Assembly: GCF_000526715.1 (NCBI RefSeq)
Contig: NZ_JAGP01000001.1
Coordinates: forward strand, 682,001 to 746,000
Origin: Hydrogenovibrio kuenenii DSM 12350
GTDB lineage: Bacteria > Pseudomonadota > Gammaproteobacteria > Thiomicrospirales > Thiomicrospiraceae
Direction: 5' to 3'
DNA length: 64,000 nt
Below, in pieces: positions 1-64,000 of the stretch. Every line of letters begins with the position of its first letter. The stretch's first letter is position 1. The position numbers were made by a program, and so were the translations under genes. The notes under the pieces are model-generated. The model was not told the DNA's origin, searched no databases, and was given only the letters and a program-made list of their open reading frames with translations.

Positions 1-1
1 A

Positions 2-1240
2 TTCCCGATGGTAACTTTTGCTTGTGGGCAGTTGCCAGCTGCTTGGGTTGAGCAAGAAGTTACGAATATCGTTATCAGTCCTGGTGTTGCCACTTCTGAG
101 CCTTGGTTGGATACCTTTCGCGAAAAAGGGGTGCCGATTATTGGCGATATTGAATTATTTGCTCGCGCAGTGGGTAAGCCTGTTGTGGCGATTACGGGCT
201 CGAATGGGAAAAGTACGGTAGCGACTTTGACTGCACAGGTGTTAGCACAAGCAGGCTACTATGTTGGCCTTGGCGGTAACATAGGTGTGCCTGCTTTGGA
301 TTTGTTGCGAAGCGATCAATATTTTGATGTATTCGTGCTGGAATTATCCAGTTTTCAGCTTGAGACGACTTATTCTTTACAGCCTACCTCTGCCACGGTA
401 CTGAATGTATCCGAAGATCATATGGATCGTTACACAGGTCTGGAGGACTATTTACAGGCGAAGATGACGATTTTAAATAACACACAATGGAGTGTGTTGC
501 CCTATGATCTTGCGGATAGCCCGACCAGTGATCAAACCCATGCTTTGCATTTTGGTTTACAAAATGAAGGCTGCGAGTTAAAAGATACTCAATATGGTTT
601 GATTGAGAAAGATGGCGCTTCTTACCTTGGCTATAACCATACGCCTTTATTAGCAGTAGAAAAAATGGCTTTAAAAGGGGAGCATCATCAACTCAATGCA
701 CTGGCAGTTATGGCTTTATGCCGACCTTTTGAAGTTTCACCTTCAGATTACCAGCAAGTATTTTCTTCCTTTAAAGGGTTGCCGCATCGCACGCAATTGG
801 TGATGGAAAAAGAAGGTGTTCAATGGATTAATGATTCTAAGGGCACCAATGTTGGCGCAACCCAAACAGCGATTAACAGTATTGCAAAACAAACTGCGCA
901 GACGGAAGGGAAAATTATCCTGATCGCTGGTGGTGTTGGAAAAGAAGCTGATTTTTCAATGATGGCAGATGATGTACAGAAAGCTTGCCGTAAAGTGATT
1001 TTGTTTGGAAGAGATAAAGCCCTTATTGAAGAAAATCTACTACCAAATGTAAGTAAAGAAAAAATCGTGCTAACTGAAAACTTAGCAGAAGCTGTAGCAA
1101 TAGCTAAAGAGCAAGCATTGACAGATGATGTTGTATTGTTTTCGCCAGCTTGCGCTTCTTTTGATCAATTCGCTAACTATGTAGAACGGGGCGAAGTGTT
1201 TGAACAGCTTGTGAAACAAACCTTAAGTACTAACCCATAA
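2..1240 (+). CDS. murD: MurD, UDP-N-acetylmuramoylalanine--D-glutamate ligase (5' end outside window)
   Basis: MurD adds D-glutamate to UDP-MurNAc-L-alanine in the cytoplasm, using ATP, in peptidoglycan precursor synthesis. The frame is open to the left edge and the first ATG (base 8) is not a credible start, because the N-terminal UDP-binding Rossmann part (about 50 residues of the usual 440) is missing. The visible part carries the P-loop GSNGKST (about residues 64-70 from that ATG), LELSSFQLET, LNVSEDHMDRY, a GLPHR turn and WINDSKGTNVG, all diagnostic of MurD rather than MurC, MurE or MurF. The C-terminal ligase domain ends with SPACASFDQF. ftsW follows 12 bases later, as in other dcw clusters. 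Identification is firm; only the start is unseen. Confidence 0.96.
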   Translation, partial: FPMVTFACGQLPAAWVEQEVTNIVISPGVATSEPWLDTFREKGVPIIGDIELFARAVGKPVVAITGSNGKSTVATLTAQVLAQAGYYVGLGGNIGVPALDLLRSDQYFDVFVLELSSFQLETTYSLQPTSATVLNVSEDHMDRYTGLEDYLQAKMTILNNTQWSVLPYDLADSPTSDQTHALHFGLQNEGCELKDTQYGLIEKDGASYLGYNHTPLLAVEKMALKGEHHQLNALAVMALCRPFEVSPSDYQQVFSSFKGLPHRTQLVMEKEGVQWINDSKGTNVGATQTAINSIAKQTAQTEGKIILIAGGVGKEADFSMMADDVQKACRKVILFGRDKALIEENLLPNVSKEKIVLTENLAEAVAIAKEQALTDDVVLFSPACASFDQFANYVERGEVFEQLVKQTLSTNP

Positions 1241-1252
1241 AGCGATGATTGT

Positions 1253-2428
1253 ATGAATCAAACAGATAAGCCGCTTTCCATTAATAGAATAGGCGATTGG
1301 CGTGAACTCAGTAAGCAGTGGCCAATTGATTTTTGGTTATTAGGCGCATTGCTAATTTTAATGGTATTGGGCTTAACCATGGTTGCTTCCAGTTCGGTGG
1401 CTATTAGTGAAAAGCGTTTCGGCACGACGCTGCACTATTTTCTCCGCCAAGCTTTTTCGATGGGGCTGGGTGTGTTTGTTGCCTATGTCGTATTGCATGT
1501 GCCTTTATCTTTTTGGCAAAAGCACCGCGGCAGAATCTTTATTGTTGGTCTAATATTACTGGTTTTGGTGCTAGGCATTGGTCGAGAAATCAATGGTTCA
1601 AAGCGTTGGTTACCATTGGTTGTTATGAATTTTCAAGTTTCTGAATTTATGAAACTGGCAGTTGTTATTTTCATGGCGGGTTATCTTAATCGACATGCAA
1701 ATGCGGTAAGAGAAAGTTTTGAAGCCGTAATGAGGTTGGCAATCCCGTTTGGTTTTATGGCGATATTGCTGTTAATGGAGCCAGATTTCGGAAGTACTTT
1801 TGTTATCGCTGTCGTCATTACGGGCATGCTATTAATTGCTGGCGCACCTTGGCGATTTTTTGTATTAACCGTTTTGCCGATGGCTGCCATTCTTGTCACC
1901 ATGGTTATCACTTCACCCTATCGAATGGCAAGGGTTACGAACTTTTTGGATCCTTGGTCAGACCCTTTTGGAAAAGGTTATCAGTTGACACAAGCGCTTA
2001 TAGCCAGTGGTCGCGGCGAATGGTTTGGTGTCGGTATCGGAAAATCTGTACAAAAACTCTTGTATTTACCAGATGCACATACTGACTTTTTGTTTTCTAT
2101 TTATGCAGAAGAATTCGGTCTTGTTGGTGTTGCATGCTTGATTTTGCTCTATCTATGGATTTTATTCCGTTGTTTCAGAATCGGGCGTAAAGCAGTCGAG
2201 CAGTCTAAAGTGTTCGGAGGCTTGATTGCATATGGTGTCGGTATCTGGATAGTGCTGCAAGCCATTATCAATATGGGGGTAAATCTTGGATTGTTCCCAA
2301 CCAAGGGGCTGACATTACCGTTTATGAGTTATGGAGGGAGTAGTGTGCTCATACTTTCCATAGCCATCGCATTGGTTTTTCGTGTTGATTATGAAACTCG
2401 CTATTACGACACGGAGAAAAAAGAATGA
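1253..2428 (+). CDS. ftsW: FtsW, septal peptidoglycan polymerase (SEDS family)
   Basis: FtsW is a SEDS-family membrane glycosyltransferase that polymerises lipid II at the division septum with its partner FtsI. The 391-residue product has a short cytoplasmic N-terminus of about 25 residues and then roughly ten hydrophobic segments. SEDS landmarks are visible: INGSKRWLPL, a large loop with YRMARVTNFLDPW and GYQLTQALIASGRGEWFGVGIG, HTDFLFSIYAEEFGL, and the final GLTLPFMSYGGSS. Length matches the family. Its position between murD and murG, rather than beside a class A or elongasome penicillin-binding protein, favours FtsW over RodA. Its stop codon overlaps the murG start in ATGA, implying translational coupling. 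Confidence 0.96.
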   Translation: MNQTDKPLSINRIGDWRELSKQWPIDFWLLGALLILMVLGLTMVASSSVAISEKRFGTTLHYFLRQAFSMGLGVFVAYVVLHVPLSFWQKHRGRIFIVGLILLVLVLGIGREINGSKRWLPLVVMNFQVSEFMKLAVVIFMAGYLNRHANAVRESFEAVMRLAIPFGFMAILLLMEPDFGSTFVIAVVITGMLLIAGAPWRFFVLTVLPMAAILVTMVITSPYRMARVTNFLDPWSDPFGKGYQLTQALIASGRGEWFGVGIGKSVQKLLYLPDAHTDFLFSIYAEEFGLVGVACLILLYLWILFRCFRIGRKAVEQSKVFGGLIAYGVGIWIVLQAIINMGVNLGLFPTKGLTLPFMSYGGSSVLILSIAIALVFRVDYETRYYDTEKKE

Positions 2429-3471
2429 AACGAATTTTGATTATGGCTGGTGGTACTGGTGGGCATGTTTTCCCGGGGTTGGCTCTTGCAGATGCACTAA
2501 AAGCACATGATGTTCATATCAGTTGGCTCGGTACTTTAGGAGGTATGGAGCAAGAGTGGGTTACCAAACATAATATTGATTTTTACCAGATTCGTATCAG
2601 AGGATTACGAGGTAATGGTTTACGAGGTTGGCTTAAAGCGCCTTTAAACGTGTTACGAGCTTGGTGGCAGGCTCGTAAAATCATAAAAAAAATTCAACCT
2701 GATGTAGTTTTGGGTATGGGGGGGTTTGTTTGTGGCCCTGGTGGGTTAGCAGCAAAAAGCCTAGGAATTGATTTGGTATTGCATGAGCAAAATGCAATTG
2801 TTGGGTTAACCAACCGCTGGCTTGCCCCTTTTGCCAAACGTATTATTACCGCGTTTCCTCAGAGCCAACTGCAAGGTGATAAGGTGGTGTGTTTAGGTAA
2901 CCCTGTACGAGAAGGCTTAGAATCCATTTCAACAGTAATTAAACACCAGCCACTTCGGATATTGGTTCTTGGCGGTAGCCGTGGTGCTTTGGCTTTAAAT
3001 CAAATCGTGCCGCAAGCATTGGCATTACTTCCTGAAACTAATCGTCCAGAAATTATGCACCAAACGGGGAGTAAAACACTGGAGGAAGCCAAACAGGCTT
3101 ATGAAAAGGCCAAAATTTTTGCGCAGATCGTTCCTTTTATTGAAGATATGCAAGCCGCTTATCAATATGCAGATTTGGTGATTTGCCGTTCCGGTGCCTT
3201 GACTGTGTCGGAATTGATGGCGGCTGCCAGACCAGCCATTATGGTTCCTTTTCCTTATGCTGTGGACGATCACCAAACAGCTAATGCGCAAGTTCTAGCA
3301 TCAATAGGAGGAGAGGTTATTCAGCAAAGTGAGTTAACTCCTGAAAAGTTGGCAAGCATGTTAGAAACTTGGCAACAAGATAATAAATTACAAGTCGCAT
3401 CAGAGAATATTCGAAAACAAGTCCCTCAGAAAGCAAAAGAACAAATTGTTTCTTTGTTGCTAAATCTTTAA
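2425..3471 (+). CDS. murG: MurG, lipid II synthase (GlcNAc transferase)
   Basis: MurG transfers GlcNAc from UDP-GlcNAc to lipid I at the inner face of the cytoplasmic membrane, making lipid II. The 348-residue protein has the GT28 two-domain form: an N-terminal glycine-rich loop GGTGGHVFPGLALA (about residues 8-21), HEQNAIVGLTNR, then LGGSRGALALN at the start of the C-terminal Rossmann domain. The donor-binding stretch RSGALTVSELMAAARP is followed by PFPYAVDDHQTANA. It starts within the ftsW stop (ATGA). In most gammaproteobacteria murC follows directly. Here the next murC lies about 17 kb downstream, so murG is the last gene of this cell-wall segment. Confidence 0.97.
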   Translation: MKRILIMAGGTGGHVFPGLALADALKAHDVHISWLGTLGGMEQEWVTKHNIDFYQIRIRGLRGNGLRGWLKAPLNVLRAWWQARKIIKKIQPDVVLGMGGFVCGPGGLAAKSLGIDLVLHEQNAIVGLTNRWLAPFAKRIITAFPQSQLQGDKVVCLGNPVREGLESISTVIKHQPLRILVLGGSRGALALNQIVPQALALLPETNRPEIMHQTGSKTLEEAKQAYEKAKIFAQIVPFIEDMQAAYQYADLVICRSGALTVSELMAAARPAIMVPFPYAVDDHQTANAQVLASIGGEVIQQSELTPEKLASMLETWQQDNKLQVASENIRKQVPQKAKEQIVSLLLNL

Positions 3472-3508
3472 CACTTATTTAGAAAACATTTTCCTAGCAG
3501 GAGCCGTT

Positions 3509-4327
3509 ATGCCAAGCCGTACAGATAAGTCATCTCTACAACCCGTTTTCCCTGATTTAAAGGGGAAGCGTATTCTGATTACGGGTGCTTCAAGTGGCAT
3601 TGGCGCAGGTATGGCAAAAGTATTGTCGGAAGCAGGCTGTCGTTTAGTGCTTCATTATCACTCTAACCCAGAAGGTATCAGCCGTACTTTAGATGAAATT
3701 AAAGATTCTGGTGTTGAAGTGCAAACTCTTCAGTGTGATTTTAGTAGATTAGATCAGATTGAAGAGTTTTTTGAACAAGCATGGGCAGTTTTTGCCGGGT
3801 TAGATGGCTTAGTAAACAACGCAGGTGTGGTTACTAAAAGTTTAAGTTTGGCAGATGATCAAGCCAAAGAATTTGATTATACTTTGGCGGTAAACTTACA
3901 GGCGCCTTACCGTCTGAGTACACTTTTCGCTAAGTATTGTCTTGCTGATGATAAACCTGGTGTCATAGTGAATAACTCTAGTATTCATGGGCAAGCCACA
4001 TGTGAATGGTTTGCCGCTTATGCTTCAACCAAGGCAGGGTTAGATGCTTTAACTAAGGTACATGCAGTTGAGTGGGGGCAGTACGGCATACGTGTCAATT
4101 CCTTGGCGCCAGGAGTCGTGCCAGTAGAGAGAACTTTTGATGTGTTATATCAGCCAGCTATGGAAAAAAAATGGGTCGGTGCCATGCCCGCTGGGCGTTA
4201 TGGAAGTGTCGAAGATATGGGGCTAGCAACGGCTTACCTGTTATCTGATGCAACCAGTTGGATGACGGGAAGTGTACTAACATTGGATGGCGGGTTAATT
4301 GCCAGAGGGAATTACCCTCATAGATAA
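3509..4327 (+). CDS. SDR-family NAD(P)-dependent oxidoreductase
   Basis: This 272-residue protein belongs to the classical short-chain dehydrogenase/reductase family. It has the cofactor motif [12 protein letters not shown] (about residues 25-36), NNAG (about 107-110), an active-site serine in VNNSSIHG, the catalytic YxxxK as YASTK, and a typical C-terminal [13 protein letters not shown]. These residues predict an active cytoplasmic NAD(P)H-dependent enzyme on a carbonyl or alcohol, but the family is too broad to name a substrate. A 20-residue polar extension precedes the fold. AGGAG lies just before the ATG. It sits alone between murG and a chemoreceptor gene, so the context gives no functional hint. 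Confidence 0.88.
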
Positions 4328-4386
4328 AGGGTTTTGGCATTTTAATTGCTTGGCATAGACGTCAAGAAAATATAACGGATAGAATC

Positions 4387-6408
4387 ATGGTGGAATTTCT
4401 AAACAAGCTCACAGTCAAACGAAAAATGCGCTTTGGTTTTGGCGTAATTTGGGCTGTTCTAGCAGTAATCACTATACAGGCCGCAGTTAACTTATACATT
4501 GTACGAGTGAATGTTCAAAAAGTAGTGGATAACAAGCAGCCCGTGGCGTTGAAATCCAGCGAGATGTCAATGACACTTGAAAAGAGCATGAATTCTTTGA
4601 GCATGTATATGCTGACAAAAGATTCTAAAACTCTAGATGCTTACCAAACTGGCATTAAGAAGGCGGAAGAATTATTGATGGAGGTTCGTAAGAATATTGA
4701 TTCTAGCGAATCATCACAAGCTGCTGATTTGGCAGCCATTCAAAAGTCTTTAAAAGAGCTTCCTCCTCTGGTTGATGAAGTGAAGCTTCTGCAAACCGAC
4801 CGTAATAAAAAATTCCCAGCATTTGAGTTCGTTAATAAACACATGGTGGGTCCAGCGCAAAAGATTCAACAGCAAATCAGCTTGATGATTTCATCTGAGC
4901 TCGAAGACTTGCAGGCTAGAAGAAAGCCAGTACTTTCCACCTTGCTATCGATGCAAAAAGACTGGTTAAATGTTTTGAGCAGTATTCGAGGTTACGTTGC
5001 CTTCAGAACGGATGGTATGTCTGCCGATGCGGAAAACTACCTTAACCAGTTTGAGTCTGGTGTAGATACATTATCTCAGCAAAAGGATGTTGAGTTGACA
5101 CTGGAAGAAGAAGATGGTGTCGATGCAATCAAAACAGAATATGTCGATTACCGTGAAAGTTTCATGAAGCTAAAACAAATCCATCAAGGCCCTAAATGGC
5201 GAATGGATACTTGGTTAATGGAAAATAAAATTCAACCTGTTTTCAGACAAATTGAAGAACATTTGAATTCAATTTCAGGTCAAGCAATTAGTGATATGCA
5301 AGATACAAGTCAGGATGTTGTTGACAGCACATTACGTAACTTAATCTTGCTGTTAAGTTTATCAATCTTCGGTCAGTTGATTGGTATGATTATCTCTCGT
5401 AAGGTAACAAAATCAGTTGTCTCACCAATTGAAAACTTGACTGAGGCAATGAAAAACATTTCTCAGGGCGAAGGTGATTTAACAAAACGTCTGGCAATTA
5501 AAGGTAAAGATGAGCTTGCCGATTTAGCGAATTACTTTAATTTGTTCATTGAGCGTATTCAAGAAATGCTGAAAGAAGTTACTGAGACAGTTCATGAGTT
5601 GGAAGAAGCTTCTAGCGGTCTTTTGCATGTAACGCACGAAACTAAAGATGGCGTTGAAGAGCAAATGGCTGCATCGGAAAAATTGAGTCGTTCAATGGTT
5701 ATTATGGATGAAAAAGCCAAGAGCGTTGAAGACCACTCTCACAATACTTCTAGTGCAACTGCACAAGCAGTGTCCCGTGTTAAAGAGAGTGGAGAAGTGG
5801 TGACAAGTGCTGCGGATACGATTAAATTGGTTTCAAATCGCATGGATGAAATTACTCAAGCGGTTATGCAGTTGAATAATGATAGTCAGACGATTAGTAC
5901 AGTCATTAATGTTATTCGTGAAATTGCAGAACAAACAAACTTGTTGGCTCTAAATGCTGCAATTGAAGCAGCCAGAGCCGGTGAGCATGGACGAGGGTTT
6001 GCCGTTGTAGCAGATGAAGTTCGTGGCTTGGCTCAAAGAACGCAAGAGTCAACTTTGCAAATTGAAGCAGTGATTCAGAAGATTCGTAAGGCGACGGAAG
6101 AAACGGTTACTGTGGTTGAGCAAGGACAAGAAACGACTAAAATTGGTTATGACTCAGTCATGAAAGTTCAAAAAGTTTTGAGTCCAGTCATTATATTGAT
6201 GGATGACATTAATAATATGAGTAATCAGATGTTGTCATCAGCGCAATCACAAAATGAGCTGGTTAATGAGGTGAATAATAATATTAACCAAATTCACCGA
6301 GTAACTCAAAACACGGTTGAAGGCGCTGCCAATACAGAAACTTCAGGTAATCGTTTACAACAGTTAGCTGACAAACTTGAGCAACTTGTTCACCAGTTTA
6401 AAATCTAA
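4387..6408 (+). CDS. Methyl-accepting chemotaxis protein
   Basis: This 673-residue chemoreceptor has a first transmembrane helix at about residues 15-35, a long mostly helical periplasmic sensor region to about 310, and a second membrane helix near 315-335. A HAMP domain follows ([27 protein letters not shown]), then the cytoplasmic signalling coiled coil. The highly conserved hairpin tip [20 protein letters not shown] and [12 protein letters not shown] are present, so it should couple to CheW and CheA. The ligand cannot be read from the sequence; the sensor has no obvious PAS or Cache signature. There is no C-terminal CheR-binding pentapeptide. It is followed by a strong terminator and appears to be transcribed alone. 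Confidence 0.95.
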
Positions 6409-6414
6409 TTTCAC

Positions 6415-6444
6415 TAAAAAACTGCCAACTGGCAGTTTTTTTTA
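6415..6444 (+). terminator. Rho-independent terminator after the chemoreceptor gene
   Basis: The hairpin ACTGCC-AACT-GGCAGT is flanked by an A run on the left and eight T residues on the right. It starts ten bases after the chemoreceptor stop codon. The flanking A and T runs can extend the stem. Confidence 0.9.
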
Positions 6445-6539
6445 TATTCCATAAGAGATATTCATTTTCGCTTCCGCCTAGGTTTTGCTAGACTTACGTT
6501 TTGTAATTTTTATCCTAACTTTTGTGTTTGAAAATACCT

Positions 6540-7346
6540 ATGTGGACTTATCCCTCGATTGACCCTATTGCCTTATCTTTAGGCCCCATACAGATTCATT
6601 GGTATGGACTCATGTATTTAGCCGGTTTTCTTTGTTTTTGGTTGTATGGTTCTTACCAAGCTCGAAATGATAAAAATTGGAATAAAGATCTTGTAAGTGA
6701 CTTTCTTTTCTATGGTGCCCTAGGTGTTATTTTAGGGGGCAGGATTGGTTACATTTTATTTTACGACCTTCCTCATTACATAGATCATCCAGCAGATATG
6801 CTCAAGCTATGGATGGGCGGTATGTCATTCCACGGCGGTTTGATCGGTGTTACTATCGCGATGCTCTGGTTTGCTCGCTACAAAATGAAAGTCTCTGTTT
6901 TTGTTGTGGCAGATTTTGTAGCACCTTTGGTACCTTTTGGCTTGTTTTTCGGACGAATTGGGAACTTTATCAACGGTGAGCTTTGGGGAAAGGTTGTTGA
7001 TACACACTCCATGTTTGCGATGAAAGTATTCGACCCTACATTAAACCAAGTGGTTGCTAAATATCCTACGCAATTACTAGAAGCTTTTTTAGAAGGTATT
7101 GTCTTATTTACCGCGTTGGCGTTTTACCGTCGAGGTAATAGACCAGTAGGTGCTGTTTCAGGAATGTTCCTAGTGCTTTATGGTACCTTCAGATTCTTTG
7201 TTGAATTTTTCAGAATGCCGGATCCACAATTAGGGTATTTAATGTGGGGATGGGTGACAATGGGACAAATTTTGTCACTGCCAATGATTTTGATTGGACT
7301 AGCCATGATTGCTTGGGCATATCGTAAACAAACTAAAAGCGTATAA
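6540..7346 (+). CDS. lgt: Lgt, prolipoprotein diacylglyceryl transferase
   Basis: Lgt moves diacylglycerol from phosphatidylglycerol onto the lipobox cysteine of prolipoproteins in the inner membrane, the first step of lipoprotein maturation. I chose the ATG at 6540 (protein starts MWTYPSIDP, 268 residues), because this matches the N-terminus of known Lgt proteins. An in-frame TTG 18 bases upstream would add six non-conserved residues. Family signatures seen are HWYGLMYLAGF, LGGRIGYILFY, MSFHGGLIG and the Lgt signature GRIGNFINGELWG, with about seven membrane segments. The putative lipoprotein BamB at the end of the window would be one substrate. thyA follows 12 bases later; the lgt-thyA-folA order is common in gammaproteobacteria. 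Confidence 0.96.
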   Translation: MWTYPSIDPIALSLGPIQIHWYGLMYLAGFLCFWLYGSYQARNDKNWNKDLVSDFLFYGALGVILGGRIGYILFYDLPHYIDHPADMLKLWMGGMSFHGGLIGVTIAMLWFARYKMKVSVFVVADFVAPLVPFGLFFGRIGNFINGELWGKVVDTHSMFAMKVFDPTLNQVVAKYPTQLLEAFLEGIVLFTALAFYRRGNRPVGAVSGMFLVLYGTFRFFVEFFRMPDPQLGYLMWGWVTMGQILSLPMILIGLAMIAWAYRKQTKSV

Positions 7347-7358
7347 CTTGAGATAAAG

Positions 7359-8192
7359 ATGAAACAATATTTGGATTTGCTACAGCATATTATTGATAAC
7401 GGCTATGATAAGGGCGATAGAACGGGTACCGGAACGCGCTCTGTTTTTGGCTATCAAATGCGATTTGATTTACAACAAGGTTTTCCTCTTGTAACGACTA
7501 AGAAGTTGCATTTAAAGTCTATTGTTTACGAATTACTGTGGTTTTTAAAAGGTGACACCAATATCGGTTATCTAAAAGAACATGGTGTTCGTATTTGGGA
7601 TGAGTGGGCGACAGAAGAGGGTGATCTTGGTCCTTTATATGGAAAACAGTGGGTTGCTTGGGAAAAGCCTGATGGTTCAACGATTAACCAAATACAAGAA
7701 GTGATTGAAACCCTAAAGAGCAATCCGAATAGTCGTCGCATGATTGTTTCTGCCTGGAATCCGGCTGATTTGCCAGATGAATCTATCTCGCCTCAAGAAA
7801 ACGTGAAACAAGGACGTATGGCGTTAGCCACTTGTCATGCCTTTTTCCAGTTTTATGTTGCAGGCGGTAAACTATCTTGCCAGCTTTACCAAAGAAGTGC
7901 GGATACTTTTTTAGGAGTGCCTTTTAATATTGCCAGTTATGCACTTTTGACACATATGATTGCTCAGCAAACAGGTTTGGAAGTGGGCGATTTTGTTTGG
8001 ACGGGGGGAGATGTTCATTTGTATAACAATACTATGGAACAGGCACAACTCCAGTTAACAAGAGCGCCTTTTCCTCTACCGAAGCTTCACATTAAACGCA
8101 AACCAGCTTCTATTTTTGATTATGAGTTTGATGATTTTGAAATTGTTGATTATGAATCTCACCCTCATATTAAGGCACAGGTGTCGGTATGA
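7359..8192 (+). CDS. thyA: ThyA, thymidylate synthase
   Basis: ThyA methylates dUMP to dTMP using methylene-tetrahydrofolate, releasing dihydrofolate. The 277-residue protein shows [13 protein letters not shown] at the N-terminus, [18 protein letters not shown], the catalytic cysteine in [12 protein letters not shown] and the signature [22 protein letters not shown]. An insert of about 12 residues ([12 protein letters not shown]) before the catalytic loop makes it slightly longer than the 264-residue E. coli enzyme. Its stop codon overlaps the folA start in ATGA, so it is coupled to the enzyme that recycles its dihydrofolate product. Confidence 0.98.
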
Positions 8193-8716
8193 CCGAAACT
8201 CAGGATTTTGACTTCTCTGCCTGCAATATTTCGATGATTGCAGCGATGGATTTAAACCGTGTAATTGGTATTGATAATCAGATGCCTTGGCATTTGCCGG
8301 ATGATCTAAAATTTTTTAAAGCCAAAACGCTTGGCAAAACCGTTGTAATGGGCCGAAAAACCTTTGAATCTTTAGGGTCAAAGCCTTTGCCAAAGAGACG
8401 TAATTTGGTGATTAGTCGTAATGCTGATTATATCGCTGAAGGGGCTGAAGTCTTTACCTCGATTACCGATGCATTGCAGACTTGTCAGGCTGAACCAGAA
8501 GTTGTGATTATGGGAGGCGGGGAGCTTTATAGACAAATGCTGCCTTATGCCAGCAAGCTTTATGTCACTTGGGTGCAAACGAAGGTGGCGGGTGATACAG
8601 AGTTTCCTGAATGGAAAGAGGAAGAATGGGGTGTTATGGAAAAAGAATGGCATGAAGCTGATGAGAAGCATCAATACCCATTCGAGTTTGTAACGCTGGC
8701 AAAAAATAAAAAATAA
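8189..8716 (+). CDS. folA: FolA, dihydrofolate reductase
   Basis: FolA reduces dihydrofolate to tetrahydrofolate with NADPH. The 175-residue product has [27 protein letters not shown] with the catalytic aspartate in PDD, then [11 protein letters not shown], and the glycine-rich [12 protein letters not shown] loop. A short N-terminal extension of about 12 residues precedes the first strand. The last codons (Lys-Asn-Lys-Lys-stop) lie inside the AAAAAAT tandem repeat that starts at 8701, so the exact C-terminus depends on the repeat. The conserved domain ends at about FVTLA, before the repeat, so changes there should not damage the enzyme. It is translationally coupled to thyA. Confidence 0.97.
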
Positions 8717-8750
8717 AAAATAAAAAATAAAAAATAAAAAATAAAAAAAA
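8701..8750 (+). repeat. Heptanucleotide tandem repeat (AAAAAAT)6 plus A8
   Basis: Six perfect copies of AAAAAAT fill 8701-8742 and eight A residues follow. The tract includes the folA stop codon and ends 18 bases before the ATG of the next chemoreceptor gene. Its distance from that gene's ribosome site makes it a candidate slippage tract, though no length variation can be seen in one sequence. Confidence 0.97.
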
Positions 8751-8768
8751 TCAGAGGATGTAGGTGTA

Positions 8769-11234
8769 ATGAGTATAAAAACAAGAATGTTTATTGGTAT
8801 TTTGGGAGCCGTTTTTTTCCTATTTATTTCGAATGTAATTGCTCAGTATGTATTTAACTCAACCACGGCCACATCAAGAGAGATTACCGATGTTAACTAC
8901 CATAAAGTTGATTTACTCAATCGACTAAAAAACCTTTCTGATAAGCGAGCAATTTTTTTTCGCGACCTAGTTATTTATCAAAAACCTGAACTATTGAAAA
9001 AAACTCGCGAAGCGCTGAAACAAACAGCAAATGACATAGGTGAGATTTTTAAAGAGCTAGAAAAATCGAACTTAAATGCAAAAGAGAAAGATTACTTTCA
9101 GAAGATTAAAGATAATGTGGTCAGTGCTAACCAGTCTTTCGGTAGCTTTATTACCGCATTGGATGAAGGGTTTCCTGAAGATGCACATGATATTCTCATT
9201 AATGAATTTAACCCAAAGTTTCTTGCGTTTTCGAAAATTGTTTCAGATTTCAAAAAGTATGAAGAAGTGCAAAATGTGCATTTAGTTCAAACTCTTGATG
9301 AACAGCAGTCTTGGGGTAAAAACGCTTTATGGGCGGTGTTGGTTTTAAGTGTTTTGATTTTCTCAATTGTGGGTGTGATTGTTGCACGTAGCTTCTTAAA
9401 GCCTATTAATGCGATGCGTGACACCATGACAAAAATTATCGAAACGGGCGATTTAAGTCATAGAACGCCTGTTTATTCCAACGACGAAATAGGACAAAGC
9501 GCTAAAGCCATTAATGAGCTTCTGACAACCATTCATGCAGCTATTGATGATGTTAACTCTGTGATGAATGAGATTTCTAACGGTAGCTTCAAGCAGAAAA
9601 TTGAAAGTGATTACTTAGGTGATTTTGATGTCCTCAAGTCGGGGGTTAATAACTCTTACAATCAAATTTACAACATGGTTGTTATGTTGCGAGGTACAGC
9701 ATCCAATTTAAGAAATGGTTCTTTGGAAGCTATTCATAATGAGCACGCAGAAATGAAAGGTGACTATGCGGCGGTTATTGATGATATGAAAACGGCCATG
9801 GACACCATTCAACACACCGTAGAAGATATTGCCGTTACACTAAATAGTCTTGCTTATGGTGACTTCAGCAAACGTGTTGAAGTGGAAGCACTGGGTGAGT
9901 TTGCAAAACTAAAAAATGCAATCAACCAAACGATTGATAGCTTAGATCAATTTGTTGGTGAGGTGGTGAGCGTTCAGACAAAAATTAGTGATGGCGATTT
10001 GACAGATTTCGTTAAGAAAAATTACCACGGAAAAATGGCTGCGTTAAAAGACAGTTTGAACTTCTCTACACAAAACATTGCTTCTATGATTGCCAAGGTT
10101 GGTGCGGTTTCTAAACTGGTGGCAGATGAAGCCAACAGCATTGCTGATAGTAGTGAGACTGTTTCTGAGCGTATTCAGGAGCAAACTTTGTCATTAGAAA
10201 GTACCTCAACACAAATGGAGCAAATGACCATTACGGTACAACAAAATGCAGATGCAGCTACTAATGCAAATGCTATGACGCAGCAGGCTCAAGAAAAATT
10301 GACTGCTGGCGTTGAAATCATGCGTAGAGCATTAAGCTCGATGGATGAAATGAATGAAGCCAGTCAGAAAATAAATGACATTATTTCTATTATCGATAGT
10401 ATTGCTTTTCAAACCAATTTGTTAGCCTTGAATGCGGCGGTTGAGGCCGCTAGAGCTGGAGAGCATGGGCGAGGATTTGCTGTAGTAGCCGGGGAAGTTC
10501 GTAGTTTGGCTGGAAAGTCTTCTGATGCTGCAGCACAAATCAAAAAACTCATTGATAACTCGGTAAGCATCAGTGATGAAAGTGGTCGCTATGTGAGACA
10601 AACTAGTGATGCTTTAGTTGAAGTGAACGACTCTATGCAAAAGATGTCGGCCATGATTTCAGAAATTGCATCTGCCAGCCATGAACAGGCGACTGGTATT
10701 TCTAGAGTTAACGAAGCCATTGTTGAGATGGAATCCGGCACACAGAAAAATTCCAGTTTGGTTGAAGAGTCTGCTTCCGGTAGTAAAGACCTATTCAGTC
10801 AATCTGAGCAATTGTTGCAATTGGTGCAAGGCTTTAAACTTGACCAGGCTATTGTGCAAAGAATTGCAAAACATCAGCATTCCGAGCTTGCACAGCAGTT
10901 CGAAAAAATGGTTGAAGCGCACCGAGCTTGGAAAGGTAAGATTCGTGGCTTCGTTGATGGTATGGATATTGGTGTTACCTATGATGTGGCGACTGACCAT
11001 ACCGCTTGTATTTTAGGTAAATGGTACTACGGCGAAGGCCAAAACTTGATGCATTTGCCGCTTATGAAAGAGCTTGGACAGGAGCATATGGAAATGCACC
11101 AGGCGATTAAAAAAGTAATGGATGCTAAAGAGATTGGGGATGCCGAATTGGTAGCGGAAGGTTTAAGCCAAGTCGATCAACAGTCCGAAAAAGTGGTGTC
11201 CATCCTGCAGCAACTAGAAGATCAAGTTTCTTAA
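8769..11234 (+). CDS. Methyl-accepting chemotaxis protein with C-terminal CZB zinc-binding domain
   Basis: This is an 821-residue chemoreceptor. It has a membrane helix at about residues 8-28, a four-helix-bundle type periplasmic region to about 185, and a second membrane helix at about 188-208. HAMP units follow, apparently more than one in tandem ([26 protein letters not shown] looks like a repeat unit), then the signalling hairpin with [20 protein letters not shown]. The last 110 residues look like a chemoreceptor zinc-binding (CZB) domain, with [14 protein letters not shown] and [11 protein letters not shown] giving the His/Cys pattern. In E. coli DgcZ and Helicobacter TlpD such domains bind zinc and sense zinc or hypochlorous acid. 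The neighbouring znu genes make zinc an attractive but unproven link. Confidence 0.93.
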
Positions 11235-11243
11235 ACTTGTCTG

Positions 11244-11270
11244 TGCCCTTTTATAAGGATTAAAAGGGCA
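11244..11270 (+). terminator. Hairpin terminator after the CZB chemoreceptor gene
   Basis: Perfect nine-base arms, TGCCCTTTT and AAAAGGGCA, surround a nine-base loop. The 3' side continues into a T-rich tract. It begins ten bases after the stop codon. Confidence 0.75.
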
Positions 11271-11287
11271 TTTCAGTTTCTTTTCGT

Positions 11288-11310
11288 CTTACCCCAGCCT
11301 GGCAGATTTT
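11288..11310 (-). repeat. Dispersed repeat copy 1 (reverse orientation)
   Basis: On the minus strand this reads AAAATCTGCCAGGCTGGGGT followed by AAG, identical over 23 bases to the copy inside sufD. It lies in the gap between two convergent genes, the chemoreceptor gene and znuB. Confidence 0.9.
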
Positions 11311-11355
11311 CTTTTTGAAATCAAACCATCTAAAGCAGCGTTTTTTATAGAATGT

Positions 11356-12159
11356 TTAATGTGCTTTTCGAATAAAGCTAAGTAAAAACAGTAAGCTGGC
11401 AACTACAACAATAGACGGTCCCGCTGGCGTATCCCATTGCATCGAAAACAACAACCCGAGAATAACCGATAGTAGAGCAAATATGTAGCTGATAACCACC
11501 ATCTGCTCAGGTGATTTGGCGTGTCTATGAGCAGCGGCAGAAGGGATGATTAATAAAGACGTAATCAATAAAATGCCGACGACTTTAATGGCTAGAGCGA
11601 TTAAAAGTGCTAGCAACAGTGTATAGAGTAGTTGTACTTTTTGCGTTTGAACGCCTTCAACCTGTGCGAGCTCGACGTTTAATGTGATGTTTAGCATGTC
11701 CTGCCAATAGCGATAGAAATATGCTGCTACAGCAACCAATAACCCTGTCATAAACATAATGTCTGTATTGTTGATGCTGAGAATATCGCCAAACAGATAG
11801 CTCATAATATCGATTTGGATGTGGTCTTGAAAACTCAATATAACTAAACCAACGGCAAGAGTGCTGTGAGCAAGTAATCCAAGTAAAGTATCGGAAGAAA
11901 GTACGGTTCTCTTCGATAGAAAGAAGATGGCAATGGCAATGACAACAGACGTAAGCATAACCGCTAAGGTTAAGTTGATTTGCAGTAATAACCCCAGGCT
12001 GACACCAAGCAAGGCTGAGTGGGCTAAGGTCGCGCTAAAGTAGGATTGGCGCTGCCAAACCATAAATACGCCTAGTGGCGTGGCGATAGAAGCAATCAAT
12101 AAACCGCCGATAAGCGCGAGAATCAGAAAGCCTGGTGGGTGTAGCAAAATATCTATCAT
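11356..12159 (-). CDS. znuB: ZnuB, zinc ABC transporter permease
   Basis: ZnuB is the inner-membrane permease of a high-affinity zinc importer. The 267-residue protein is an ABC-3 family permease with about eight or nine hydrophobic helices, including GVFMVWQRQSYFSATLAHSALLGVSLG near the N-terminus and LLALLIALAIKVVGILLITSLLIIPSAAA with the family's conserved coupling-loop region. It overlaps znuC by four bases (ATGA on the minus strand). Zinc rather than manganese is inferred from the adjacent znuA, which has a histidine-rich loop. Confidence 0.94.
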   Translation of the reverse strand: MIDILLHPPGFLILALIGGLLIASIATPLGVFMVWQRQSYFSATLAHSALLGVSLGLLLQINLTLAVMLTSVVIAIAIFFLSKRTVLSSDTLLGLLAHSTLAVGLVILSFQDHIQIDIMSYLFGDILSINNTDIMFMTGLLVAVAAYFYRYWQDMLNITLNVELAQVEGVQTQKVQLLYTLLLALLIALAIKVVGILLITSLLIIPSAAAHRHAKSPEQMVVISYIFALLSVILGLLFSMQWDTPAGPSIVVVASLLFLLSFIRKAH

Positions 12160-12962
12160 TTCAATAGCCCGTGGTCATGATCGCAGCTGGTAGCATCGTG
12201 GTGGTGTTCGTAAATGGCGATTTCGTCAAATTCTTGGCCAAAAAGACTTTTGAATGCTGGCGACTCACTTACTGATAGCGGGTGACCTGAACAGCAAATA
12301 TGTTCATTAAGGCAAAGCACTTGATGGGTGCTTTTCATCACGATATGTAAGTCATGACTGACCATTAAAATACCACAATGAAGTTGATCTTTGATTTCGT
12401 TAATTAGGTGGTATAACTCAACTTGTCCTTGTAGGTCAACGCCTTGTACTGGTTCATCCAATACTAATAGATCGGGCTTTCTGATTAGTGCTCTTGCTAA
12501 AAGCACGCGTTGCATCTCGCCACCTGAGATTTTTTGTATAGGTGTATCTAGGAATTTTTCCAGCTTCAGAAGTGCAGCGGTTGATTCTAGCTCTGTGGTA
12601 AAATTCGCTGCTAGATTTTGTTTATCTTGTTGAACCGTAGTGCGTAATCCAAGCTTTAAAAAACGCTCGACAGTCATCGGCAAGGATGCATCCACATGAA
12701 TTTTTTGTGGCATAAAGCCAACCGTTATATGCGGAGATTGCCAAATCTTTCCGTGTGTTGGTTTAATAAGTTTGGTCAAAATTTTAAGCAGGGTCGATTT
12801 TCCAGCACCATTTGGGCCGATTAGCGTTGTAATTTCATTACGCTTGATGGTGACATCAATGTTATGCAGCACCCTTTGAGAACCAAAAAAGTGGCTGATA
12901 TTGGTCGCTTGAACCAGAATTTCATTAGTATCGATTTGTGACAGATTAAGTGATGCGTTCAT
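12156..12962 (-). CDS. znuC: ZnuC, zinc ABC transporter ATPase
   Basis: ZnuC powers zinc import through ZnuB. It shows Walker A GPNGAGKST, the Q-loop in VGFMPQKI, the signature ISGGEMQRVLLARAL and Walker B LLVLDEPVQGVD followed by the switch histidine in VSHD. The C-terminus has a His-rich segment (EHHHDATSCDHDHG) that could buffer zinc. The open frame extends upstream to 13061, but that would place the start inside the divergent znuA promoter region. I chose the ATG at 12962 (268 residues), which gives a protein of usual ZnuC length. No clear Shine-Dalgarno precedes either candidate, so the start is uncertain. Confidence 0.93.
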   Translation of the reverse strand: MNASLNLSQIDTNEILVQATNISHFFGSQRVLHNIDVTIKRNEITTLIGPNGAGKSTLLKILTKLIKPTHGKIWQSPHITVGFMPQKIHVDASLPMTVERFLKLGLRTTVQQDKQNLAANFTTELESTAALLKLEKFLDTPIQKISGGEMQRVLLARALIRKPDLLVLDEPVQGVDLQGQVELYHLINEIKDQLHCGILMVSHDLHIVMKSTHQVLCLNEHICCSGHPLSVSESPAFKSLFGQEFDEIAIYEHHHDATSCDHDHGLLK

Positions 12963-12972
12963 AAGACTATTG

Positions 12973-12985
12973 TAAGTGACACTTA
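12973..12985. promoter_or_regulatory. Palindrome in the znuC-znuA divergent promoter region
   Basis: TAAGTG-A-CACTTA is a perfect 13-base inverted repeat located 10 bases upstream of the chosen znuC start. The intergenic region would be expected to carry a Zur site, but this sequence does not match the known E. coli Zur consensus, so the factor is unknown. Confidence 0.35.
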
Positions 12986-13078
12986 ACTTTCTGTGCATAA
13001 GATTTTGCATGATAATTGAACGATATAGCAGGTTTGTAGAATGTTTTGTAATGTAAGTCATGAGATGAGGACTTTTAA

Positions 13079-13993
13079 ATGAACAATTTTTTTCAACGTC
13101 TATTGTTGTCTGCAGCTTTGTTGCTCATGATACAGAGTGCCGAAGCAGCAAGAATTGTCGTCACCATTCCACCTCTATTGTCAGCGATAAAACCTTTACT
13201 AACATCAGAGGATCAGGTAACGGTTTTGTTGACTAGAGGCCAGTCGCCTCATGGTTTTAGTATGAAACCTTCACATGCGTTGGCGCTGCAAAGAGCGGAT
13301 ATTATTGTCAGTGTTGGATCTGGCGTCGATCAGTGGGCACAAAAAACAATTCATAATGTTGAGCGAACTCATCCAGTTGAAGTGGTCACTATGACGGATA
13401 TTCCGAATGTTACTTTGATTGAAGGCGGACATGATGAGCATCATGATGGTGAGTTGCATCATGACGATGATGAAGTCTTAATGGGTATTAATCCTCATTT
13501 GTGGCTGGATATGGACAATATCGAAAAGTTGGTAGCCGTATTTAGTCAAGCTTTGCAAAAAACGGATGTTGCGCAAGCACAAGAGATTGCCGTTAAAACC
13601 AAAACTTGGATAGCAAAATTAAAAGCAACGGATAATCACATCCAGCAACAACTTGAACCGGTAAAAAAAGTGCCTTATTTAGTCTTTCATAATGCCTTTG
13701 TTTATTTTGAAAAACGATATGGTTTGGATAACAAAGGCGCACTTCATAACAGTGCCGAGCGTAAAGCAGGTGTTAAGCGTTTAGTCAGCGTGGATGACAT
13801 GATTCAAAATAACCAGGTGAAATGCGTTTTTCAAGAACCACAATTGTCAAACAAGCAATTGACCGGGTTGATAAAAGGCTCAAAAGTACGATTGGGAACT
13901 TTGGATCCTTTGGGAGATGGAAGTATGGATTCTGCGCAATTCATGCAGAGCTTAGCTAACCAATATTTAAATTGCTTGGCTGGAAAAAAATGA
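13079..13993 (+). CDS. znuA: ZnuA, periplasmic zinc-binding protein
   Basis: ZnuA captures zinc in the periplasm and passes it to ZnuBC. The 304-residue protein has a clear signal peptide (about residues 1-23, cleavage after AEA). It also has the cluster A-I fold markers LTRGQSPHGFSMKPSHALALQRAD, a charged His-rich loop (GGHDEHHDGELHHDDD, about residues 120-135), NPHLWLD and FHNAFVYFEKRYGL. The three conserved metal-ligand histidines (in SPHGF, NPHLW and FHNAF) are all present. GATGAGG before the ATG is a good ribosome site. It is transcribed divergently from znuCB, and its stop overlaps the next start in ATGA. Confidence 0.95.
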   Translation: MNNFFQRLLLSAALLLMIQSAEAARIVVTIPPLLSAIKPLLTSEDQVTVLLTRGQSPHGFSMKPSHALALQRADIIVSVGSGVDQWAQKTIHNVERTHPVEVVTMTDIPNVTLIEGGHDEHHDGELHHDDDEVLMGINPHLWLDMDNIEKLVAVFSQALQKTDVAQAQEIAVKTKTWIAKLKATDNHIQQQLEPVKKVPYLVFHNAFVYFEKRYGLDNKGALHNSAERKAGVKRLVSVDDMIQNNQVKCVFQEPQLSNKQLTGLIKGSKVRLGTLDPLGDGSMDSAQFMQSLANQYLNCLAGKK

Positions 13994-14682
13994 GCAATAA
14001 GCTTTTGTTGCTTGGCTTGCCTGGTTGTGGGCAAAGCCGCTTTGTACAATCTGTTGGGGATTATTGTCATGCAAACCAGCATGAGCTTCCAGAGTTTTTA
14101 ACGACAAGTGAAGTTTGTGATGGGGATGCTATACGTACTTGGACATTAATTGATATCCGTTCGGAACTGTCTCACTCAGAGGCAGAAGCTTATTTGCTTA
14201 ATTGTTTACAACAAAGCTCTGCAGTGGTTTTTACTTTTGCAGAGTCTGCTGATTTATCGGTACAGGCTTTTTGGCAAAACTGGATGAAAAAGCATGATGT
14301 TCAATTGCCAATTATGCGTTGGTTTTCGCAGGCATTTCCTGAAAATTGGCACTGGCAGGACTTGGGTGATCAAAGACAATCAGAAATGGTTAAGCTTCCT
14401 TTGTTAGAGTTGGAGCAAATAACCTTTGATGTTGAAAAGGTCTATCTTGAGCATTTATTGTTTGGTTTAGATGCGGTTAAACAAAATCTTGGGATGGATA
14501 TTTGGCGCGTTAAAGCCAATCTTCAAACGCAAGAGTATGAAAATCCAGTAGCCATTGAAGGGACGGTTAATCGTTGGGATACTTTTGCAGCGAACAAGGT
14601 AGAAGAAAAGTTAGAGATACTTGGAACAGCCTTAGATGAAACCATGTTGCAAGAGATCGTGACAGCAAGCAAATTAGTGTAA
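13990..14682 (+). CDS. CobW/COG0523-like protein with a degenerate P-loop
   Basis: The start at 13990 (ATGA overlap with the znuA stop) gives 230 residues. The N-terminus LLLLGLPGCGQSRF looks like the P-loop of a G3E-type GTPase, but the essential lysine is replaced by glutamine. The metal-binding CxCC motif of COG0523 proteins is also absent. The C-terminal part (VAIEGTVNRWDTF and EILGTALDETMLQEIV) resembles the CobW C-terminal domain, in which an insert-specific RWD and a final IG-x-LD motif are typical. COG0523 metallochaperones often accompany zinc-uptake genes, which fits the coupling to znuA. I infer a non-GTPase relative of that family; the assignment needs a profile search. Confidence 0.5.
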   Translation: MSNKLLLLGLPGCGQSRFVQSVGDYCHANQHELPEFLTTSEVCDGDAIRTWTLIDIRSELSHSEAEAYLLNCLQQSSAVVFTFAESADLSVQAFWQNWMKKHDVQLPIMRWFSQAFPENWHWQDLGDQRQSEMVKLPLLELEQITFDVEKVYLEHLLFGLDAVKQNLGMDIWRVKANLQTQEYENPVAIEGTVNRWDTFAANKVEEKLEILGTALDETMLQEIVTASKLV

Positions 14683-14748
14683 TTTAAGAGCCTGCTTTAA
14701 GCATTTTAATCCACCTCGTCGAGTATTCAAAAGCTGGACAATAATCTA

Positions 14749-14773
14749 ATTTCCTACTAAAATACTCGGATAT
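14749..14773. promoter_or_regulatory. Candidate IscR type 1 site upstream of sufB
   Basis: The core CCTACTAAAATACTCGG (14753-14769) agrees at 15 of 17 positions with the core YYGACTRWWWYAGTCRR of E. coli type 1 IscR sites, as I remember that consensus. It lies 26 bases before the sufB ATG. IscR is encoded at 57829 in this window. Confidence 0.5.
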
Positions 14774-14795
14774 TAAATTTAAAGCTGTAAAAACT

Positions 14796-16292
14796 ATGTC
14801 AGAAGCGACGCAATACGAAGAAATTAACGACCTGTTAAGCAAGAAAACCGGCTATAAAGAAGGTTTTGTTACACAAACCCAAGTTGAGACCTTTGATAAA
14901 GGAATTAATGAGGACGTTGTGCGCGCTATTTCAGCGAAAAAAAATGAACCTGAGTGGATGCTGGCGTTTCGTTTAAAAGCTTTTCAACACTGGCAAACAA
15001 TGGAAGAGCCGCACTGGGCAAAAGCCAATTACAATCCATTGGATTATCAGGATTATAGCTATTATTCAGCGCCTGAATGCTCTGCTTGTGGTGACGATTC
15101 TTGTGCTACAGAAGAAGACAAGAAAGCTGAAATTTCGCAAATGGATGCGGAAGTAGCCAAGGCTTTCGCTGCATTGGGCGTGCCAGTAGCGGGTAATGAA
15201 GGAGCCGAGAACCCGAATATTGCAGTGGATGCAATATTTGACTCTGTTTCCGTTTCGACGACCAAGCGTGAAGAGCTCGAAAAGTTAGGTATTATCTTCT
15301 GTTCTTTCTCTGAAGCTGTTCATGAATACCCAGAGTTGGTGCAGAAATATCTAGGCACAGTTGTTCCTTATCATGATAACTATTTCGCGGCGTTGAATTC
15401 AGCTGTGGCGTCAGATGGTACCTTTGTTTACATCCCAGAAAATGTTCGCTGTCCGATCGACCTGTCAACTTACTTCCGCATTAATGAAGCAAAAACAGGG
15501 CAGTTTGAACGTACCATTTTGATTGCCGATAAGAACAGTTACGTCAGCTATTTGGAAGGTTGTTCTGCGCCAGTTCGTGATACCTACCAATTGCATGCGG
15601 CTGTGGTAGAAGTGATTGTTCATGATGATGCAGAAGTGAAATATTCAACAGTGCAAAACTGGTATCCAGGTGATGAGGATTGCGAAGGTGGGATTTTAAA
15701 CTTCGTAACCAAACGCGGTATTTGTGAGGGTAAAAACTCTAAATTGTCTTGGACACAAGCAGAAACGGGTTCGGCGATTACTTGGAAATACCCAAGTTGT
15801 ATCCTGAAAGGTGATAACTCAATTGGTGAGTTTTATTCTGTAGCTTTGACCAATCGTCGTCAGCAAGCGGATACTGGAACCAAGATGATTCATATCGGTA
15901 AAAACACACGCAGTACCATTATCTCCAAAGGACTGTCTGCCGGTAAATCAGATAATACCTATCGTGGATTGGTGAAAATTCTGCCGTCTGCGGAAAACGC
16001 ACGTAACTTCACGCAATGTGACTCTATGTTGATTGGTGACCAATGCGGTGCACATACCTTCCCATATATTGAAGTAGAAAATGCCACGGCCAAGATGGAG
16101 CATGAAGCAACAACCTCACGTATCGGTGAGGATCAGTTGTTCTATTGTCAGCAACGAGGTATCAGCGAACAGGATGCGATTTCGATGATCGTTAACGGAT
16201 ACTGTAAAGAAGTATTTAAAGAACTTCCATTAGAGTTCGCGCAAGAAGCCGAAGAGTTGTTGGCAATCAGCTTAGAAGGTTCCGTTGGTTAA
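14796..16292 (+). CDS. sufB: SufB, Fe-S cluster scaffold subunit
   Basis: SufB is the main scaffold subunit of the cytoplasmic SufBCD complex that builds Fe-S clusters under iron limitation or oxidative stress. The 498-residue product aligns with E. coli SufB throughout: [26 protein letters not shown], the N-terminal cysteine-rich [11 protein letters not shown] segment, [33 protein letters not shown], and the C-terminal [10 protein letters not shown] and [15 protein letters not shown]. The conserved assembly cysteine in FTQCDS is present. It leads the sufBCDS operon. There is no sufA, sufE or sufR beside it. Confidence 0.98.
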
Positions 16293-16393
16293 TGGAACTG
16301 TCTGATCAGTCTTTAGAATTATTTAGAAATCAAATTATTGAAATGGAATGGTCGTCCTGCATATTTTAGTGCGACCGAATAGGGTTAAAAAAC

Positions 16394-17167
16394 ATGCTAC
16401 TTAACGTTAAAAATTTAAAAGCGGCAGTCGCCGAAGATGGCAAGCAAATTCTGAAGGGATTAAACCTGCAAGTTAACCCGGGTGAGGTTCATGCGATTAT
16501 GGGGCCAAACGGTGCGGGTAAAAGTACTTTATCTAGCGTATTAGCAGGTCGTGAAGACTATGAAGTTACCGAAGGGGCGGTTGATTTTGATGGTGAAGAT
16601 TTGCTGGAAATGGATGCCGAAGAACGTGCACGTAAAGGATTGTTTTTAGCATTTCAGTACCCTGTTGAAATTCCAGGTGTGAGTAATAAGCTATTTATGC
16701 AAACTGCATTGAATGCCATTCGTGAAGAGAAGGGGTTGCCTGCGTTGGATATGTTCGACTTTGACGAATATGCACAGGACAAAATGAAATTGATGGGCAT
16801 GAGTAAAGATATGCTTGAGCGTTCTGTGAATGTTGGCTTTTCGGGTGGTGAGAAAAAGCGTAATGATATTTACCAAATGTCGTTGTTGGAACCTAAGCTT
16901 TGCATTATGGATGAAACTGACTCCGGCTTGGATATCGATGCCTTAAAAGTGGTTGCCAATGGCGTGAATACACTACGTAGCCCTGATAGAAGTTTTATCG
17001 TAGTAACGCATTATCAACGCTTGCTGGATTACATCAAGCCTGATTTCGTTCATGTATTGTATGACGGGAAGATCGTTAAATCCGGTGGTTTTGAGTTGGT
17101 ACATGAGCTTGAAGATCATGGTTATGATGCGATTATTCAATCTCATGAAGCAGAGTTGGCTGGATAA
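16394..17167 (+). CDS. sufC: SufC, Fe-S assembly ATPase
   Basis: SufC is the ABC-type ATPase that drives conformational change in the SufBCD scaffold. The 257-residue protein shows Walker A GPNGAGKSTLSS, the Q-loop FLAFQYP, signature FSGGEKKRNDI, and Walker B CIMDETDSGLD in which the usual DEP is DET, as is normal for SufC. The switch histidine is in VVTHYQ. It follows sufB after 101 bases, a gap that contains a small GGTCG/CGACC inverted repeat but no clear terminator. sufD begins five bases after its stop. Confidence 0.98.
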   Translation: MLLNVKNLKAAVAEDGKQILKGLNLQVNPGEVHAIMGPNGAGKSTLSSVLAGREDYEVTEGAVDFDGEDLLEMDAEERARKGLFLAFQYPVEIPGVSNKLFMQTALNAIREEKGLPALDMFDFDEYAQDKMKLMGMSKDMLERSVNVGFSGGEKKRNDIYQMSLLEPKLCIMDETDSGLDIDALKVVANGVNTLRSPDRSFIVVTHYQRLLDYIKPDFVHVLYDGKIVKSGGFELVHELEDHGYDAIIQSHEAELAG

Positions 17168-17172
17168 TATCT

Positions 17173-18480
17173 ATGGCAGCCGTAACTGAAAACCAAATTA
17201 AACCAAGAAAGCAGAGCCCTGTCGCGCAAAAGGCGATTGAGCACTATGTTGGCTTGTCTCAAACGTTGAATGCCAAGACGCAGAATCAAATGCTGTCTGC
17301 AAAACGTTTGGAAGCGCAGAAAAAATTTCAAACGCTTGGCTTGCCTGTGCGTCGTGATGAGGATTGGCAGTACACTTCATTAAACGCCTGGATGCAGATT
17401 GCATTTGAACAAAATCTGCCAGGCTGGGGTAAGCTTGAAGCGAGCCAGCTTGAAGGGTTGTTGCCGGAGTTTGAAACCTATCGTTTTGTTTGGGTAGATG
17501 GTGTTTTTTCATCAGATTTATCTTGTGATGTTGAAAGCCTTCCAGCCGGCTTAACACTCGAAAATAATGAAATTACCAATGCGGATTTGGCAAACTCGGA
17601 TCGTGCATTTGAATTGCTACATGATTTATTGGCGGAAACGCGAACCAAAATCCGTGTAAAGAAAGGTGCAGCGATAGAAACACCAATCGAATTGGTTTAT
17701 GTGCAAACTCAGCCAAAGCACTTGGCAACCTTGAGCTTGGCTGTTGAGGTTGAAGAGAACGCACAAGTGACGTTGATTCAACAAGTGATTGCATTAACTG
17801 GTGGACCTGTTTGTATAAACGGTGTGATGCAGATGGATTTAGCCGCAAACGCGATTTGCAAACAATATGTTGTTCAGGATTTGAATGACAATGATTTTTA
17901 CTTCAATGCACAACATATTCGCCAGCAAGCATCTTCTGTATTCAATTCACTTTATGTCGGTTTGGGTGCCGAAGTGTCTCGTCATCAAAATTACGTTAGT
18001 CTGTGCGGAGAGCATGCTGACTCGTCACAAAGTAGCATTGCTTTTGCTAAAGGTAATCAGATTATTGATTCGCGTACTGATACCCAACACTTGGTTTCAC
18101 ATTGCACCAGCCAACAATTGCATAAGTTTGTGTTGGATGAACAAGCCAGAGGCGTGTTCAACGGTATGATTTATGTTGCAAAAGATGCTCAAAAAACTGA
18201 TGGTCAGATGGATAACAAAAATCTACTGCTGTCCAATAAGGCTAAGATGGATACCAAGCCTCAGTTGGAAATCTATGCTGATGATGTGAAGTGTTCGCAC
18301 GGTTGTGCATCTGGTCAGATTGATGAAAACCAAGTGTTCTATTGTCAGGCACGTGGTATTCGTAAGCAAGATGCAATGCAACTGATTACCAAGGCTTTCT
18401 TACTAGAACCTTTGGATGCTGTTTCGAATGATGCCATTCGAAACTGGTTGTCGCAGCGCATCAGCAAGCTTTTGGCCTGA
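17173..18480 (+). CDS. sufD: SufD, Fe-S cluster assembly subunit
   Basis: SufD pairs with SufB in the SufBC2D complex and is needed for iron entry. The 435-residue protein has the SufBD beta-helix core with SRHQNYVSLCGEHADSS, RGVFNGMIYVAKDAQKTDGQM, LLLSNKAKMDTKPQLEIYADDVKCSHGCASG and FYCQARGIRKQDA. The histidine of CSHGCASG, conserved in SufD, is present. Bases 17411-17433 inside the N-terminal part carry an exact copy of the dispersed repeat, read in frame as roughly QNLPGWGK. That segment lies outside the beta-helix core, so the insertion is apparently tolerated. Confidence 0.97.
   Translation: MAAVTENQIKPRKQSPVAQKAIEHYVGLSQTLNAKTQNQMLSAKRLEAQKKFQTLGLPVRRDEDWQYTSLNAWMQIAFEQNLPGWGKLEASQLEGLLPEFETYRFVWVDGVFSSDLSCDVESLPAGLTLENNEITNADLANSDRAFELLHDLLAETRTKIRVKKGAAIETPIELVYVQTQPKHLATLSLAVEVEENAQVTLIQQVIALTGGPVCINGVMQMDLAANAICKQYVVQDLNDNDFYFNAQHIRQQASSVFNSLYVGLGAEVSRHQNYVSLCGEHADSSQSSIAFAKGNQIIDSRTDTQHLVSHCTSQQLHKFVLDEQARGVFNGMIYVAKDAQKTDGQMDNKNLLLSNKAKMDTKPQLEIYADDVKCSHGCASGQIDENQVFYCQARGIRKQDAMQLITKAFLLEPLDAVSNDAIRNWLSQRISKLLA
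17411..17433 (+). repeat. Dispersed repeat copy 2, inside the sufD reading frame
   Basis: AAAATCTGCCAGGCTGGGGT followed by AAG, identical over 23 bases to the copy at 11288-11310. It lies within the coding sequence of sufD and keeps the frame open. Confidence 0.9.
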
Positions 18481-18511
18481 CTTTGCCCTATTTTCGGAAA
18501 TATCCCTTTTT

Positions 18512-19741
18512 ATGAGTAACTTAATGAACGACTTTTCAGAGATTCGTCAACGTTTTCCAATTCTAAAACAAACCGAAAATGGTCAACCTTTGGTTTACTT
18601 GGACAGTGGTGCAACTTCCCAAAAACCGCAAGAAGTGATTGATGCGATTACCAATTACTACACCATGGAAAATGCCAATGTGCATCGTGGTGTATACGGT
18701 TTAAGTGAAAGAGCAACGGAAGCTTATGAAGGCGCACGCGAGAAAATTAGAGGCTTTATTAATGCCGCTTCAACTAAGGAAGTGGTATTTGTGCGAGGCA
18801 CAACTGAGGCGATTAATTTAGTAGCTGCAAGCTGGGGGCGCGTAAATTTAAATCCTGGTGATGAAGTCATTATCACGGAGATGGAGCATCACTCTAACAT
18901 CGTGCCTTGGCAGCTGTTGCGAGATGAATTGGGTATTCGTTTGACTGTGCTTCGTATTAACCAAAATGGTGAAGTCTGTTTAAATGCTTTGGAAAGTTTG
19001 TTGTCCGAGCGAACTAAACTCCTTTCGATTACCCATATGTCAAATGCATTGGGTTCCATTAATCCAGTAAAAGAAATGACTGCATTAGCCCATAAAGTGG
19101 GTGCAAAAGTTTTGGTTGACGGTGCTCAAGCGGTTCCGCATATGAAGGTAGATGTGCAGGATATCGGTTGCGATTTCTATGCGTTTTCTGCACATAAAAT
19201 GTATGGTCCAACAGGGATTGGCGTTTTATATGGTAAAGAGGAATTGCTTGAAGTGATGCCTCCGTATCAAGGGGGCGGCGATATGATTTATTCTGTGACC
19301 TTTGAGAAAACCGAATACAACGTTTTGCCTTATAAGTTTGAAGCAGGTACCCCTCATATTGCTGGTGGTATTGCTTTAGGTGCTGCGGTGGATTTTATGC
19401 TGTCTATTGGACAAGATGCCATTGCTGACTACGAAAATCAGTTGCTTGTCTATGCCACAGAAAAGCTTAAAACGATTGAAGGGCTGCGCATTATTGGTGA
19501 AGCCGAGCATAAAGGTGGTGTGATTTCCTTTATTGTTGATGGTGCACATCCGCATGACATGGCCACTTTAATGGATCAAGATGGTATTGCCGTACGCGCT
19601 AGTCATCACTGTGCAATGCCGGTAATGCAACATTTCAATGTACCTGCTACAGTCCGCGCGTCTTTTGGTGTTTATAATAACTTTGATGATATTGATAGAC
19701 TGGTTGCTGCAATCATAGAAGCTAAGGATATGCTGCTTTAA
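18512..19741 (+). CDS. sufS: SufS, cysteine desulfurase
   Basis: SufS is a PLP-dependent type II cysteine desulfurase that removes sulfur from cysteine for SufBCD. I chose the ATG at 18512 (MSNLMNDFSEIRQ, 409 residues), which matches the family length. The open frame begins 32 codons earlier inside sufD. Key features are YLDSGATSQKP, VFVRGTTEAINLVA, the PLP lysine in FSAHKMYGPTG, and the active-site cysteine in ASHHCAMPVM. SufS normally needs SufE or SufU as sulfur acceptor; neither is in the window. It is the last gene of the operon, 31 bases after sufD. Confidence 0.97.
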   Translation: MSNLMNDFSEIRQRFPILKQTENGQPLVYLDSGATSQKPQEVIDAITNYYTMENANVHRGVYGLSERATEAYEGAREKIRGFINAASTKEVVFVRGTTEAINLVAASWGRVNLNPGDEVIITEMEHHSNIVPWQLLRDELGIRLTVLRINQNGEVCLNALESLLSERTKLLSITHMSNALGSINPVKEMTALAHKVGAKVLVDGAQAVPHMKVDVQDIGCDFYAFSAHKMYGPTGIGVLYGKEELLEVMPPYQGGGDMIYSVTFEKTEYNVLPYKFEAGTPHIAGGIALGAAVDFMLSIGQDAIADYENQLLVYATEKLKTIEGLRIIGEAEHKGGVISFIVDGAHPHDMATLMDQDGIAVRASHHCAMPVMQHFNVPATVRASFGVYNNFDDIDRLVAAIIEAKDMLL

Positions 19742-19834
19742 TAACGTTGCTTTGTAACGTGTAGTTATTCTGATGTTTGGACGATTAAGTCTGTTTGGAG
19801 TATGATTAATCCATAAAAATATAAAAGAAGTTTT

Positions 19835-20023
19835 ATGGGGTGTGATATGGCAGAGCAGACGGAAAATTTGTCTAGCAAGTTCAAATCTGCTTGGGCAGGT
19901 TTGGAAACTTATCAAAAAGTATTCTTGATTTTTGTTCTGATCGTTTTTCCTCTGGGATTAATCTTCCCGCAAGTTATGGAAATTCTACTTCTCCCTTTGT
20001 CTTTTGTGACTTGTTCCAACTGA
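19835..20023 (+). CDS. Small single-span membrane protein, unknown
   Basis: The 62-residue product is not recognised. It has a polar N-terminus of about 25 residues and a hydrophobic span at about 29-55 (VFLIFVLIVFPLGLIFPQVMEILLLPL), so it may be an inner-membrane microprotein. ATG codons at 19835 and 19847 are both possible: AGAAG precedes the first and GGGG precedes the second. Support is limited to the open frame, ribosome sites and position in a 720-base gap otherwise without genes between sufS and murC. Confidence 0.45.
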   Translation: MGCDMAEQTENLSSKFKSAWAGLETYQKVFLIFVLIVFPLGLIFPQVMEILLLPLSFVTCSN

Positions 20024-20035
20024 AGTGGCTGGGTT

Positions 20036-20362
20036 ATGACTGCTTCTTTAGATTGGATTCGCTTGGAATGTATTCCATTACCGGATAGTCGTTTTGATCC
20101 TTGCGTAGTTTTTTGGAATCCGAATGAGCAGAAAATATTAGGTGATGCAGCAGAACAGATTCTTCAATGGGTAGCTGACGCTGAACAAAAAGGCTATATC
20201 AGTACGCCAACCCTAACGCATTTTGAGATAGTGAGCCCATTGACACAACCTTCTGAATTAGCGGCTATTTTGGCGCAATATTATTGGGTTATTCCTGAAC
20301 CAGTTTCCTCGCCAGAAGAAAATGCAATGAAAGAAGTTGATTCAATACACTTACTTCATTAA
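20036..20362 (+). CDS. Hypothetical protein of 108 residues
   Basis: I do not recognise this protein. It is soluble-looking, with no signal peptide or membrane span, and is moderately acidic. A helix-like middle section (LGDAAEQILQWVADAEQKG) is followed by a proline-rich segment and a C-terminal region predicted to include a helix (SELAAILAQYYWV). It starts 13 bases after the small membrane gene and a GGCTGGG element precedes the ATG, which suggests co-transcription. It ends about 135 bases before murC; that gap shows nothing I can name. Confidence 0.5.
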   Translation: MTASLDWIRLECIPLPDSRFDPCVVFWNPNEQKILGDAAEQILQWVADAEQKGYISTPTLTHFEIVSPLTQPSELAAILAQYYWVIPEPVSSPEENAMKEVDSIHLLH

Positions 20363-20497
20363 TTCAGATTAAATTTTCATCTATGCTTTGCTCGCGTTTT
20401 AGTTATCATATAACGAAAATATAAAACCTAAATAGAAAACACAGATAAACAACTCAAACAGGCTGTGCCTGTACTGGGCGAGATTCTACCCAAATTT

Positions 20498-21883
20498 ATG
20501 AAAGATTACGTCAAGCAAATTCATTTTGTCGGCATCGGTGGTGTCGGCATGGCAGGCATTGCTGAAGTATGCCTTAACCTAGGATACGAAGTATCCGGTT
20601 CCGATATTAGAGAAAATATCACCATTACGCGTTTAAAGTCTTTAGGCGCTCAAGTTCAAATTGGTCATGATGCCAGCTATGTTAAAACCAGTGATGTAGT
20701 TGTGGTTTCAACGGCAATTGACAAAGAAAATCCAGAAGTTAGTTACGCTCGAGAAATGCGCATTCCAGTGATTCCTCGTGCTGCGATGCTGGCGGAACTG
20801 ATGAGAATGCGTTTTGGTATCGCCATCGCAGGAACACATGGTAAAACGACGACGACAAGTTTAGTCGCTGCAATCTTAACGCAAGGCGGACTAGATCCGA
20901 CATTTGTTATTGGTGGTAAATTAAATCAGGTGGATGCCAATGCGCGTTTGGGATCGAGTCAATACTTGATTGCCGAGGCTGATGAGTCCGATGCCTCCTT
21001 CTTACACCTTTCTCCCATGATGTCGGTCGTTACCAATATTGATGAAGATCATATGGAAACGTATCAAGGGGATTATCAGCAGTTAGAAAACACCTTTATT
21101 GAGTTTATTCATCGTTTACCCTTTTATGGTATGGCTGTGCTCTGCATTGATGACGAGAATATACAAAAAATCATTCCAAAGCTTTCCCGTAAAATTTACA
21201 CATATGGTTTTTCTGAAGCTGCAGATGTACGAGCCAGTAATGTTAAAGCGAAAGGGCTGCAAATGCAGTTCACCGTTGAAACAGAAGATTTACCTTCATT
21301 TAATGTAACTTTAAATCAGCCTGGTAGGCACAATATTTTGAACGCATTGGCAGCTATTTCCATTGCATTGGAGTTAGACGTTTCGGTAGAAAATATTCAA
21401 ATCGGCTTGTCTGATTTTGGTGGTGTTGGACGACGCTTCGAGGTTTATCCCAATCGAATGATTGGTAATCAGCTGGTTACTCTTGTGGATGATTACGGAC
21501 ATCACCCAACAGAACTTGCAGCTACTTTAAATACAGCTAGAGAAGCTTTTCCCGATAAACGGTTGGTCTTGGTGTTTCAACCACATCGCTATTCGCGTAC
21601 AAGAGATTTGTTTGATGATTTTGTACAGGTGTTGATGGAGCCAGATCTACTGGTGTTGATGGATGTTTATGCAGCAGGTGAAACAGCGTTGACAGCGTTT
21701 GATTCCAAGTCGTTGTTGCAGTCGTTAAGACTTTTGGGCCGCAAAGAAAGTGTGCATATTGAAGACCGCCAGCAACTGGATGAAGTGATGCCGAACTTAC
21801 TGAATGAGGGCGATATTGTTCTGGTAATGGGCGCTGGTGATGTAGGACAAATTTCAAAAGATTGGAAGGAATTGGGAGCATAA
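20498..21883 (+). CDS. murC: MurC, UDP-N-acetylmuramate--L-alanine ligase
   Basis: MurC adds L-alanine to UDP-MurNAc, the first amino-acid step in peptidoglycan precursor synthesis. The ATG at 20498 gives 461 residues starting MKDYVKQIHFVGIGG, which fits the family. A GTG 33 bases upstream is possible but adds residues not seen in relatives. Motifs are HFVGIGGVGMAGIAEV, the ATP loop GTHGKTTTTS, EADESDASFLHL, NIDEDHMETY, and DDYGHHPTE plus FQPHRYSRT of the C-terminal domain. It restarts the dcw cluster, with ddl following directly. No murB lies between murC and ddl, unlike many gammaproteobacteria outside the enterics. Confidence 0.96.
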   Translation: MKDYVKQIHFVGIGGVGMAGIAEVCLNLGYEVSGSDIRENITITRLKSLGAQVQIGHDASYVKTSDVVVVSTAIDKENPEVSYAREMRIPVIPRAAMLAELMRMRFGIAIAGTHGKTTTTSLVAAILTQGGLDPTFVIGGKLNQVDANARLGSSQYLIAEADESDASFLHLSPMMSVVTNIDEDHMETYQGDYQQLENTFIEFIHRLPFYGMAVLCIDDENIQKIIPKLSRKIYTYGFSEAADVRASNVKAKGLQMQFTVETEDLPSFNVTLNQPGRHNILNALAAISIALELDVSVENIQIGLSDFGGVGRRFEVYPNRMIGNQLVTLVDDYGHHPTELAATLNTAREAFPDKRLVLVFQPHRYSRTRDLFDDFVQVLMEPDLLVLMDVYAAGETALTAFDSKSLLQSLRLLGRKESVHIEDRQQLDEVMPNLLNEGDIVLVMGAGDVGQISKDWKELGA

Positions 21884-21885
21884 GC

Positions 21886-22830
21886 ATGTCCAACAAGCAA
21901 ATCGATGTTAAGGCTCTTGGCAAAGTCGCCGTATTGATGGGTGGTACAGCAGCAGAGAGAGAGGTTTCTTTAAGGAGCGGTAAGGCAGTTTTGAACGCGC
22001 TTGTTGCTAAAGGCGTCGATGCTGAGGGAGTTGATGTTGTAACAGTTGAACAATTGTTGGATATTGCCAAGCATTATGACCGTGTTTTTAATGTAGTGCA
22101 TGGTCGTTGGGGAGAAGATGGTGGTATCCAAGCAGTACTTGATGCTTTGGATGTGCCTTACACTGGTAGTGAACAAGGAGCTTCCGCTTTAACAATGGAC
22201 AAGCTTCGTACCAAATGGCTCTGGCAAGGTGCTGGGTTACCGACACCTGAATTTGTAAGAGTTTCTAAAACGCAGCCGTTTGATTCCATAGGCTTCTCAT
22301 TACCATTTCCTGTGATTGTTAAGCCATGCCATGAAGGTTCTAGTATTGGCATGCGTAAAGTTGATTCATTAGAGGAACTGATTGAGGCAGTAGGCTATGC
22401 CCAAGAGTTTGACCATGAAGTTTTGATTGAACGTTGGGTGACCGGACGAGAGTTCACCTGTTCAATTTTGGATGGTGAAGCCTTGCCTTTGATTGAATTG
22501 AAAACGTCACATTCTTTCTATGATTATGAAGCTAAATACTTGTCAAATGATACACAATATCTTTGCCCGACCAATTTACCAGAGCAGCAAGAAAAAGCGA
22601 TACAAGCTTTGTGTTTAAAAGCATTTGATGTTGCTGGTGCAAGAGATTGGGGGCGTGTAGACCTTATGATGGATTCGAATAATCAGGTTTGGTTGATTGA
22701 ATTGAATACGGTGCCTGGAATGACGGATCATAGCTTGGTGCCTATGGCAGCAAGAGTTCAAGGTATTAGTTTTGAAGAATTGGTTGTCAGGCTTTTGGCT
22801 TTGACCATGAACCGACATGAATCTTCGTAA
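21886..22830 (+). CDS. ddl: Ddl, D-alanine--D-alanine ligase
   Basis: Ddl makes the D-Ala-D-Ala dipeptide for MurF. The ATG at 21886, two bases after the murC stop, gives 314 residues starting MSNKQIDVKALG. An in-frame TTG upstream would lie inside murC. The ATP-grasp fold is seen in VLMGGTAAEREVSLRSG, VFNVVHGRWGEDGGIQA, IVKPCHEGSSIGM, GREFTCSILDGEALP and WLIELNTVPGMTDHSLVPMAA. It is part of the murC-ddl-ftsQ-ftsA run, as in the E. coli ddlB arrangement. Confidence 0.97.
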   Translation: MSNKQIDVKALGKVAVLMGGTAAEREVSLRSGKAVLNALVAKGVDAEGVDVVTVEQLLDIAKHYDRVFNVVHGRWGEDGGIQAVLDALDVPYTGSEQGASALTMDKLRTKWLWQGAGLPTPEFVRVSKTQPFDSIGFSLPFPVIVKPCHEGSSIGMRKVDSLEELIEAVGYAQEFDHEVLIERWVTGREFTCSILDGEALPLIELKTSHSFYDYEAKYLSNDTQYLCPTNLPEQQEKAIQALCLKAFDVAGARDWGRVDLMMDSNNQVWLIELNTVPGMTDHSLVPMAARVQGISFEELVVRLLALTMNRHESS

Positions 22831-22854
22831 ATAAGCACTGAGAAACGATACTAG

Positions 22855-23565
22855 ATGTTAAATAAAAAGCTTGTTTCTACTGTTGTTTTATTGGTGCTTT
22901 TGATTAGTGCGCTTGGTTGGATAATATTTTCACCCAATCGCGTTTTGAAAAATTATCAAATAGAAACGCATCTGAAAAAAGTTGAAACATCTCAGGTTGA
23001 TAAGGTGGTAAAACCTTATTTAGGTCAATCTTTTTGGCGCCTTGATTTGGACAGTTTGCACGCAAAAATTGTTCAATTAGATTGGGTGTACCATGCAACG
23101 GTAACGCGCAGATGGCCTGGTCAAATTGATATTTCCATAGAAGAGCAGAAACCGGTTGTCCGCTGGGGCAAAGATGGTTTATTGAATAAAAATGGTGACA
23201 TTTTTTACCCAACGAATATAGCCTCCTTCCAAAATCTAGTGGAATTAGATGGTGATGATGGCAAATCACAACAGTTATTAAAGGATTTGGTGGTATTTCA
23301 GGGGGCATTCAATAAACTTGGCTGGACAATTTCCAAACTTGTTAAGAATGCGGATAATGTCTGGCAAATTCACTTTGTTAAACATCCGCAAGTTGAGCTG
23401 GATGAAACTGATTGGAAACATAAACTAAAACGTTTTATTAGAGCTTATCCACAAATAAAAGAAGCGCTAAGAAAAAATGCACGTCTGTATGATTTGCGCT
23501 ATAGTAATGGTTTCGCGATCAAGCGAATTTCTGAAACGCAAAAAACGGACAAAACAGATTCTTGA
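22855..23565 (+). CDS. ftsQ: FtsQ, cell division protein
   Basis: FtsQ is a bitopic inner-membrane protein that recruits FtsB and FtsL to the divisome. The 236-residue product has a membrane helix at about residues 5-26 (VSTVVLLVLLISALGWIIF). A periplasmic POTRA-like domain follows (LKKVETSQVDKVVKPYLGQSFWRLDLDSLHAKIVQLDWVYHATVTRRWPGQIDISIEEQKPVVRW), and then the FtsQ beta domain. The motif W...ATVTRRWPG is a family hallmark. The position between ddl and ftsA confirms the identity. Confidence 0.95.
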   Translation: MLNKKLVSTVVLLVLLISALGWIIFSPNRVLKNYQIETHLKKVETSQVDKVVKPYLGQSFWRLDLDSLHAKIVQLDWVYHATVTRRWPGQIDISIEEQKPVVRWGKDGLLNKNGDIFYPTNIASFQNLVELDGDDGKSQQLLKDLVVFQGAFNKLGWTISKLVKNADNVWQIHFVKHPQVELDETDWKHKLKRFIRAYPQIKEALRKNARLYDLRYSNGFAIKRISETQKTDKTDS

Positions 23566-23638
23566 TACTTTGCAAAAAAGGTTAAGAGTTTTTACCTTGG
23601 CTTATGCAATTAGACTGGACCTAAAGGTATTGATGTAA

Positions 23639-24895
23639 ATGGCAAAAAAGCAACCTACTTCTCATTCAAACATTGTGATCGGGCTGGATATCGGCACTTC
23701 AAAAATCGCTGCAATCGTTGGTAAAGTAAAAGATGATGGCAAAATAGAAGTGATAGGGATGGGAACTCACCCATCTAAAGGCCTTAAAAAAGGGGTTGTG
23801 GTCAATATTGATTCGACTGTTGAGTCGATTCAAAGAGCCATTGATGAAGCTGAACGCATGTCGGGTATTCAAGTCAACTCGGTTTCAGTTGGTATTGCGG
23901 GTAGTCATATCAATAGCTTTAATTCAAATGGCATGGTGGCGATCAGTAACCAAGAAGTCCAGGAGCAGGATGTGCAACGAGTTATCGATGCTGCACAGAC
24001 CATTGCTATTCCAGGTGACCAGCAAATACTTCATATTTTGCCGCAAGAGTTCATGATTGATAACCAAGGTGGCATTCGTGAACCGATTGGAATGTCTGGC
24101 GTTCGTTTAGAAGCCAAAGTCCATATGGTGACAGGCTCTGTTAGTGCGGCACAAAATATTACCAAGTGCGTTGAAAAATGCTCTTTAACTGTTGATAACT
24201 TGATTTTAGAACAGTTGGCTTCCGCCGAAGCAGTTTTGTCAGAAGATGAAAAAGAGCTAGGGGTTTGTTTGGTAGATATTGGTGGCGGTACTACGGATAT
24301 TGCTGTTTTCCAAAACGGTGCTATTCGACATACTGCGGTTATTCCTGTCGCTGGTGACCAAGTTACTAATGATATTGCGGTTGCATTGCGTACGCCAACA
24401 CCAGCTGCAGAACAAATCAAACGCCAATACGCTTGTGCATTACCTCAGTTAATTGATCAAGATGAAGAAATTGAAGTCCCTTCGGTAGGTGATCGTCCTG
24501 CACGTTGTTTGTCAAGAAACACTTTGGTTGAAGTCATTGAGCCTCGTTATGAAGAATTGTTTCAATTGATTCAAGCTGAATTACGTCGTACTAACTTCGA
24601 AAACAAAATCGCAGCAGGTATTGTTTTAACCGGAGGTAGTTCCAAGGTTGAAGGCGCGGTTGAATTGGCGGAAGAAGTTTTTCATATGCCAGTTAGGCTT
24701 GGTGTACCAATGGGAGTCAGTGGCCTGAAAGATGAGGTTTCTAGTCCTGCATTTGCAACAACAGTTGGTTTGTTGCTTTATGCTAAAGAACACCAGACTT
24801 TCTCTCAACATACTAATGTATCTGCCCGCAAACAGCAGATGAGTGAAGAGACCATTTTAGAAAAAATGAAAAACTGGTTTAGTAACAGCTTTTAA
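23639..24895 (+). CDS. ftsA: FtsA, cell division actin-like ATPase
   Basis: FtsA is an actin-fold protein that tethers FtsZ filaments to the membrane. The 418-residue product has VIGLDIGTSKIAAIVG at the N-terminus, the SHI/1C domain, VCLVDIGGGTTDIAVF, GIVLTGGSSKVEGAVELAEEVF and VGLLLYA. The C-terminus (EETILEKMKNWFSNSF) is the amphipathic membrane-targeting helix. Normally ftsZ follows at once; here only 111 bases separate ftsA from lpxC, so ftsZ must be encoded elsewhere. Confidence 0.97.
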   Translation: MAKKQPTSHSNIVIGLDIGTSKIAAIVGKVKDDGKIEVIGMGTHPSKGLKKGVVVNIDSTVESIQRAIDEAERMSGIQVNSVSVGIAGSHINSFNSNGMVAISNQEVQEQDVQRVIDAAQTIAIPGDQQILHILPQEFMIDNQGGIREPIGMSGVRLEAKVHMVTGSVSAAQNITKCVEKCSLTVDNLILEQLASAEAVLSEDEKELGVCLVDIGGGTTDIAVFQNGAIRHTAVIPVAGDQVTNDIAVALRTPTPAAEQIKRQYACALPQLIDQDEEIEVPSVGDRPARCLSRNTLVEVIEPRYEELFQLIQAELRRTNFENKIAAGIVLTGGSSKVEGAVELAEEVFHMPVRLGVPMGVSGLKDEVSSPAFATTVGLLLYAKEHQTFSQHTNVSARKQQMSEETILEKMKNWFSNSF

Positions 24896-25006
24896 ATTTT
24901 TGTGTAAAAATCCTGTTTATTTATTGAAATCCTTACTTGTTCAGTGTGTTAAAATTCGCCTTTTATTTATCATTAAAATGCTGCCCAATCAGGAGCGAAT
25001 AAAGGC

Positions 25007-25927
25007 GTGAAACAAAAAACTTTAGCAAACCCTATCAAAGCAAGAGGTGTTGGGCTTCATACTGGACATGAAGCATTGATGACCCTTAAACCTGCTCCTG
25101 CAAATACAGGGATCGTTTTCCGCCGTATTGATACTTCTCCCGTTGTTGAGTTTCCTATTTCGCCGAATTTGGTTCAAGAAACCACGCTTTGCACGACAAT
25201 TGTTAAAGATGTTGAGCAGGGGCTTGTTAAGATTGCGACTATAGAACATTTGATGTCTGCCTTAGCCGGAATTGGAATTGATAATGTCTATATCGATATT
25301 GATTCGGATGAAGTGCCTATTATGGATGGTAGTGCGTCACACTTTATCTTTTTATTGCAGGCTGCTGGTATTGAGTTTCAAGATGCGCCCAAAAAGTTTA
25401 TTCGTGTGCTGAAACATATTCGTGTCGAGAATGATAAGGGCGGTGTTGCTGAGTTCAGTCCTTATGAAGGATATCGTCTAAACTTCTCTATAGAGTTCGA
25501 TCATCCTGCATTTGAACAGACAGCGGAAAAAATGACATTAGACTTCTCTTCCACATCTTATTTTAAAGAAGTCAGTCGTGCTCGTACTTTTGGTTTTATG
25601 AAAGATATGGAAAAACTTCGAGCACAAAACCTTGGTCTGGGTGCCGGGCTGCATAACGCAATCGGTTTGGATGAAAACGGCGTCATGAATTTAGAAGGCT
25701 TACGAGATAAAGATGAATTCGTTCGTCACAAAATTCTCGATGCTGTGGGCGATTTGTTTATGGCAGGTCACCCTATCGTTGGCGAGTTTACCGCCCACAA
25801 ATCAGGTCATGCTTTGAATAACCAGTTATTACGCGCTTTAATGGCTGATCCAGACGCTTATGAAATAGCCGATTATCTTGGCAAAGAACCGCCAATAGAA
25901 TATGGCAGTTCAAAAGTTTTATTGTAG
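25007..25927 (+). CDS. lpxC: LpxC, UDP-3-O-acyl-N-acetylglucosamine deacetylase
   Basis: LpxC is the zinc deacetylase that commits UDP-GlcNAc derivatives to lipid A synthesis. It uses a GTG start at 25007, preceded by AGGAG; the resulting N-terminus MKQKTLANPIKARGVGLHTG aligns with E. coli LpxC. The zinc and catalytic residues are visible in IEHLMSAL, VPIMDGSAS, ARTFGFMKD and VRHKILDAVGDLFMAGHP. Length 306 is normal. It lies directly between ftsA and secA. I see no regulatory degron extension different from the family. Confidence 0.97.
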   Translation: MKQKTLANPIKARGVGLHTGHEALMTLKPAPANTGIVFRRIDTSPVVEFPISPNLVQETTLCTTIVKDVEQGLVKIATIEHLMSALAGIGIDNVYIDIDSDEVPIMDGSASHFIFLLQAAGIEFQDAPKKFIRVLKHIRVENDKGGVAEFSPYEGYRLNFSIEFDHPAFEQTAEKMTLDFSSTSYFKEVSRARTFGFMKDMEKLRAQNLGLGAGLHNAIGLDENGVMNLEGLRDKDEFVRHKILDAVGDLFMAGHPIVGEFTAHKSGHALNNQLLRALMADPDAYEIADYLGKEPPIEYGSSKVLL

Positions 25928-26003
25928 AACCATTTTCTATTGAATCATGGGGTTAGCTTCTAGGTTAACCTCTTGTTACTTCTCAAGATTATCTCATCAT
26001 TTT

Positions 26004-26021
26004 TAGCATGGACTTATGCTA
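26004..26021. other. Short inverted repeat in the secA upstream region
   Basis: TAGCAT-GGACTT-ATGCTA lies in the 219-base lpxC-secA gap. It has no T tail. Its role is unknown; it could be an operator or a leader hairpin. No secM-like open frame is seen in this gap. Confidence 0.3.
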
Positions 26022-26146
26022 GAATAAGCCTCATTTTTAATCTTATTGAAACTTTAGCGTGTTTAGATGAACCGGGCTTGGTCACAGGCTTGATATAAAA
26101 TGATTTAAACATAATTTAACGCTTAAAACCTTGGACGCTATTACGA

Positions 26147-28888
26147 ATGGATTTGTCTTTTTTCACCAAAATTTTTGGCAGCCGGAATGACCGTTTACTT
26201 AAAAAATACTATAAGAAAGTGCAGCAGATTAATGCTCTTGAATCAGAAGTTTCCGAACTATCAGATGAGCAGCTAAAAGCTAAGCAGCAAGCCTTTAAAG
26301 AGCGAATTGCAGCTGGTGAAAGTCTTGAACATATCTTACCGGAAGCTTTTGCGGTGGTTAGAGAGGCTGGAAAGCGAGTTCTTGGGCTGCGTCACTATGA
26401 CGTACAGTTGATCGGTGGAATGGTATTGCATGAGGGTAATATCGCGGAAATGCGTACTGGTGAAGGGAAGACATTGGTTGCAACCTTGCCCGCTTACCTG
26501 AATGCGCTTTCTGGACAAGGTGTTCACGTTATTACCGTAAACGACTATCTTGCTTCGCGAGATGCAGAGCAGATGGGACAGTTATACGGTTTCCTTGGTT
26601 TGACTACAGGCGTGATTTTGTCTGGCCAGGACAGTGAGCAAAAGCAAGCCGCTTATGCCTGTGATATCACTTACGGAACCAATAATGAATTTGGTTTTGA
26701 TTACTTACGTGACAACATGGCGATTCAAACTGAAGAGCGTGTAATGCGTAAGCAGAATTTTGCAATTGTCGATGAGGTGGATTCCATTCTTATCGATGAA
26801 GCGCGAACGCCACTGATTATTTCCGGCCCTGCTGAAGATAAGTCGGCACTTTATCAGCAAATCAATCCTTTAATTGCTCATCTTGAACAAGGTGAAGAAG
26901 ACAAAGAAACCAAAACTTCAACGGGTGACTTCACCATAGACGAAAAGTCTAAACAAGTTCATTTAACAGATGAAGGGCACTCTAAAATTGAAGCTATGCT
27001 GGCTGAGATAGGCATGATTGGTGAAAATGAATCTTTGTATGATGCTGAGCATATTACGCTAATGCGTCATATCAATGCGGCTTTGCGAGCAAACCTGTTA
27101 TTTGAAAAAAACCGTGATTATATTATTGAAGGCAATGAAGTTGTCATTATCGATGAATTCACGGGGCGTAAAATGCAAGGTCGCCGCTGGGGCGATGGTT
27201 TGCACCAAGCCGTAGAAGCTAAAGAAGGTGTGCAAATCCAAGCAGAAAGCCAAACTTACGCATCTATTACCTTTCAAAATTACTTCCGTCAGTATGAGAA
27301 ATTGTCAGGTATGACCGGTACAGCTGATACCGAAGCGGGTGAGTTTTTATCTACCTACTCGTTGGAAGTTGTGGTTATTCCAACCAATATTCCACCTACA
27401 CGAAATGATTTACCTGATCTGGTATTTTTGGATATTGAAGGTAAATTTGCATCGATCGTTCGTGACATTAAAGAAGTTCACGCAACACAACAACCTATAT
27501 TGGTCGGGACAGCTTCTATCGAGATGTCAGAAGTGTTATCAGAGTTGTTGAGTGGAGAAAATATTCCTCACAATGTATTGAACGCAAAACAGCATCAACG
27601 CGAAGCCGGGATCATTGCAGAAGCAGGTCGTCCAGGTGCAATTACTATTGCAACCAACATGGCGGGTCGAGGAACGGATATTGTTTTGGGGGGGAACCTT
27701 GAAGCAGAATTGGCGGGATTAGAAAGCCCAAATGAAGAAAAGGTTGCTGAAGTTAAAGCGGCATGGAAAGTTCGTCACCAACAAGTTTTAGATGCCGGTG
27801 GGTTGATGGTCATTGGTTCTGAACGTCACGAATCTAGACGTATTGATAATCAGCTTAGAGGTCGTTCTGGTCGTCAAGGTGATCCTGGGGTTACACGCTT
27901 TTATTTGTCATTAGATGATGACCTAATGCGTCGTTTTGCATCAGAAAAAGTCAAAAACATGATGCGCCGTTTGGGCATGAAGTCGGATGAAGCGATTGAA
28001 CACAACATGGTGACCAAATCTATCGAGCGTGCGCAAAAGCAAGTTGAGCGTATGCATCAGGATGAACGTGCAAACCTTTTGAAGTTCGATAACATCTCCA
28101 ATGAACAACGCAAAGTTGTTTACGCGCAGCGTAATGAGTTAATGGAAGAAGATGATGTTTCAGAAGTCATCGATTCATTGCGTGAAAACGTGCTTGAATC
28201 TTTGATGGCAAGTTTTATTCCACCGGGAAGCCTTGAAGAACAGTGGGATATTGAAGGTTTTGAAAACGCTCTAAAAGAAGATTTTGCACTTGATTTACCT
28301 GTTGCACAATGGGTTTCTGATGATAAATCTCTGTATGAAGAAAAGTTACGCGATAAAGTTATTGCAGAAGCGAAAACGCTTTATGATGCAAAAATGCAGG
28401 TGATTGATGAAGAAACTCGTCATCACTTTGAAAAAGAAGTGTTGCTGCGAACCATTGACCAGCAATGGCGTGAACACTTAAATGAAATGGATTATTTACG
28501 TCGTTGGATTCATTTAAAAGGGTTTGCACAGAAAGATCCATTCCAAGAGTATCGTTCAACTTCAGCAGAAATGTTTGAAGCGTTTTTGAATGCAGTTATG
28601 TACGATACAGTTCAAACTTTATCTTTAGTACAAATCCATGGTTCTGATGATGTGGATGCTTATGAAAAGCAACAGAAAGATGAACGCCCACAACAGCTTG
28701 AAGCAAATCATCCAGCAGCGCAGTCAATTTCTGGTGTGATGGGCGCTACGCAAGCAGATGAAGCACAAGATAGTGAATCAGCTGAAGAAACTACCTTTAG
28801 ACGCGAAGCACCTAAAGTTGGGCGTAATGATCCTTGTCCATGTGGCTCGGGTAAAAAATATAAACAATGCTGTGGAAAACTGAGTTAA
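26147..28888 (+). CDS. secA: SecA, preprotein translocase ATPase
   Basis: SecA is the motor that drives unfolded preproteins through SecYEG. The 913-residue protein begins [16 protein letters not shown] and shows Walker A MRTGEGKT (about residues 102-109), [14 protein letters not shown], Walker [21 protein letters not shown], the preprotein cross-linking domain, [19 protein letters not shown] and the helicase motif [12 protein letters not shown]. The extreme C-terminus [13 protein letters not shown] is the zinc finger that binds SecB and lipids. A terminator follows. Unlike in E. coli, no secM precedes it. Confidence 0.98.
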
Positions 28889-28922
28889 TTACCGCTATTA
28901 TTTTGGTTTAACAGCAAAAAAT

Positions 28923-28956
28923 AAAGCCCACTTGTTTTGTACGGTGGGCTTTTTTA
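28923..28956 (+). terminator. Rho-independent terminator after secA
   Basis: Nine-base arms AAAGCCCAC and GTGGGCTTT enclose a 12-base loop and end in a T run. It lies 34 bases after the secA stop and just before the argJ ribosome site. Confidence 0.92.
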
Positions 28957-28971
28957 GTTTAGGAACTTGTT

Positions 28972-30177
28972 ATGAATACAAATACTGCTCACCCTGTACA
29001 AGGTGTTTATTTGGGAACAACCTGCGCCAAAATCAAAAAATCGGGCGCAGAAGATTTTGTGTTGTTGCAGTTTAACGACGCGGCCGTTACGGTGGCGACC
29101 TTTACTCAAAATGCATTTTGTGCCGCACCTGTGACTTTAGCAAAACGCCACCTTGCTGTTAAAGCGCCAAAAGCTTTGGTGATTAATAGTGGTAATGCCA
29201 ATGCAGGAACCGGTAAGCAAGGCATGATGGATGCCGAGCAAACCTGTGCATGGGTTGCAAATGAGTTAGGGTGTTCTGCCGATGAAGTTTTGCCTTTTTC
29301 TACAGGGGTTATTGGTCAAAACTTGCCGATGCAAAAAGTTCAACAAGCGATTCCTATGGCAGCCGCTAATTTAAAAATCGACGGTTGGTCAGATGCAATG
29401 AAAGGCATTATGACGACCGATACGGTTGAAAAAATCTATAGCGAAAAAGTCTCTATCCAAGGTCACGAAATTACCTTAACGGGTATTTCTAAAGGCTCAG
29501 GGATGATTCACCCAAATATGGCAACAATGCTTGGCTTTGTAGCTACTGATGCGAAAATCACGCGTGAGTGTTTGCAGCAAGCTATGACGGATGCAGTAAA
29601 CCTTTCGTTTAACCGTATTACTGTGGATGGAGATACCTCTACCAATGATGCTTGCACTTTGACGGCAACACAGCAAGCGGATATGCCAACAATTGAAGAT
29701 AGTCACTCTATGGCGTATCAAGAATTTGCGAACGCACTGAATCATTGCATGATGACATTGGCGCAAAAAATTGTGCGCGATGGGGAAGGGGCAACTAAGT
29801 TTGTGGCGGTTGAAGTGGAGAACGCACGTTCTTCAGAAGAAGCCTTAAAGGTTGCTCATGCCGTTGCTTTGTCACCACTGGTTAAGACAGCATTATTTGC
29901 TTCAGATCCAAACTGGGGACGTATTTTGGCTGCTGTCGGGCGTGCTGGTGTTGAGAACTTTGATATTGATGCTATCCAAATTTATCTAGGTGATGTTCTG
30001 TTGGTGGAAAATGGTGGTAGAGCGGATTCTTATACGGAAGAAGCTGGACAGGCTGTTATGAATGAAACGGATATTAATATTAAAATTATTCTGAACCGTG
30101 GTGAAGCAGGCGAAGTGGTCTGGACAACCGATTTTTCTTATGACTACGTTAAGATAAACGCAGAGTACCGTACTTAA
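28972..30177 (+). CDS. argJ: ArgJ, ornithine acetyltransferase
   Basis: ArgJ recycles the acetyl group from N-acetylornithine to glutamate in arginine synthesis, and in some bacteria also makes acetylglutamate from acetyl-CoA. The 401-residue precursor cleaves itself before the threonine in IMTTDTVEK to give two chains, and that site is present. Other marks are VINSGNANAGTGKQG, GISKGSGMIHPNMATML and SDPNWGRILAAVGR. The secA-argJ order occurs in several gammaproteobacteria. Because a separate argA is present at 39 kb, ArgJ probably serves mainly for recycling, though that is inference. Confidence 0.97.
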   Translation: MNTNTAHPVQGVYLGTTCAKIKKSGAEDFVLLQFNDAAVTVATFTQNAFCAAPVTLAKRHLAVKAPKALVINSGNANAGTGKQGMMDAEQTCAWVANELGCSADEVLPFSTGVIGQNLPMQKVQQAIPMAAANLKIDGWSDAMKGIMTTDTVEKIYSEKVSIQGHEITLTGISKGSGMIHPNMATMLGFVATDAKITRECLQQAMTDAVNLSFNRITVDGDTSTNDACTLTATQQADMPTIEDSHSMAYQEFANALNHCMMTLAQKIVRDGEGATKFVAVEVENARSSEEALKVAHAVALSPLVKTALFASDPNWGRILAAVGRAGVENFDIDAIQIYLGDVLLVENGGRADSYTEEAGQAVMNETDINIKIILNRGEAGEVVWTTDFSYDYVKINAEYRT

Positions 30178-30198
30178 CAGTATCGACCATTAAAGCTT

Positions 30199-30249
30199 AA
30201 AATCTGCCAGGCTGGGTCTTTTGGTAACGACTCAAGCCTGGTAGATTTT
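30199..30249. repeat. Dispersed repeat, inverted pair between argJ and hisC
   Basis: Arm one starts AAAATCTGCCAGGCTGGGT and arm two is AGCCTGGTAGATTTT. They can pair over 15 bases with one G-T and about 17 bases between. It fills the gap between two convergent genes and ends in T residues, so it likely acts as a two-way terminator. Confidence 0.85.
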
Positions 30250-30274
30250 ATCTATTCAATTAACCGGTCAGAAA

Positions 30275-31339
30275 TTATGCGCTTTTTATAATATCTGCAA
30301 GTGCATTGCATAACGCTTGGTTTTCTTCATCTGTTCCGATTGTAATTCTCAAATACTGATCAATGCGTGGCAATTTGAAGTGACGAACGATAATCGCTTT
30401 TTCACGAAGCTGTTGCGCGATAGTACTGGCATCTAATGTTTTGTGTTTGGTAAACACGAAGTTTGCTGAAGACGGAATTACTTCAAATCCGTTTGCCGTT
30501 AAAAACTCTACCAAGTTGTTACGCGTCTGAATAATTTTCTCACAACAATCATCAAAGTAAGGTTGATCTTCGATCGCAGCAACACCAGCAGCTAAAGCAA
30601 CACGATCTATAGGATAAGAATTAAAGCTGTTTTTAACGCGCTCAAGCCCTTCAATTAGGTGTTGTTGACCCATGGCATAGCCAATGCGAAGTCCAGCCAA
30701 TGAGCGAGATTTTGAATAGGTTTGTACCACCAACAGGTTAGCGTAATCCTGGATTAAAGAAACAGCGGATTCTCCGCCGAAATCAATATAAGCTTCATCA
30801 ACTACAATAACCGAGTCTGGATTGTTTTTTAGTAGTGTTTCAATGGCATCTAATGCCAGTAGCCTACCTGTAGGTGCATTTGGGTTAGGAAAGATAATGC
30901 CGCCGTTTTCAATTGCATAATCGTCAGGGTTGATCTCAAAGTTTTCCGTTAGTGGGATGGTTTGATAATCAATGCCATACAGTCCGCAATAGACTGGGTA
31001 AAAGCTGTAGGTAATGTCTGGAAATAAGAGTGGTTTATCATGTTTAAGCAGCGCAGAAAAGATATGAGCCAATACCTCATCTGAACCATTACCAACAAAG
31101 ACTTGACCAGAATTCAGGTTGTAGTGAGTCTGTAGTGCGGTTTTTAAATTATCCGAGTTAGGGTCAGGATAAAGTCTCAGGCGCTCATCATTCACCGATG
31201 CAATGGCGTCGTATATCTTTTGTGATGGCGGATAAGGGTTTTCATTGGTATTGAGCTTAACAAGGTTGTCAACTTTTGGTTGTTCACCTGGTACATAAGG
31301 TGTCAGTGTGTGTACCAGATCGCTCCAGAATTGGCTCAT
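30275..31339 (-). CDS. hisC: HisC, histidinol-phosphate aminotransferase
   Basis: HisC is a class I/II PLP aminotransferase that converts imidazole acetol phosphate to histidinol phosphate in histidine synthesis. The 354-residue protein has [51 protein letters not shown] and the PLP lysine in [15 protein letters not shown]. It stands outside a his operon. Proteins of this group can also accept aromatic keto acids, so an extra role in tyrosine or phenylalanine synthesis is possible. Confidence 0.93.
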
Positions 31340-31440
31340 AATGATTCTCTTGATTTGTTTCTGCTGAAATAAGCCTAGTAAAACCAGGCAATAAAGTGAG
31401 TATTTTACTGTAAAAAGCAGATGTCTCGCAGCGAAAAGCT

Positions 31441-31461
31441 ACCCCTGCTTGGCAGATTTTT
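31441..31461 (-). repeat. Diverged dispersed repeat copy between hisC and the Nudix-ThiE gene
   Basis: The plus strand reads ACCCCTGCTTGGCAGATTTT, which differs from the reverse complement of the consensus at two positions. It is a single arm located in a divergent intergenic region. Confidence 0.7.
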
Positions 31462-31499
31462 GTCAAAATACTACACAATAGAAAATGAAGGATGTTCAC

Positions 31500-32456
31500 A
31501 TGCAAATGAATTCTAATCGAAAGCAAATCGTTGTTGGTGTTTTGAGACAAGGCTCGAAAGTGTTGTTGTCCGTTAGACAGAAGCACCAAGCTTATGCCGA
31601 CTATTGGGAATTCCCTGGAGGAAAAGTTGAATCTGGGGAAGCGTTTGAAGAAGCACTTAAAAGAGAGTTTCAAGAAGAGGTAGGTGTGGAAACTCATAGT
31701 TGGCAACCTTTGATTCAAATTCCTTGGGATTACGAGCATGCATCGGTTGTGCTGAATGTTTTTGTTTCGGAAGAGTTTATTGGTGAACCTCATGGTAAAG
31801 AAGGGCAAACAGTTGCATGGGTTGAAACCAGAGAGTTAGATAATTATCGCTTTCCTGAAGCCAATGCCGGTGTAGTGTCTGCATTAAGATTGCCGGATGC
31901 GATGATGATTACAGGCGCTTTTGCCGATCAGCATGATGCCTTGGCAAAACTCGATGCTGCGCTATTGGATGGTGTTCGTTTGGTGCAGCTCCGCGCTAAA
32001 AAAATGGAAGAAGCCGATTTTATTGAATTTGCAAAGATTGCTATTCATAAAATACACGGTCATGGTGGAACGGTTCTGATTAATGGTAAACCTGAGTGGC
32101 TCGATTTATTGCCGGAAGCAGATGGTTTGCAACTGGCGTCAACTGAATTAATGCACTGGTCTGAACGACCTGTTCCTGAAGATAAATTATTGAGTGTTTC
32201 AACGCACAATGCTTTGGAGATAGCTAAGGCATTGGAGCTTGGTGCGAACATGATTTTATTGTCCCCTGTTAAACCGACTTCTTCTCATCCTGATATGGAA
32301 GCTTTAGGCTGGCAAAGCTTCCAGTCACTTATTCAAAATGTGCCTGTTCCGGTGTACGCATTGGGCGGTATGAAAGCTTCAGACATTACGGAGGCGAAAC
32401 GTTACGGTGCACAAGGTGTAGCGGCCATTTCAAGTTTTTGGCCATCTACTATTTAG
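31500..32456 (+). CDS. Nudix hydrolase fused to a thiamine-phosphate-synthase-like domain
   Basis: The N-terminal half (about residues 1-130) is a MutT-like Nudix hydrolase with the full box GGKVESGEAFEEALKREFQEEVGV. It probably clears oxidised nucleotides such as 8-oxo-dGTP. The C-terminal half (about 135-318) is ThiE-like, with VQLRAKKM, VSTHNALEIAKALELGANMILLSPV and YALGGMKASDI. The ThiE HLGQ-type motif is changed to LQLAS, so thiamine-phosphate synthase activity is uncertain. Fusions of this architecture are known in gammaproteobacteria. AAGGA seven bases before 31500 supports that start; an ATG at 31485 is also in frame. The stop overlaps the end of the opposite-strand gene by eight bases. 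Confidence 0.9.
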   Translation: MQMNSNRKQIVVGVLRQGSKVLLSVRQKHQAYADYWEFPGGKVESGEAFEEALKREFQEEVGVETHSWQPLIQIPWDYEHASVVLNVFVSEEFIGEPHGKEGQTVAWVETRELDNYRFPEANAGVVSALRLPDAMMITGAFADQHDALAKLDAALLDGVRLVQLRAKKMEEADFIEFAKIAIHKIHGHGGTVLINGKPEWLDLLPEADGLQLASTELMHWSERPVPEDKLLSVSTHNALEIAKALELGANMILLSPVKPTSSHPDMEALGWQSFQSLIQNVPVPVYALGGMKASDITEAKRYGAQGVAAISSFWPSTI

Positions 32457-32865
32457 AAGGCTCGCTATCTTCCATTTTTGTTTTAGTTTTAATAGACGAA
32501 GGTAAATCCTGCGTCTGAATGGTTGTGACGTTTATGTCATAAACGTTCAATTGAGCAGCCATTAGTTGCCAGTTGTTTTGTGGCACTGTCCAATTCGTAT
32601 GGTAGTGAATTAAGCTGTTGTCTTTGAGTTGGACGGAGTCATAAATTAAGTCTAATCCAGGATTATCAGAGAGCATAGATTGAAATTCACTCTCATCGAT
32701 AATCATTAAAGGGTTCAGATGGCTTTCTTCAACAATATGCTTGAAGTCAGCTAATGACAGTCCTTTTTTTGCCAAGTATTTGATAATGGTGTGGGCGAGT
32801 AGCCTGCGCGGCACGACAGCCGTGTAACAATAACCATCTTGTAGAGAAGTTACCTGATAAGGCAT
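32449..32865 (-). CDS. Hypothetical protein of 138 residues
   Basis: I do not recognise this protein. It has no signal peptide or membrane segment. A first half with AVVPRRLLAHTIIKYLAKKGLSLADFKHIV is likely helical and could be a small nucleic-acid or protein-binding fold. The second half is strand-rich (LIYDSVQLKDNSLIHYHTNWTVP). The C-terminus is a charged tail. Its 3' end overlaps the convergent Nudix-ThiE gene by eight bases. Upstream is coaE on the same strand, about 125 bases away. Confidence 0.6.
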   Translation of the reverse strand: MPYQVTSLQDGYCYTAVVPRRLLAHTIIKYLAKKGLSLADFKHIVEESHLNPLMIIDESEFQSMLSDNPGLDLIYDSVQLKDNSLIHYHTNWTVPQNNWQLMAAQLNVYDINVTTIQTQDLPSSIKTKTKMEDSEPSK

Positions 32866-32989
32866 AAGTTCGTCTCTTTCGGTTGTAGTGTTTTAGTTTC
32901 CCTAGGCTATAGGAAAAACATGAGTTTTACAATTGTTTTAGATGAAGGTTTTATGGAATAGCTGTATTAGAAATTGGGTTATCTAAAAC

Positions 32990-33577
32990 TCAAAGTTTTG
33001 GAAAATGATGCTGGAGTTGCAGCTCTACAGAAGTTAGATCAGCAGATGTATCAATAATAATATCCGCGTGCTGATACCTATCCTTTCGTGCAGTTTGCTG
33101 TTTCATCACATTCGCAATGTCCTCATAACGCCAATGACTTCTCCGTTGCACACGAGCAATTTGTTGAGAAGGCGAACAATCGGATAAGATGACTTTATCA
33201 ATATAATCTGGCTTGCCTGTTTCAATCAATAACGGAATTTCTACGACAGCGATAGTGTGGCCTTCATCAGCAAGCACTTGGAGTTTTTTTGCGGTCGCTT
33301 GGCGTATTAATGGATGAAGAATGGATTCCAGTGTAGTTTTACTTTCTTGGTCAGAAAATATTTTTTGGCGAAGGGCTTCTCGGTCGAGATGACCATCTTT
33401 CAGCATAAAGTCAGCACCAAATGTTTTTGCTATAGCTGCAAGAGCAGGTTGGCCAGGCTGAACTTGTTCGCGAGCAATCTGGTCTGCGTCTAATGTTGGA
33501 ATGTTATGTTTTTCAAACCAGTGTTTGAGCGTGGATTTTCCACTGCCAATGCCACCAGTGATTGCGTAGGTTTTCAT
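32990..33577 (-). CDS. coaE: CoaE, dephospho-CoA kinase
   Basis: CoaE phosphorylates the 3' hydroxyl of dephospho-CoA, the last step of coenzyme A synthesis. The 195-residue P-loop kinase has Walker A GGIGSGKST (about residues 8-16), LDADQIAREQVQPG, the lid region DREALRQKIFSD, VVEIPLLIETG, and RVQRR. Length is normal. In many gammaproteobacteria coaE sits in the secA-argJ neighbourhood, as here. The next gene upstream on the same strand encodes a GGDEF-EAL protein 28 bases away. Confidence 0.96.
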   Translation of the reverse strand: MKTYAITGGIGSGKSTLKHWFEKHNIPTLDADQIAREQVQPGQPALAAIAKTFGADFMLKDGHLDREALRQKIFSDQESKTTLESILHPLIRQATAKKLQVLADEGHTIAVVEIPLLIETGKPDYIDKVILSDCSPSQQIARVQRRSHWRYEDIANVMKQQTARKDRYQHADIIIDTSADLTSVELQLQHHFPKL

Positions 33578-33604
33578 GGTTTTGACTAAAATAAATTCTT
33601 TAAT

Positions 33605-35836
33605 TTATTCATCTTGATCAAGAGGGCTGGGTTTGTCAAATAAATAACCTTGCAAATGCGTTGCGCCCGCTGCAATAGCGGCGTCTTTCATTTCTTCAGT
33701 TTCAATTCCTTCCATGACTAGGTCATAACCTGCGGAGCGAATCATAGCAGCAGTTTTTTCAATAATATTTTTTGTTTTAACATCTGACAATAAACCTCTT
33801 GTTAAGGTCATATCGAATTTAACGATATCAACCGGCATCCAAGAAAGGTATTTAATAGAGGAGTATCCACTTCCAAAGTCATCCAGAGCCACTTTAAAGC
33901 CTTGAGATCGAATGGTGTTCAGCATTTCTGTCACTTGATCAATATTGGTAATCAGCGTACTTTCAAGAATTTCGATCACCAATTTATGCTCAGGTAAAAA
34001 TCTTCTGAAAGGACCTAAAAGCGAAGGAAGGTTGCCTTGAAGAAGTGTTTGCACAGAAATGTTGATAGATAACCCAGTTCCTTTTGGAATCTTATTCTGT
34101 GTAAGTAATGTAAGCAGCGTGCTTAAAACACATTGGTCAAGTTCAGTTTCTAAATGTCGGTGGTGAACAACCTTGAGAATTTCAACAGGTAAAATGAGGC
34201 TGTCACCATCTTTGATACGAACAAGAGCCTCTTTATAAGAGGTGCTTTCATCTTCAATAGACAAAATGGTTTGGCCGTGCATTTGAAGGGCGTTGTTGCA
34301 TTGTAGACCTTCGACAATGGCATTAATGTGGCTTTTAGAAAGCAAGACAGCTTCTTCAGATTCAATTTCGTGTTCGTAAATACTGATCTTTGTCTGAAGA
34401 GATTTTTTAGCGCGGTAAAGTGCTATATCAGCCTGACGATTCATTAGGTAAATTTCATTAGCAATGTCTGGCGTGACGATGCTCACCCCAATACTGAAAA
34501 CGACTTTTTCATTGATACCAAGTAGTTGTTCAAAATCGAATTTGGAAATAGCTTCATAGCACTTTTCGGCGATTTTGATACTGTCGTCAGGGCTACGATC
34601 TTTGATGATTGCTGCAAACTCATCGCCACCGAGTCGATAGAGGTCTGCATCTAAAGGCAATGCTCTTTTAATCGTGGATGCTGAGATTCGGATGATTTCA
34701 TCACCAACTTCATGACCATAGGTATCGTTAATAGCCTTGAAAAAGTCGCAGTCAAATAAAAGAAAGGCAATGTTACGTGGGTTTTTAGGGTAGTTTTGGG
34801 TAAGTGTATGCCAGTTTTCTTCAAAAGCACGACGATTCATGACAAGCGATAATGCATCAACCCTAGCTTGTTCATGAGCAATTTGACGTTGCTCTTCTAT
34901 TTCAATATTGGCGCTGATGATTTGTTTATGATAGTGGTAAATAGTATCTTTTAAGCGCTCAAACTCTTTAAGGATGTAATGCTTATTAAGCGGTGACATC
35001 AGCTTGTTTGGGTTATTTTTTAGCTGCTCAATATAATTGGTGATTTGATGTAGTGGTCTGACAATAAAGTTGGCAAACAACAGGACAAACATAAAAGATA
35101 TCAGTAGACCTAAGATAACAATTTGTACAAGGAAATGTTGTATTAACCCCCATACATAATCGTTTGTCGGGTTGCTGAGCACTTGATAGGTTAGGTGTTT
35201 ATAAAGTTGGTCAGGAGTGAATGTCGCTGGTGTATTTGAAGTGTTTAATTTTAATGTGTGACGACCTATATGCGAAAAACGTTCATCTCCGTGCAGCTCA
35301 GGAAGAAAACGGACGGCTAAGCCTGCATAGCCGACGATATTGTTTGTATCAGGTTGATAAATGGGCTTAAACTGAACTAAAACCAATTCATCATGTTGAA
35401 TGTCAAAATATAACGGATGCTTTGGTATGTTGGTGGGTAAGATATTGCTACTTTCGTTACCAGCAGGGCTTGACAGTAATACTTGCCCGCTTTCATTATA
35501 AAGTTGTAGTTGAAGGTCGTTTTGTTGCCAAAACCGGGATTGCAGCAAGGTTTTTTGATACCAGTTTTGAAATTCAACTTTATGCTTAGTAGTGAGTTGT
35601 TTGTAAGTGTCGTTCCAATAAGTTATTAGATCGAGATTTTTATTGATTCTGTCTATGCTGGAGAGAATTTCACGTTGTAACTCTTTTTTGGCTAATGTTT
35701 TTGTTTTAGCTTCTACTTGGGATTGTAAAGACTGGATTTCATTATAGAGTTGGTAATGAAAAAACGAATAGATGCCAAGCATTGTAATAACGAAAACGGC
35801 TAAATAAACTTTGGCGGACAGTCGAGGAAGTCTCAT
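33605..35836 (-). CDS. Membrane GGDEF-EAL protein (cyclic di-GMP turnover)
   Basis: This 743-residue protein has an N-terminal membrane helix (about residues 12-30), a periplasmic sensor of about 200 residues, and a second helix near 235-260. A coiled-coil linker, a GGDEF domain and an EAL domain follow. The GGDEF active site RLGGDEFA is intact, predicting diguanylate cyclase activity. The EAL domain keeps EALVR, INISVQTL, DDFGSGYSS, VKFDM, EGIET and QGY, so phosphodiesterase activity is also plausible. Which activity dominates cannot be read here. Such proteins set the switch between motility and surface attachment, fitting the chemoreceptors nearby. Confidence 0.95.
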   Translation of the reverse strand: MRLPRLSAKVYLAVFVITMLGIYSFFHYQLYNEIQSLQSQVEAKTKTLAKKELQREILSSIDRINKNLDLITYWNDTYKQLTTKHKVEFQNWYQKTLLQSRFWQQNDLQLQLYNESGQVLLSSPAGNESSNILPTNIPKHPLYFDIQHDELVLVQFKPIYQPDTNNIVGYAGLAVRFLPELHGDERFSHIGRHTLKLNTSNTPATFTPDQLYKHLTYQVLSNPTNDYVWGLIQHFLVQIVILGLLISFMFVLLFANFIVRPLHQITNYIEQLKNNPNKLMSPLNKHYILKEFERLKDTIYHYHKQIISANIEIEEQRQIAHEQARVDALSLVMNRRAFEENWHTLTQNYPKNPRNIAFLLFDCDFFKAINDTYGHEVGDEIIRISASTIKRALPLDADLYRLGGDEFAAIIKDRSPDDSIKIAEKCYEAISKFDFEQLLGINEKVVFSIGVSIVTPDIANEIYLMNRQADIALYRAKKSLQTKISIYEHEIESEEAVLLSKSHINAIVEGLQCNNALQMHGQTILSIEDESTSYKEALVRIKDGDSLILPVEILKVVHHRHLETELDQCVLSTLLTLLTQNKIPKGTGLSINISVQTLLQGNLPSLLGPFRRFLPEHKLVIEILESTLITNIDQVTEMLNTIRSQGFKVALDDFGSGYSSIKYLSWMPVDIVKFDMTLTRGLLSDVKTKNIIEKTAAMIRSAGYDLVMEGIETEEMKDAAIAAGATHLQGYLFDKPSPLDQDE

Positions 35837-35990
35837 GCGGTATGTACGAATCTATGTATTGTAATGTTTAAAAAAATCCCTTTAAGCAGAAGATTCTACC
35901 TGAAAAATTGTAGAGAGGGGTACATATCAGGAAATGGTAAAGTGATTCAGTTAAAATAATGGTTTTAGTGAACTAAAAAGAGAAAATTTT

Positions 35991-37796
35991 ATGTGCGGTA
36001 TTTGTGGCGAAATCTACTGGAATGGACAGCTTTCTTCAGAAAAAGCCTTAACCCCCATGCTAAAGGCATTGGAAAAAAGAGGGCCTGATGATGGTGGAAG
36101 CTGGATACAGAATCACGTAGGTCTTGGCCATCGCCGCTTGTCTATTATCGATTTAAGTGATGCCGGTCATCAGCCAATGTTGGATGAAGAGTTGTCACTT
36201 GTCTTTAACGGTTGTATCTATAACTATCAAACGCTCAGAGAAACTTTGATTGAGCTAGGGCATGAGTTCCGCTCTCACTCTGACACAGAGGTCATTTTAA
36301 AAGCTTATCGTCAATGGGGCATGGAGTGCGTTAAGCATTTTGAGGGCATGTTTGCCTTTGCTATTTGGGATGATGATCATCAGCAGTTGTTGATTGCACG
36401 TGACAGATTCGGTATTAAGCCTTTGTACTATGCACCTGTTGAAGGTGGGGTAAAGTTTGCGTCAAACACACAAGCCTTGTTGGCATCTGGCGGTATTGAT
36501 ACAGAAATTGATCCAGTTGGTTTGCATCATCAATTTACCCTGCACGGCGTGATTCCGGCGCCTTACACCATTTTGAAAGGTATTCGAAAGTTAGAGCCTG
36601 GTCATTGGATGATCGTTAATCCTGATGGTCAGATATTTAAGAAATCCTACTGGCATTTAATGGCAGAAAGACCTGCAGATTCAGAAAATCTTACCGAAGA
36701 AGCTTGGATAGATCGTATTCATGAGTCTTTAAAGCAAGCCGTTCACAAACGTTTAACCGCTGCAGATGTACCTGTTGGCGTGTTGCTTTCCGGTGGTTTA
36801 GATTCCAGTTTGATTGTTGCACTCTTGGCTGAAGCTGGAGTAGAGAATATTCGTACTTTTTCTATAGGGTTTGAAGATGTACCGGAAGAAAAAGGCAGTG
36901 AGTTTGAATATTCTGATCAAGTCGTTGAACGTTATCAAACACAACATAAAAAATATTTAATTTCTAATCAAGCGGTACTGCCAAGACTAACAGAGGCCGT
37001 CGATGCTATGGCGGAACCAATGTTTGGTCAAGATGCAGTCGCTTTTTATCTGCTGTCTGAGCAAGTTTCACAAGATGTCAAAGTTGTGATGTCTGGCCAA
37101 GGAGCTGATGAGGTGTTCGGTGGCTATTTTTGGTATCCACAAATGGCCGAAGCCTATGAAAATCTTGGGGCTGATGAACCGCCAGTGAATGCCTTTGCGC
37201 CTTTTTATTTTGACCGTTCTCATGAAGAGTGGCTGGAAATGATAGAAGATAAACACCATGTTTATGATGTTACTCGAGAGTGGGTAAATGATCGTTTGAC
37301 GGAGCCGGGTGCAACGACTTTCCTAGATCAAGTGTTGCGTTTGGACGCATCTAGTCTGATTGTGGATGACCCTGTTAAACGCGTAGATAATATGACAATG
37401 GCATGGGGGTTGGAAGCTAGAGTGCCTTTCTTGGATCATGCTTTGGTTGAGTTGGCGATGTCAGCTCCAGAATCTTTGAAGCGTAAAGATTTCAAATATG
37501 TATTGAAAAAGATTGCGCGCGGCATTGTTCCGGATAGTGTTATTGACCGTCCCAAAGGTTATTTTCCAATGCCTGCTTTGAAATATGTGCGTGATGATTT
37601 CTACCAATGGATGAAGTCTTTGCTTACGAGTGATGCTGCTAAAAAACGCGGTATTTTTAAAACTGACTATATTGAAAAGCTGTTAGCTGATCCTGAAAGT
37701 GAAAAAAGTTTTACCGCCATTAAAGGCAGTAAATTATGGCATGCAGCATTGTTAGAGCTTTGGTTGCAACGAAATGTTGACCCTTGGGTGAAGTGA
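35991..37796 (+). CDS. Asparagine-synthase-family amidotransferase, probably N-acetylglutaminylglutamine (NAGGN) type
   Basis: The 601-residue protein starts MCGICGE, so removal of Met leaves the catalytic Cys of a class II glutamine amidotransferase. KRGPDDGG, GHRRLSIIDLSDAGHQPM and NGCIYNYQ complete that domain. The synthase domain has the PP-loop LLSGGLDSSLIVALLAEAG and MSGQGADEVFGGY. Several stretches (NGCIYNY, DPVGLHHQFTLHGVIPAPYTILKGIRKLEPG) recall the amidotransferase that makes the osmolyte N-acetylglutaminylglutamine amide more than they recall AsnB. Its usual partners, an acetyltransferase-synthetase and an M42 peptidase, are not next to it, so a plain asparagine synthetase role remains possible. 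Confidence 0.75.
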   Translation: MCGICGEIYWNGQLSSEKALTPMLKALEKRGPDDGGSWIQNHVGLGHRRLSIIDLSDAGHQPMLDEELSLVFNGCIYNYQTLRETLIELGHEFRSHSDTEVILKAYRQWGMECVKHFEGMFAFAIWDDDHQQLLIARDRFGIKPLYYAPVEGGVKFASNTQALLASGGIDTEIDPVGLHHQFTLHGVIPAPYTILKGIRKLEPGHWMIVNPDGQIFKKSYWHLMAERPADSENLTEEAWIDRIHESLKQAVHKRLTAADVPVGVLLSGGLDSSLIVALLAEAGVENIRTFSIGFEDVPEEKGSEFEYSDQVVERYQTQHKKYLISNQAVLPRLTEAVDAMAEPMFGQDAVAFYLLSEQVSQDVKVVMSGQGADEVFGGYFWYPQMAEAYENLGADEPPVNAFAPFYFDRSHEEWLEMIEDKHHVYDVTREWVNDRLTEPGATTFLDQVLRLDASSLIVDDPVKRVDNMTMAWGLEARVPFLDHALVELAMSAPESLKRKDFKYVLKKIARGIVPDSVIDRPKGYFPMPALKYVRDDFYQWMKSLLTSDAAKKRGIFKTDYIEKLLADPESEKSFTAIKGSKLWHAALLELWLQRNVDPWVK

Positions 37797-37831
37797 TTCA
37801 CATCAGGGATTTTCTCTTGGCGCAAAAAGTT

Positions 37832-37840
37832 TGCTATAAT
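37832..37840 (+). promoter_or_regulatory. Extended -10 promoter element of grxD
   Basis: TGCTATAAT has the extended TG and a perfect TATAAT. A weak TTGGCG lies upstream with short spacing. It immediately abuts the candidate IscR palindrome. Confidence 0.6.
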
Positions 37841-37863
37841 AACTGACTAAATGAGTCGGGAAT
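37839..37863. promoter_or_regulatory. Candidate IscR type 1 site in the grxD promoter
   Basis: The core CTGACTAAATGAGTCGG (37843-37859) matches 16 of 17 positions of the E. coli type 1 core YYGACTRWWWYAGTCRR, as I remember that consensus. Flanking ATA and AAT also fit. It overlaps the last bases of the -10 element, a position expected for repression. Confidence 0.65.
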
Positions 37864-37923
37864 TAGACTAGAAGCAAGGTTCAAAACCAGTGTTTTAGTT
37901 TTAAACATTATTCAGGAGATAAA

Positions 37924-38277
37924 ATGGACAATCAGCAACAAGAAACCCTTGATCGAATTCATCAACAAGTAACGAGCAATCCGGTCGTTATCTATATGAA
38001 AGGTACGCCACAGATGCCATCTTGCGGATTTTCAAGTCGTACTGCACAAGCATTGGTGGAAACGGGTGAAAAGTTTGCTTTTGTAAATGTGTTGGCAGAC
38101 CCATATATTTTTGAGCATTTGCCTAAGTATCAAGATTGGCCGACTTTTCCTCAAGTATATATCGATGGAGAGCTTCAGGGGGGCTGTGATATTACGCTTG
38201 AGCTAGCAGAGTCAGGTGACTTGAAAAAGTTGATGCAAGCAGCTAATGAAAAACACACCAATTCAGACGCATCTTAA
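37924..38277 (+). CDS. grxD: GrxD, monothiol CGFS glutaredoxin
   Basis: This 117-residue monothiol glutaredoxin carries the active site CGFS (in MPSCGFSSRT) with the preceding MKGTPQMP and the later WPTFPQVYIDGELQGGCDI, all needed to bind a bridging 2Fe-2S cluster with glutathione. CGFS glutaredoxins carry clusters between the SUF or ISC scaffolds and targets and help sense iron. AGGAG precedes the ATG. A strong extended -10 and an IscR-like palindrome upstream tie it to Fe-S control. It is transcribed alone and ends in a perfect palindromic terminator. Confidence 0.96.
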   Translation: MDNQQQETLDRIHQQVTSNPVVIYMKGTPQMPSCGFSSRTAQALVETGEKFAFVNVLADPYIFEHLPKYQDWPTFPQVYIDGELQGGCDITLELAESGDLKKLMQAANEKHTNSDAS

Positions 38278-38293
38278 GTTTGTCTGAAGCTAT

Positions 38294-38322
38294 AAAAAAG
38301 CACCGAATTCGGTGCTTTTTTT
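38294..38322. terminator. Two-way Rho-independent terminator between grxD and rnt
   Basis: The perfect palindrome AAGCACCGAATTCGGTGCTT is flanked by A and T runs, so it can work for both converging genes. Confidence 0.93.
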
Positions 38323-38328
38323 ATGTCT

Positions 38329-38355
38329 AAAATCTGCCAGGCCGAGGTACCCCAG
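38329..38355 (+). repeat. Dispersed repeat copy between grxD and rnt
   Basis: AAAATCTGCCAGGC matches the consensus for 14 bases. It is followed by GAGGTACCCCAG, which resembles the opposite arm of the element. It sits just after the terminator and ends beside the rnt stop codon. Confidence 0.75.
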
Positions 38356-38357
38356 CG

Positions 38358-38987
38358 TTAATTGGCTGTTTCTTGCTGTGCTTTGGCTAGGGGCCATTGA
38401 TTGACGATTTTGCAAAATAATTCTGCAGTTTTTTCCGTATCATATTCTGCTGAATGTGCTTTGCTGTCTTCCCAGTCTATGCCTGCTTCAGTCACTGACT
38501 TTGCGAGCACTGTTTGACCATACACTAGCCCTGCAAGTGAAACAGTATCAAAAGTACTGAACTCGTGGAAGGGGGATTTAACTTTACATCTATCGGATGC
38601 AGCCTTCACAAAACTTAGGTCAAAGAATGCATTATGTCCAACAAGTATCGCTCGACTACAGTCCTGTTCTTTAAGTAATTGTCGAATCGGGCTGAAGCAT
38701 TTTTCTAGAGCGTCTTTTTCTGAAACGGCCATTCGAAATGGATGGGTAGGGTCTTCTACGCCAATAAACTTCAATGCACCTTGGTCAAGCTTGGAACCTT
38801 TAAACGGAAGTACATTTGCCTGAATCGTTTGATCCTTTTCAAGCACACCTTCCGCATTCATTTTTAAGGTGACGACGGCAATTTCGATTAATGCATTGGT
38901 TTGTGGATCGAAGCCAGCAGTTTCAACATCTACTACCACGGGCAAGAAGCCGCGGAATCTGTCTTTAATAAGTGTTACAGGTTTCAT
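38358..38987 (-). CDS. rnt: Rnt, ribonuclease T
   Basis: RNase T is a DEDDh 3'-5' exonuclease that trims the CCA end of tRNA and the 3' ends of small stable RNAs. The 209-residue protein has DRFRGFLPVVVDVETAGF with the first Asp-Glu pair, GHNAFFDLSF, FDTVSLAGL and HSAEYDTEKTAELF, matching E. coli RNase T over its length. The RNA-binding RFRGF near the N-terminus separates it from other DEDD exonucleases. argA lies 11 bases upstream on the same strand, so they are probably one transcript. Confidence 0.95.
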   Translation of the reverse strand: MKPVTLIKDRFRGFLPVVVDVETAGFDPQTNALIEIAVVTLKMNAEGVLEKDQTIQANVLPFKGSKLDQGALKFIGVEDPTHPFRMAVSEKDALEKCFSPIRQLLKEQDCSRAILVGHNAFFDLSFVKAASDRCKVKSPFHEFSTFDTVSLAGLVYGQTVLAKSVTEAGIDWEDSKAHSAEYDTEKTAELFCKIVNQWPLAKAQQETAN

Positions 38988-38998
38988 ATTTTTGATAT

Positions 38999-40297
38999 TT
39001 AGAGTGTCTTTATTAATACTTTGGATTGTCTTTGAAAGTTATAAAGTGATTGGCGTTTTTCAGGTAGTATTTCAAGACTTGAGCGCTCAAACCCTTGCTC
39101 TTGAAACCAATGGTCAGTGTGGGTAGTTAAGAGAAATAGTTGCTGAATGGTTTGTTGTTTTGCCATGACTTCAATGTGATTTAATATTTCTTGGCCTAGA
39201 TCATCGCCTTGATAACTTGGGTCAACAGCCAAGCAAGCTAGTTCTCCCTGGTGATTTTCCATTGGGTAAAGAGCTGCACAGCCAATAATTTGTTGGTCGA
39301 CTTCCGCAATGATAAAGTTATCAATTTCCAGTTCAAGCACTTCTCTTGATCGCTTGACCAGTATGCCTTCTTCTTCCATTGGTTCAATCAACTTTAGTAT
39401 GCCCGCAACATCGTCAACTGTTGCAGGGCGTAACTGGTGGTAACGATCTGCATAAATCAAGGTACCCATTCCATCTCTACTGAAGAGTTCAAAAAGCATG
39501 GCACTAGGCTCTTGTTGAGAGATGATGTGTATGCGTTTTACAGAGCTGGCAGCATCTAATGAAAGCTTGAGAAGGGTATGGAGTTCCTGTTGATTATCAT
39601 CTTTTTGAATTAGGTCAAGATGATGTTGGGCATCCAATAAACTCATTGCTTTAGGCAATGCTTTGAAACTGTCTATGTCCGAATAGATGATAAGCTTATC
39701 TGCATGAATAGCTTGAGACACTGCAAAGGCTTGATCTAAAGTGTTAAGATTGAAGACTTCGCCTGTTAAGGAGTATGCAAGAGGTGTCAGTAAACAAACT
39801 TGGTTACTTTGTAGGCTTGCATGAATGGCTTCGCTATTTATTTTTCTGAGCGAGCCAGTATGTTGAAAGTCGACACCATTGATCACGCCTTTTGGTTTGG
39901 CGATAACCCAATTCCCTGATACTAGAGATAAAGGGGAATGTTGCTCAGCACATGCCTGACTAAAAGCAGCTTCAAGTTGAGAACGTACCCATCCGATTGT
40001 TTTTTGAATGGTTACTATATGTTCCGGCAAGGTAATTCTGCAATGCTGTGAGGTTTCCCATGAGAATTTTTGTTCAATTAAAGCATCGTTAATTTGTACG
40101 CTTGCACCAAGTGTGAGTACTACTTTGATGCCTAGGTTATTCAGTAAAACGATGTCTTTTGCAAATTGTAGCAATGTTCCGGGATGTTGAAGCATTTCCC
40201 CAGGCAGATAAATAACCAGCGTTTTGCCTCTGTGAGCGGCAATGTAAGGCGAAGATTGGCGTAGGTTATTAATAAAATCTAATTCAGATTGCTGCAT
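38999..40297 (-). CDS. argA: ArgA, N-acetylglutamate synthase
   Basis: ArgA makes N-acetylglutamate from glutamate and acetyl-CoA, starting arginine synthesis. The 432-residue protein has an N-terminal amino-acid-kinase-like domain (about 1-285) that in this family binds arginine for feedback control. A C-terminal GNAT domain follows, with the acetyl-CoA loop LAVDPSYQGDDLGQEIL and LFLLTTHTDHWFQEQGFE. The N-terminus FINNLRQSSPYIAAHRGKTLVIYLPGE matches classical ArgA. ArgJ at 29 kb can supply the same product by recycling, so ArgA is likely the primer enzyme. Confidence 0.96.
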   Translation of the reverse strand: MQQSELDFINNLRQSSPYIAAHRGKTLVIYLPGEMLQHPGTLLQFAKDIVLLNNLGIKVVLTLGASVQINDALIEQKFSWETSQHCRITLPEHIVTIQKTIGWVRSQLEAAFSQACAEQHSPLSLVSGNWVIAKPKGVINGVDFQHTGSLRKINSEAIHASLQSNQVCLLTPLAYSLTGEVFNLNTLDQAFAVSQAIHADKLIIYSDIDSFKALPKAMSLLDAQHHLDLIQKDDNQQELHTLLKLSLDAASSVKRIHIISQQEPSAMLFELFSRDGMGTLIYADRYHQLRPATVDDVAGILKLIEPMEEEGILVKRSREVLELEIDNFIIAEVDQQIIGCAALYPMENHQGELACLAVDPSYQGDDLGQEILNHIEVMAKQQTIQQLFLLTTHTDHWFQEQGFERSSLEILPEKRQSLYNFQRQSKVLIKTL

Positions 40298-40433
40298 AGT
40301 TGTGAGAGAATACTTAGTTATTTGAATTAGTATAACAGGCTGCCGTAAAAAACAAAGAAAATGCGTTTAAAAAGCATTTTGAACGGCAAAGATTTTAACG
40401 CACTTAAGCCTGCATCACAGGAGATAATTAACT

Positions 40434-42287
40434 ATGCCAGCATATCGTTCGAAAACGAGTACCCATGGAAGAAATATGGCTGGAGCACGCGCACTATGGC
40501 GTGCGACAGGTATGCAAACGGAAGACTTTGGTAAACCGATTATTGCAATCGCAAACTCTTTTACTCAGTTTGTGCCAGGGCATGTGCATTTGAAAGATAT
40601 GGGTCAGTTGGTTGCACGCGTTATTGAAGGTGCAGGCGGTGTTGCCAAAGAATTTAATACCATTGCTGTAGACGATGGTATTGCAATGGGTCATGACGGT
40701 ATGTTGTATTCATTGCCATCCAGAGATTTGATTGCTGACTCTGTCGAATATATGTGTAATGCACATTGCGCAGACGCTTTAGTCTGTATTTCAAACTGCG
40801 ACAAAATCACACCAGGCATGATGATGGCTGCTATGCGTCTCAATATTCCAACCATTTTTGTCACTGGTGGGCCAATGGAGTCTGGAAAAACTGTATTGGG
40901 AGGAGAGGGGATCAAGCTCGATTTGGTTGATGCCATGGTAATGGCTGCCGATAGCCATTGTTCTGATTCAGATGTTGATGAAGTCGAACGTTCTGCCTGC
41001 CCAACCTGTGGTTCATGTTCTGGTATGTTTACCGCAAACTCTATGAACTGTTTGGCGGAAGCATTAGGTATTGCTTTGCCAGGTAATGGTACTACTTTGG
41101 CAACACATGCAGATAGAAAGCATTTGTTCGAAGAAGCTGGGCGTAGAATTGTTGAGCTTGCGAAACAATATTATGAGCAAGATGACGCGAGTGTTTTGCC
41201 AAGATCTATTGCTACTCGAGAAGCATTTGAAAATGCAATGGCATTAGATGTCGCAATGGGTGGATCAACGAATACTGTTTTACATTTACTTGCCATTGCT
41301 CGTGAAGCTGAAGTGGATTTCACTATGGCAGATATGGATCATATTTCACGTAAAGTCCCTTGTTTGGTGAAGGTAGCACCTAATTCAAAAGTCTTCCATA
41401 TGGAAGATGTTCATCGCGCTGGCGGTATTATGCGTATTTTAGGTGAGCTCGAACGTGGTGGGCTTATCAATACCGATGTGAATACTGTTCACGCTTCTAG
41501 CATGGGGGCGGCTTTAGAATTGTGGGATATTACCCGTACCGAAGACGAAGCAGTTAAAACCTTTTATCGTGCGGCACCGGGTAATGTCAGAACAACTCAA
41601 GCTTTTAGTCAGGATAAACGTTGGAAAACCGTTGATGATGACGAGGAAAAAGGTTGTGTTAGAAGCCTGGAGCATGCCTATACTCAAGAAGGTGGGTTAG
41701 CTGTGCTTTACGGCAATATTGCATTGGATGGCTGTATTGTAAAAACAGCTGGCGTGGATGAGGAAATCTTTAAGTTTTCAGGCCCAGCTAAAATTTTCGA
41801 GAGTCAAGAAGATGCTGTAGCAGGCATCTTGGATGATACAGTAAAAGCTGGAGATGTTGTTGTTATCCGTTACGAAGGTCCAAGAGGTGGGCCAGGTATG
41901 CAAGAAATGCTCTACCCAACCAGTTATCTAAAGTCTAAAGGGTTGGGTAAAAGTTGTGCCCTACTAACAGATGGACGTTTTTCTGGCGGAACTTCTGGTT
42001 TGTCCATTGGACACTGTTCTCCGGAAGCTGCTGAAGGTGGAAATATAGGTTTGATTGAAGAAGGTGATTTGATTGAAATTGATATTCCTAACCGCAGTAT
42101 TCAAGTTAAGTTAACTGATGAAGAGCTTGCTGAAAGACGTCAAGCAATGGTTTCAAAGGGGAAGCTTGCATGGAAGCCTGTTAAGGAGCGTCCAAGAAAA
42201 GTAAGCCCTGCCTTAAGAGCTTATGCTGCCATGACGACAAGTGCTGCATTTGGTGCGGTAAGAAACGTTGAACAAATTGAAAAATAA
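40434..42287 (+). CDS. ilvD: IlvD, dihydroxy-acid dehydratase
   Basis: IlvD dehydrates dihydroxy-acids in valine, leucine and isoleucine synthesis and needs an oxygen-sensitive Fe-S cluster. The 617-residue product, one longer than E. coli IlvD, has [17 protein letters not shown], the cluster and metal residues in [15 protein letters not shown] and [30 protein letters not shown] and the C-terminal [15 protein letters not shown]. It links with leuA at 52 kb in the same pathway and is a likely client of the SUF system here. AGGAG precedes the ATG. Confidence 0.98.
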
Positions 42288-42364
42288 GTTGATAAAGAGA
42301 AGCCAAAGAGGGTTTAACTTGTCAGATTTTTGCTTTTTAACCAATTATTATTTGGGAGTAAAGA

Positions 42365-42769
42365 ATGTTTGCAGATAGATTAACGGTTGAACAAAGACAG
42401 GCAGTTTTTGACTTAGCTGTTATGTTGGCTAATGCCGACATGGATGTCTCAGAAGAAGAATTAGGTTACTTGAGAACTTTCAGTGAAGCTTTTGATATTG
42501 AGTTTGATTTGGATAAGTCAGACGTAAATTTAGAAGATGCCTTACGTACGTTCGATACAAAGAAATCTAAAATTATATTGCTTCAAGAGCTAATTAAACT
42601 TTCCTACAAAGATGGGCATTTTGGAGAAGAAGAGCAAGACAAGGTGTTTATGATTGCTCAAAAAATTGGTATGAATGACTCTGACTTGTTTCTAAAGATT
42701 GAAAAGTGGGTTAGACAAGGTGCTGACTGGCTGTTTGAAGGAGAGCAAATGCTAGAGGATGGGTATTAA
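42365..42769 (+). CDS. TerB-like protein
   Basis: The 134-residue acidic, all-helical protein fits the TerB/COG3793-like fold: LAVMLANADMDVSEEELGYLRTFSEAF and a second related helix pair IKLSYKDGHFGEEEQDKVFMIAQKIG. Each half has the acidic D/E-rich loop that in TerB-type proteins binds metal. The function of stand-alone members is unknown; tellurite resistance should not be assumed because no other ter gene is nearby. GGAGTAAAG precedes the ATG. It sits alone between ilvD and the sox operon. Confidence 0.7.
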   Translation: MFADRLTVEQRQAVFDLAVMLANADMDVSEEELGYLRTFSEAFDIEFDLDKSDVNLEDALRTFDTKKSKIILLQELIKLSYKDGHFGEEEQDKVFMIAQKIGMNDSDLFLKIEKWVRQGADWLFEGEQMLEDGY

Positions 42770-42799
42770 TTTAATCTCTAGTATTCAACTACTTGATTT

Positions 42800-42827
42800 A
42801 AAAGGTCTCATATGAGACCTTTTTTTG
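42800..42827 (+). terminator. Rho-independent terminator after the TerB-like gene
   Basis: The perfect palindrome AGGTCTCATATGAGACCT is flanked by A residues and a T run. Confidence 0.92.
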
Positions 42828-42854
42828 GCTTAAATTTTTATAATATTTAGGCAA

Positions 42855-42882
42855 TAAAAAACCCAGCAGAGCTGGGTTTTTT
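42855..42882. terminator. Terminator serving soxA (minus strand)
   Basis: AACCCAGC-AGA-GCTGGGTT has A and T runs on both sides, so it can end the converging sox transcript as well as act as a second terminator for the upstream gene. Confidence 0.9.
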
Positions 42883-42903
42883 ATTTGTTATCACGTAGTA
42901 ATT

Positions 42904-43734
42904 TTACTCGCGGTAACTTGGACCATTAATTTCTAGTCCATTATCCATATAAGCTTCAAAGAACTCTAGATTTCTGTAAGTTTCACTTTGAGCCTTAAAT
43001 GGTTTTAAACGCATGTTTTTATTACAACCACCATAACGACGGTGTAATGTTCCAAGGTTTTGCCATTTAGCACGGAAAACAGGGAATCCAGTTGTATGTC
43101 CTAGGTTAGGAGACAAAAGGTTAGCACGAGCTTTGCGGCCGGCGTTGTATGTGTGACACTTCGCACAAGACAAGTTTAGCTGACCATGTGGCGTAATAAA
43201 GAACTTTTCACCACTTAAGAAAGCTTTTTTAGCACCTTCTGAGTTAATTTCAACATGGATCTTTTGACCTGCTGCTTGGTTTGCATAGAAAGCAGAAAGT
43301 TGAGCGATTTTGCCTTTCTTCCACTTGAATGCTTTTAATCCAGCATCTGTACGACATTTGTTGATCTGTCCTTCAAGTGTCTGTACTTGTTGTGTTTTCT
43401 CATCAAAGCGAGGAAACATAACGCGTACTTTTGTCACATCAGAACCGAAACATTTGTCATAAACGGCTTTATCTTTGTTGTATAACGCTTCACCTGCATC
43501 AAGAGCATCAAGGTATGGAGGAAACTCCATAGCAGCTTTAAATTGCTCCATCTTGTCAGCAGAATAGTTATATGCACCGTTTTTATATGCTGCAAAAGGT
43601 ATATTCGGGTTTTTTGCTTTGTAATAGTTAAGTAAGTCTTGACGACTTTGTTCTGGATCAATGCTGGCAGCCATAGAAACTGTGGCTGTAGCTGTTGCAC
43701 CTAATGCTAAGGCGACTAGCAGTGTTTTCTTCAT
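42904..43734 (-). CDS. soxA: SoxA, c-type cytochrome of the SoxAX complex
   Basis: SoxAX attaches thiosulfate oxidatively to the SoxY cysteine in the periplasm. The 276-residue protein has a signal peptide (about 1-22, cleavage after SMA). It has one CxxCH haem site (LSCAKCHTY) and the family's active-site cysteine in RRYGGCNKNMRLKPF, which ligates the haem. The N-terminal haem motif of dihaem SoxA proteins is absent. Two other cysteines (DKCFG and NKCRT) stand in that domain and may form a disulfide. It is the last gene of soxXYZA and is followed by a terminator. Confidence 0.97.
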   Translation of the reverse strand: MKKTLLVALALGATATATVSMAASIDPEQSRQDLLNYYKAKNPNIPFAAYKNGAYNYSADKMEQFKAAMEFPPYLDALDAGEALYNKDKAVYDKCFGSDVTKVRVMFPRFDEKTQQVQTLEGQINKCRTDAGLKAFKWKKGKIAQLSAFYANQAAGQKIHVEINSEGAKKAFLSGEKFFITPHGQLNLSCAKCHTYNAGRKARANLLSPNLGHTTGFPVFRAKWQNLGTLHRRYGGCNKNMRLKPFKAQSETYRNLEFFEAYMDNGLEINGPSYRE

Positions 43735-43823
43735 CCCATTCCTCCGTCCGAGAACTCTTTATTTATAAAGTATTATTATAGAGAATTTTGGTGCTTATCT
43801 TATGATAAGCACCAGATATCAGA

Positions 43824-44135
43824 TTATCTCAAAGTGATTGAATCTGTACCTTTGTCACCGATGTTAGAAGCAACGTTTAGAGTTACTTTATCACCTTTGT
43901 TTGCTTTAACTTTAACACCAACATATGGGTTAGCAGAAACAGCACCGCCCCATTGAGCATCAATAGCTTTTGTACCGTTAACTAAAACTTCAACAACGTT
44001 GATGTAGTTAGCTGGATATGGCTTACCAGTTTTTTTGTTCATACGAGCGCCAGATTCCATTGGGTGCTTGATAAGAGCCTTAACTTCTGCAAGACCACCT
44101 TTTGCTTTTCCGCGCATTCTGATTTTAATTGACAT
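43824..44135 (-). CDS. soxZ: SoxZ, thiosulfate carrier partner
   Basis: SoxZ is the immunoglobulin-fold partner of SoxY in the periplasmic substrate carrier SoxYZ. The 103-residue product has the family markers IKHPMESGARMNKKTGKPYPANYINVVEVLVNG and WGGAVSANPYVGVKVKANKGDKVTL. It has no signal peptide of its own, as usual, because it is exported together with SoxY by the Tat system. It lies between soxY and soxA. Confidence 0.97.
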   Translation of the reverse strand: MSIKIRMRGKAKGGLAEVKALIKHPMESGARMNKKTGKPYPANYINVVEVLVNGTKAIDAQWGGAVSANPYVGVKVKANKGDKVTLNVASNIGDKGTDSITLR

Positions 44136-44190
44136 ATTATTTCCTTTAAATTTGCAGTTAGACTAAATAAAGTTTACTTAGAAGGATGGA

Positions 44191-44658
44191 TTAACCACCA
44201 CATCCACCGATAGTAACTTTAACTTCTTGTTCTGCTTTATATAGTTTGCCACCAGCTTTAACGATTGCTACAACGTTTTGAGTTTCACCCATTTTGATAC
44301 GCGTAGAAACATAACCTTCTGCTGCACTTGCAAATGTGTATTCACAAACTAAAGGCGTAGGGTTTTTTGCTGCAATAATAGAAATAGATTCAACACCTTT
44401 CATTTTTGAAGCGTCAATTGTAATAGGTGTTACTGCACCGTTTTCAGCGATAGCAGGTGCTTTAAGACTGATGTCACCAGAAGTAGTAGCTGTAGCAGTA
44501 CCGTACATGCCGTTAAGAGCTTCGTCTACTTTTTTAGCTGCGAAAGCTTTTTTGTTCCAGTCAGCTAAAACAGTTGAAGGTGTCAAAAGACCAGCGTTAA
44601 CTGCAACTGCAGCAGCACCAGTAGCTAGAGTACCTTTAAGGAAAGATCTACGTTTCAT
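44191..44658 (-). CDS. soxY: SoxY, thiosulfate carrier with C-terminal cysteine arm
   Basis: SoxY carries sulfur intermediates bound to its swinging-arm cysteine. The 155-residue protein has a twin-arginine signal (MKRRSFLKGTLATGAAAVAVNAG), a middle Ig-like domain and the diagnostic C-terminal motif GGCGG right before the stop, with the carrier cysteine. It is followed by soxZ with about 55 bases between. All residues needed for function are present. Confidence 0.98.
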   Translation of the reverse strand: MKRRSFLKGTLATGAAAVAVNAGLLTPSTVLADWNKKAFAAKKVDEALNGMYGTATATTSGDISLKAPAIAENGAVTPITIDASKMKGVESISIIAAKNPTPLVCEYTFASAAEGYVSTRIKMGETQNVVAIVKAGGKLYKAEQEVKVTIGGCGG

Positions 44659-44694
44659 AAGGTTTTAAACTCCCGTTTAAGGTTTAGTTAATAA

Positions 44695-45069
44695 TTACAG
44701 TGTATAGATGAAATCAACGATTTCATGTATTTGTTTATCTGTAAGGATTCCGTTTTGTCCGAACGGAGGCATCATGCTGTTTGGAATCTGTGTATTGGCT
44801 TTACCCCAAACCTTGTCAAAAAGTTTTTGTTTATCTGGAAAACGCAACTTCATGGCAATTAATGCAGGGCCAATATTCCCAGCTAGTTTCCCGCCTTGAA
44901 TAGCATGGCATGCAAGACAGTTACCTTTTGATCTACTGAAAGCTAGCTTTTTACCGGCTTCGACACTTGTCATTGCTTTATCACCAGCTTGCGCTGATAA
45001 CGGAGCAACAGCAAATGCAGTAGTGATTGCGGCAGCAGTCAGTAAGTGCTTCATCTTAGTTTTCAACAT
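44695..45069 (-). CDS. soxX: SoxX, c-type cytochrome of the SoxAX complex
   Basis: SoxX is the monohaem partner of SoxA. The start at 45069 is preceded by a perfect AGGAGG, and gives 124 residues beginning MLKTKMKHLLTAAAITTAFAVAPLSAQA, a clear signal peptide. A longer frame to 45162 lacks support. The haem motif is NCLACHAIQGG, and the distal methionine is probably in NSMMPPFG. IVDFIYTL ends the protein. It leads soxXYZA. No soxB, soxCD or soxV is present in this window, so the cell must encode soxB elsewhere to oxidise thiosulfate. Confidence 0.96.
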   Translation of the reverse strand: MLKTKMKHLLTAAAITTAFAVAPLSAQAGDKAMTSVEAGKKLAFSRSKGNCLACHAIQGGKLAGNIGPALIAMKLRFPDKQKLFDKVWGKANTQIPNSMMPPFGQNGILTDKQIHEIVDFIYTL

Positions 45070-45084
45070 TCTTATCCTCCTGAA

Positions 45085-45102
45085 AAAAGTCAGATGACTT
45101 TT
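45085..45102. promoter_or_regulatory. Palindrome directly upstream of the soxX ribosome site
   Basis: AAAAGTCA-GA-TGACTTTT has perfect eight-base arms and lies three bases upstream of the soxX AGGAGG. It could be an operator or an mRNA hairpin that affects translation or stability. Confidence 0.45.
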
Positions 45103-45137
45103 CTTATCATTCTTCCTATTTATTTGAATAGGTTTGT

Positions 45138-45152
45138 GAGCAGTTTCTGCTC
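45138..45152. promoter_or_regulatory. Stem-loop in the soxX leader
   Basis: GAGCAG-TTT-CTGCTC is a perfect 15-base inverted repeat about 70 bases upstream of the soxX start. Its function is unknown. Confidence 0.35.
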
Positions 45153-45196
45153 TTAGAGGCATAGGTTACTGATATATGACAGATACGCAAGTGTTT

Positions 45197-45213
45197 TATC
45201 GAAAATCTCGATA
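45197..45213. promoter_or_regulatory. Candidate operator upstream of soxX
   Basis: TATCGA-AAATC-TCGATA is a 17-base inverted repeat about 130 bases upstream of soxX and 42 bases beyond the bepA stop. The form suits a dimeric regulator; no regulator gene is adjacent. Confidence 0.35.
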
Positions 45214-45254
45214 GCAATATTTAATAGAGCTAAAAAAAAATTTATGCCTAGTTA

Positions 45255-46679
45255 TTATTTTAATTTTTGATTGGCTATTTTTTGCTCATAGGCAATTTGT
45301 TGTTCAAGTTGGATTAGTTTGTTGAAAAATAAGCTGTTTTGATTTTTTTCAAGGTGTTTTGCTTGTTTTAGCAAATAAAGTGCTTTGGCTGTATTGCCGA
45401 TGTTGTAGTTAGCCAATGCATTGTAGTAGTAAGAGTATTTGGGCTGTTGTTTTTGTGAGTAGAGCTTTGACAACTCAGAATACATTAGTTGTTGGTAGTG
45501 AAATTTAGGGGTCGCTTTTTTTAGTAAAGCAATTGCTTTATCAACTTTACTGTTTTGCACTAATGCAAGTGCATGTAAATAAGGGATGCTAAAGTCTGAT
45601 GGGTAGATAGCTGCTAAGTAGGTGAAGTCTTTATCGCTTTTATCTGGGTTTAGGTAGGCTTCAACTTGAGCAGATAATAAACGATAGAGTTTGTTGTTTG
45701 GGTATTGGCGCGTTGCCTCTTTGAGGCACTGAGGGTCGAACGAAGTTTTGTTCGCGGATGCTTTTTGTAAGGACTCTAGGTTTTTTAGATAGCATTTTTC
45801 ATTTTTATCGAGTTGCTTGTCTCCATAAAAGTCTTTGATTCCTAAAAGTACCTGCATACGAAGTTGAATTAGTTTTAATGACTTTTTATGGTAGGTTCTT
45901 GGCGCAATTTTAGACAGTTGATAAGCGCGCTCTTTCGCTTTTGCTAAGCGTTCCTCAGTGACAGGGTGGGTGAGTAAGATTTCTGGTGGTTTGTACTCAT
46001 TAAGTTGGGATTCTTTTTCCAGTCGTCCGAAAAAGTCAGACATTGCATAAGGGTTATATCCTGCTTTTTCTAAATACTTGATACCGAAATAATCGGCTTC
46101 ATTTTCGTGTATGCGCGAGTTTTTTAATTGTTGTTGGATATTTAGTCCCATGCCCCCCATGTAGGTTGCAATGCCTGCACTAAGATCTTGTGAGCCAACT
46201 AAAATTGCTGCAATAAGGGATGCAATGCTTGTGATACTAACGTTATCTTGGTATTCAAAGGTTCTCGATAAATGGCGTTGCGTAACATGAGCGATCTCAT
46301 GAGCCATAACGGAAGCCAGTTCATCCTCAGTTTTGGCGGCAAGAATTAAGCCTGTGTGAATACCTATGACACCGTTTGGTCCTGCAAAGGCATTAATTTC
46401 AGAGTCGTTAATAATATAAAAACTAAATTGTCTGGCTTGCCCTGTCTGGCTAGTGATTTTGTTTCCTATGTGTCGAACATAACTTAATGTTGTTGCATCA
46501 TAGAAAAGATCATACTGCTCATGTAAGGCGACAGAGAAGGCTCGGCCTAAAGATGTTTCTGTTTGTGAATCATAATCTTTGAGGTCAGGGGCACCTAAAT
46601 CCGGCAAATTGCTGCCGAAGACGAGAGCAGGTATGCTCAGGATTAGAGTGAAATAGGTGAAGAGTATGGTCTTTTTCAT
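45255..46679 (-). CDS. bepA: BepA-type periplasmic M48 metalloprotease with TPR-like C-terminus
   Basis: BepA is a periplasmic zinc protease and chaperone that helps outer-membrane protein assembly and LptD maturation. The 474-residue protein has a signal peptide (about 1-22), the zinc site HEIAH in SVMAHEIAHVTQRH, the third ligand in ENEADYFGIKYLEKAGYNP, and a second half of tetratricopeptide-like helices (from about 310). These match YfgC/BepA. BamB, its functional neighbour in outer-membrane assembly, is at the end of the window. It is transcribed toward the sox operon. Confidence 0.9.
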   Translation of the reverse strand: MKKTILFTYFTLILSIPALVFGSNLPDLGAPDLKDYDSQTETSLGRAFSVALHEQYDLFYDATTLSYVRHIGNKITSQTGQARQFSFYIINDSEINAFAGPNGVIGIHTGLILAAKTEDELASVMAHEIAHVTQRHLSRTFEYQDNVSITSIASLIAAILVGSQDLSAGIATYMGGMGLNIQQQLKNSRIHENEADYFGIKYLEKAGYNPYAMSDFFGRLEKESQLNEYKPPEILLTHPVTEERLAKAKERAYQLSKIAPRTYHKKSLKLIQLRMQVLLGIKDFYGDKQLDKNEKCYLKNLESLQKASANKTSFDPQCLKEATRQYPNNKLYRLLSAQVEAYLNPDKSDKDFTYLAAIYPSDFSIPYLHALALVQNSKVDKAIALLKKATPKFHYQQLMYSELSKLYSQKQQPKYSYYYNALANYNIGNTAKALYLLKQAKHLEKNQNSLFFNKLIQLEQQIAYEQKIANQKLK

Positions 46680-46723
46680 AAAATTCGGTTAGTCTTTAAC
46701 TAGACAATATTATAAGACGAAGC

Positions 46724-47059
46724 ATGAACAAACATTCATTAAAGAATGATGGATTTGAATGTTTTGATATAAATTTGTCATTTAAGCTTTATCAAACCTT
46801 AATTTTATTCGGTGTTACAGTTTTGCATAGTAACTATAAATTAGATGTATCTGGACTGGCATGCCCCATGCCAATCGTTAAGTTAAAGAAATTTTTGGCT
46901 GAGCATGTCAACGAGAGTCTTATAGTTGCGTTAAAGGCAACTGATAAGGGAACATTAAAAGATATTCCTGCATTTTGCCGCCTACAGCAAATTGATTGTT
47001 TGTATGAAGGGGAAGATCAGGGTATTTTTCAGTTTAAGTTAACAAGAATCTATAAATGA
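46724..47059 (+). CDS. tusA: TusA-family sulfur carrier
   Basis: TusA-like proteins carry sulfane sulfur on a conserved cysteine. The core YKLDVSGLACPMPIVKLKKFL has the CPxP motif (CPMP). The frame from the ATG at 46724 encodes 111 residues, about 33 more than usual at the N-terminus, and this extension looks unlike TusA. An in-frame TTG at 46823 would give a typical 78-residue protein, so the true start is uncertain. It overlaps the next gene in ATGA. A TusA-DsrE2 pair in a sulfur oxidiser suggests cytoplasmic sulfur transfer linked to thiosulfate oxidation. Confidence 0.85.
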   Translation: MNKHSLKNDGFECFDINLSFKLYQTLILFGVTVLHSNYKLDVSGLACPMPIVKLKKFLAEHVNESLIVALKATDKGTLKDIPAFCRLQQIDCLYEGEDQGIFQFKLTRIYK

Positions 47060-47577
47060 ATCAGGAATCATCGCAAGAGTTGGTGAGTATTATTCATACT
47101 AAAGGCACTTTGGACTGGGCGTATTCTACGTTAATTCTCGCAAGTACTGCTGCTGCTATGGGAAAACGTGTCGAAGTTTTCTGTTCGTTCTACGGAATGA
47201 AGTGTCTATATAAAGACATGTCTGAATTAAAAATCTCACCTTTAGCCAATCCGGCAATGATACTTAAGTCTCCAGTAGGGCCTAAATGGTTCCGCAAACT
47301 GGATTGGAATAAAGTCTTGCCGCAAATAGTTTGGGTGTTTCCAGGTATGCTTTATTTGGTTACCTATGCATTTAAAATGAAGATGAAACGACAAAACCAA
47401 CTGCCAATCGAAGAGTTAAGAGATTTGTGTTTGGAGTTGGGCGTTAAATTTACGGCATGCTCAATGGCTTTTGAAGTATTGGGGATTGATGAAAAGGACC
47501 TCATAGCTGAGGTTGAAATTGCAGGTGCAGCGACGTACTTTGCTGAAAGCCCATCTTCTCAGAGTCTTTTTATATAA
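47056..47577 (+). CDS. DsrE2-family sulfur-transfer protein
   Basis: The 173-residue protein fits the DsrE2 subgroup of the DsrE/DsrF/DsrH family. It has AYSTLILASTAAAMGKRVEVFCSFYGMKCL at the start, and LRDLCLELGVKFTACSMAFEVLGIDEKDLIAEVEIAGAATYF at the end, with the conserved cysteine of ACSM. A hydrophobic segment (IVWVFPGMLYLVTYAF) in the middle could anchor it to the membrane, as in some DsrE2 proteins. It is translationally coupled to tusA, its usual partner in sulfur oxidisers. Confidence 0.85.
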   Translation: MNQESSQELVSIIHTKGTLDWAYSTLILASTAAAMGKRVEVFCSFYGMKCLYKDMSELKISPLANPAMILKSPVGPKWFRKLDWNKVLPQIVWVFPGMLYLVTYAFKMKMKRQNQLPIEELRDLCLELGVKFTACSMAFEVLGIDEKDLIAEVEIAGAATYFAESPSSQSLFI

Positions 47578-47626
47578 CTAGACTGAGATATTGGGGTATT
47601 AAAACAAGTAAAAAGAGATAGGTTTA

Positions 47627-48511
47627 ATGTTATATAAAAAAATTACCAAAGCTATTTTACCTGTGGCAGGATTGGGTACACGTTTCTTACCTGCAACAAA
47701 GGCGATACCAAAAGAAATGTTGACGGTAGTTGATAAGCCTTTGATTCAGTATATCGTTCATGAAGCTGCTGAAGCGGGTATTACGGATATTGTTTTAGTA
47801 ACACACTCCAGTAAAAATGCCATAGAAAACCATTTTGACAAACACTATGAGCTGGAAGCAGAATTGCAGTTACGTGGCAAAGAAGAGCGTCTTATACCTA
47901 TAAAAGAAATTACCCCTGAAGGTGTGCGTATTGTAAGTGTTCGTCAGCCAGAAGCGTTAGGCTTAGGGCATGCCATACTTTGTGCGGAACCTGTTATTGC
48001 CAGTGATGAACCTTTTGCAGTTTTATTGCCTGATGTTCTGATGCACCATTCAAAGAAAGGCTGTTTGGCGCAAATGGTTGATTTTTATGAGAAGGTACAT
48101 ACAAGTGTTATTGCGCTTGAAGCAGTGCCTGAAGATCAGGTTGAGAAGTATGGTATCGCGGAGATTAATGGCGCGGATATGAGAATAGCCAGCCTGGTAG
48201 AAAAGCCTAAGAAAAAGGATGCGCCTTCTAATCTGTCGGTAGTGGGGCGATATATTTTTACTCCTCGTTTAATGCAACTTCTTAAAACAACAAAACCTGG
48301 AGCTGGTGGTGAAATTCAGCTGACGGATGCAATGGATCGCTTGCTAGATGAAGAAGTTATGTTTGGCTTTGAGTTTAAAAATGGTAAAAGCTATGACTGC
48401 GGCGATAAACAAGGTTTCTTGCAAGCCAATATTGAATATGCTTTAAGAGACCCAAAGCTTGGAGCCGACTTCAAAGCCTATTTGAAATCCTTGGATATCG
48501 AAAAAATTTAA
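47627..48511 (+). CDS. galU: GalU, UTP--glucose-1-phosphate uridylyltransferase
   Basis: GalU makes UDP-glucose from UTP and glucose-1-phosphate for envelope polysaccharides. The 294-residue protein has AILPVAGLGTRFLPATKAIPKEMLTVVDKPLIQY, LVTHSSKNAIENHFD, VRQPEALGLGHAIL, LPDVLM, ALEAVPEDQVEKYGIA and VEKPKK, all family features. It is followed by pgi and a UDP-glucose-dehydrogenase-like gene, giving a small nucleotide-sugar cluster. Confidence 0.97.
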   Translation: MLYKKITKAILPVAGLGTRFLPATKAIPKEMLTVVDKPLIQYIVHEAAEAGITDIVLVTHSSKNAIENHFDKHYELEAELQLRGKEERLIPIKEITPEGVRIVSVRQPEALGLGHAILCAEPVIASDEPFAVLLPDVLMHHSKKGCLAQMVDFYEKVHTSVIALEAVPEDQVEKYGIAEINGADMRIASLVEKPKKKDAPSNLSVVGRYIFTPRLMQLLKTTKPGAGGEIQLTDAMDRLLDEEVMFGFEFKNGKSYDCGDKQGFLQANIEYALRDPKLGADFKAYLKSLDIEKI

Positions 48512-48549
48512 AGACAGACAAATACTAGAATAAAAAGAGAAGGGGGCTT

Positions 48550-50184
48550 ATGACATTAGATGCTTCACCTGCCTGGCAGGCATTGCAAGTTCATTGTGAT
48601 TCAGGGCTTGGAACGATGGCTATGTCTCGGTTGTTTAAAGATGATGGTAACCGGACTGATAAGTTTTCCCATGAATTTGATGATATTTATATCGATTATT
48701 CCAAGAATCGAATTACTGAAGAGACATTATCTTTGCTTTTTGATTTGGCTGAGCAACAAGATTTATCTGGCTGGATACATAAATTGTTGTCTGGAGAAAA
48801 AGTCAATGATACAGAAGGTCGTCCGGCACTCCATACCGCATTAAGAGCGAATCATCAGTTTGTGACTGGATATGCAGAAGAAGTACAGGACAAAGTAGAT
48901 GAGCAGCTTGCTAATATGGCGGTTATTGTTGAAAAGATTCGTACTGGGCACTGGCGTGGGTTTAGCGGTAAAGCGATTACTGATGTGGTGAATATTGGTG
49001 TAGGTGGGTCCGATTTAGGGCCTTTGATGATTACGAATAGTTTACAAACGATCAAATCGCCAGTGAATTTGCATTTTATATCTTCTATCGATGGTTCACA
49101 GACCTCAAATCTATTGGGTAAGCTCAAACAAGAAACGACCTTGTTTATTTTAGCCTCTAAGTCCTTCACAACAATAGATACGTTGTCTAATGCTGAAACG
49201 GCCATAGATTGGCTGGAAGAAGTTATTGTAGATAAGCAAGAAATCTATTCTCAACACTTTATTGGTGTATCTACTAAGCCTGATATGATGACTGAATGGG
49301 GTATTCCGCCAGAAAATCAGCTGATTTTTTGGGATTGGGTTGGTGGTCGCTATTCCTTGTGGTCAGCTATTGGGCTGCCCATTGCATTGCAAATTGGCAT
49401 GGAAAAGTTTAGAGAACTGCTTGATGGCGCTCGAATTATGGATGAGCATTTTGGTACAGAACCTTATGAGCGAAACCTCCCTGTAATTTTGGGGTTGATA
49501 GATGTGTGGAATATCAACTTTCTTAATATTCAGAAAAAAGCGATTTTGCCTTATGACGCACGTCTGAAATATTTACCGTCTTATTTAGAGCAATTAGTGA
49601 TGGAAAGTAATGGTAAGTCCGTTAATCGTGATGGACAGCAGGTGGGCTATAAAACTTGCCCAGTGTTATGGGGAGAAGTTGGGCCAAATGCACAGCATGC
49701 TTTTTATCAATTGCTGCATCAAGGCACGCAAAAAGTGATGTGTGACTTTGTTGCGCTTAAAATCCGAGATGATTTTGATCCGAGTTCCCATAGTGATAAA
49801 AATGAAAGTTTGAAGGCTCAGCATGGGTTGGCTTTAGCAAATTGTTTTGCTCAATCACGAGTTTTGATGTTAGGGGATGATGCCATTCCTGATAGTTTAA
49901 AGTCTAGCTTTGATTCACCTTTTAAACACTATCCAGGCAACCAACCATCGAATACGATTTTGATGAAGGAAATATCACCAAAAACATTGGGAATGTTGAT
50001 TGCTCTTTATGAGCATAAAACCTTTGTGGAAGGCGTTATTTGGGAGATTAATTCGTTTGATCAGTGGGGGGTCGAACTAGGGAAGCTTATCGCAAAAGAA
50101 ACCCGTGCTGCACTCCAGGATACAAAGTTAGCAGAGCAATTTGATTCATCCACAAAAGGATTGATTGAGAAGGTGATGTCATGA
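48550..50184 (+). CDS. pgi: Pgi, glucose-6-phosphate isomerase
   Basis: Pgi interconverts glucose-6-phosphate and fructose-6-phosphate. The 544-residue protein has VNIGVGGSDLGPLM, FILASKSFTTIDTLSNA (phosphate-binding loop), GGRYSLWSAIGLP, MESNGKSVNRDG, LWGEVGPNAQHAFYQLLHQGT and EHKTFVEGVIWEINSFDQWGVELGK. Catalytic glutamate, histidine and lysine positions are present. Its stop overlaps the next start in ATGA. In an autotroph it would lead carbon from fructose-6-phosphate toward glucose sugars. Confidence 0.97.
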   Translation: MTLDASPAWQALQVHCDSGLGTMAMSRLFKDDGNRTDKFSHEFDDIYIDYSKNRITEETLSLLFDLAEQQDLSGWIHKLLSGEKVNDTEGRPALHTALRANHQFVTGYAEEVQDKVDEQLANMAVIVEKIRTGHWRGFSGKAITDVVNIGVGGSDLGPLMITNSLQTIKSPVNLHFISSIDGSQTSNLLGKLKQETTLFILASKSFTTIDTLSNAETAIDWLEEVIVDKQEIYSQHFIGVSTKPDMMTEWGIPPENQLIFWDWVGGRYSLWSAIGLPIALQIGMEKFRELLDGARIMDEHFGTEPYERNLPVILGLIDVWNINFLNIQKKAILPYDARLKYLPSYLEQLVMESNGKSVNRDGQQVGYKTCPVLWGEVGPNAQHAFYQLLHQGTQKVMCDFVALKIRDDFDPSSHSDKNESLKAQHGLALANCFAQSRVLMLGDDAIPDSLKSSFDSPFKHYPGNQPSNTILMKEISPKTLGMLIALYEHKTFVEGVIWEINSFDQWGVELGKLIAKETRAALQDTKLAEQFDSSTKGLIEKVMS

Positions 50185-51494
50185 AGATTTCGGTATTTGG
50201 TTGTGAGTTAACTGGTTTGGTGACATCAGCAGCTTTAGCGCAGACAGGAAATGAAGTAATGGCTTTACCCATTGGTGTTGTTAAAGTCGAAGATTTAAAG
50301 AAAGGTATTTTGCCAAGGGAAGAGCCTGGTTTAGAGACTTTGGTAAAGTCTCAGTACGACGAAGAGCGCTTGTTTTTTGAAGCGGATTGGTCACAAGGTG
50401 TTGCTTATGCAGAGGTGCTTTTTTTGAGCATGCCGTCTTGGAATATTGACCGTGCAGAAGATATTGTCAATTTGGTTGCAGATACTGCTGAGAAAGATTT
50501 GATTGTTGTTAACCAAAGTACCTTTCCGATTGGCACGGCGGATCGATTTAAGCAAACGATTAAAGATGGTTTTACGCGCCGAGGTGTGCAAGCAAAAGTT
50601 GCCGTTATCGCCATGCCTGAGTTTATGAGCGAAGGGTCGGCTATTAAAGATTTTACGCACCCTGACCGTGTAGTGTTAGGTGGGGACTGTGAGGAAGCAA
50701 TTGCAACCATAAGAGATGTTATGAGGCCTTTTAACTATGCGGTCGATCAGGTTAAGGTCATGTCAACTCGAGCGGCGGAATATACCAAGTATGCGGTAAA
50801 TGCGCTTTTGGCAACGCGTATGAGTTTGGTAAATGAATTAGCCAATAATGCTGAACACTTTGATATTGATATGGAGCAGGTGCGACAAGGTTTGGGGTCA
50901 GATGGACGTGTGGGGTTCAGCTACCTTTACCCTGGGTGTGGTTTTGGTGGTCCCAGTTTTGCCGAAGATGTGAAAACCTTGGTTAGTACTCTTGAGTCGA
51001 AAGGCTATGATGCCGACCTTTTAAAGACTGTTTTGACTAATAATGATTCTCAAAAAGAGGTTTTGTTTAGGAAGGCGTGGCGTTATTTCCATAATAATTT
51101 AAAAGGCAAAACTATCGCTGTATGGGGGCTTTCTTTTAAGCCGAATACGGCTACGGTTGATAATGCACCAAGCTTAAAAACTATCGAGGCACTTGTCGCG
51201 CAGGGTGCAAATGTCGTTGCCTATGACCCAAAGGCTAAGAGTGCATTTCAGCGTTACTGGGGAGAAAGTCGACCTGGGGTTTCCTATGTTGATGATATGT
51301 ATCAAGCCTTGGATGGGGCAGATGCATTAATGGTGTTGACGGAGTGGAAACATTTTTGGAATCCAGATTATGCTCGAATGAAAGAAATGATGGCTTTACC
51401 AGTTATTTTTGATGGGCGAAATATTTATGATTTAAATATAATGAAATCAAAAGGCTTTGAGTATTTTGGTGTCGGTCGCGGTAGTTTTATTTAG
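50181..51494 (+). CDS. UDP-glucose 6-dehydrogenase homologue lacking catalytic and NAD motifs
   Basis: The 437-residue protein has the three-domain form of nucleotide-sugar dehydrogenases: VNQSTFPIGTAD, MPEFMSEGSAIKDFTHPDRVVLGG, AAEYTKYAVNALLATRMSLVNELAN, and WGLSFKPNTATVDNAPSLKTIEAL are well kept. Yet the N-terminal GxGxxG is GCELTG, the second-strand acidic residue is missing (ALPIG), and the catalytic loop GFGGSCFPKD of active enzymes reads GFGGPSFAED, so the cysteine is gone. It may be a pseudoenzyme or have changed chemistry. It is coupled to pgi and close to galU. Confidence 0.8.
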   Translation: MKISVFGCELTGLVTSAALAQTGNEVMALPIGVVKVEDLKKGILPREEPGLETLVKSQYDEERLFFEADWSQGVAYAEVLFLSMPSWNIDRAEDIVNLVADTAEKDLIVVNQSTFPIGTADRFKQTIKDGFTRRGVQAKVAVIAMPEFMSEGSAIKDFTHPDRVVLGGDCEEAIATIRDVMRPFNYAVDQVKVMSTRAAEYTKYAVNALLATRMSLVNELANNAEHFDIDMEQVRQGLGSDGRVGFSYLYPGCGFGGPSFAEDVKTLVSTLESKGYDADLLKTVLTNNDSQKEVLFRKAWRYFHNNLKGKTIAVWGLSFKPNTATVDNAPSLKTIEALVAQGANVVAYDPKAKSAFQRYWGESRPGVSYVDDMYQALDGADALMVLTEWKHFWNPDYARMKEMMALPVIFDGRNIYDLNIMKSKGFEYFGVGRGSFI

Positions 51495-51521
51495 CTAAAT
51501 TATCCTTCAATGGATAAATAT

Positions 51522-51558
51522 CCACTATTTCTCTTTCATTTAATAAAGAAAATAGTGG
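51522..51558 (+). other. Hairpin after the dehydrogenase-like gene
   Basis: CCACTATTT pairs with AAATAGTGG across about 19 bases, with further pairing inside. There is no T run, so it may be a weak terminator or a stabilising 3' hairpin. A small TTATCC/GGATAA stem precedes it. Confidence 0.45.
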
Positions 51559-51628
51559 GTGCTTATCTTGTTCAATTACGGCTTTCTTTATAGAATGTCC
51601 TCCTACTACAAAATAAAAAGAATCCTAT

Positions 51629-52420
51629 ATGAAACCTTCGTTCGAAAAAGGCATCTATCTACTACCCAATCTCATGACGACCACAGCACTTTTTGCTGGA
51701 TTTTACGCTGTAATTGCAGGGATGAATGGTTATTTTGAGCAAGGAGCTATCGCCATTTTTGTAGCCATGATTTTTGATGGTTTAGATGGTCGGGTCGCAC
51801 GTATGACCAACTCCTGTAGTGCTTTTGGTGCTGAGTACGATAGTCTTGCAGATATGATTTCCTTTGGCTTGGCGCCTGCGTTATTGCTTTATCAATGGGC
51901 GCTTCATGACTTTGGTAAGCTCGGTTGGTTAATTGCTTTTGTCTATACGGTCGGTGCAGCTTTAAGGTTGGCAAGATTCAATACGCAGGTCGGTATTGCT
52001 GATAAACGCTATTTCCAAGGTTTGCCAAGTCCGGCTGCCGCTGCTTTACTGGCAGGTTTTGTTTGGATGGTGGAAACAAATCATATTCAAACGGGATTGG
52101 AATCATTCTTTGCCTTATTTTTGACCTTAGCGGTCGGTTTGATGATGGTTAGTAATGTACGTTTTAATTCTTTTAAAGAGTTAAATCTCAAGGGAAAAGT
52201 ACCCTTTGTTACGTTGTTGGTAATTGTTTTGGTCTTTGTGGTCATTACCTTAAAGCCAGCTGTCATTTTGTTTGGTGTGTTTTTTCTATACGCTCTTTCA
52301 GGTCCAGTTTTGACCTTAAGGCTGTTGCAGCAAAAACGCTCTGAAAGACGAAGCAAAAAACGTAAATTGGTAGGAAAAAACGAAACGGAAAATCCTTCAT
52401 CTGAGGTAGATGCTTCCTAA
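51629..52420 (+). CDS. pssA: PssA, CDP-diacylglycerol--serine O-phosphatidyltransferase
   Basis: PssA makes phosphatidylserine from CDP-diacylglycerol and serine, leading to phosphatidylethanolamine. The 263-residue membrane protein carries the CDP-alcohol phosphatidyltransferase motif DGLDGRVARMTNSCSAFGAEYDSLADMISFG, with the three catalytic aspartates. It has about seven membrane segments, and a basic C-terminal tail. It is the integral-membrane type found in many bacteria, not the soluble E. coli type. leuA follows 44 bases later; pssA beside ilv/leu genes is a recurring arrangement. Confidence 0.95.
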   Translation: MKPSFEKGIYLLPNLMTTTALFAGFYAVIAGMNGYFEQGAIAIFVAMIFDGLDGRVARMTNSCSAFGAEYDSLADMISFGLAPALLLYQWALHDFGKLGWLIAFVYTVGAALRLARFNTQVGIADKRYFQGLPSPAAAALLAGFVWMVETNHIQTGLESFFALFLTLAVGLMMVSNVRFNSFKELNLKGKVPFVTLLVIVLVFVVITLKPAVILFGVFFLYALSGPVLTLRLLQQKRSERRSKKRKLVGKNETENPSSEVDAS

Positions 52421-52464
52421 CCCAATTTTGATAAATTCAATCAGTTTAAATAGAAGAGAAAAGC

Positions 52465-54009
52465 ATGAAGCAACAGCTTGTTATTTTTGATACGACTTTG
52501 CGTGACGGGGAACAAAGCCCTGGCGCCTCAATGACAAAAGGTGAAAAAATTCGTATTGCCCGTCAACTTGAAAAGCTTAAGGTTGATGTGATTGAAGCAG
52601 GTTTTCCTGCAGCAAGCCAGGGAGATTTTGAGTCGGTTCAAGCCGTAGCTTCCGTTGTGAAAGATAGTACCGTTTGTGGGTTGGCACGTGCAGTTGAAAA
52701 TGATATTGCTCGCGCGGGAGAAGCTATTAAACTTGCAAATTCAGGGCGTATCCACACTTTTATTGCCACCTCGCCGATTCATATGGAAATGAAATTGCGT
52801 ATGTCGCCAGATGAAGTGGTTGAACGTGCGGTTTGGGCGGTAAAAAGAGCAAGAGATTTTACTGATAACGTAGAGTTTTCACCTGAAGATGCTGGGCGTT
52901 CGGATCTGGATTTTTTATGCCGAGTCATTGAAGCCGCAATTGATGCAGGTGCAACAACAATTAATATTCCCGATACTGTCGGCTATAACATTCCCGAGCA
53001 GTTTGGCGAATTGATTCATAACCTTCTGACTAAAATCCCTAATTCGGATAAAGCTATTTTCTCAGCCCATTGTCACAATGATTTAGGATTGGCTGTAGCA
53101 AACTCGTTGGCAGCAGTAAAAGCTGGCGCTAGACAGGTGGAATGTACCATTAATGGTTTAGGTGAACGAGCGGGAAATACAGCGCTTGAAGAAGTTGTGA
53201 TGGCGGTGCATACGCGTCAGGATACTTTTGCTGTGAATACCCGTATTAACACCAAAGAAATTCTGGCGACATCTCGTTTGGTTTCTGGGATTACTGGTTT
53301 TGCGGTTCAACCGAATAAAGCGATTGTGGGAGCAAATGCGTTTGCACATGAATCTGGAATTCATCAGGATGGTGTGCTGAAACACCGTGAAACCTATGAA
53401 ATTATGCGTGCGGAAGATGTGGGCTGGAGTACCAATAAAATGGTATTGGGTAAACACTCTGGTCGCAGTGCGTTCCGTAGTCGTTTGGAAGAGCTTGGTA
53501 TAGAGTTTGATACTGAGCAGGAATTGAATGAAGCGTTTGGTCGCTTTAAAGAGTTAGCTGATCTTAAACACGAAATTTATGATGAAGATTTGCAGGCATT
53601 GGTGACGGACAATAGTACGCAACGTTTGGAAAATGAAAGTTATCGTTTGGTTGCTTTGAATGCAGGGACAATGACTGGAGACGCGCCTCATGCAGAAGTT
53701 ACCTTGTGGATTGACGGTGTAGAAAAGACTGCACAAGCAAGTGGTGGCGGTGTTGTTGATGCGACCTTTAAAGCGATTGAGAAAATGGTGGATTCTGGTG
53801 CTAGCTTAGAACTTTATTCTGTCAGTAATGTGACGAACGGAACAGACTCTCTAGGCGAGACAACAGTGAGAATGGAAAAATCCGGTCGTATTGTGAACGG
53901 TCAAGGTTCTGACACAGATATTGTGACGGCTTCTGCCAAAGCTTATATTAATGCTTTGAATAAGCTTGAATCTAACCCGCAAAAATCCCACCCTCAAGCA
54001 TCTCTATAA
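52465..54009 (+). CDS. leuA: LeuA, 2-isopropylmalate synthase
   Basis: LeuA condenses acetyl-CoA with ketoisovalerate, the committed step to leucine. The 514-residue protein has an N-terminal TIM barrel with [45 protein letters not shown] and [14 protein letters not shown]. The C-terminal regulatory domain (about 390-510) normally binds leucine for feedback. Metal ligands (Asp in TTLRD, His in HCHND) are present. AGAGAA precedes the ATG. Confidence 0.98.
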
Positions 54010-54107
54010 AGTGTTTTTTATGTTTTCTTGTATGGGAAGCAGTCAACTGATCCGACTTAAGCTGATAAATGACCTTAAAGTCGGACACATAGTGTATCGA
54101 GTAAGTT

Positions 54108-54719
54108 ATGTCTAAAGTAGCAATTGACTCATCTTTACTTGAAGAATTAGGTGTTAAAGATTGGCGCATGCACACGCAATTCAACCATTCCAATTTAGCT
54201 GAAAATACTTCAGATACCGTTCAAAATGATAGTGAAACAGAAGTAGTGGATTCGGATTCTGTATTGCATGTTGCTTCTGAAGCCGCGGATTATCATGCTG
54301 ATAAGTCACAAGTTGAAGAAAGTCAGGTAGGAGTATCTGATGACCTGTTAACATCTTTAGCGACTGAAAAAGTGGCTTTGGTGTTCGTTGGTGAGGGGTT
54401 GGAGCAGGTTTGGCAGAATGATGAAACGCCTACTTGGGGTTTGATGTTGAATATTTTGGATGCATTGAATATTCATCAAGAAGAGGTGGTTTACTTTGAT
54501 ACAGCATTGTTGCATACCGAAGATGCGATTATGATGACTATTGAAGAAATTATTGAGACTGGGGTTGAGCAGGTGTTTAGCTTCGATGAAGAGAGTATGC
54601 TAAATGAAGCGCTTGCTGAAGGGCTTCATGTTGAAGTTTTACCAAGCTTAGACGAAATGTTGGCGCAAGGTTTTGCAAAGAAACAAGTTTATTATCGGTT
54701 AGCGAATTATGGTCACTGA
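54108..54719 (+). CDS. holD: HolD-like protein, probable DNA polymerase III psi subunit
   Basis: The 203-residue acidic protein begins LLEELGVKDWRMHTQ, close to the QLGITQWSLR motif by which E. coli psi binds the chi subunit. A low-complexity acidic linker (about 30-80) is followed by VALVFVGEGLEQVW and LMLNILDALNIHQEEVVYFD, which resembles the beta-alpha core of psi. The next gene is rimI, exactly as in the E. coli holD-rimI pair, and overlaps by 11 bases. Psi is poorly conserved, so I rely on motif plus context. The linker makes it longer than the 137-residue E. coli protein. Confidence 0.6.
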   Translation: MSKVAIDSSLLEELGVKDWRMHTQFNHSNLAENTSDTVQNDSETEVVDSDSVLHVASEAADYHADKSQVEESQVGVSDDLLTSLATEKVALVFVGEGLEQVWQNDETPTWGLMLNILDALNIHQEEVVYFDTALLHTEDAIMMTIEEIIETGVEQVFSFDEESMLNEALAEGLHVEVLPSLDEMLAQGFAKKQVYYRLANYGH

Positions 54720-55167
54720 ATTGAGTTATTTTCGTCCTATGGATGAGTATGATCTTAAGTGGGTGTTGAGTACGGAAAAGGCATCTTATGATTTTCCTTG
54801 GTCTCAACAAGGTTTTACCAAAGTTATGGATGATGGATTGGCATATATTTTATGTGATATGGATGACCAAGCCTTGGGTTACGCCTGTTTTCTTGCTGTT
54901 TTGGATGAGATTCATCTCTTAAATTTATGCATATCACCGAATTTTCGTCGACAAGGTATTGCGCTACAAGCACTAGATAAGTTTAAAGACTATTTTGTCG
55001 ATTCGGATTATGAAAAGATGTTGTTGGAAGTTAGGCAGTCTAATCCCGCTAAAACGATGTATCAAAAGTTAGGGTTTGTTGAGGATGGTATTCGCAAAGG
55101 TTATTACCCTGTGAAAAATTCGCCTCAAAAAGAAGATGCAGTTTTAATGTCTTGGGCTTTGCTGTAA
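54709..55167 (+). CDS. rimI: RimI, ribosomal protein S18 N-alpha-acetyltransferase
   Basis: RimI acetylates the N-terminus of ribosomal protein S18. The 152-residue GNAT protein has YFRPMDEYDLKWVLSTEKASYDFPWSQQGF, typical of RimI, the acetyl-CoA loop LNLCISPNFRRQGIALQAL, and LEVRQSNPAKTMYQKLGFVEDGIRKGYYP. It starts inside the HolD-like gene. It ends just before an inverted pair of the dispersed repeat, which likely terminates this transcript. Confidence 0.93.
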   Translation: MVTELSYFRPMDEYDLKWVLSTEKASYDFPWSQQGFTKVMDDGLAYILCDMDDQALGYACFLAVLDEIHLLNLCISPNFRRQGIALQALDKFKDYFVDSDYEKMLLEVRQSNPAKTMYQKLGFVEDGIRKGYYPVKNSPQKEDAVLMSWALL

Positions 55168-55178
55168 CTGTGATGTGT

Positions 55179-55229
55179 CAAAATCTGCCAGGCTGGGTCT
55201 AAGTAGATAACCCAGCCTGGTAGATTTTG
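55179..55229. repeat. Dispersed repeat, inverted pair between rimI and suhB
   Basis: Arms starting CAAAATCTGCCAGGCTGGGT and ending CAGCCTGGTAGATTTTG pair over about 20 bases with a single G-T, around a loop of about ten bases. It lies between convergent genes and should form a strong two-way terminator hairpin. Confidence 0.9.
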
Positions 55230-56030
55230 TTATGAACGGTATTCTTTAGATAAAGTGTTGCTGATTACTTGCGCCATCGCTTTCATCATTTTTGGGTTGG
55301 CGGCAATAATATTGCCGGATTCGAGGAATTTTCCACCGCCAACCATATCGGAAACCAATCCACCAGCTTCGGCCACGATTAACGCGCCTGCGGCGATATC
55401 CCAAGGCTTAAGGTTTAATTCCCAATAACCGTCAACACGACCACAAGCAACATAAGCCAAGTCTAGAGCTGCAGAGCCAGGTCTGCGAATACCTGCGGTT
55501 TGTAGCATGAATTCTTTAAAGCATGCTAGGTAATCGTCAATATGATCAAAGTCGTAATAAGGAATCCCCGTTGCCAAAAGGGCATTTTGCAGTGTTTTTT
55601 GCTCACTGACACGAATGCGATAGTTGTTTAAACGTGCGCCGCTGCCTCGTGAAGCTGAAAAAAGTTCATCTCTTGTTGGGTCAAACACAACACCATGCAT
55701 TAAGCGGCCTTTTTCAGTCACAGCAATTGAAACAGAAAATTGCGGGAAGCCATGTAAAAAGTTGGTGGTGCCGTCAAGTGGGTCGATAATCCATTCGAAA
55801 TCAGAGTCTTTTTTATGCGCACCACTTTCTTCAGCCAGAATGCTATGTTGTGGGTAGTATTTGTGAATGGTATCAATAATGATTTGTTCAGCACGCTTGT
55901 CAATCTCGCTGACATAGTCATTACGACCCTTTTCTTCGATAGTGAGTTGTTCAACGTTTCGTATCTGGCTGACAATAAAGTTTCCAGCTTCTTTGGCAGC
56001 AATGCTGGCAACATTCAAAATAGGATGCAT
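55230..56030 (-). CDS. suhB: SuhB, inositol-1-monophosphatase family
   Basis: SuhB is a magnesium-dependent inositol monophosphatase that in E. coli also works in rRNA antitermination. The 266-residue protein has EEKGRNDYVSEID, SILAEESG, the motif DPLDGTTNFLHGFPQFSVSIA and WDIAAGALIVAEAGG, with all metal-binding acidic residues. It is divergent from trmJ, reproducing the common suhB-trmJ pair. Its stop codon abuts the dispersed repeat. Confidence 0.95.
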   Translation of the reverse strand: MHPILNVASIAAKEAGNFIVSQIRNVEQLTIEEKGRNDYVSEIDKRAEQIIIDTIHKYYPQHSILAEESGAHKKDSDFEWIIDPLDGTTNFLHGFPQFSVSIAVTEKGRLMHGVVFDPTRDELFSASRGSGARLNNYRIRVSEQKTLQNALLATGIPYYDFDHIDDYLACFKEFMLQTAGIRRPGSAALDLAYVACGRVDGYWELNLKPWDIAAGALIVAEAGGLVSDMVGGGKFLESGNIIAANPKMMKAMAQVISNTLSKEYRS

Positions 56031-56091
56031 AAGTGGTTTTCCAATTGTTAGAATATCAAGTTAATTTTCAAGAGATTATAGCGGAAAATAG

Positions 56092-56880
56092 ATGATAGAA
56101 GATTACAGAAGCCACCCGAAACTGTCAAAAATTAAAATTGTTTTGATTGAGACATCTCATCCGGGCAATATTGGGGCTGTTGCAAGAGCTATGAAAAACA
56201 TGGGTTTAAGCCAGTTAGTATTGGTAAACCCTAAAGAGTTTCCAAGCCAAGTTGCTTCAGCTAGAGCTTCTGGTGCAGCGGATATATTGAGTCAAGCTGT
56301 GGTTAAAGAGTCTTTGGATGAGGCTATTGCGGATTGTAAATTGGTAGTTGGAGCAAGTGCTCGTCTGCGCAAGGTTTCATGGCCTCAAATGGATGTACGT
56401 GAAACAGCCAATATGATTATGGAAGTTACTGAAAATGAGAGTGATCAAGTGGCTTTGTTATTTGGCCGTGAAGACTCTGGTTTAAGTAATGCAGAGTTAG
56501 ATAAATGTCATTATTTAGCTCATATACCAACAAACCCAACCTATAGTTCACTAAATATTGCAGCAGCTGTGCAAGTGTTTGTATATGAGTGTTTGATGGC
56601 AACAGATCTGAAGCACAGCTTTTCATCAGGACAGTACAATCATAGATTAGCATCTTCTGAACAATTGGAAGGTTTTTATGATCATCTATATCAAAGTTTG
56701 CAGGATATTGGGTTTCTTGACCCTGCCAAAAACGCGCGTTTTATGCGACGAATGCGACGAATGTTCAACCGTACGCAATTAGATGTTAAGGAAATTGATA
56801 TTTTAAGAGGTATTCTGACAGCTACACAGCGTCAGGCGATAAACTTACAAGCGCTTGAATTAGAAAAAGAACAAAAATAA
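56092..56880 (+). CDS. trmJ: TrmJ, tRNA (cytidine/uridine-32 2'-O) methyltransferase
   Basis: TrmJ 2'-O-methylates position 32 of several tRNAs using SAM. The 262-residue SPOUT-family protein has IVLIETSHPGNIGAVARAMKNMGLSQLVLVNP, LLFGREDSGLSNAEL and IPTNPTYSSLNIAAAVQVFVYE, the knot motifs. The C-terminal extension (FLDPAKNARFMRRMRRMFNRTQLDVKEIDILRG) is typical of TrmJ. cysE follows 12 bases later, then iscR, the usual gammaproteobacterial order. Confidence 0.96.
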   Translation: MIEDYRSHPKLSKIKIVLIETSHPGNIGAVARAMKNMGLSQLVLVNPKEFPSQVASARASGAADILSQAVVKESLDEAIADCKLVVGASARLRKVSWPQMDVRETANMIMEVTENESDQVALLFGREDSGLSNAELDKCHYLAHIPTNPTYSSLNIAAAVQVFVYECLMATDLKHSFSSGQYNHRLASSEQLEGFYDHLYQSLQDIGFLDPAKNARFMRRMRRMFNRTQLDVKEIDILRGILTATQRQAINLQALELEKEQK

Positions 56881-56892
56881 CGTAGGCATAGA

Positions 56893-57690
56893 ATGTTTAA
56901 AAGAATTAAATCAGATGTTAAATCCGTTTTTGATCGTGATCCTGCTGCGAGAAGTACGTTTGAAGTTTTAACAACTTATCCTGGCGTCCATGCGATTTTA
57001 TTTTATCGTTTGACTCATTGGCTGTGGGGCAAGGGATTGAAATGGCTCGCGAGATTTATTTCAGGTTTCGCAAGATGGTTTACGGGGATCGAGATTCATC
57101 CCGCGGCAAAAATTGGTGATCGTTTTTTTATCGATCATGGTATGGGTATTGTTATCGGTGAAACAGCCGAGATTGGCGATGATTGTACTTTGTATCATGG
57201 CGTGACGCTTGGTGGGATTAGTAGTTCCGAAGGAAAGCGTCACCCAACACTGGGTAACAGAGTCGTTGTAGGTGCTGGTGCCAAAGTTCTTGGTCCTATT
57301 CTTATTAATGATGATGTTCGAATAGGTTCTAATGCTGTGGTTTTGAAGTCTGTGCCAGCTGATCGTACGGTTGTTGGGATTCCTGGGCGTATTGTTGACC
57401 CTGATAGGGATGTTAAAAAGTCACGTAGGGAAAAAATGGCAGAGAAAATTGGCTTTGATGCTTACGGTGTAAGCCAAGACGTACAAGATCCGATTGAAAA
57501 GGCAATTTTTAGTTTATTGGATCATGTTCAAAGCCAAGATGAGCAACTAGAAAAGCTTAATCAAGCTGTCAAGCAACTAGGCGGTACGGATTCGCATGTT
57601 GATTTGCCAAGCTTGCAAGGTGCGGTATTGGAGCCTGATAACCCAGAGAATCAGGCGCATATTAAAAAAGCCGTTGATGCTAAAGACTGA
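56893..57690 (+). CDS. cysE: CysE, serine O-acetyltransferase (short N-terminal type)
   Basis: CysE makes O-acetylserine for cysteine synthesis. The 265-residue protein has a shortened N-terminal helical domain compared with E. coli CysE, then the left-handed beta-helix hexapeptide repeats: [44 protein letters not shown], with the catalytic histidine and aspartate. A coiled-coil-like tail of about 80 residues follows (from about 180). This short type is the one usually linked to iscR, where it supplies cysteine for Fe-S assembly. Confidence 0.94.
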
Positions 57691-57744
57691 TTCGGTAAAG
57701 GTTTTTCATAAACTCTTCATTTGATTTCGTTAATTCTTGAGTTG

Positions 57745-57770
57745 TTGACTAGGTTATTATAAAATAACCT
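57745..57770 (+). promoter_or_regulatory. iscR promoter -35 and overlapping palindrome
   Basis: TTGACT (57745-57750) is followed at once by AGGTTATT-ATAA-AATAACCT, a perfect inverted repeat. TTGACTA could also be half of a type 1 IscR site. It is a good candidate for autoregulation of iscR; no clear -10 stands at ideal spacing. Confidence 0.5.
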
Positions 57771-57828
57771 TAATTTTTACATGTTAATCAAGCTTTAAAG
57801 TACATGAAAACTTTAAAGGGGAAACTAA

Positions 57829-58257
57829 ATGAAGCTGACTTCGAAAGGCCGCTACGCTGTTACAGCGATGCTTGATATTGCTATTAATCAGTCTAAAGGA
57901 CCGATTACTTTGGCGATGATTTCTGAAAGACAAGATATCTCACTCTCTTATTTAGAGCAGATCTTTGCTAAATTAAAAAAATCCGATTTAGTGTTGAGTG
58001 CAAGAGGTCCAGGTGGTGGTTATCGACTCAGTCGTAATCCGGGAGAAATTTCTGTTAGCGAAGTTATTGCGGCAGTTAATGAAGATCTCGAAGCCAGAAA
58101 ATGTAAAGGGAAAGAAAATTGTAAGGGCGGCGAAGAGTGTTTGTCGCATGAACTATGGTCAGATCTAAGTGAAATGATCGAGCAATTTTTAGAAAACATT
58201 ACACTAGAAAAAATTATTGAAAAACGTTCAAGCGTAAAAGAAATCGTATTTGCTTAG
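57829..58257 (+). CDS. iscR: IscR, Fe-S cluster regulator (Rrf2 family)
   Basis: IscR is a Rrf2-family repressor and activator that senses Fe-S supply through a 2Fe-2S cluster. The 142-residue protein has the winged helix [18 protein letters not shown] and [39 protein letters not shown], and the cluster-binding cysteines in [18 protein letters not shown], spaced C-x5-C-x5-C as in E. coli Isc[10 protein letters not shown] rather than NsrR residues supports IscR. In this genome it controls iscA directly downstream and probably sufBCDS and grxD, where I see candidate sites. Confidence 0.96.
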
Positions 58258-58281
58258 TCGTTTTTTCAAAGGAGAGAATTA

Positions 58282-58608
58282 ATGTCTGTCACTTTAACAG
58301 AAGCTGCGGCTGAAAGAGTCAGAACTATGTTGGCTAAAAGAGGTCATGGTCTTGGTATTAAATTAGCAACAAAAGTAAGTGGTTGTGCAGGCTTTGCTTA
58401 TGTAGTTGATTATGCAGATGAGATTACGGATTCGGACGCTGTATTCGAAAGTCATGGTCAAAAAGTAGTCGTCCCTCAGAAGAGTTTAGAGTTGGTCGAT
58501 GGTACTGAATTAGACTATGTGAAAGAAAGTTTGCTGAATGAAGGGTTTGAGTTTCACAATCCTAGAGTAAAAGATTCTTGTGGTTGTGGTGAATCATTTA
58601 GCGTGTAA
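58282..58608 (+). CDS. iscA: IscA, Fe-S cluster assembly A-type carrier
   Basis: IscA is an A-type carrier that helps insert or transport Fe-S clusters. The 108-residue protein has the three conserved cysteines: [14 protein letters not shown] and the C-terminal [10 protein letters not shown], close to E. coli IscA (VKDECGCGESF). It begins 24 bases after iscR and is followed by a terminator. iscS, iscU, hscB, hscA and fdx, which normally lie between iscR and ndk, are not present. Confidence 0.95.
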
Positions 58609-58630
58609 TTTCTAAGCAGGCGTTAAAAAC

Positions 58631-58662
58631 AAAGGACCCCAGTTTTAACTGGGGTCTTTTAT
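58631..58662 (+). terminator. Rho-independent terminator after iscA
   Basis: GACCCCAGT-TTTA-ACTGGGGTC followed by T residues forms a strong nine-base stem. It separates iscR-iscA from ndk. Confidence 0.93.
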
Positions 58663-58748
58663 TTTCAGACTTTTTTCAACAATCCCAATGCTAGATTGTT
58701 AAAATACCTCATATTTTGTCATTCAAGACACTACAGGATAATTACGAT

Positions 58749-59171
58749 ATGATTCAGCGCACGTTTTCTATTATCAAACCGGATGCGGTTAATAGAAATT
58801 TAATTGGTGAAATTACAGCAAGATTAGAAAAAAGTGGTCTATCTGTAATCGCTTCCAAAATGATTCACTTGACACGTGAACAGGCTGCGGGTTTTTATGC
58901 AGAACACGAAGGCAAGCCTTTTTATGAGACACTGATGACCAACATGACGGCTGGGCCAATTGTTGTGCAAGTGTTGCAAGGGGAAGGTGCCATTGCAAAG
59001 AATCGTGAAGTGATGGGGGCAACTGACCCTGAAAAAGCTGAGGAAGGTACAATTCGTAAAGACTTTGCTGTTTCCATGCAGCAAAACTCCGTGCATGGTT
59101 CTGATTCTCCCGAAAGTGCGGCAAGAGAGATTGCATTCTTTTTTAATGAAGAAGATATTTGTCCTCGTTAA
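58749..59171 (+). CDS. ndk: Ndk, nucleoside diphosphate kinase
   Basis: Ndk equalises nucleoside triphosphate pools through a phosphohistidine. The ATG at 58749 gives 140 residues starting [17 protein letters not shown], matching the family; a TTG 33 bases upstream would add a non-conserved leader. The active-site histidine is in [23 protein letters not shown]-type start, [17 protein letters not shown] and the length are typical. AGGA precedes the start. The ndk-rlmN order is conserved. Confidence 0.97.
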
Positions 59172-59201
59172 GTAAGACTTAAAAGTTTAAGGAAGAAACG
59201 C

Positions 59202-60341
59202 TTGCAGTTCGTTGAAGAAAAAATCGAAGAAAGTCAGCCGGTTATTTATGATGGCAAGGTTGATTTGCTGGGTCTTGATGCTAAAGGGTTGGCAGACTTT
59301 TTTACGTCTATTGGTGAGAAAGCCTTTCGCTCTACGCAGGTGATGAAATGGATTCACCAATTTGGTGTGAGCGACTTTGACGAAATGACTAACCTAAGCA
59401 AGGCATTGCGTGAAAAGCTTAAGCAGACGGCCATTATTCGTACACCAAAAATTATTGCTGAACAGAAGTCGGAAGATGGCACGATTAAGTGGCTGGTGGA
59501 AGTGGATAACAATAATAGTGTTGAAGCTGTTTTTATTCCTGAAAAATCCAGAGGGACACTTTGTATTTCTTCACAAGTTGGCTGTGCTTTAGATTGCAGT
59601 TTTTGTGCGACCGGTAAGCAGGGCTTTAACCGTAACTTGGAAAACTGGGAAATTGTTGCTCAGATGTGGGTGGCGAATAAGGCCTTAGGCTGTAAACCTA
59701 AAGAAGAGCGTGTGATTTCAAACGTTGTTTTTATGGGAATGGGCGAGCCTCTCTTAAATGTGACGCATACTTTTCCAGCAGCAAGAATTTTGATGGATGA
59801 CAATGCTTATGGCTTGTCTAAACGCCGTGTCACCATTAGTACTGCGGGTGTTGTACCTGCAATTGATAGAATTAAAGAAAGCCTTGATGTCAGTCTTGCT
59901 ATTTCATTGCACGCTCCTAATAACGCATTAAGAGATGAGTTGGTGCCAATCAACCAGAGATATCCGTTGGAAGTGCTTATGCCTGCTTTACATCGTTACG
60001 TTGAAGGTGGCCATAGTAAAAAACACGTTACGGTTGAGTATGTGATGTTAGATGGCATTAATGATTCTTTAGAGCATGCTCAGCAACTTATTGAGTTGTT
60101 GGGGGATTTGCCATGTAAAGTTAATTTAATCCCATTTAACCCTTTTAAAGGCACGCCTTATCTTAGATCATCAAATAACGCGGTAAGACGCTTTCAAGAT
60201 AAATTGGTTAATGCGGGTCTTAAATGTACCGTACGCAGAACACGCGGTGATGACATAGATGCTGCATGTGGGCAATTGGCAGGAAAAATTACGGATAGAA
60301 CGAAAAGAACTTTGAACAAGGTGGAAGTAAAGTCCGTCTGA
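59202..60341 (+). CDS. rlmN: RlmN, dual-specificity RNA methyltransferase (radical SAM), TTG start
   Basis: RlmN methylates C2 of A2503 in 23S rRNA and A37 in several tRNAs. The 379-residue protein has the radical SAM cysteines CALDCSFCATGKQGF, the GMGEPLLN loop, the cysteine pair needed for methyl transfer (CTVRRTRGDDIDAACGQL) and LLGLDAKGLADFF at the N-terminus. The start is a TTG at 59202, chosen because AAGGA stands seven bases ahead and there is no ATG before the conserved region. It follows ndk after 30 bases. Confidence 0.96.
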   Translation: MQFVEEKIEESQPVIYDGKVDLLGLDAKGLADFFTSIGEKAFRSTQVMKWIHQFGVSDFDEMTNLSKALREKLKQTAIIRTPKIIAEQKSEDGTIKWLVEVDNNNSVEAVFIPEKSRGTLCISSQVGCALDCSFCATGKQGFNRNLENWEIVAQMWVANKALGCKPKEERVISNVVFMGMGEPLLNVTHTFPAARILMDDNAYGLSKRRVTISTAGVVPAIDRIKESLDVSLAISLHAPNNALRDELVPINQRYPLEVLMPALHRYVEGGHSKKHVTVEYVMLDGINDSLEHAQQLIELLGDLPCKVNLIPFNPFKGTPYLRSSNNAVRRFQDKLVNAGLKCTVRRTRGDDIDAACGQLAGKITDRTKRTLNKVEVKSV

Positions 60342-60357
60342 ATCACAGGAAGTAATC

Positions 60358-60738
60358 ATGACAAATACCGTGAAACTAGAACTGCATGAAACACTAAAAA
60401 CAGCCAGGAAAGCGCAAACGCTGACGCTTGAAATGGTAAGTGAAAGATTGAAGTTGACTAAGGCCCAGATAGAGTACTTTGAGAGTCCTGAGTTAGATTT
60501 AGATGCCTTAAACACTTTTCAGAGAGGGTATTTACGGAACTATGCCAATATGCTATCGATTGATATTGGCGAGTTTGAAGGCCACTTTCCAGAGGGTGTT
60601 TCTGTGAGTTCAGATTTGTCTCGAGTTGAGCAAGATGAAGCGCATCATAAGCCAGTTATATCTAATCGTCTTATGCGTTGGATAATGTGGGGCGTTATCG
60701 TTTTGATCGTGGTAGTTTTAATTGTGATTAACCAATAA
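60358..60738 (+). CDS. rodZ: Short RodZ-like HTH and membrane protein
   Basis: The 126-residue protein matches the N-terminal half of RodZ: a Cro/C1-type HTH_25 domain (about residues 8-75, with LKLTKAQIEYFESPELDLDALNTFQRGYLRNYANML) and one membrane helix at about 104-124 (RWIMWGVIVLIVVVLIVINQ). Standard RodZ continues with a periplasmic domain, reaching some 330 residues, but here the stop follows the helix at once. It sits between rlmN and hisS, where rodZ normally lies, although pilF and ispG are absent. The MreB-binding HTH is retained, so cell-shape function may persist. Confidence 0.8.
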   Translation: MTNTVKLELHETLKTARKAQTLTLEMVSERLKLTKAQIEYFESPELDLDALNTFQRGYLRNYANMLSIDIGEFEGHFPEGVSVSSDLSRVEQDEAHHKPVISNRLMRWIMWGVIVLIVVVLIVINQ

Positions 60739-60769
60739 AGAATAATAAGAACAAATTTAAGAGAAAAGT

Positions 60770-62047
60770 ATGTCGAAACAAATTTCTGCCATTCGTGGCA
60801 TGAATGATTATTATGGAAGCTCTGCTCAAGCATTAGATTTTATTGTCGAGACGGCAGAAACTGTATTGCATCAATATGGCTATCAATCTATCCGTTTGCC
60901 GATCGTAGAAAAGACGGAGCTTTTTGCGCGCTCTATCGGTGAAGTAACCGATATCGTTGAGAAAGAAATGTATACCTTTGAAGATCGTAATGGTGATAGC
61001 TTGACCTTACGCCCAGAAGGGACTGCTGGTTGTGTTAGGGCAGTGATTGAAAATGGTCTGACCCATAATCAAATTCAAAAGCTTTATTATATGGGCCCTA
61101 TGTTCAGGTATGAGCGTCCGCAAAAGGGGCGTTATCGTCAATTTCACCAGTTTGGTGTTGAAGTTTTCGGCTTGTCTAATGCGGATGTTGATGCCGAATT
61201 GATTGCTCTGACAGCAAGACTCTGGGATAAACTCGGCCTAGATAACTTGGAATTGCAAATTAATTCACTAGGCAGTTTAGAGGCAAGACAAGCGTATAAA
61301 GATATTTTGGTGAACTACCTTTCTCAGCATAAAGACCAGTTGGATGAAGACAGTTTAAGACGTCTTGAAACGAATCCGTTGAGAATTTTGGATAGCAAAA
61401 ATCCGGATATGAAATCATTAATCGAAGCTGCACCAAAATTGATGGATCATCTTGATGAAGAATCCAAAGCGCATTTTGAATTGTTAAAAACCTATCTTGA
61501 TGACTTGGGTATTGAGTATGTCGTTAACCCTAATTTAGTTCGTGGCTTAGATTACTACAATAAAACCGTATTTGAATGGGTAACAACCGAATTAGGTGCT
61601 CAGGGTACGGTTTGTGCAGGTGGACGTTATGACGGTCTGGTTGAACAAATAGGTGGTAAAGCAACGCCAGCAAGTGGTTTTGCGATGGGGCTTGAACGTT
61701 TAATGTCACTTTTGATGGATAAGAATCTAGTTGCTGATGTTGCCGAAGCCGATATTTTTATGGTTTTGGTGGGGGATGCAGCTTCACGTCCAGGCATGGT
61801 CATTGCCGAGCAACTCAGAGAATCCTTACCTGATGTTAAGGTGGTGATGAACTGTGGCGGTGGTAGCTTTAAAAGCCAATTTAAAAAGGCAGATAAGTCC
61901 GGCGCAAGGATTGCATTAATTATGGCTGAAGACGAAGTTAATAACCAACAAGTCGGTGTGAAGTTTCTTCGCGAAGAAAGAGACCAAGTGACACTAGGTT
62001 GGCAATCTCTAGAAGCTGAAATAACAAATTATTTTAATGAATTGTAA
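60770..62047 (+). CDS. hisS: HisS, histidyl-tRNA synthetase
   Basis: HisS charges tRNA-His. The 425-residue class II enzyme has [28 protein letters not shown] (motif 2 region), [26 protein letters not shown], the histidine-specific [15 protein letters not shown], and motif 3 in [16 protein letters not shown]-terminal anticodon-binding domain completes it. AGAGAAAAGT precedes the ATG. Confidence 0.98.
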
Positions 62048-62073
62048 AGTTTATAAATCATAGGAAATGTCCA

Positions 62074-62715
62074 ATGAATCGTTACGAAACAGATGATGAA
62101 CAAGTTGCTGCGCTGAAAAATTGGTGGGATAAGAATGGCACCATGCTTCTTTCAGCTATATTGGTAGTTGCACTAGGTTGGGCTGGTTGGAACTATTATC
62201 AAAAAACACAATTTGCTAAAGCATCAAACGCTTCAACAACGTTTGAAGTATTGCAATCCAAAGTACAGCAAAACGCTTTTGGGGATGTTGCGCGTGAAGG
62301 TTTGAAACTGATGGAAAATCAGCCTAAAAGTCCTTATGCAACTGCAACAGCTTTAATGGAAGCTAAGTTTGAGCTTGAAAAAGGTCATACAGATAAAGCA
62401 TTGGAAAATTTGCAGTGGGTTGTTAAACAAAATCTGGATTCTGCACTGGTGTTTATTGCAAAGCTAAGAATGGTTGGCATCTATATTGATCAAAAAAATT
62501 ATGCTAAAGCTAATTCAACGCTTAAAACCATCGATGTTACGAAGTTAGCGGCAGCTGAAAAAGCCAATTTTGATTTCACATCCGGGTTTCTTGCATTACA
62601 GCAAAACCAATTGGACACAGCTCGCAAACTTTTACAACAAGTTGTGGATAACAAAGCTGCAGCAGCAAACTTGCAAAATGTTGCGCGTTTGCAATTAGGC
62701 GATTTGACGCCTTAG
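62074..62715 (+). CDS. yfgM: YfgM-family membrane-anchored TPR protein
   Basis: YfgM is an inner-membrane protein that associates with SecYEG and the periplasmic chaperone PpiD. The 213-residue product has MNRYETDDEQVAALKNWWDKNG, typical of the family's N-terminus, a membrane helix at about 22-42 (TMLLSAILVVALGWAGWNYY), and a periplasmic TPR-like helical domain. It lies between hisS and bamB, as in E. coli, linking protein export to outer-membrane assembly. Confidence 0.93.
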   Translation: MNRYETDDEQVAALKNWWDKNGTMLLSAILVVALGWAGWNYYQKTQFAKASNASTTFEVLQSKVQQNAFGDVAREGLKLMENQPKSPYATATALMEAKFELEKGHTDKALENLQWVVKQNLDSALVFIAKLRMVGIYIDQKNYAKANSTLKTIDVTKLAAAEKANFDFTSGFLALQQNQLDTARKLLQQVVDNKAAAANLQNVARLQLGDLTP

Positions 62716-62743
62716 TTAATTATTAAATAGATAAGGTTTTCTT

Positions 62744-64000
62744 TTGAAGCGTCTTTCGTTTAACCGTCACTCTTTTTCAGCTCTGCTGCTACTATTTTTG
62801 GCAGGGGTTTTACAATCGTGTTCTCAACCAGGTATTGTTCGAGATCCTACTCCGTTGGTGAAAATGTCATCGCCTTATGCCTTGCATAAGGATTGGCAAA
62901 TTCAGCTGGATAAATTTAAGTATTCAGACAGTGAAGGCCTGTATTTTGCAGAGAATGACAAGGCAATCTTTTTTGCAAACCCAGATGGTGTTTTGACATC
63001 AGCTCTAAAAGCGAATCAAAGCCGTTGGACGGATCAGGTGAATTGGCAAAGAAAGTTCAATGAGCCGATTTTGTCAGGGCCAACTATTTATCAATCAAAC
63101 TTAATTATTGGTACCGCAAAAGGCAGTCTGTTGAGTGTTTCTCAGGCGTCTGGTGCCATTCAATGGCGTGCAGAATTATCCAGTGAAGTTCTGAGTTTAC
63201 CTGTAATCGAAAATGGACAGATTTTTGTACGTACAGTAGATGGTAAGCTTTATTCTGTGAATGCAGGAACGGGTAAAATTAATTGGACTGTCGATCACCA
63301 GCTCCCAAACCTTTCTTTGAGAGGGATTGCGCCAGTTACCTATTCTGACGGTACGCTTTATGTTGGTTGGGAGTCAGGATCGGTACAAGCCCTAGATGCT
63401 AAAACTGGGCAAACGAAATGGCAAACTCAGCTGTTGGTGCCAAAAGGTAGAACAGACTTAGAGAGAATGGTTGATATTCAATCTGAGCTGGTATTAAAAG
63501 CAGGGCGTTTGTATGTACTGGGCTATCACGGCAAGCTTGCTGCTTTGAATCCAGAAAATGGCAACCTTTACTGGGCTAAAGACGTTTCTGGATTTAGAGA
63601 TTTTTTAGTAGATGGCAAAGCAGTTTATTTGTCTGATGAAAATGATATTTTGCATGCTTATGACCTTTATACAGGTACAGAAATTTGGAAGCAAGAGCAC
63701 CTAAAATATCGTCGCTTAACCGATTTATCTTTTTATAACAATAATCAGATTTTAGTTGCAGATGGCTATGGCGTGGTCCACTGGATAGATAAGCTTGATG
63801 GGACTATTGTTGCACGTGCACGTCATAGTGCGGCAGATTCAGTTAGATCAAAACTTGTACGCGTTTGGTTTGATCATAAACGACTCTATTTACAAGATAC
63901 TGGTGGCTATATCACTGCTTACAATGTTGTCCCTTCTGATTGGTATGAATTTAATCGTCCAAATGACCCTATGGGTATTATGAAAACTTCACACAAAGAG
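62744..64000 (+). CDS. bamB: BamB, outer-membrane assembly lipoprotein (3' end outside window)
   Basis: BamB is the beta-propeller lipoprotein of the BAM complex that folds outer-membrane proteins. The frame starts at a TTG (62744) with AAGG upstream and runs open to the window end, 419 codons, so the stop is not seen. The N-terminus MKRLSFNRHSFSALLLLFLAGVLQSCSQ is a lipoprotein signal with the lipobox LQSC. Repeats such as SVSQASGAIQWRAEL, SVNAGTGKINWTVD and ALDAKTGQTKWQTQ are PQQ-like propeller blades. There is no ATG that would serve as well as the TTG. Confidence 0.93.
   Translation, partial: MKRLSFNRHSFSALLLLFLAGVLQSCSQPGIVRDPTPLVKMSSPYALHKDWQIQLDKFKYSDSEGLYFAENDKAIFFANPDGVLTSALKANQSRWTDQVNWQRKFNEPILSGPTIYQSNLIIGTAKGSLLSVSQASGAIQWRAELSSEVLSLPVIENGQIFVRTVDGKLYSVNAGTGKINWTVDHQLPNLSLRGIAPVTYSDGTLYVGWESGSVQALDAKTGQTKWQTQLLVPKGRTDLERMVDIQSELVLKAGRLYVLGYHGKLAALNPENGNLYWAKDVSGFRDFLVDGKAVYLSDENDILHAYDLYTGTEIWKQEHLKYRRLTDLSFYNNNQILVADGYGVVHWIDKLDGTIVARARHSAADSVRSKLVRVWFDHKRLYLQDTGGYITAYNVVPSDWYEFNRPNDPMGIMKTSHKE

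Follow-up and report, generated by a model that had tools for sequence, protein, structure and literature searches.

Introduction

Uptake sequences are stated to occur in two bacterial families, the Neisseriaceae (DUS) and the Pasteurellaceae (USS), and inverted pairs at terminators, dialects and intragenic sites have been described for both (PMC12616744, PMC3630211; see also PMC1939737). Neisseriaceae DUS are present in at least hundreds of copies on both strands, in genes and between them, with sites in permissive regions, inverted pairs that serve as terminators, and species dialects that keep a common core; dyad-symmetric forms are reported in Simonsiella and Kingella (PMC3630211). The Pasteurellaceae USS is a short genome-enriched motif with intragenic and terminator copies, and distinct types, with cores AAGTGCGGT or ACAAGCGGT, are found within the one family (PMC12616744). 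A third comparison is HIP1 of the cyanobacteria, a genome-wide over-represented palindrome linked to methylases, for which the same GCGATCGC is reported in all instances (PMC4390886).

Here we describe a dispersed motif in Hydrogenovibrio kuenenii DSM 12350, which we came upon in a 64,000-nucleotide stretch of its genome (G000:C1:682001–746000, the window). It shares the features of the uptake class: abundance on both strands, genic and intergenic copies, inverted pairs, core-keeping dialects, and scarcity in two genomic islands. Unlike the Neisseriaceae DUS, it is unrelated in sequence, longer (18–19 bp) and less numerous (about 400 copies), and is a candidate system known from sequence alone. 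The palindromic core CCAGGCCTGG of most of its relatives is unlike USS or most DUS, and the top word found de novo in this genome, CCAGGCTGGG, differs from the published DUS and USS family cores (PMC12616744); a switch of one base at all shared sites, set against the USS types, is documented here. With HIP1 it shares a genome-wide over-represented palindrome (cf. CCAGGCCTGG in sister species), and it differs in its A-tracts, dialects and terminator pairs and in the non-palindromic form in this genome.

Results

An 18–19 bp motif is present in about 405 copies

The sequence-only reading of the window had drawn attention to a 23-base repeat shared by sufD and an intergenic region some 6 kb away. 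The sequence AAAATCTGCCAGGCTGGGGTAAG is indeed exact at 17411–17433 (+) and 11288–11310 (−), identical over all 23 bases, and has no match at three or fewer mismatches in 100 shuffled windows. The identity therefore stands, but the unit and the pairing do not: the repeating unit is 18–19 bp, which rules out 23 bp, and the genome holds about 405 copies. The last four bases of the 23-mer (TAAG) carry almost no information genome-wide, and the full 23-mer is seen at only four places on the + strand plus the copy at 11288, so the 23-base identity is no sign of recent copying between the two sites.

The statistics come from 400-kb blocks and from whole-genome pattern counts. The consensus AAAATCTRCCAGGCTGGGK was derived from 59 copies with three or fewer mismatches in a 400-kb block of this genome (block A, G000:C1:500001–900000). 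Its edges are sharp, with information at background just before the first A and about 2 bases past the last G, and the columns sum to about 34 bits, against the roughly 13.6 bits that suffice to locate 400 sites. Within the block, 28, 22, 5, 4 and 4 copies have 0, 1, 2, 3 and 4 mismatches respectively, whereas permuted motifs give means of 0, 0, 0.05, 0.15 and 1.9. Counting at three or fewer mismatches with base 14 free, we found 183 forward and 222 reverse copies in the 2.45-Mb genome, and three (1 forward, 2 reverse) with a reversed-motif control. Forward copies are distributed uniformly around the chromosome (KS P 0.49), and no larger element was seen around the copies.

Eight copies lie in the window (Table 1). 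The site in the sister genome that matches the copy at 31443–31460 is a perfect copy of the sister dialect, which has T at position 14. Directly 3' of the chemoreceptor gene there is also an inverted repeat, GCCCTTTTA...TAAAAGGGC (11245–11272), which looks like the terminator of that gene and is separate from the motif copy downstream.

Table 1. Motif copies in the 64-kb window and the gene that hosts the sufD copy.
Feature	Positions	Strand	Context
sufD gene	17173–18480	+	Host of a motif copy
Motif copy in sufD (AAAATCTGCCAGGCTGGGG)	17411–17429	+	Frame N-L-P-G-W-G
Lone intergenic copy	11292–11310	−	Between convergent chemoreceptor (8769–11234) and ABC-3 permease (11356–12159) genes
Inverted pair, left arm	30199–30216	+	Convergent intergenic region
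Inverted pair, right arm	30232–30249	−	RNA hairpin −31.2 kcal/mol, UUUU end
Intergenic copy, 2 mismatches	31443–31460	−	Divergent genes
Intergenic copy, 2 mismatches	38329–38346	+	Convergent genes
Inverted pair, left arm	55180–55197	+	Between convergent genes
Inverted pair, right arm	55211–55228	−	RNA hairpin −35.4 kcal/mol, UUUU end

The sufD copy occupies a linker of ordinary length

As first read, the sufD copy keeps the frame open and encodes Leu-Pro-Gly-Trp-Gly-Lys, here as part of N-L-P-G-W-G-K. The product has the Pfam domains SUFBD_core and SufBD_N, and its closest named relative is from Hydrogenovibrio sp. JE_KL2 (81% identity). Measured from one fixed anchor to the other, the motif-bearing linker spans 42 residues here and in two sisters. 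Most Thiomicrorhabdus and Thiomicrospira relatives have 40 residues there, other Hydrogenovibrio 41 or 43, and the H. halophilus pair 50; in relative G007 the linker is 40 residues although that protein has a motif of its own. Because a length of 40–43 residues is found in nearly every relative, whether a motif is present or not, there is no insert of 6–8 residues.

At the same sufD site the sisters G001 and G011 have AAAATCTRCCAGGTTGGGG, and at the same codons AAAATCTACCAGGTTGGGGT. The G007 linker carries a third dialect, AAAATCGCCAGGGGTGG, which reads QKSPGVV as against QNLPGWG here and is also the dialect of the G007 genome. The other SufD proteins compared have neither the residues nor the motif in the linker. 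Identical residues specified by unrelated codons in distant SufD proteins, the outcome named as contrary to the repeat being an element in its own right, were not encountered, the distant proteins having no such residues.

One base differs at every shared site between sister species

We compared block A with the syntenic 400-kb block of G011, which was searched at four mismatches so that C14 was acceptable there too. Of 44 copies with aligned flanks, 40 have a counterpart in G011. Position 14 is C in 40/40 here and T in 40/40 in G011, while positions 1–7, 9–13 and 16–18 agree in 37–40 of the 40 copies, position 15 in 33 and the degenerate position 8 in 21; the DNA flanking the shared copies is about 66–83% identical. 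These 40 copies are ancestral, being common to the two sister species. Together with the ordinary linker, this rules out a 23-base insertion into sufD, and the alternative proposal that the coding copy was the source likewise fails, there being no need for the sufD or the intergenic copy to have given rise to the other.

The C14/T14 change is silent in the favoured coding frame (NLPGW) and alters the protein in others (KIYQAG/KIYQVG, PSLADF/PNLADF, PAWQ/PTWQ). Since the switch changes amino acids in several genes, the sequence comparison indicates that the pressure is on the DNA word.

Copies lie within genes, at convergent gene ends and outside two islands

With ORFs defined mechanically (longest non-overlapping), so that coding fractions are approximate, 23 of the 59 copies in block A are in ORFs (39%), 35 are intergenic and 1 is at an ORF edge; in the sister block 20 of 44 are in ORFs. 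The intergenic copies favour convergent regions (23/35, with 11 tandem and 1 divergent) relative to a background intergenic composition of 13% convergent, 65% tandem and 22% divergent, an excess with P about 1e-12. There are eight inverted pairs in 400 kb, and the two in the window form terminator-like hairpins with U runs.

Two regions, the only ones examined and both chosen for being long gaps, contain no copies where about 5 would be expected in each: a 34-kb low-G+C locus of sugar-biosynthesis and glycosyltransferase-like genes (O-antigen-type; P about 0.006) and a hydrogenase island of about 45 kb in G011 (P about 0.007), with gene content judged from translated starts only. The former (L083:17391 to L085:12625; G000:C1, about 537–573 kb) is directly upstream of comEA. 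In the latter (L115:11387 to L117:17195; G011:C1, about 861–907 kb), a block of the same hydrogenase genes is repeated around a transposase-like gene pair.

Related dialects are found across the family

In the gene at 179335–180751 of block A, a site is present at the same codons here and in four other Hydrogenovibrio (G011, G009, G002 and G006), each time in the dialect of the species. An unbiased search for over-represented words placed CCAGGCCTGG words at the top in G009, G002, G006 and G004. In these genomes the 10-base core has 28–48 copies per 200 kb, and many of them are flanked by an A-tract on one side or on both. Most relatives have the palindromic core CCAGGCCTGG or ACCGGCCGGT, whereas this genome, G001, G011 and G007 have non-palindromic 17–19 bp forms with a one-sided A-tract. 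Across Hydrogenovibrio and its relatives the forms are CCAGG-CTGGG/TTGGG/GGTGG/CCTGG; T. chilensis has the CAGGCCTG form, and the G032 dialect ACCGGCCGGTA is found at 627 forward and 599 reverse places genome-wide. The densest form that we met is palindromic ACCGGCCGGT, with 39 copies per 100 kb in G032 (Thiomicrorhabdus-like genus g3, L192–L196).

Most relatives sampled carry a related dialect in hundreds of copies. In many genomes of the family the copies of the pattern ACCAGGCCTGGNNNNNT number in the tens to hundreds, with none in reversed controls, and 183 gammaproteobacterial genomes outside the family are at background, with at most five ACCAGGCCTGGT.

Discussion

Abundance on both strands, sharp edges, excess information, tolerance within genes, terminator pairs, replacement of dialects and absence from islands together lead us to read the motif as an uptake sequence, an idea that the sequence-only reading had hinted at and that the genome-wide pattern supports well. 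We consider it probable that the motif marks an uptake-sequence system that has dialects and lies beyond the two families in which such systems are stated to occur. It also seems fairly likely that the Hydrogenovibrio–Thiomicrorhabdus–Thiomicrospira family has an independent third uptake system, with whole-genome dialect replacements that change proteins and with a CCAGG core, palindromic in the majority of species and asymmetric in a few.

The receptor of such a system would sit on the cell surface, would probably be one of the type IV minor pilins, and would bind AAAATCTRCCAGGCTGGGK on DNA released by relatives; the bound DNA would be pulled into the cell and then recombined, competence presumably being active. 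If well-matching fragments are preferred in uptake, the motif would be created and kept where the sequence allows, in tolerated places such as intergenic 3' ends and protein stretches like the SufD linker, and inverted pairs at the 3' ends of genes may double as terminators. A shift in receptor specificity would be followed by all copies, giving rise to the species dialects. No receptor was found in the one pseudopilin-like cluster inspected (L188). We found no report of transformation of Hydrogenovibrio, Thiomicrorhabdus or Thiomicrospira in the literature searched, and none linking uptake sequences to these genera among open-licence papers, although unpublished or subscription work may exist; the motif strings matched unrelated papers only, none of the matches being in a bacterial context.

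The main rival is that a protein inside the cell binds or methylates the motif, as a HIP1-like palindrome or global nucleoid-organising site whose binder or methylase drifts while the sites follow by selection, and we regard it as unlikely. It gains from the palindromic cores of most relatives, from the CCWGG sites that lie within CCAGGCCTGG, from the even, unpolarised distribution, and from HIP1 itself being a genome-wide palindrome tied to methylases (PMC4390886). Against it, a symmetric dimer would hardly tolerate asymmetry at hundreds of sites, as found in this genome, G001, G011 and G007, and replacement at all sites, including those where the protein changes, needs a drive beyond weak selection at each site. 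The sequence of HIP1 is moreover invariant wherever described (PMC4390886), and the octamer GCGATCGC is absent from the over-represented word lists of the genomes searched.

We think it very improbable that the motif is simply a standard arm of transcription terminators, spread by selection at gene ends. The strong bias to convergent gene ends and the folding of inverted pairs into hairpins of −31 to −35 kcal/mol that end in a U run are as this would predict, but intergenic copies mostly stand alone, and the unpaired one at 11292–11310 showed no terminator-like fold on RNA folding; nor does a terminator role need a uniform one-base dialect. The 39% of copies that are intragenic, and conserved within genes, speak against termination as the sole function.

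A mobile repeat (MITE or REP-like) with many insertions, that in sufD included, would give near-identical copies with sharp edges, but is largely refuted by the shared ancestral positions and has scarcely any likelihood left: SufD length shows no insert, the flanks of the ancestral copies have diverged while the base change is concerted, many copies are intragenic, and no larger element surrounds them. Equally implausible is a polar recombination or segregation signal of the Chi or KOPS kind, for although the motif is dispersed, genome-wide and asymmetric in this genome, its strand counts and uniform forward sites reveal no replichore strand polarity, it is far longer than such signals, and it is palindromic in relatives.

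If the uptake-sequence reading is correct, a family of free-living sulfur oxidisers has at least six dialects, two of which are set apart by a single base at each site that they share, and would provide a test case for dialect switching and for an uptake drive that overrides selection on proteins. Adding the motif to transforming DNA may then make genetic work on these bacteria practicable.

Competence genes and other repeats

Every Hydrogenovibrio searched has comEC, comEA and dprA, but these genes lack specificity; comEC and dprA are also found in many bacteria without known transformability. Genomes with comEA tend to be those with the motif (Fisher P 0.01), a correlation confounded by descent. 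Some comEA-positive relatives (G071 and G025) have no motif in the 93–100 kb sampled, and G017, a member of another genus in the family, has no comEA match yet carries a dispersed motif of its own. With descent as a confounder and a comEA-negative genome with a motif, we have set comEA aside as support.

The G017 motif, AAAAAGTCGGGGACCCCCC, is different, with 16 copies in 203 kb (L208–L217), and often has a second A/T tract about 15–20 bases upstream; it may represent a further uptake-like word or an element of the REP type. Tandem arrays are also present, at L199:18128–19280 in G071 and at L208:1–1250 and L210:21–1100 in G017, and have periods of about 285 and 177 bases.
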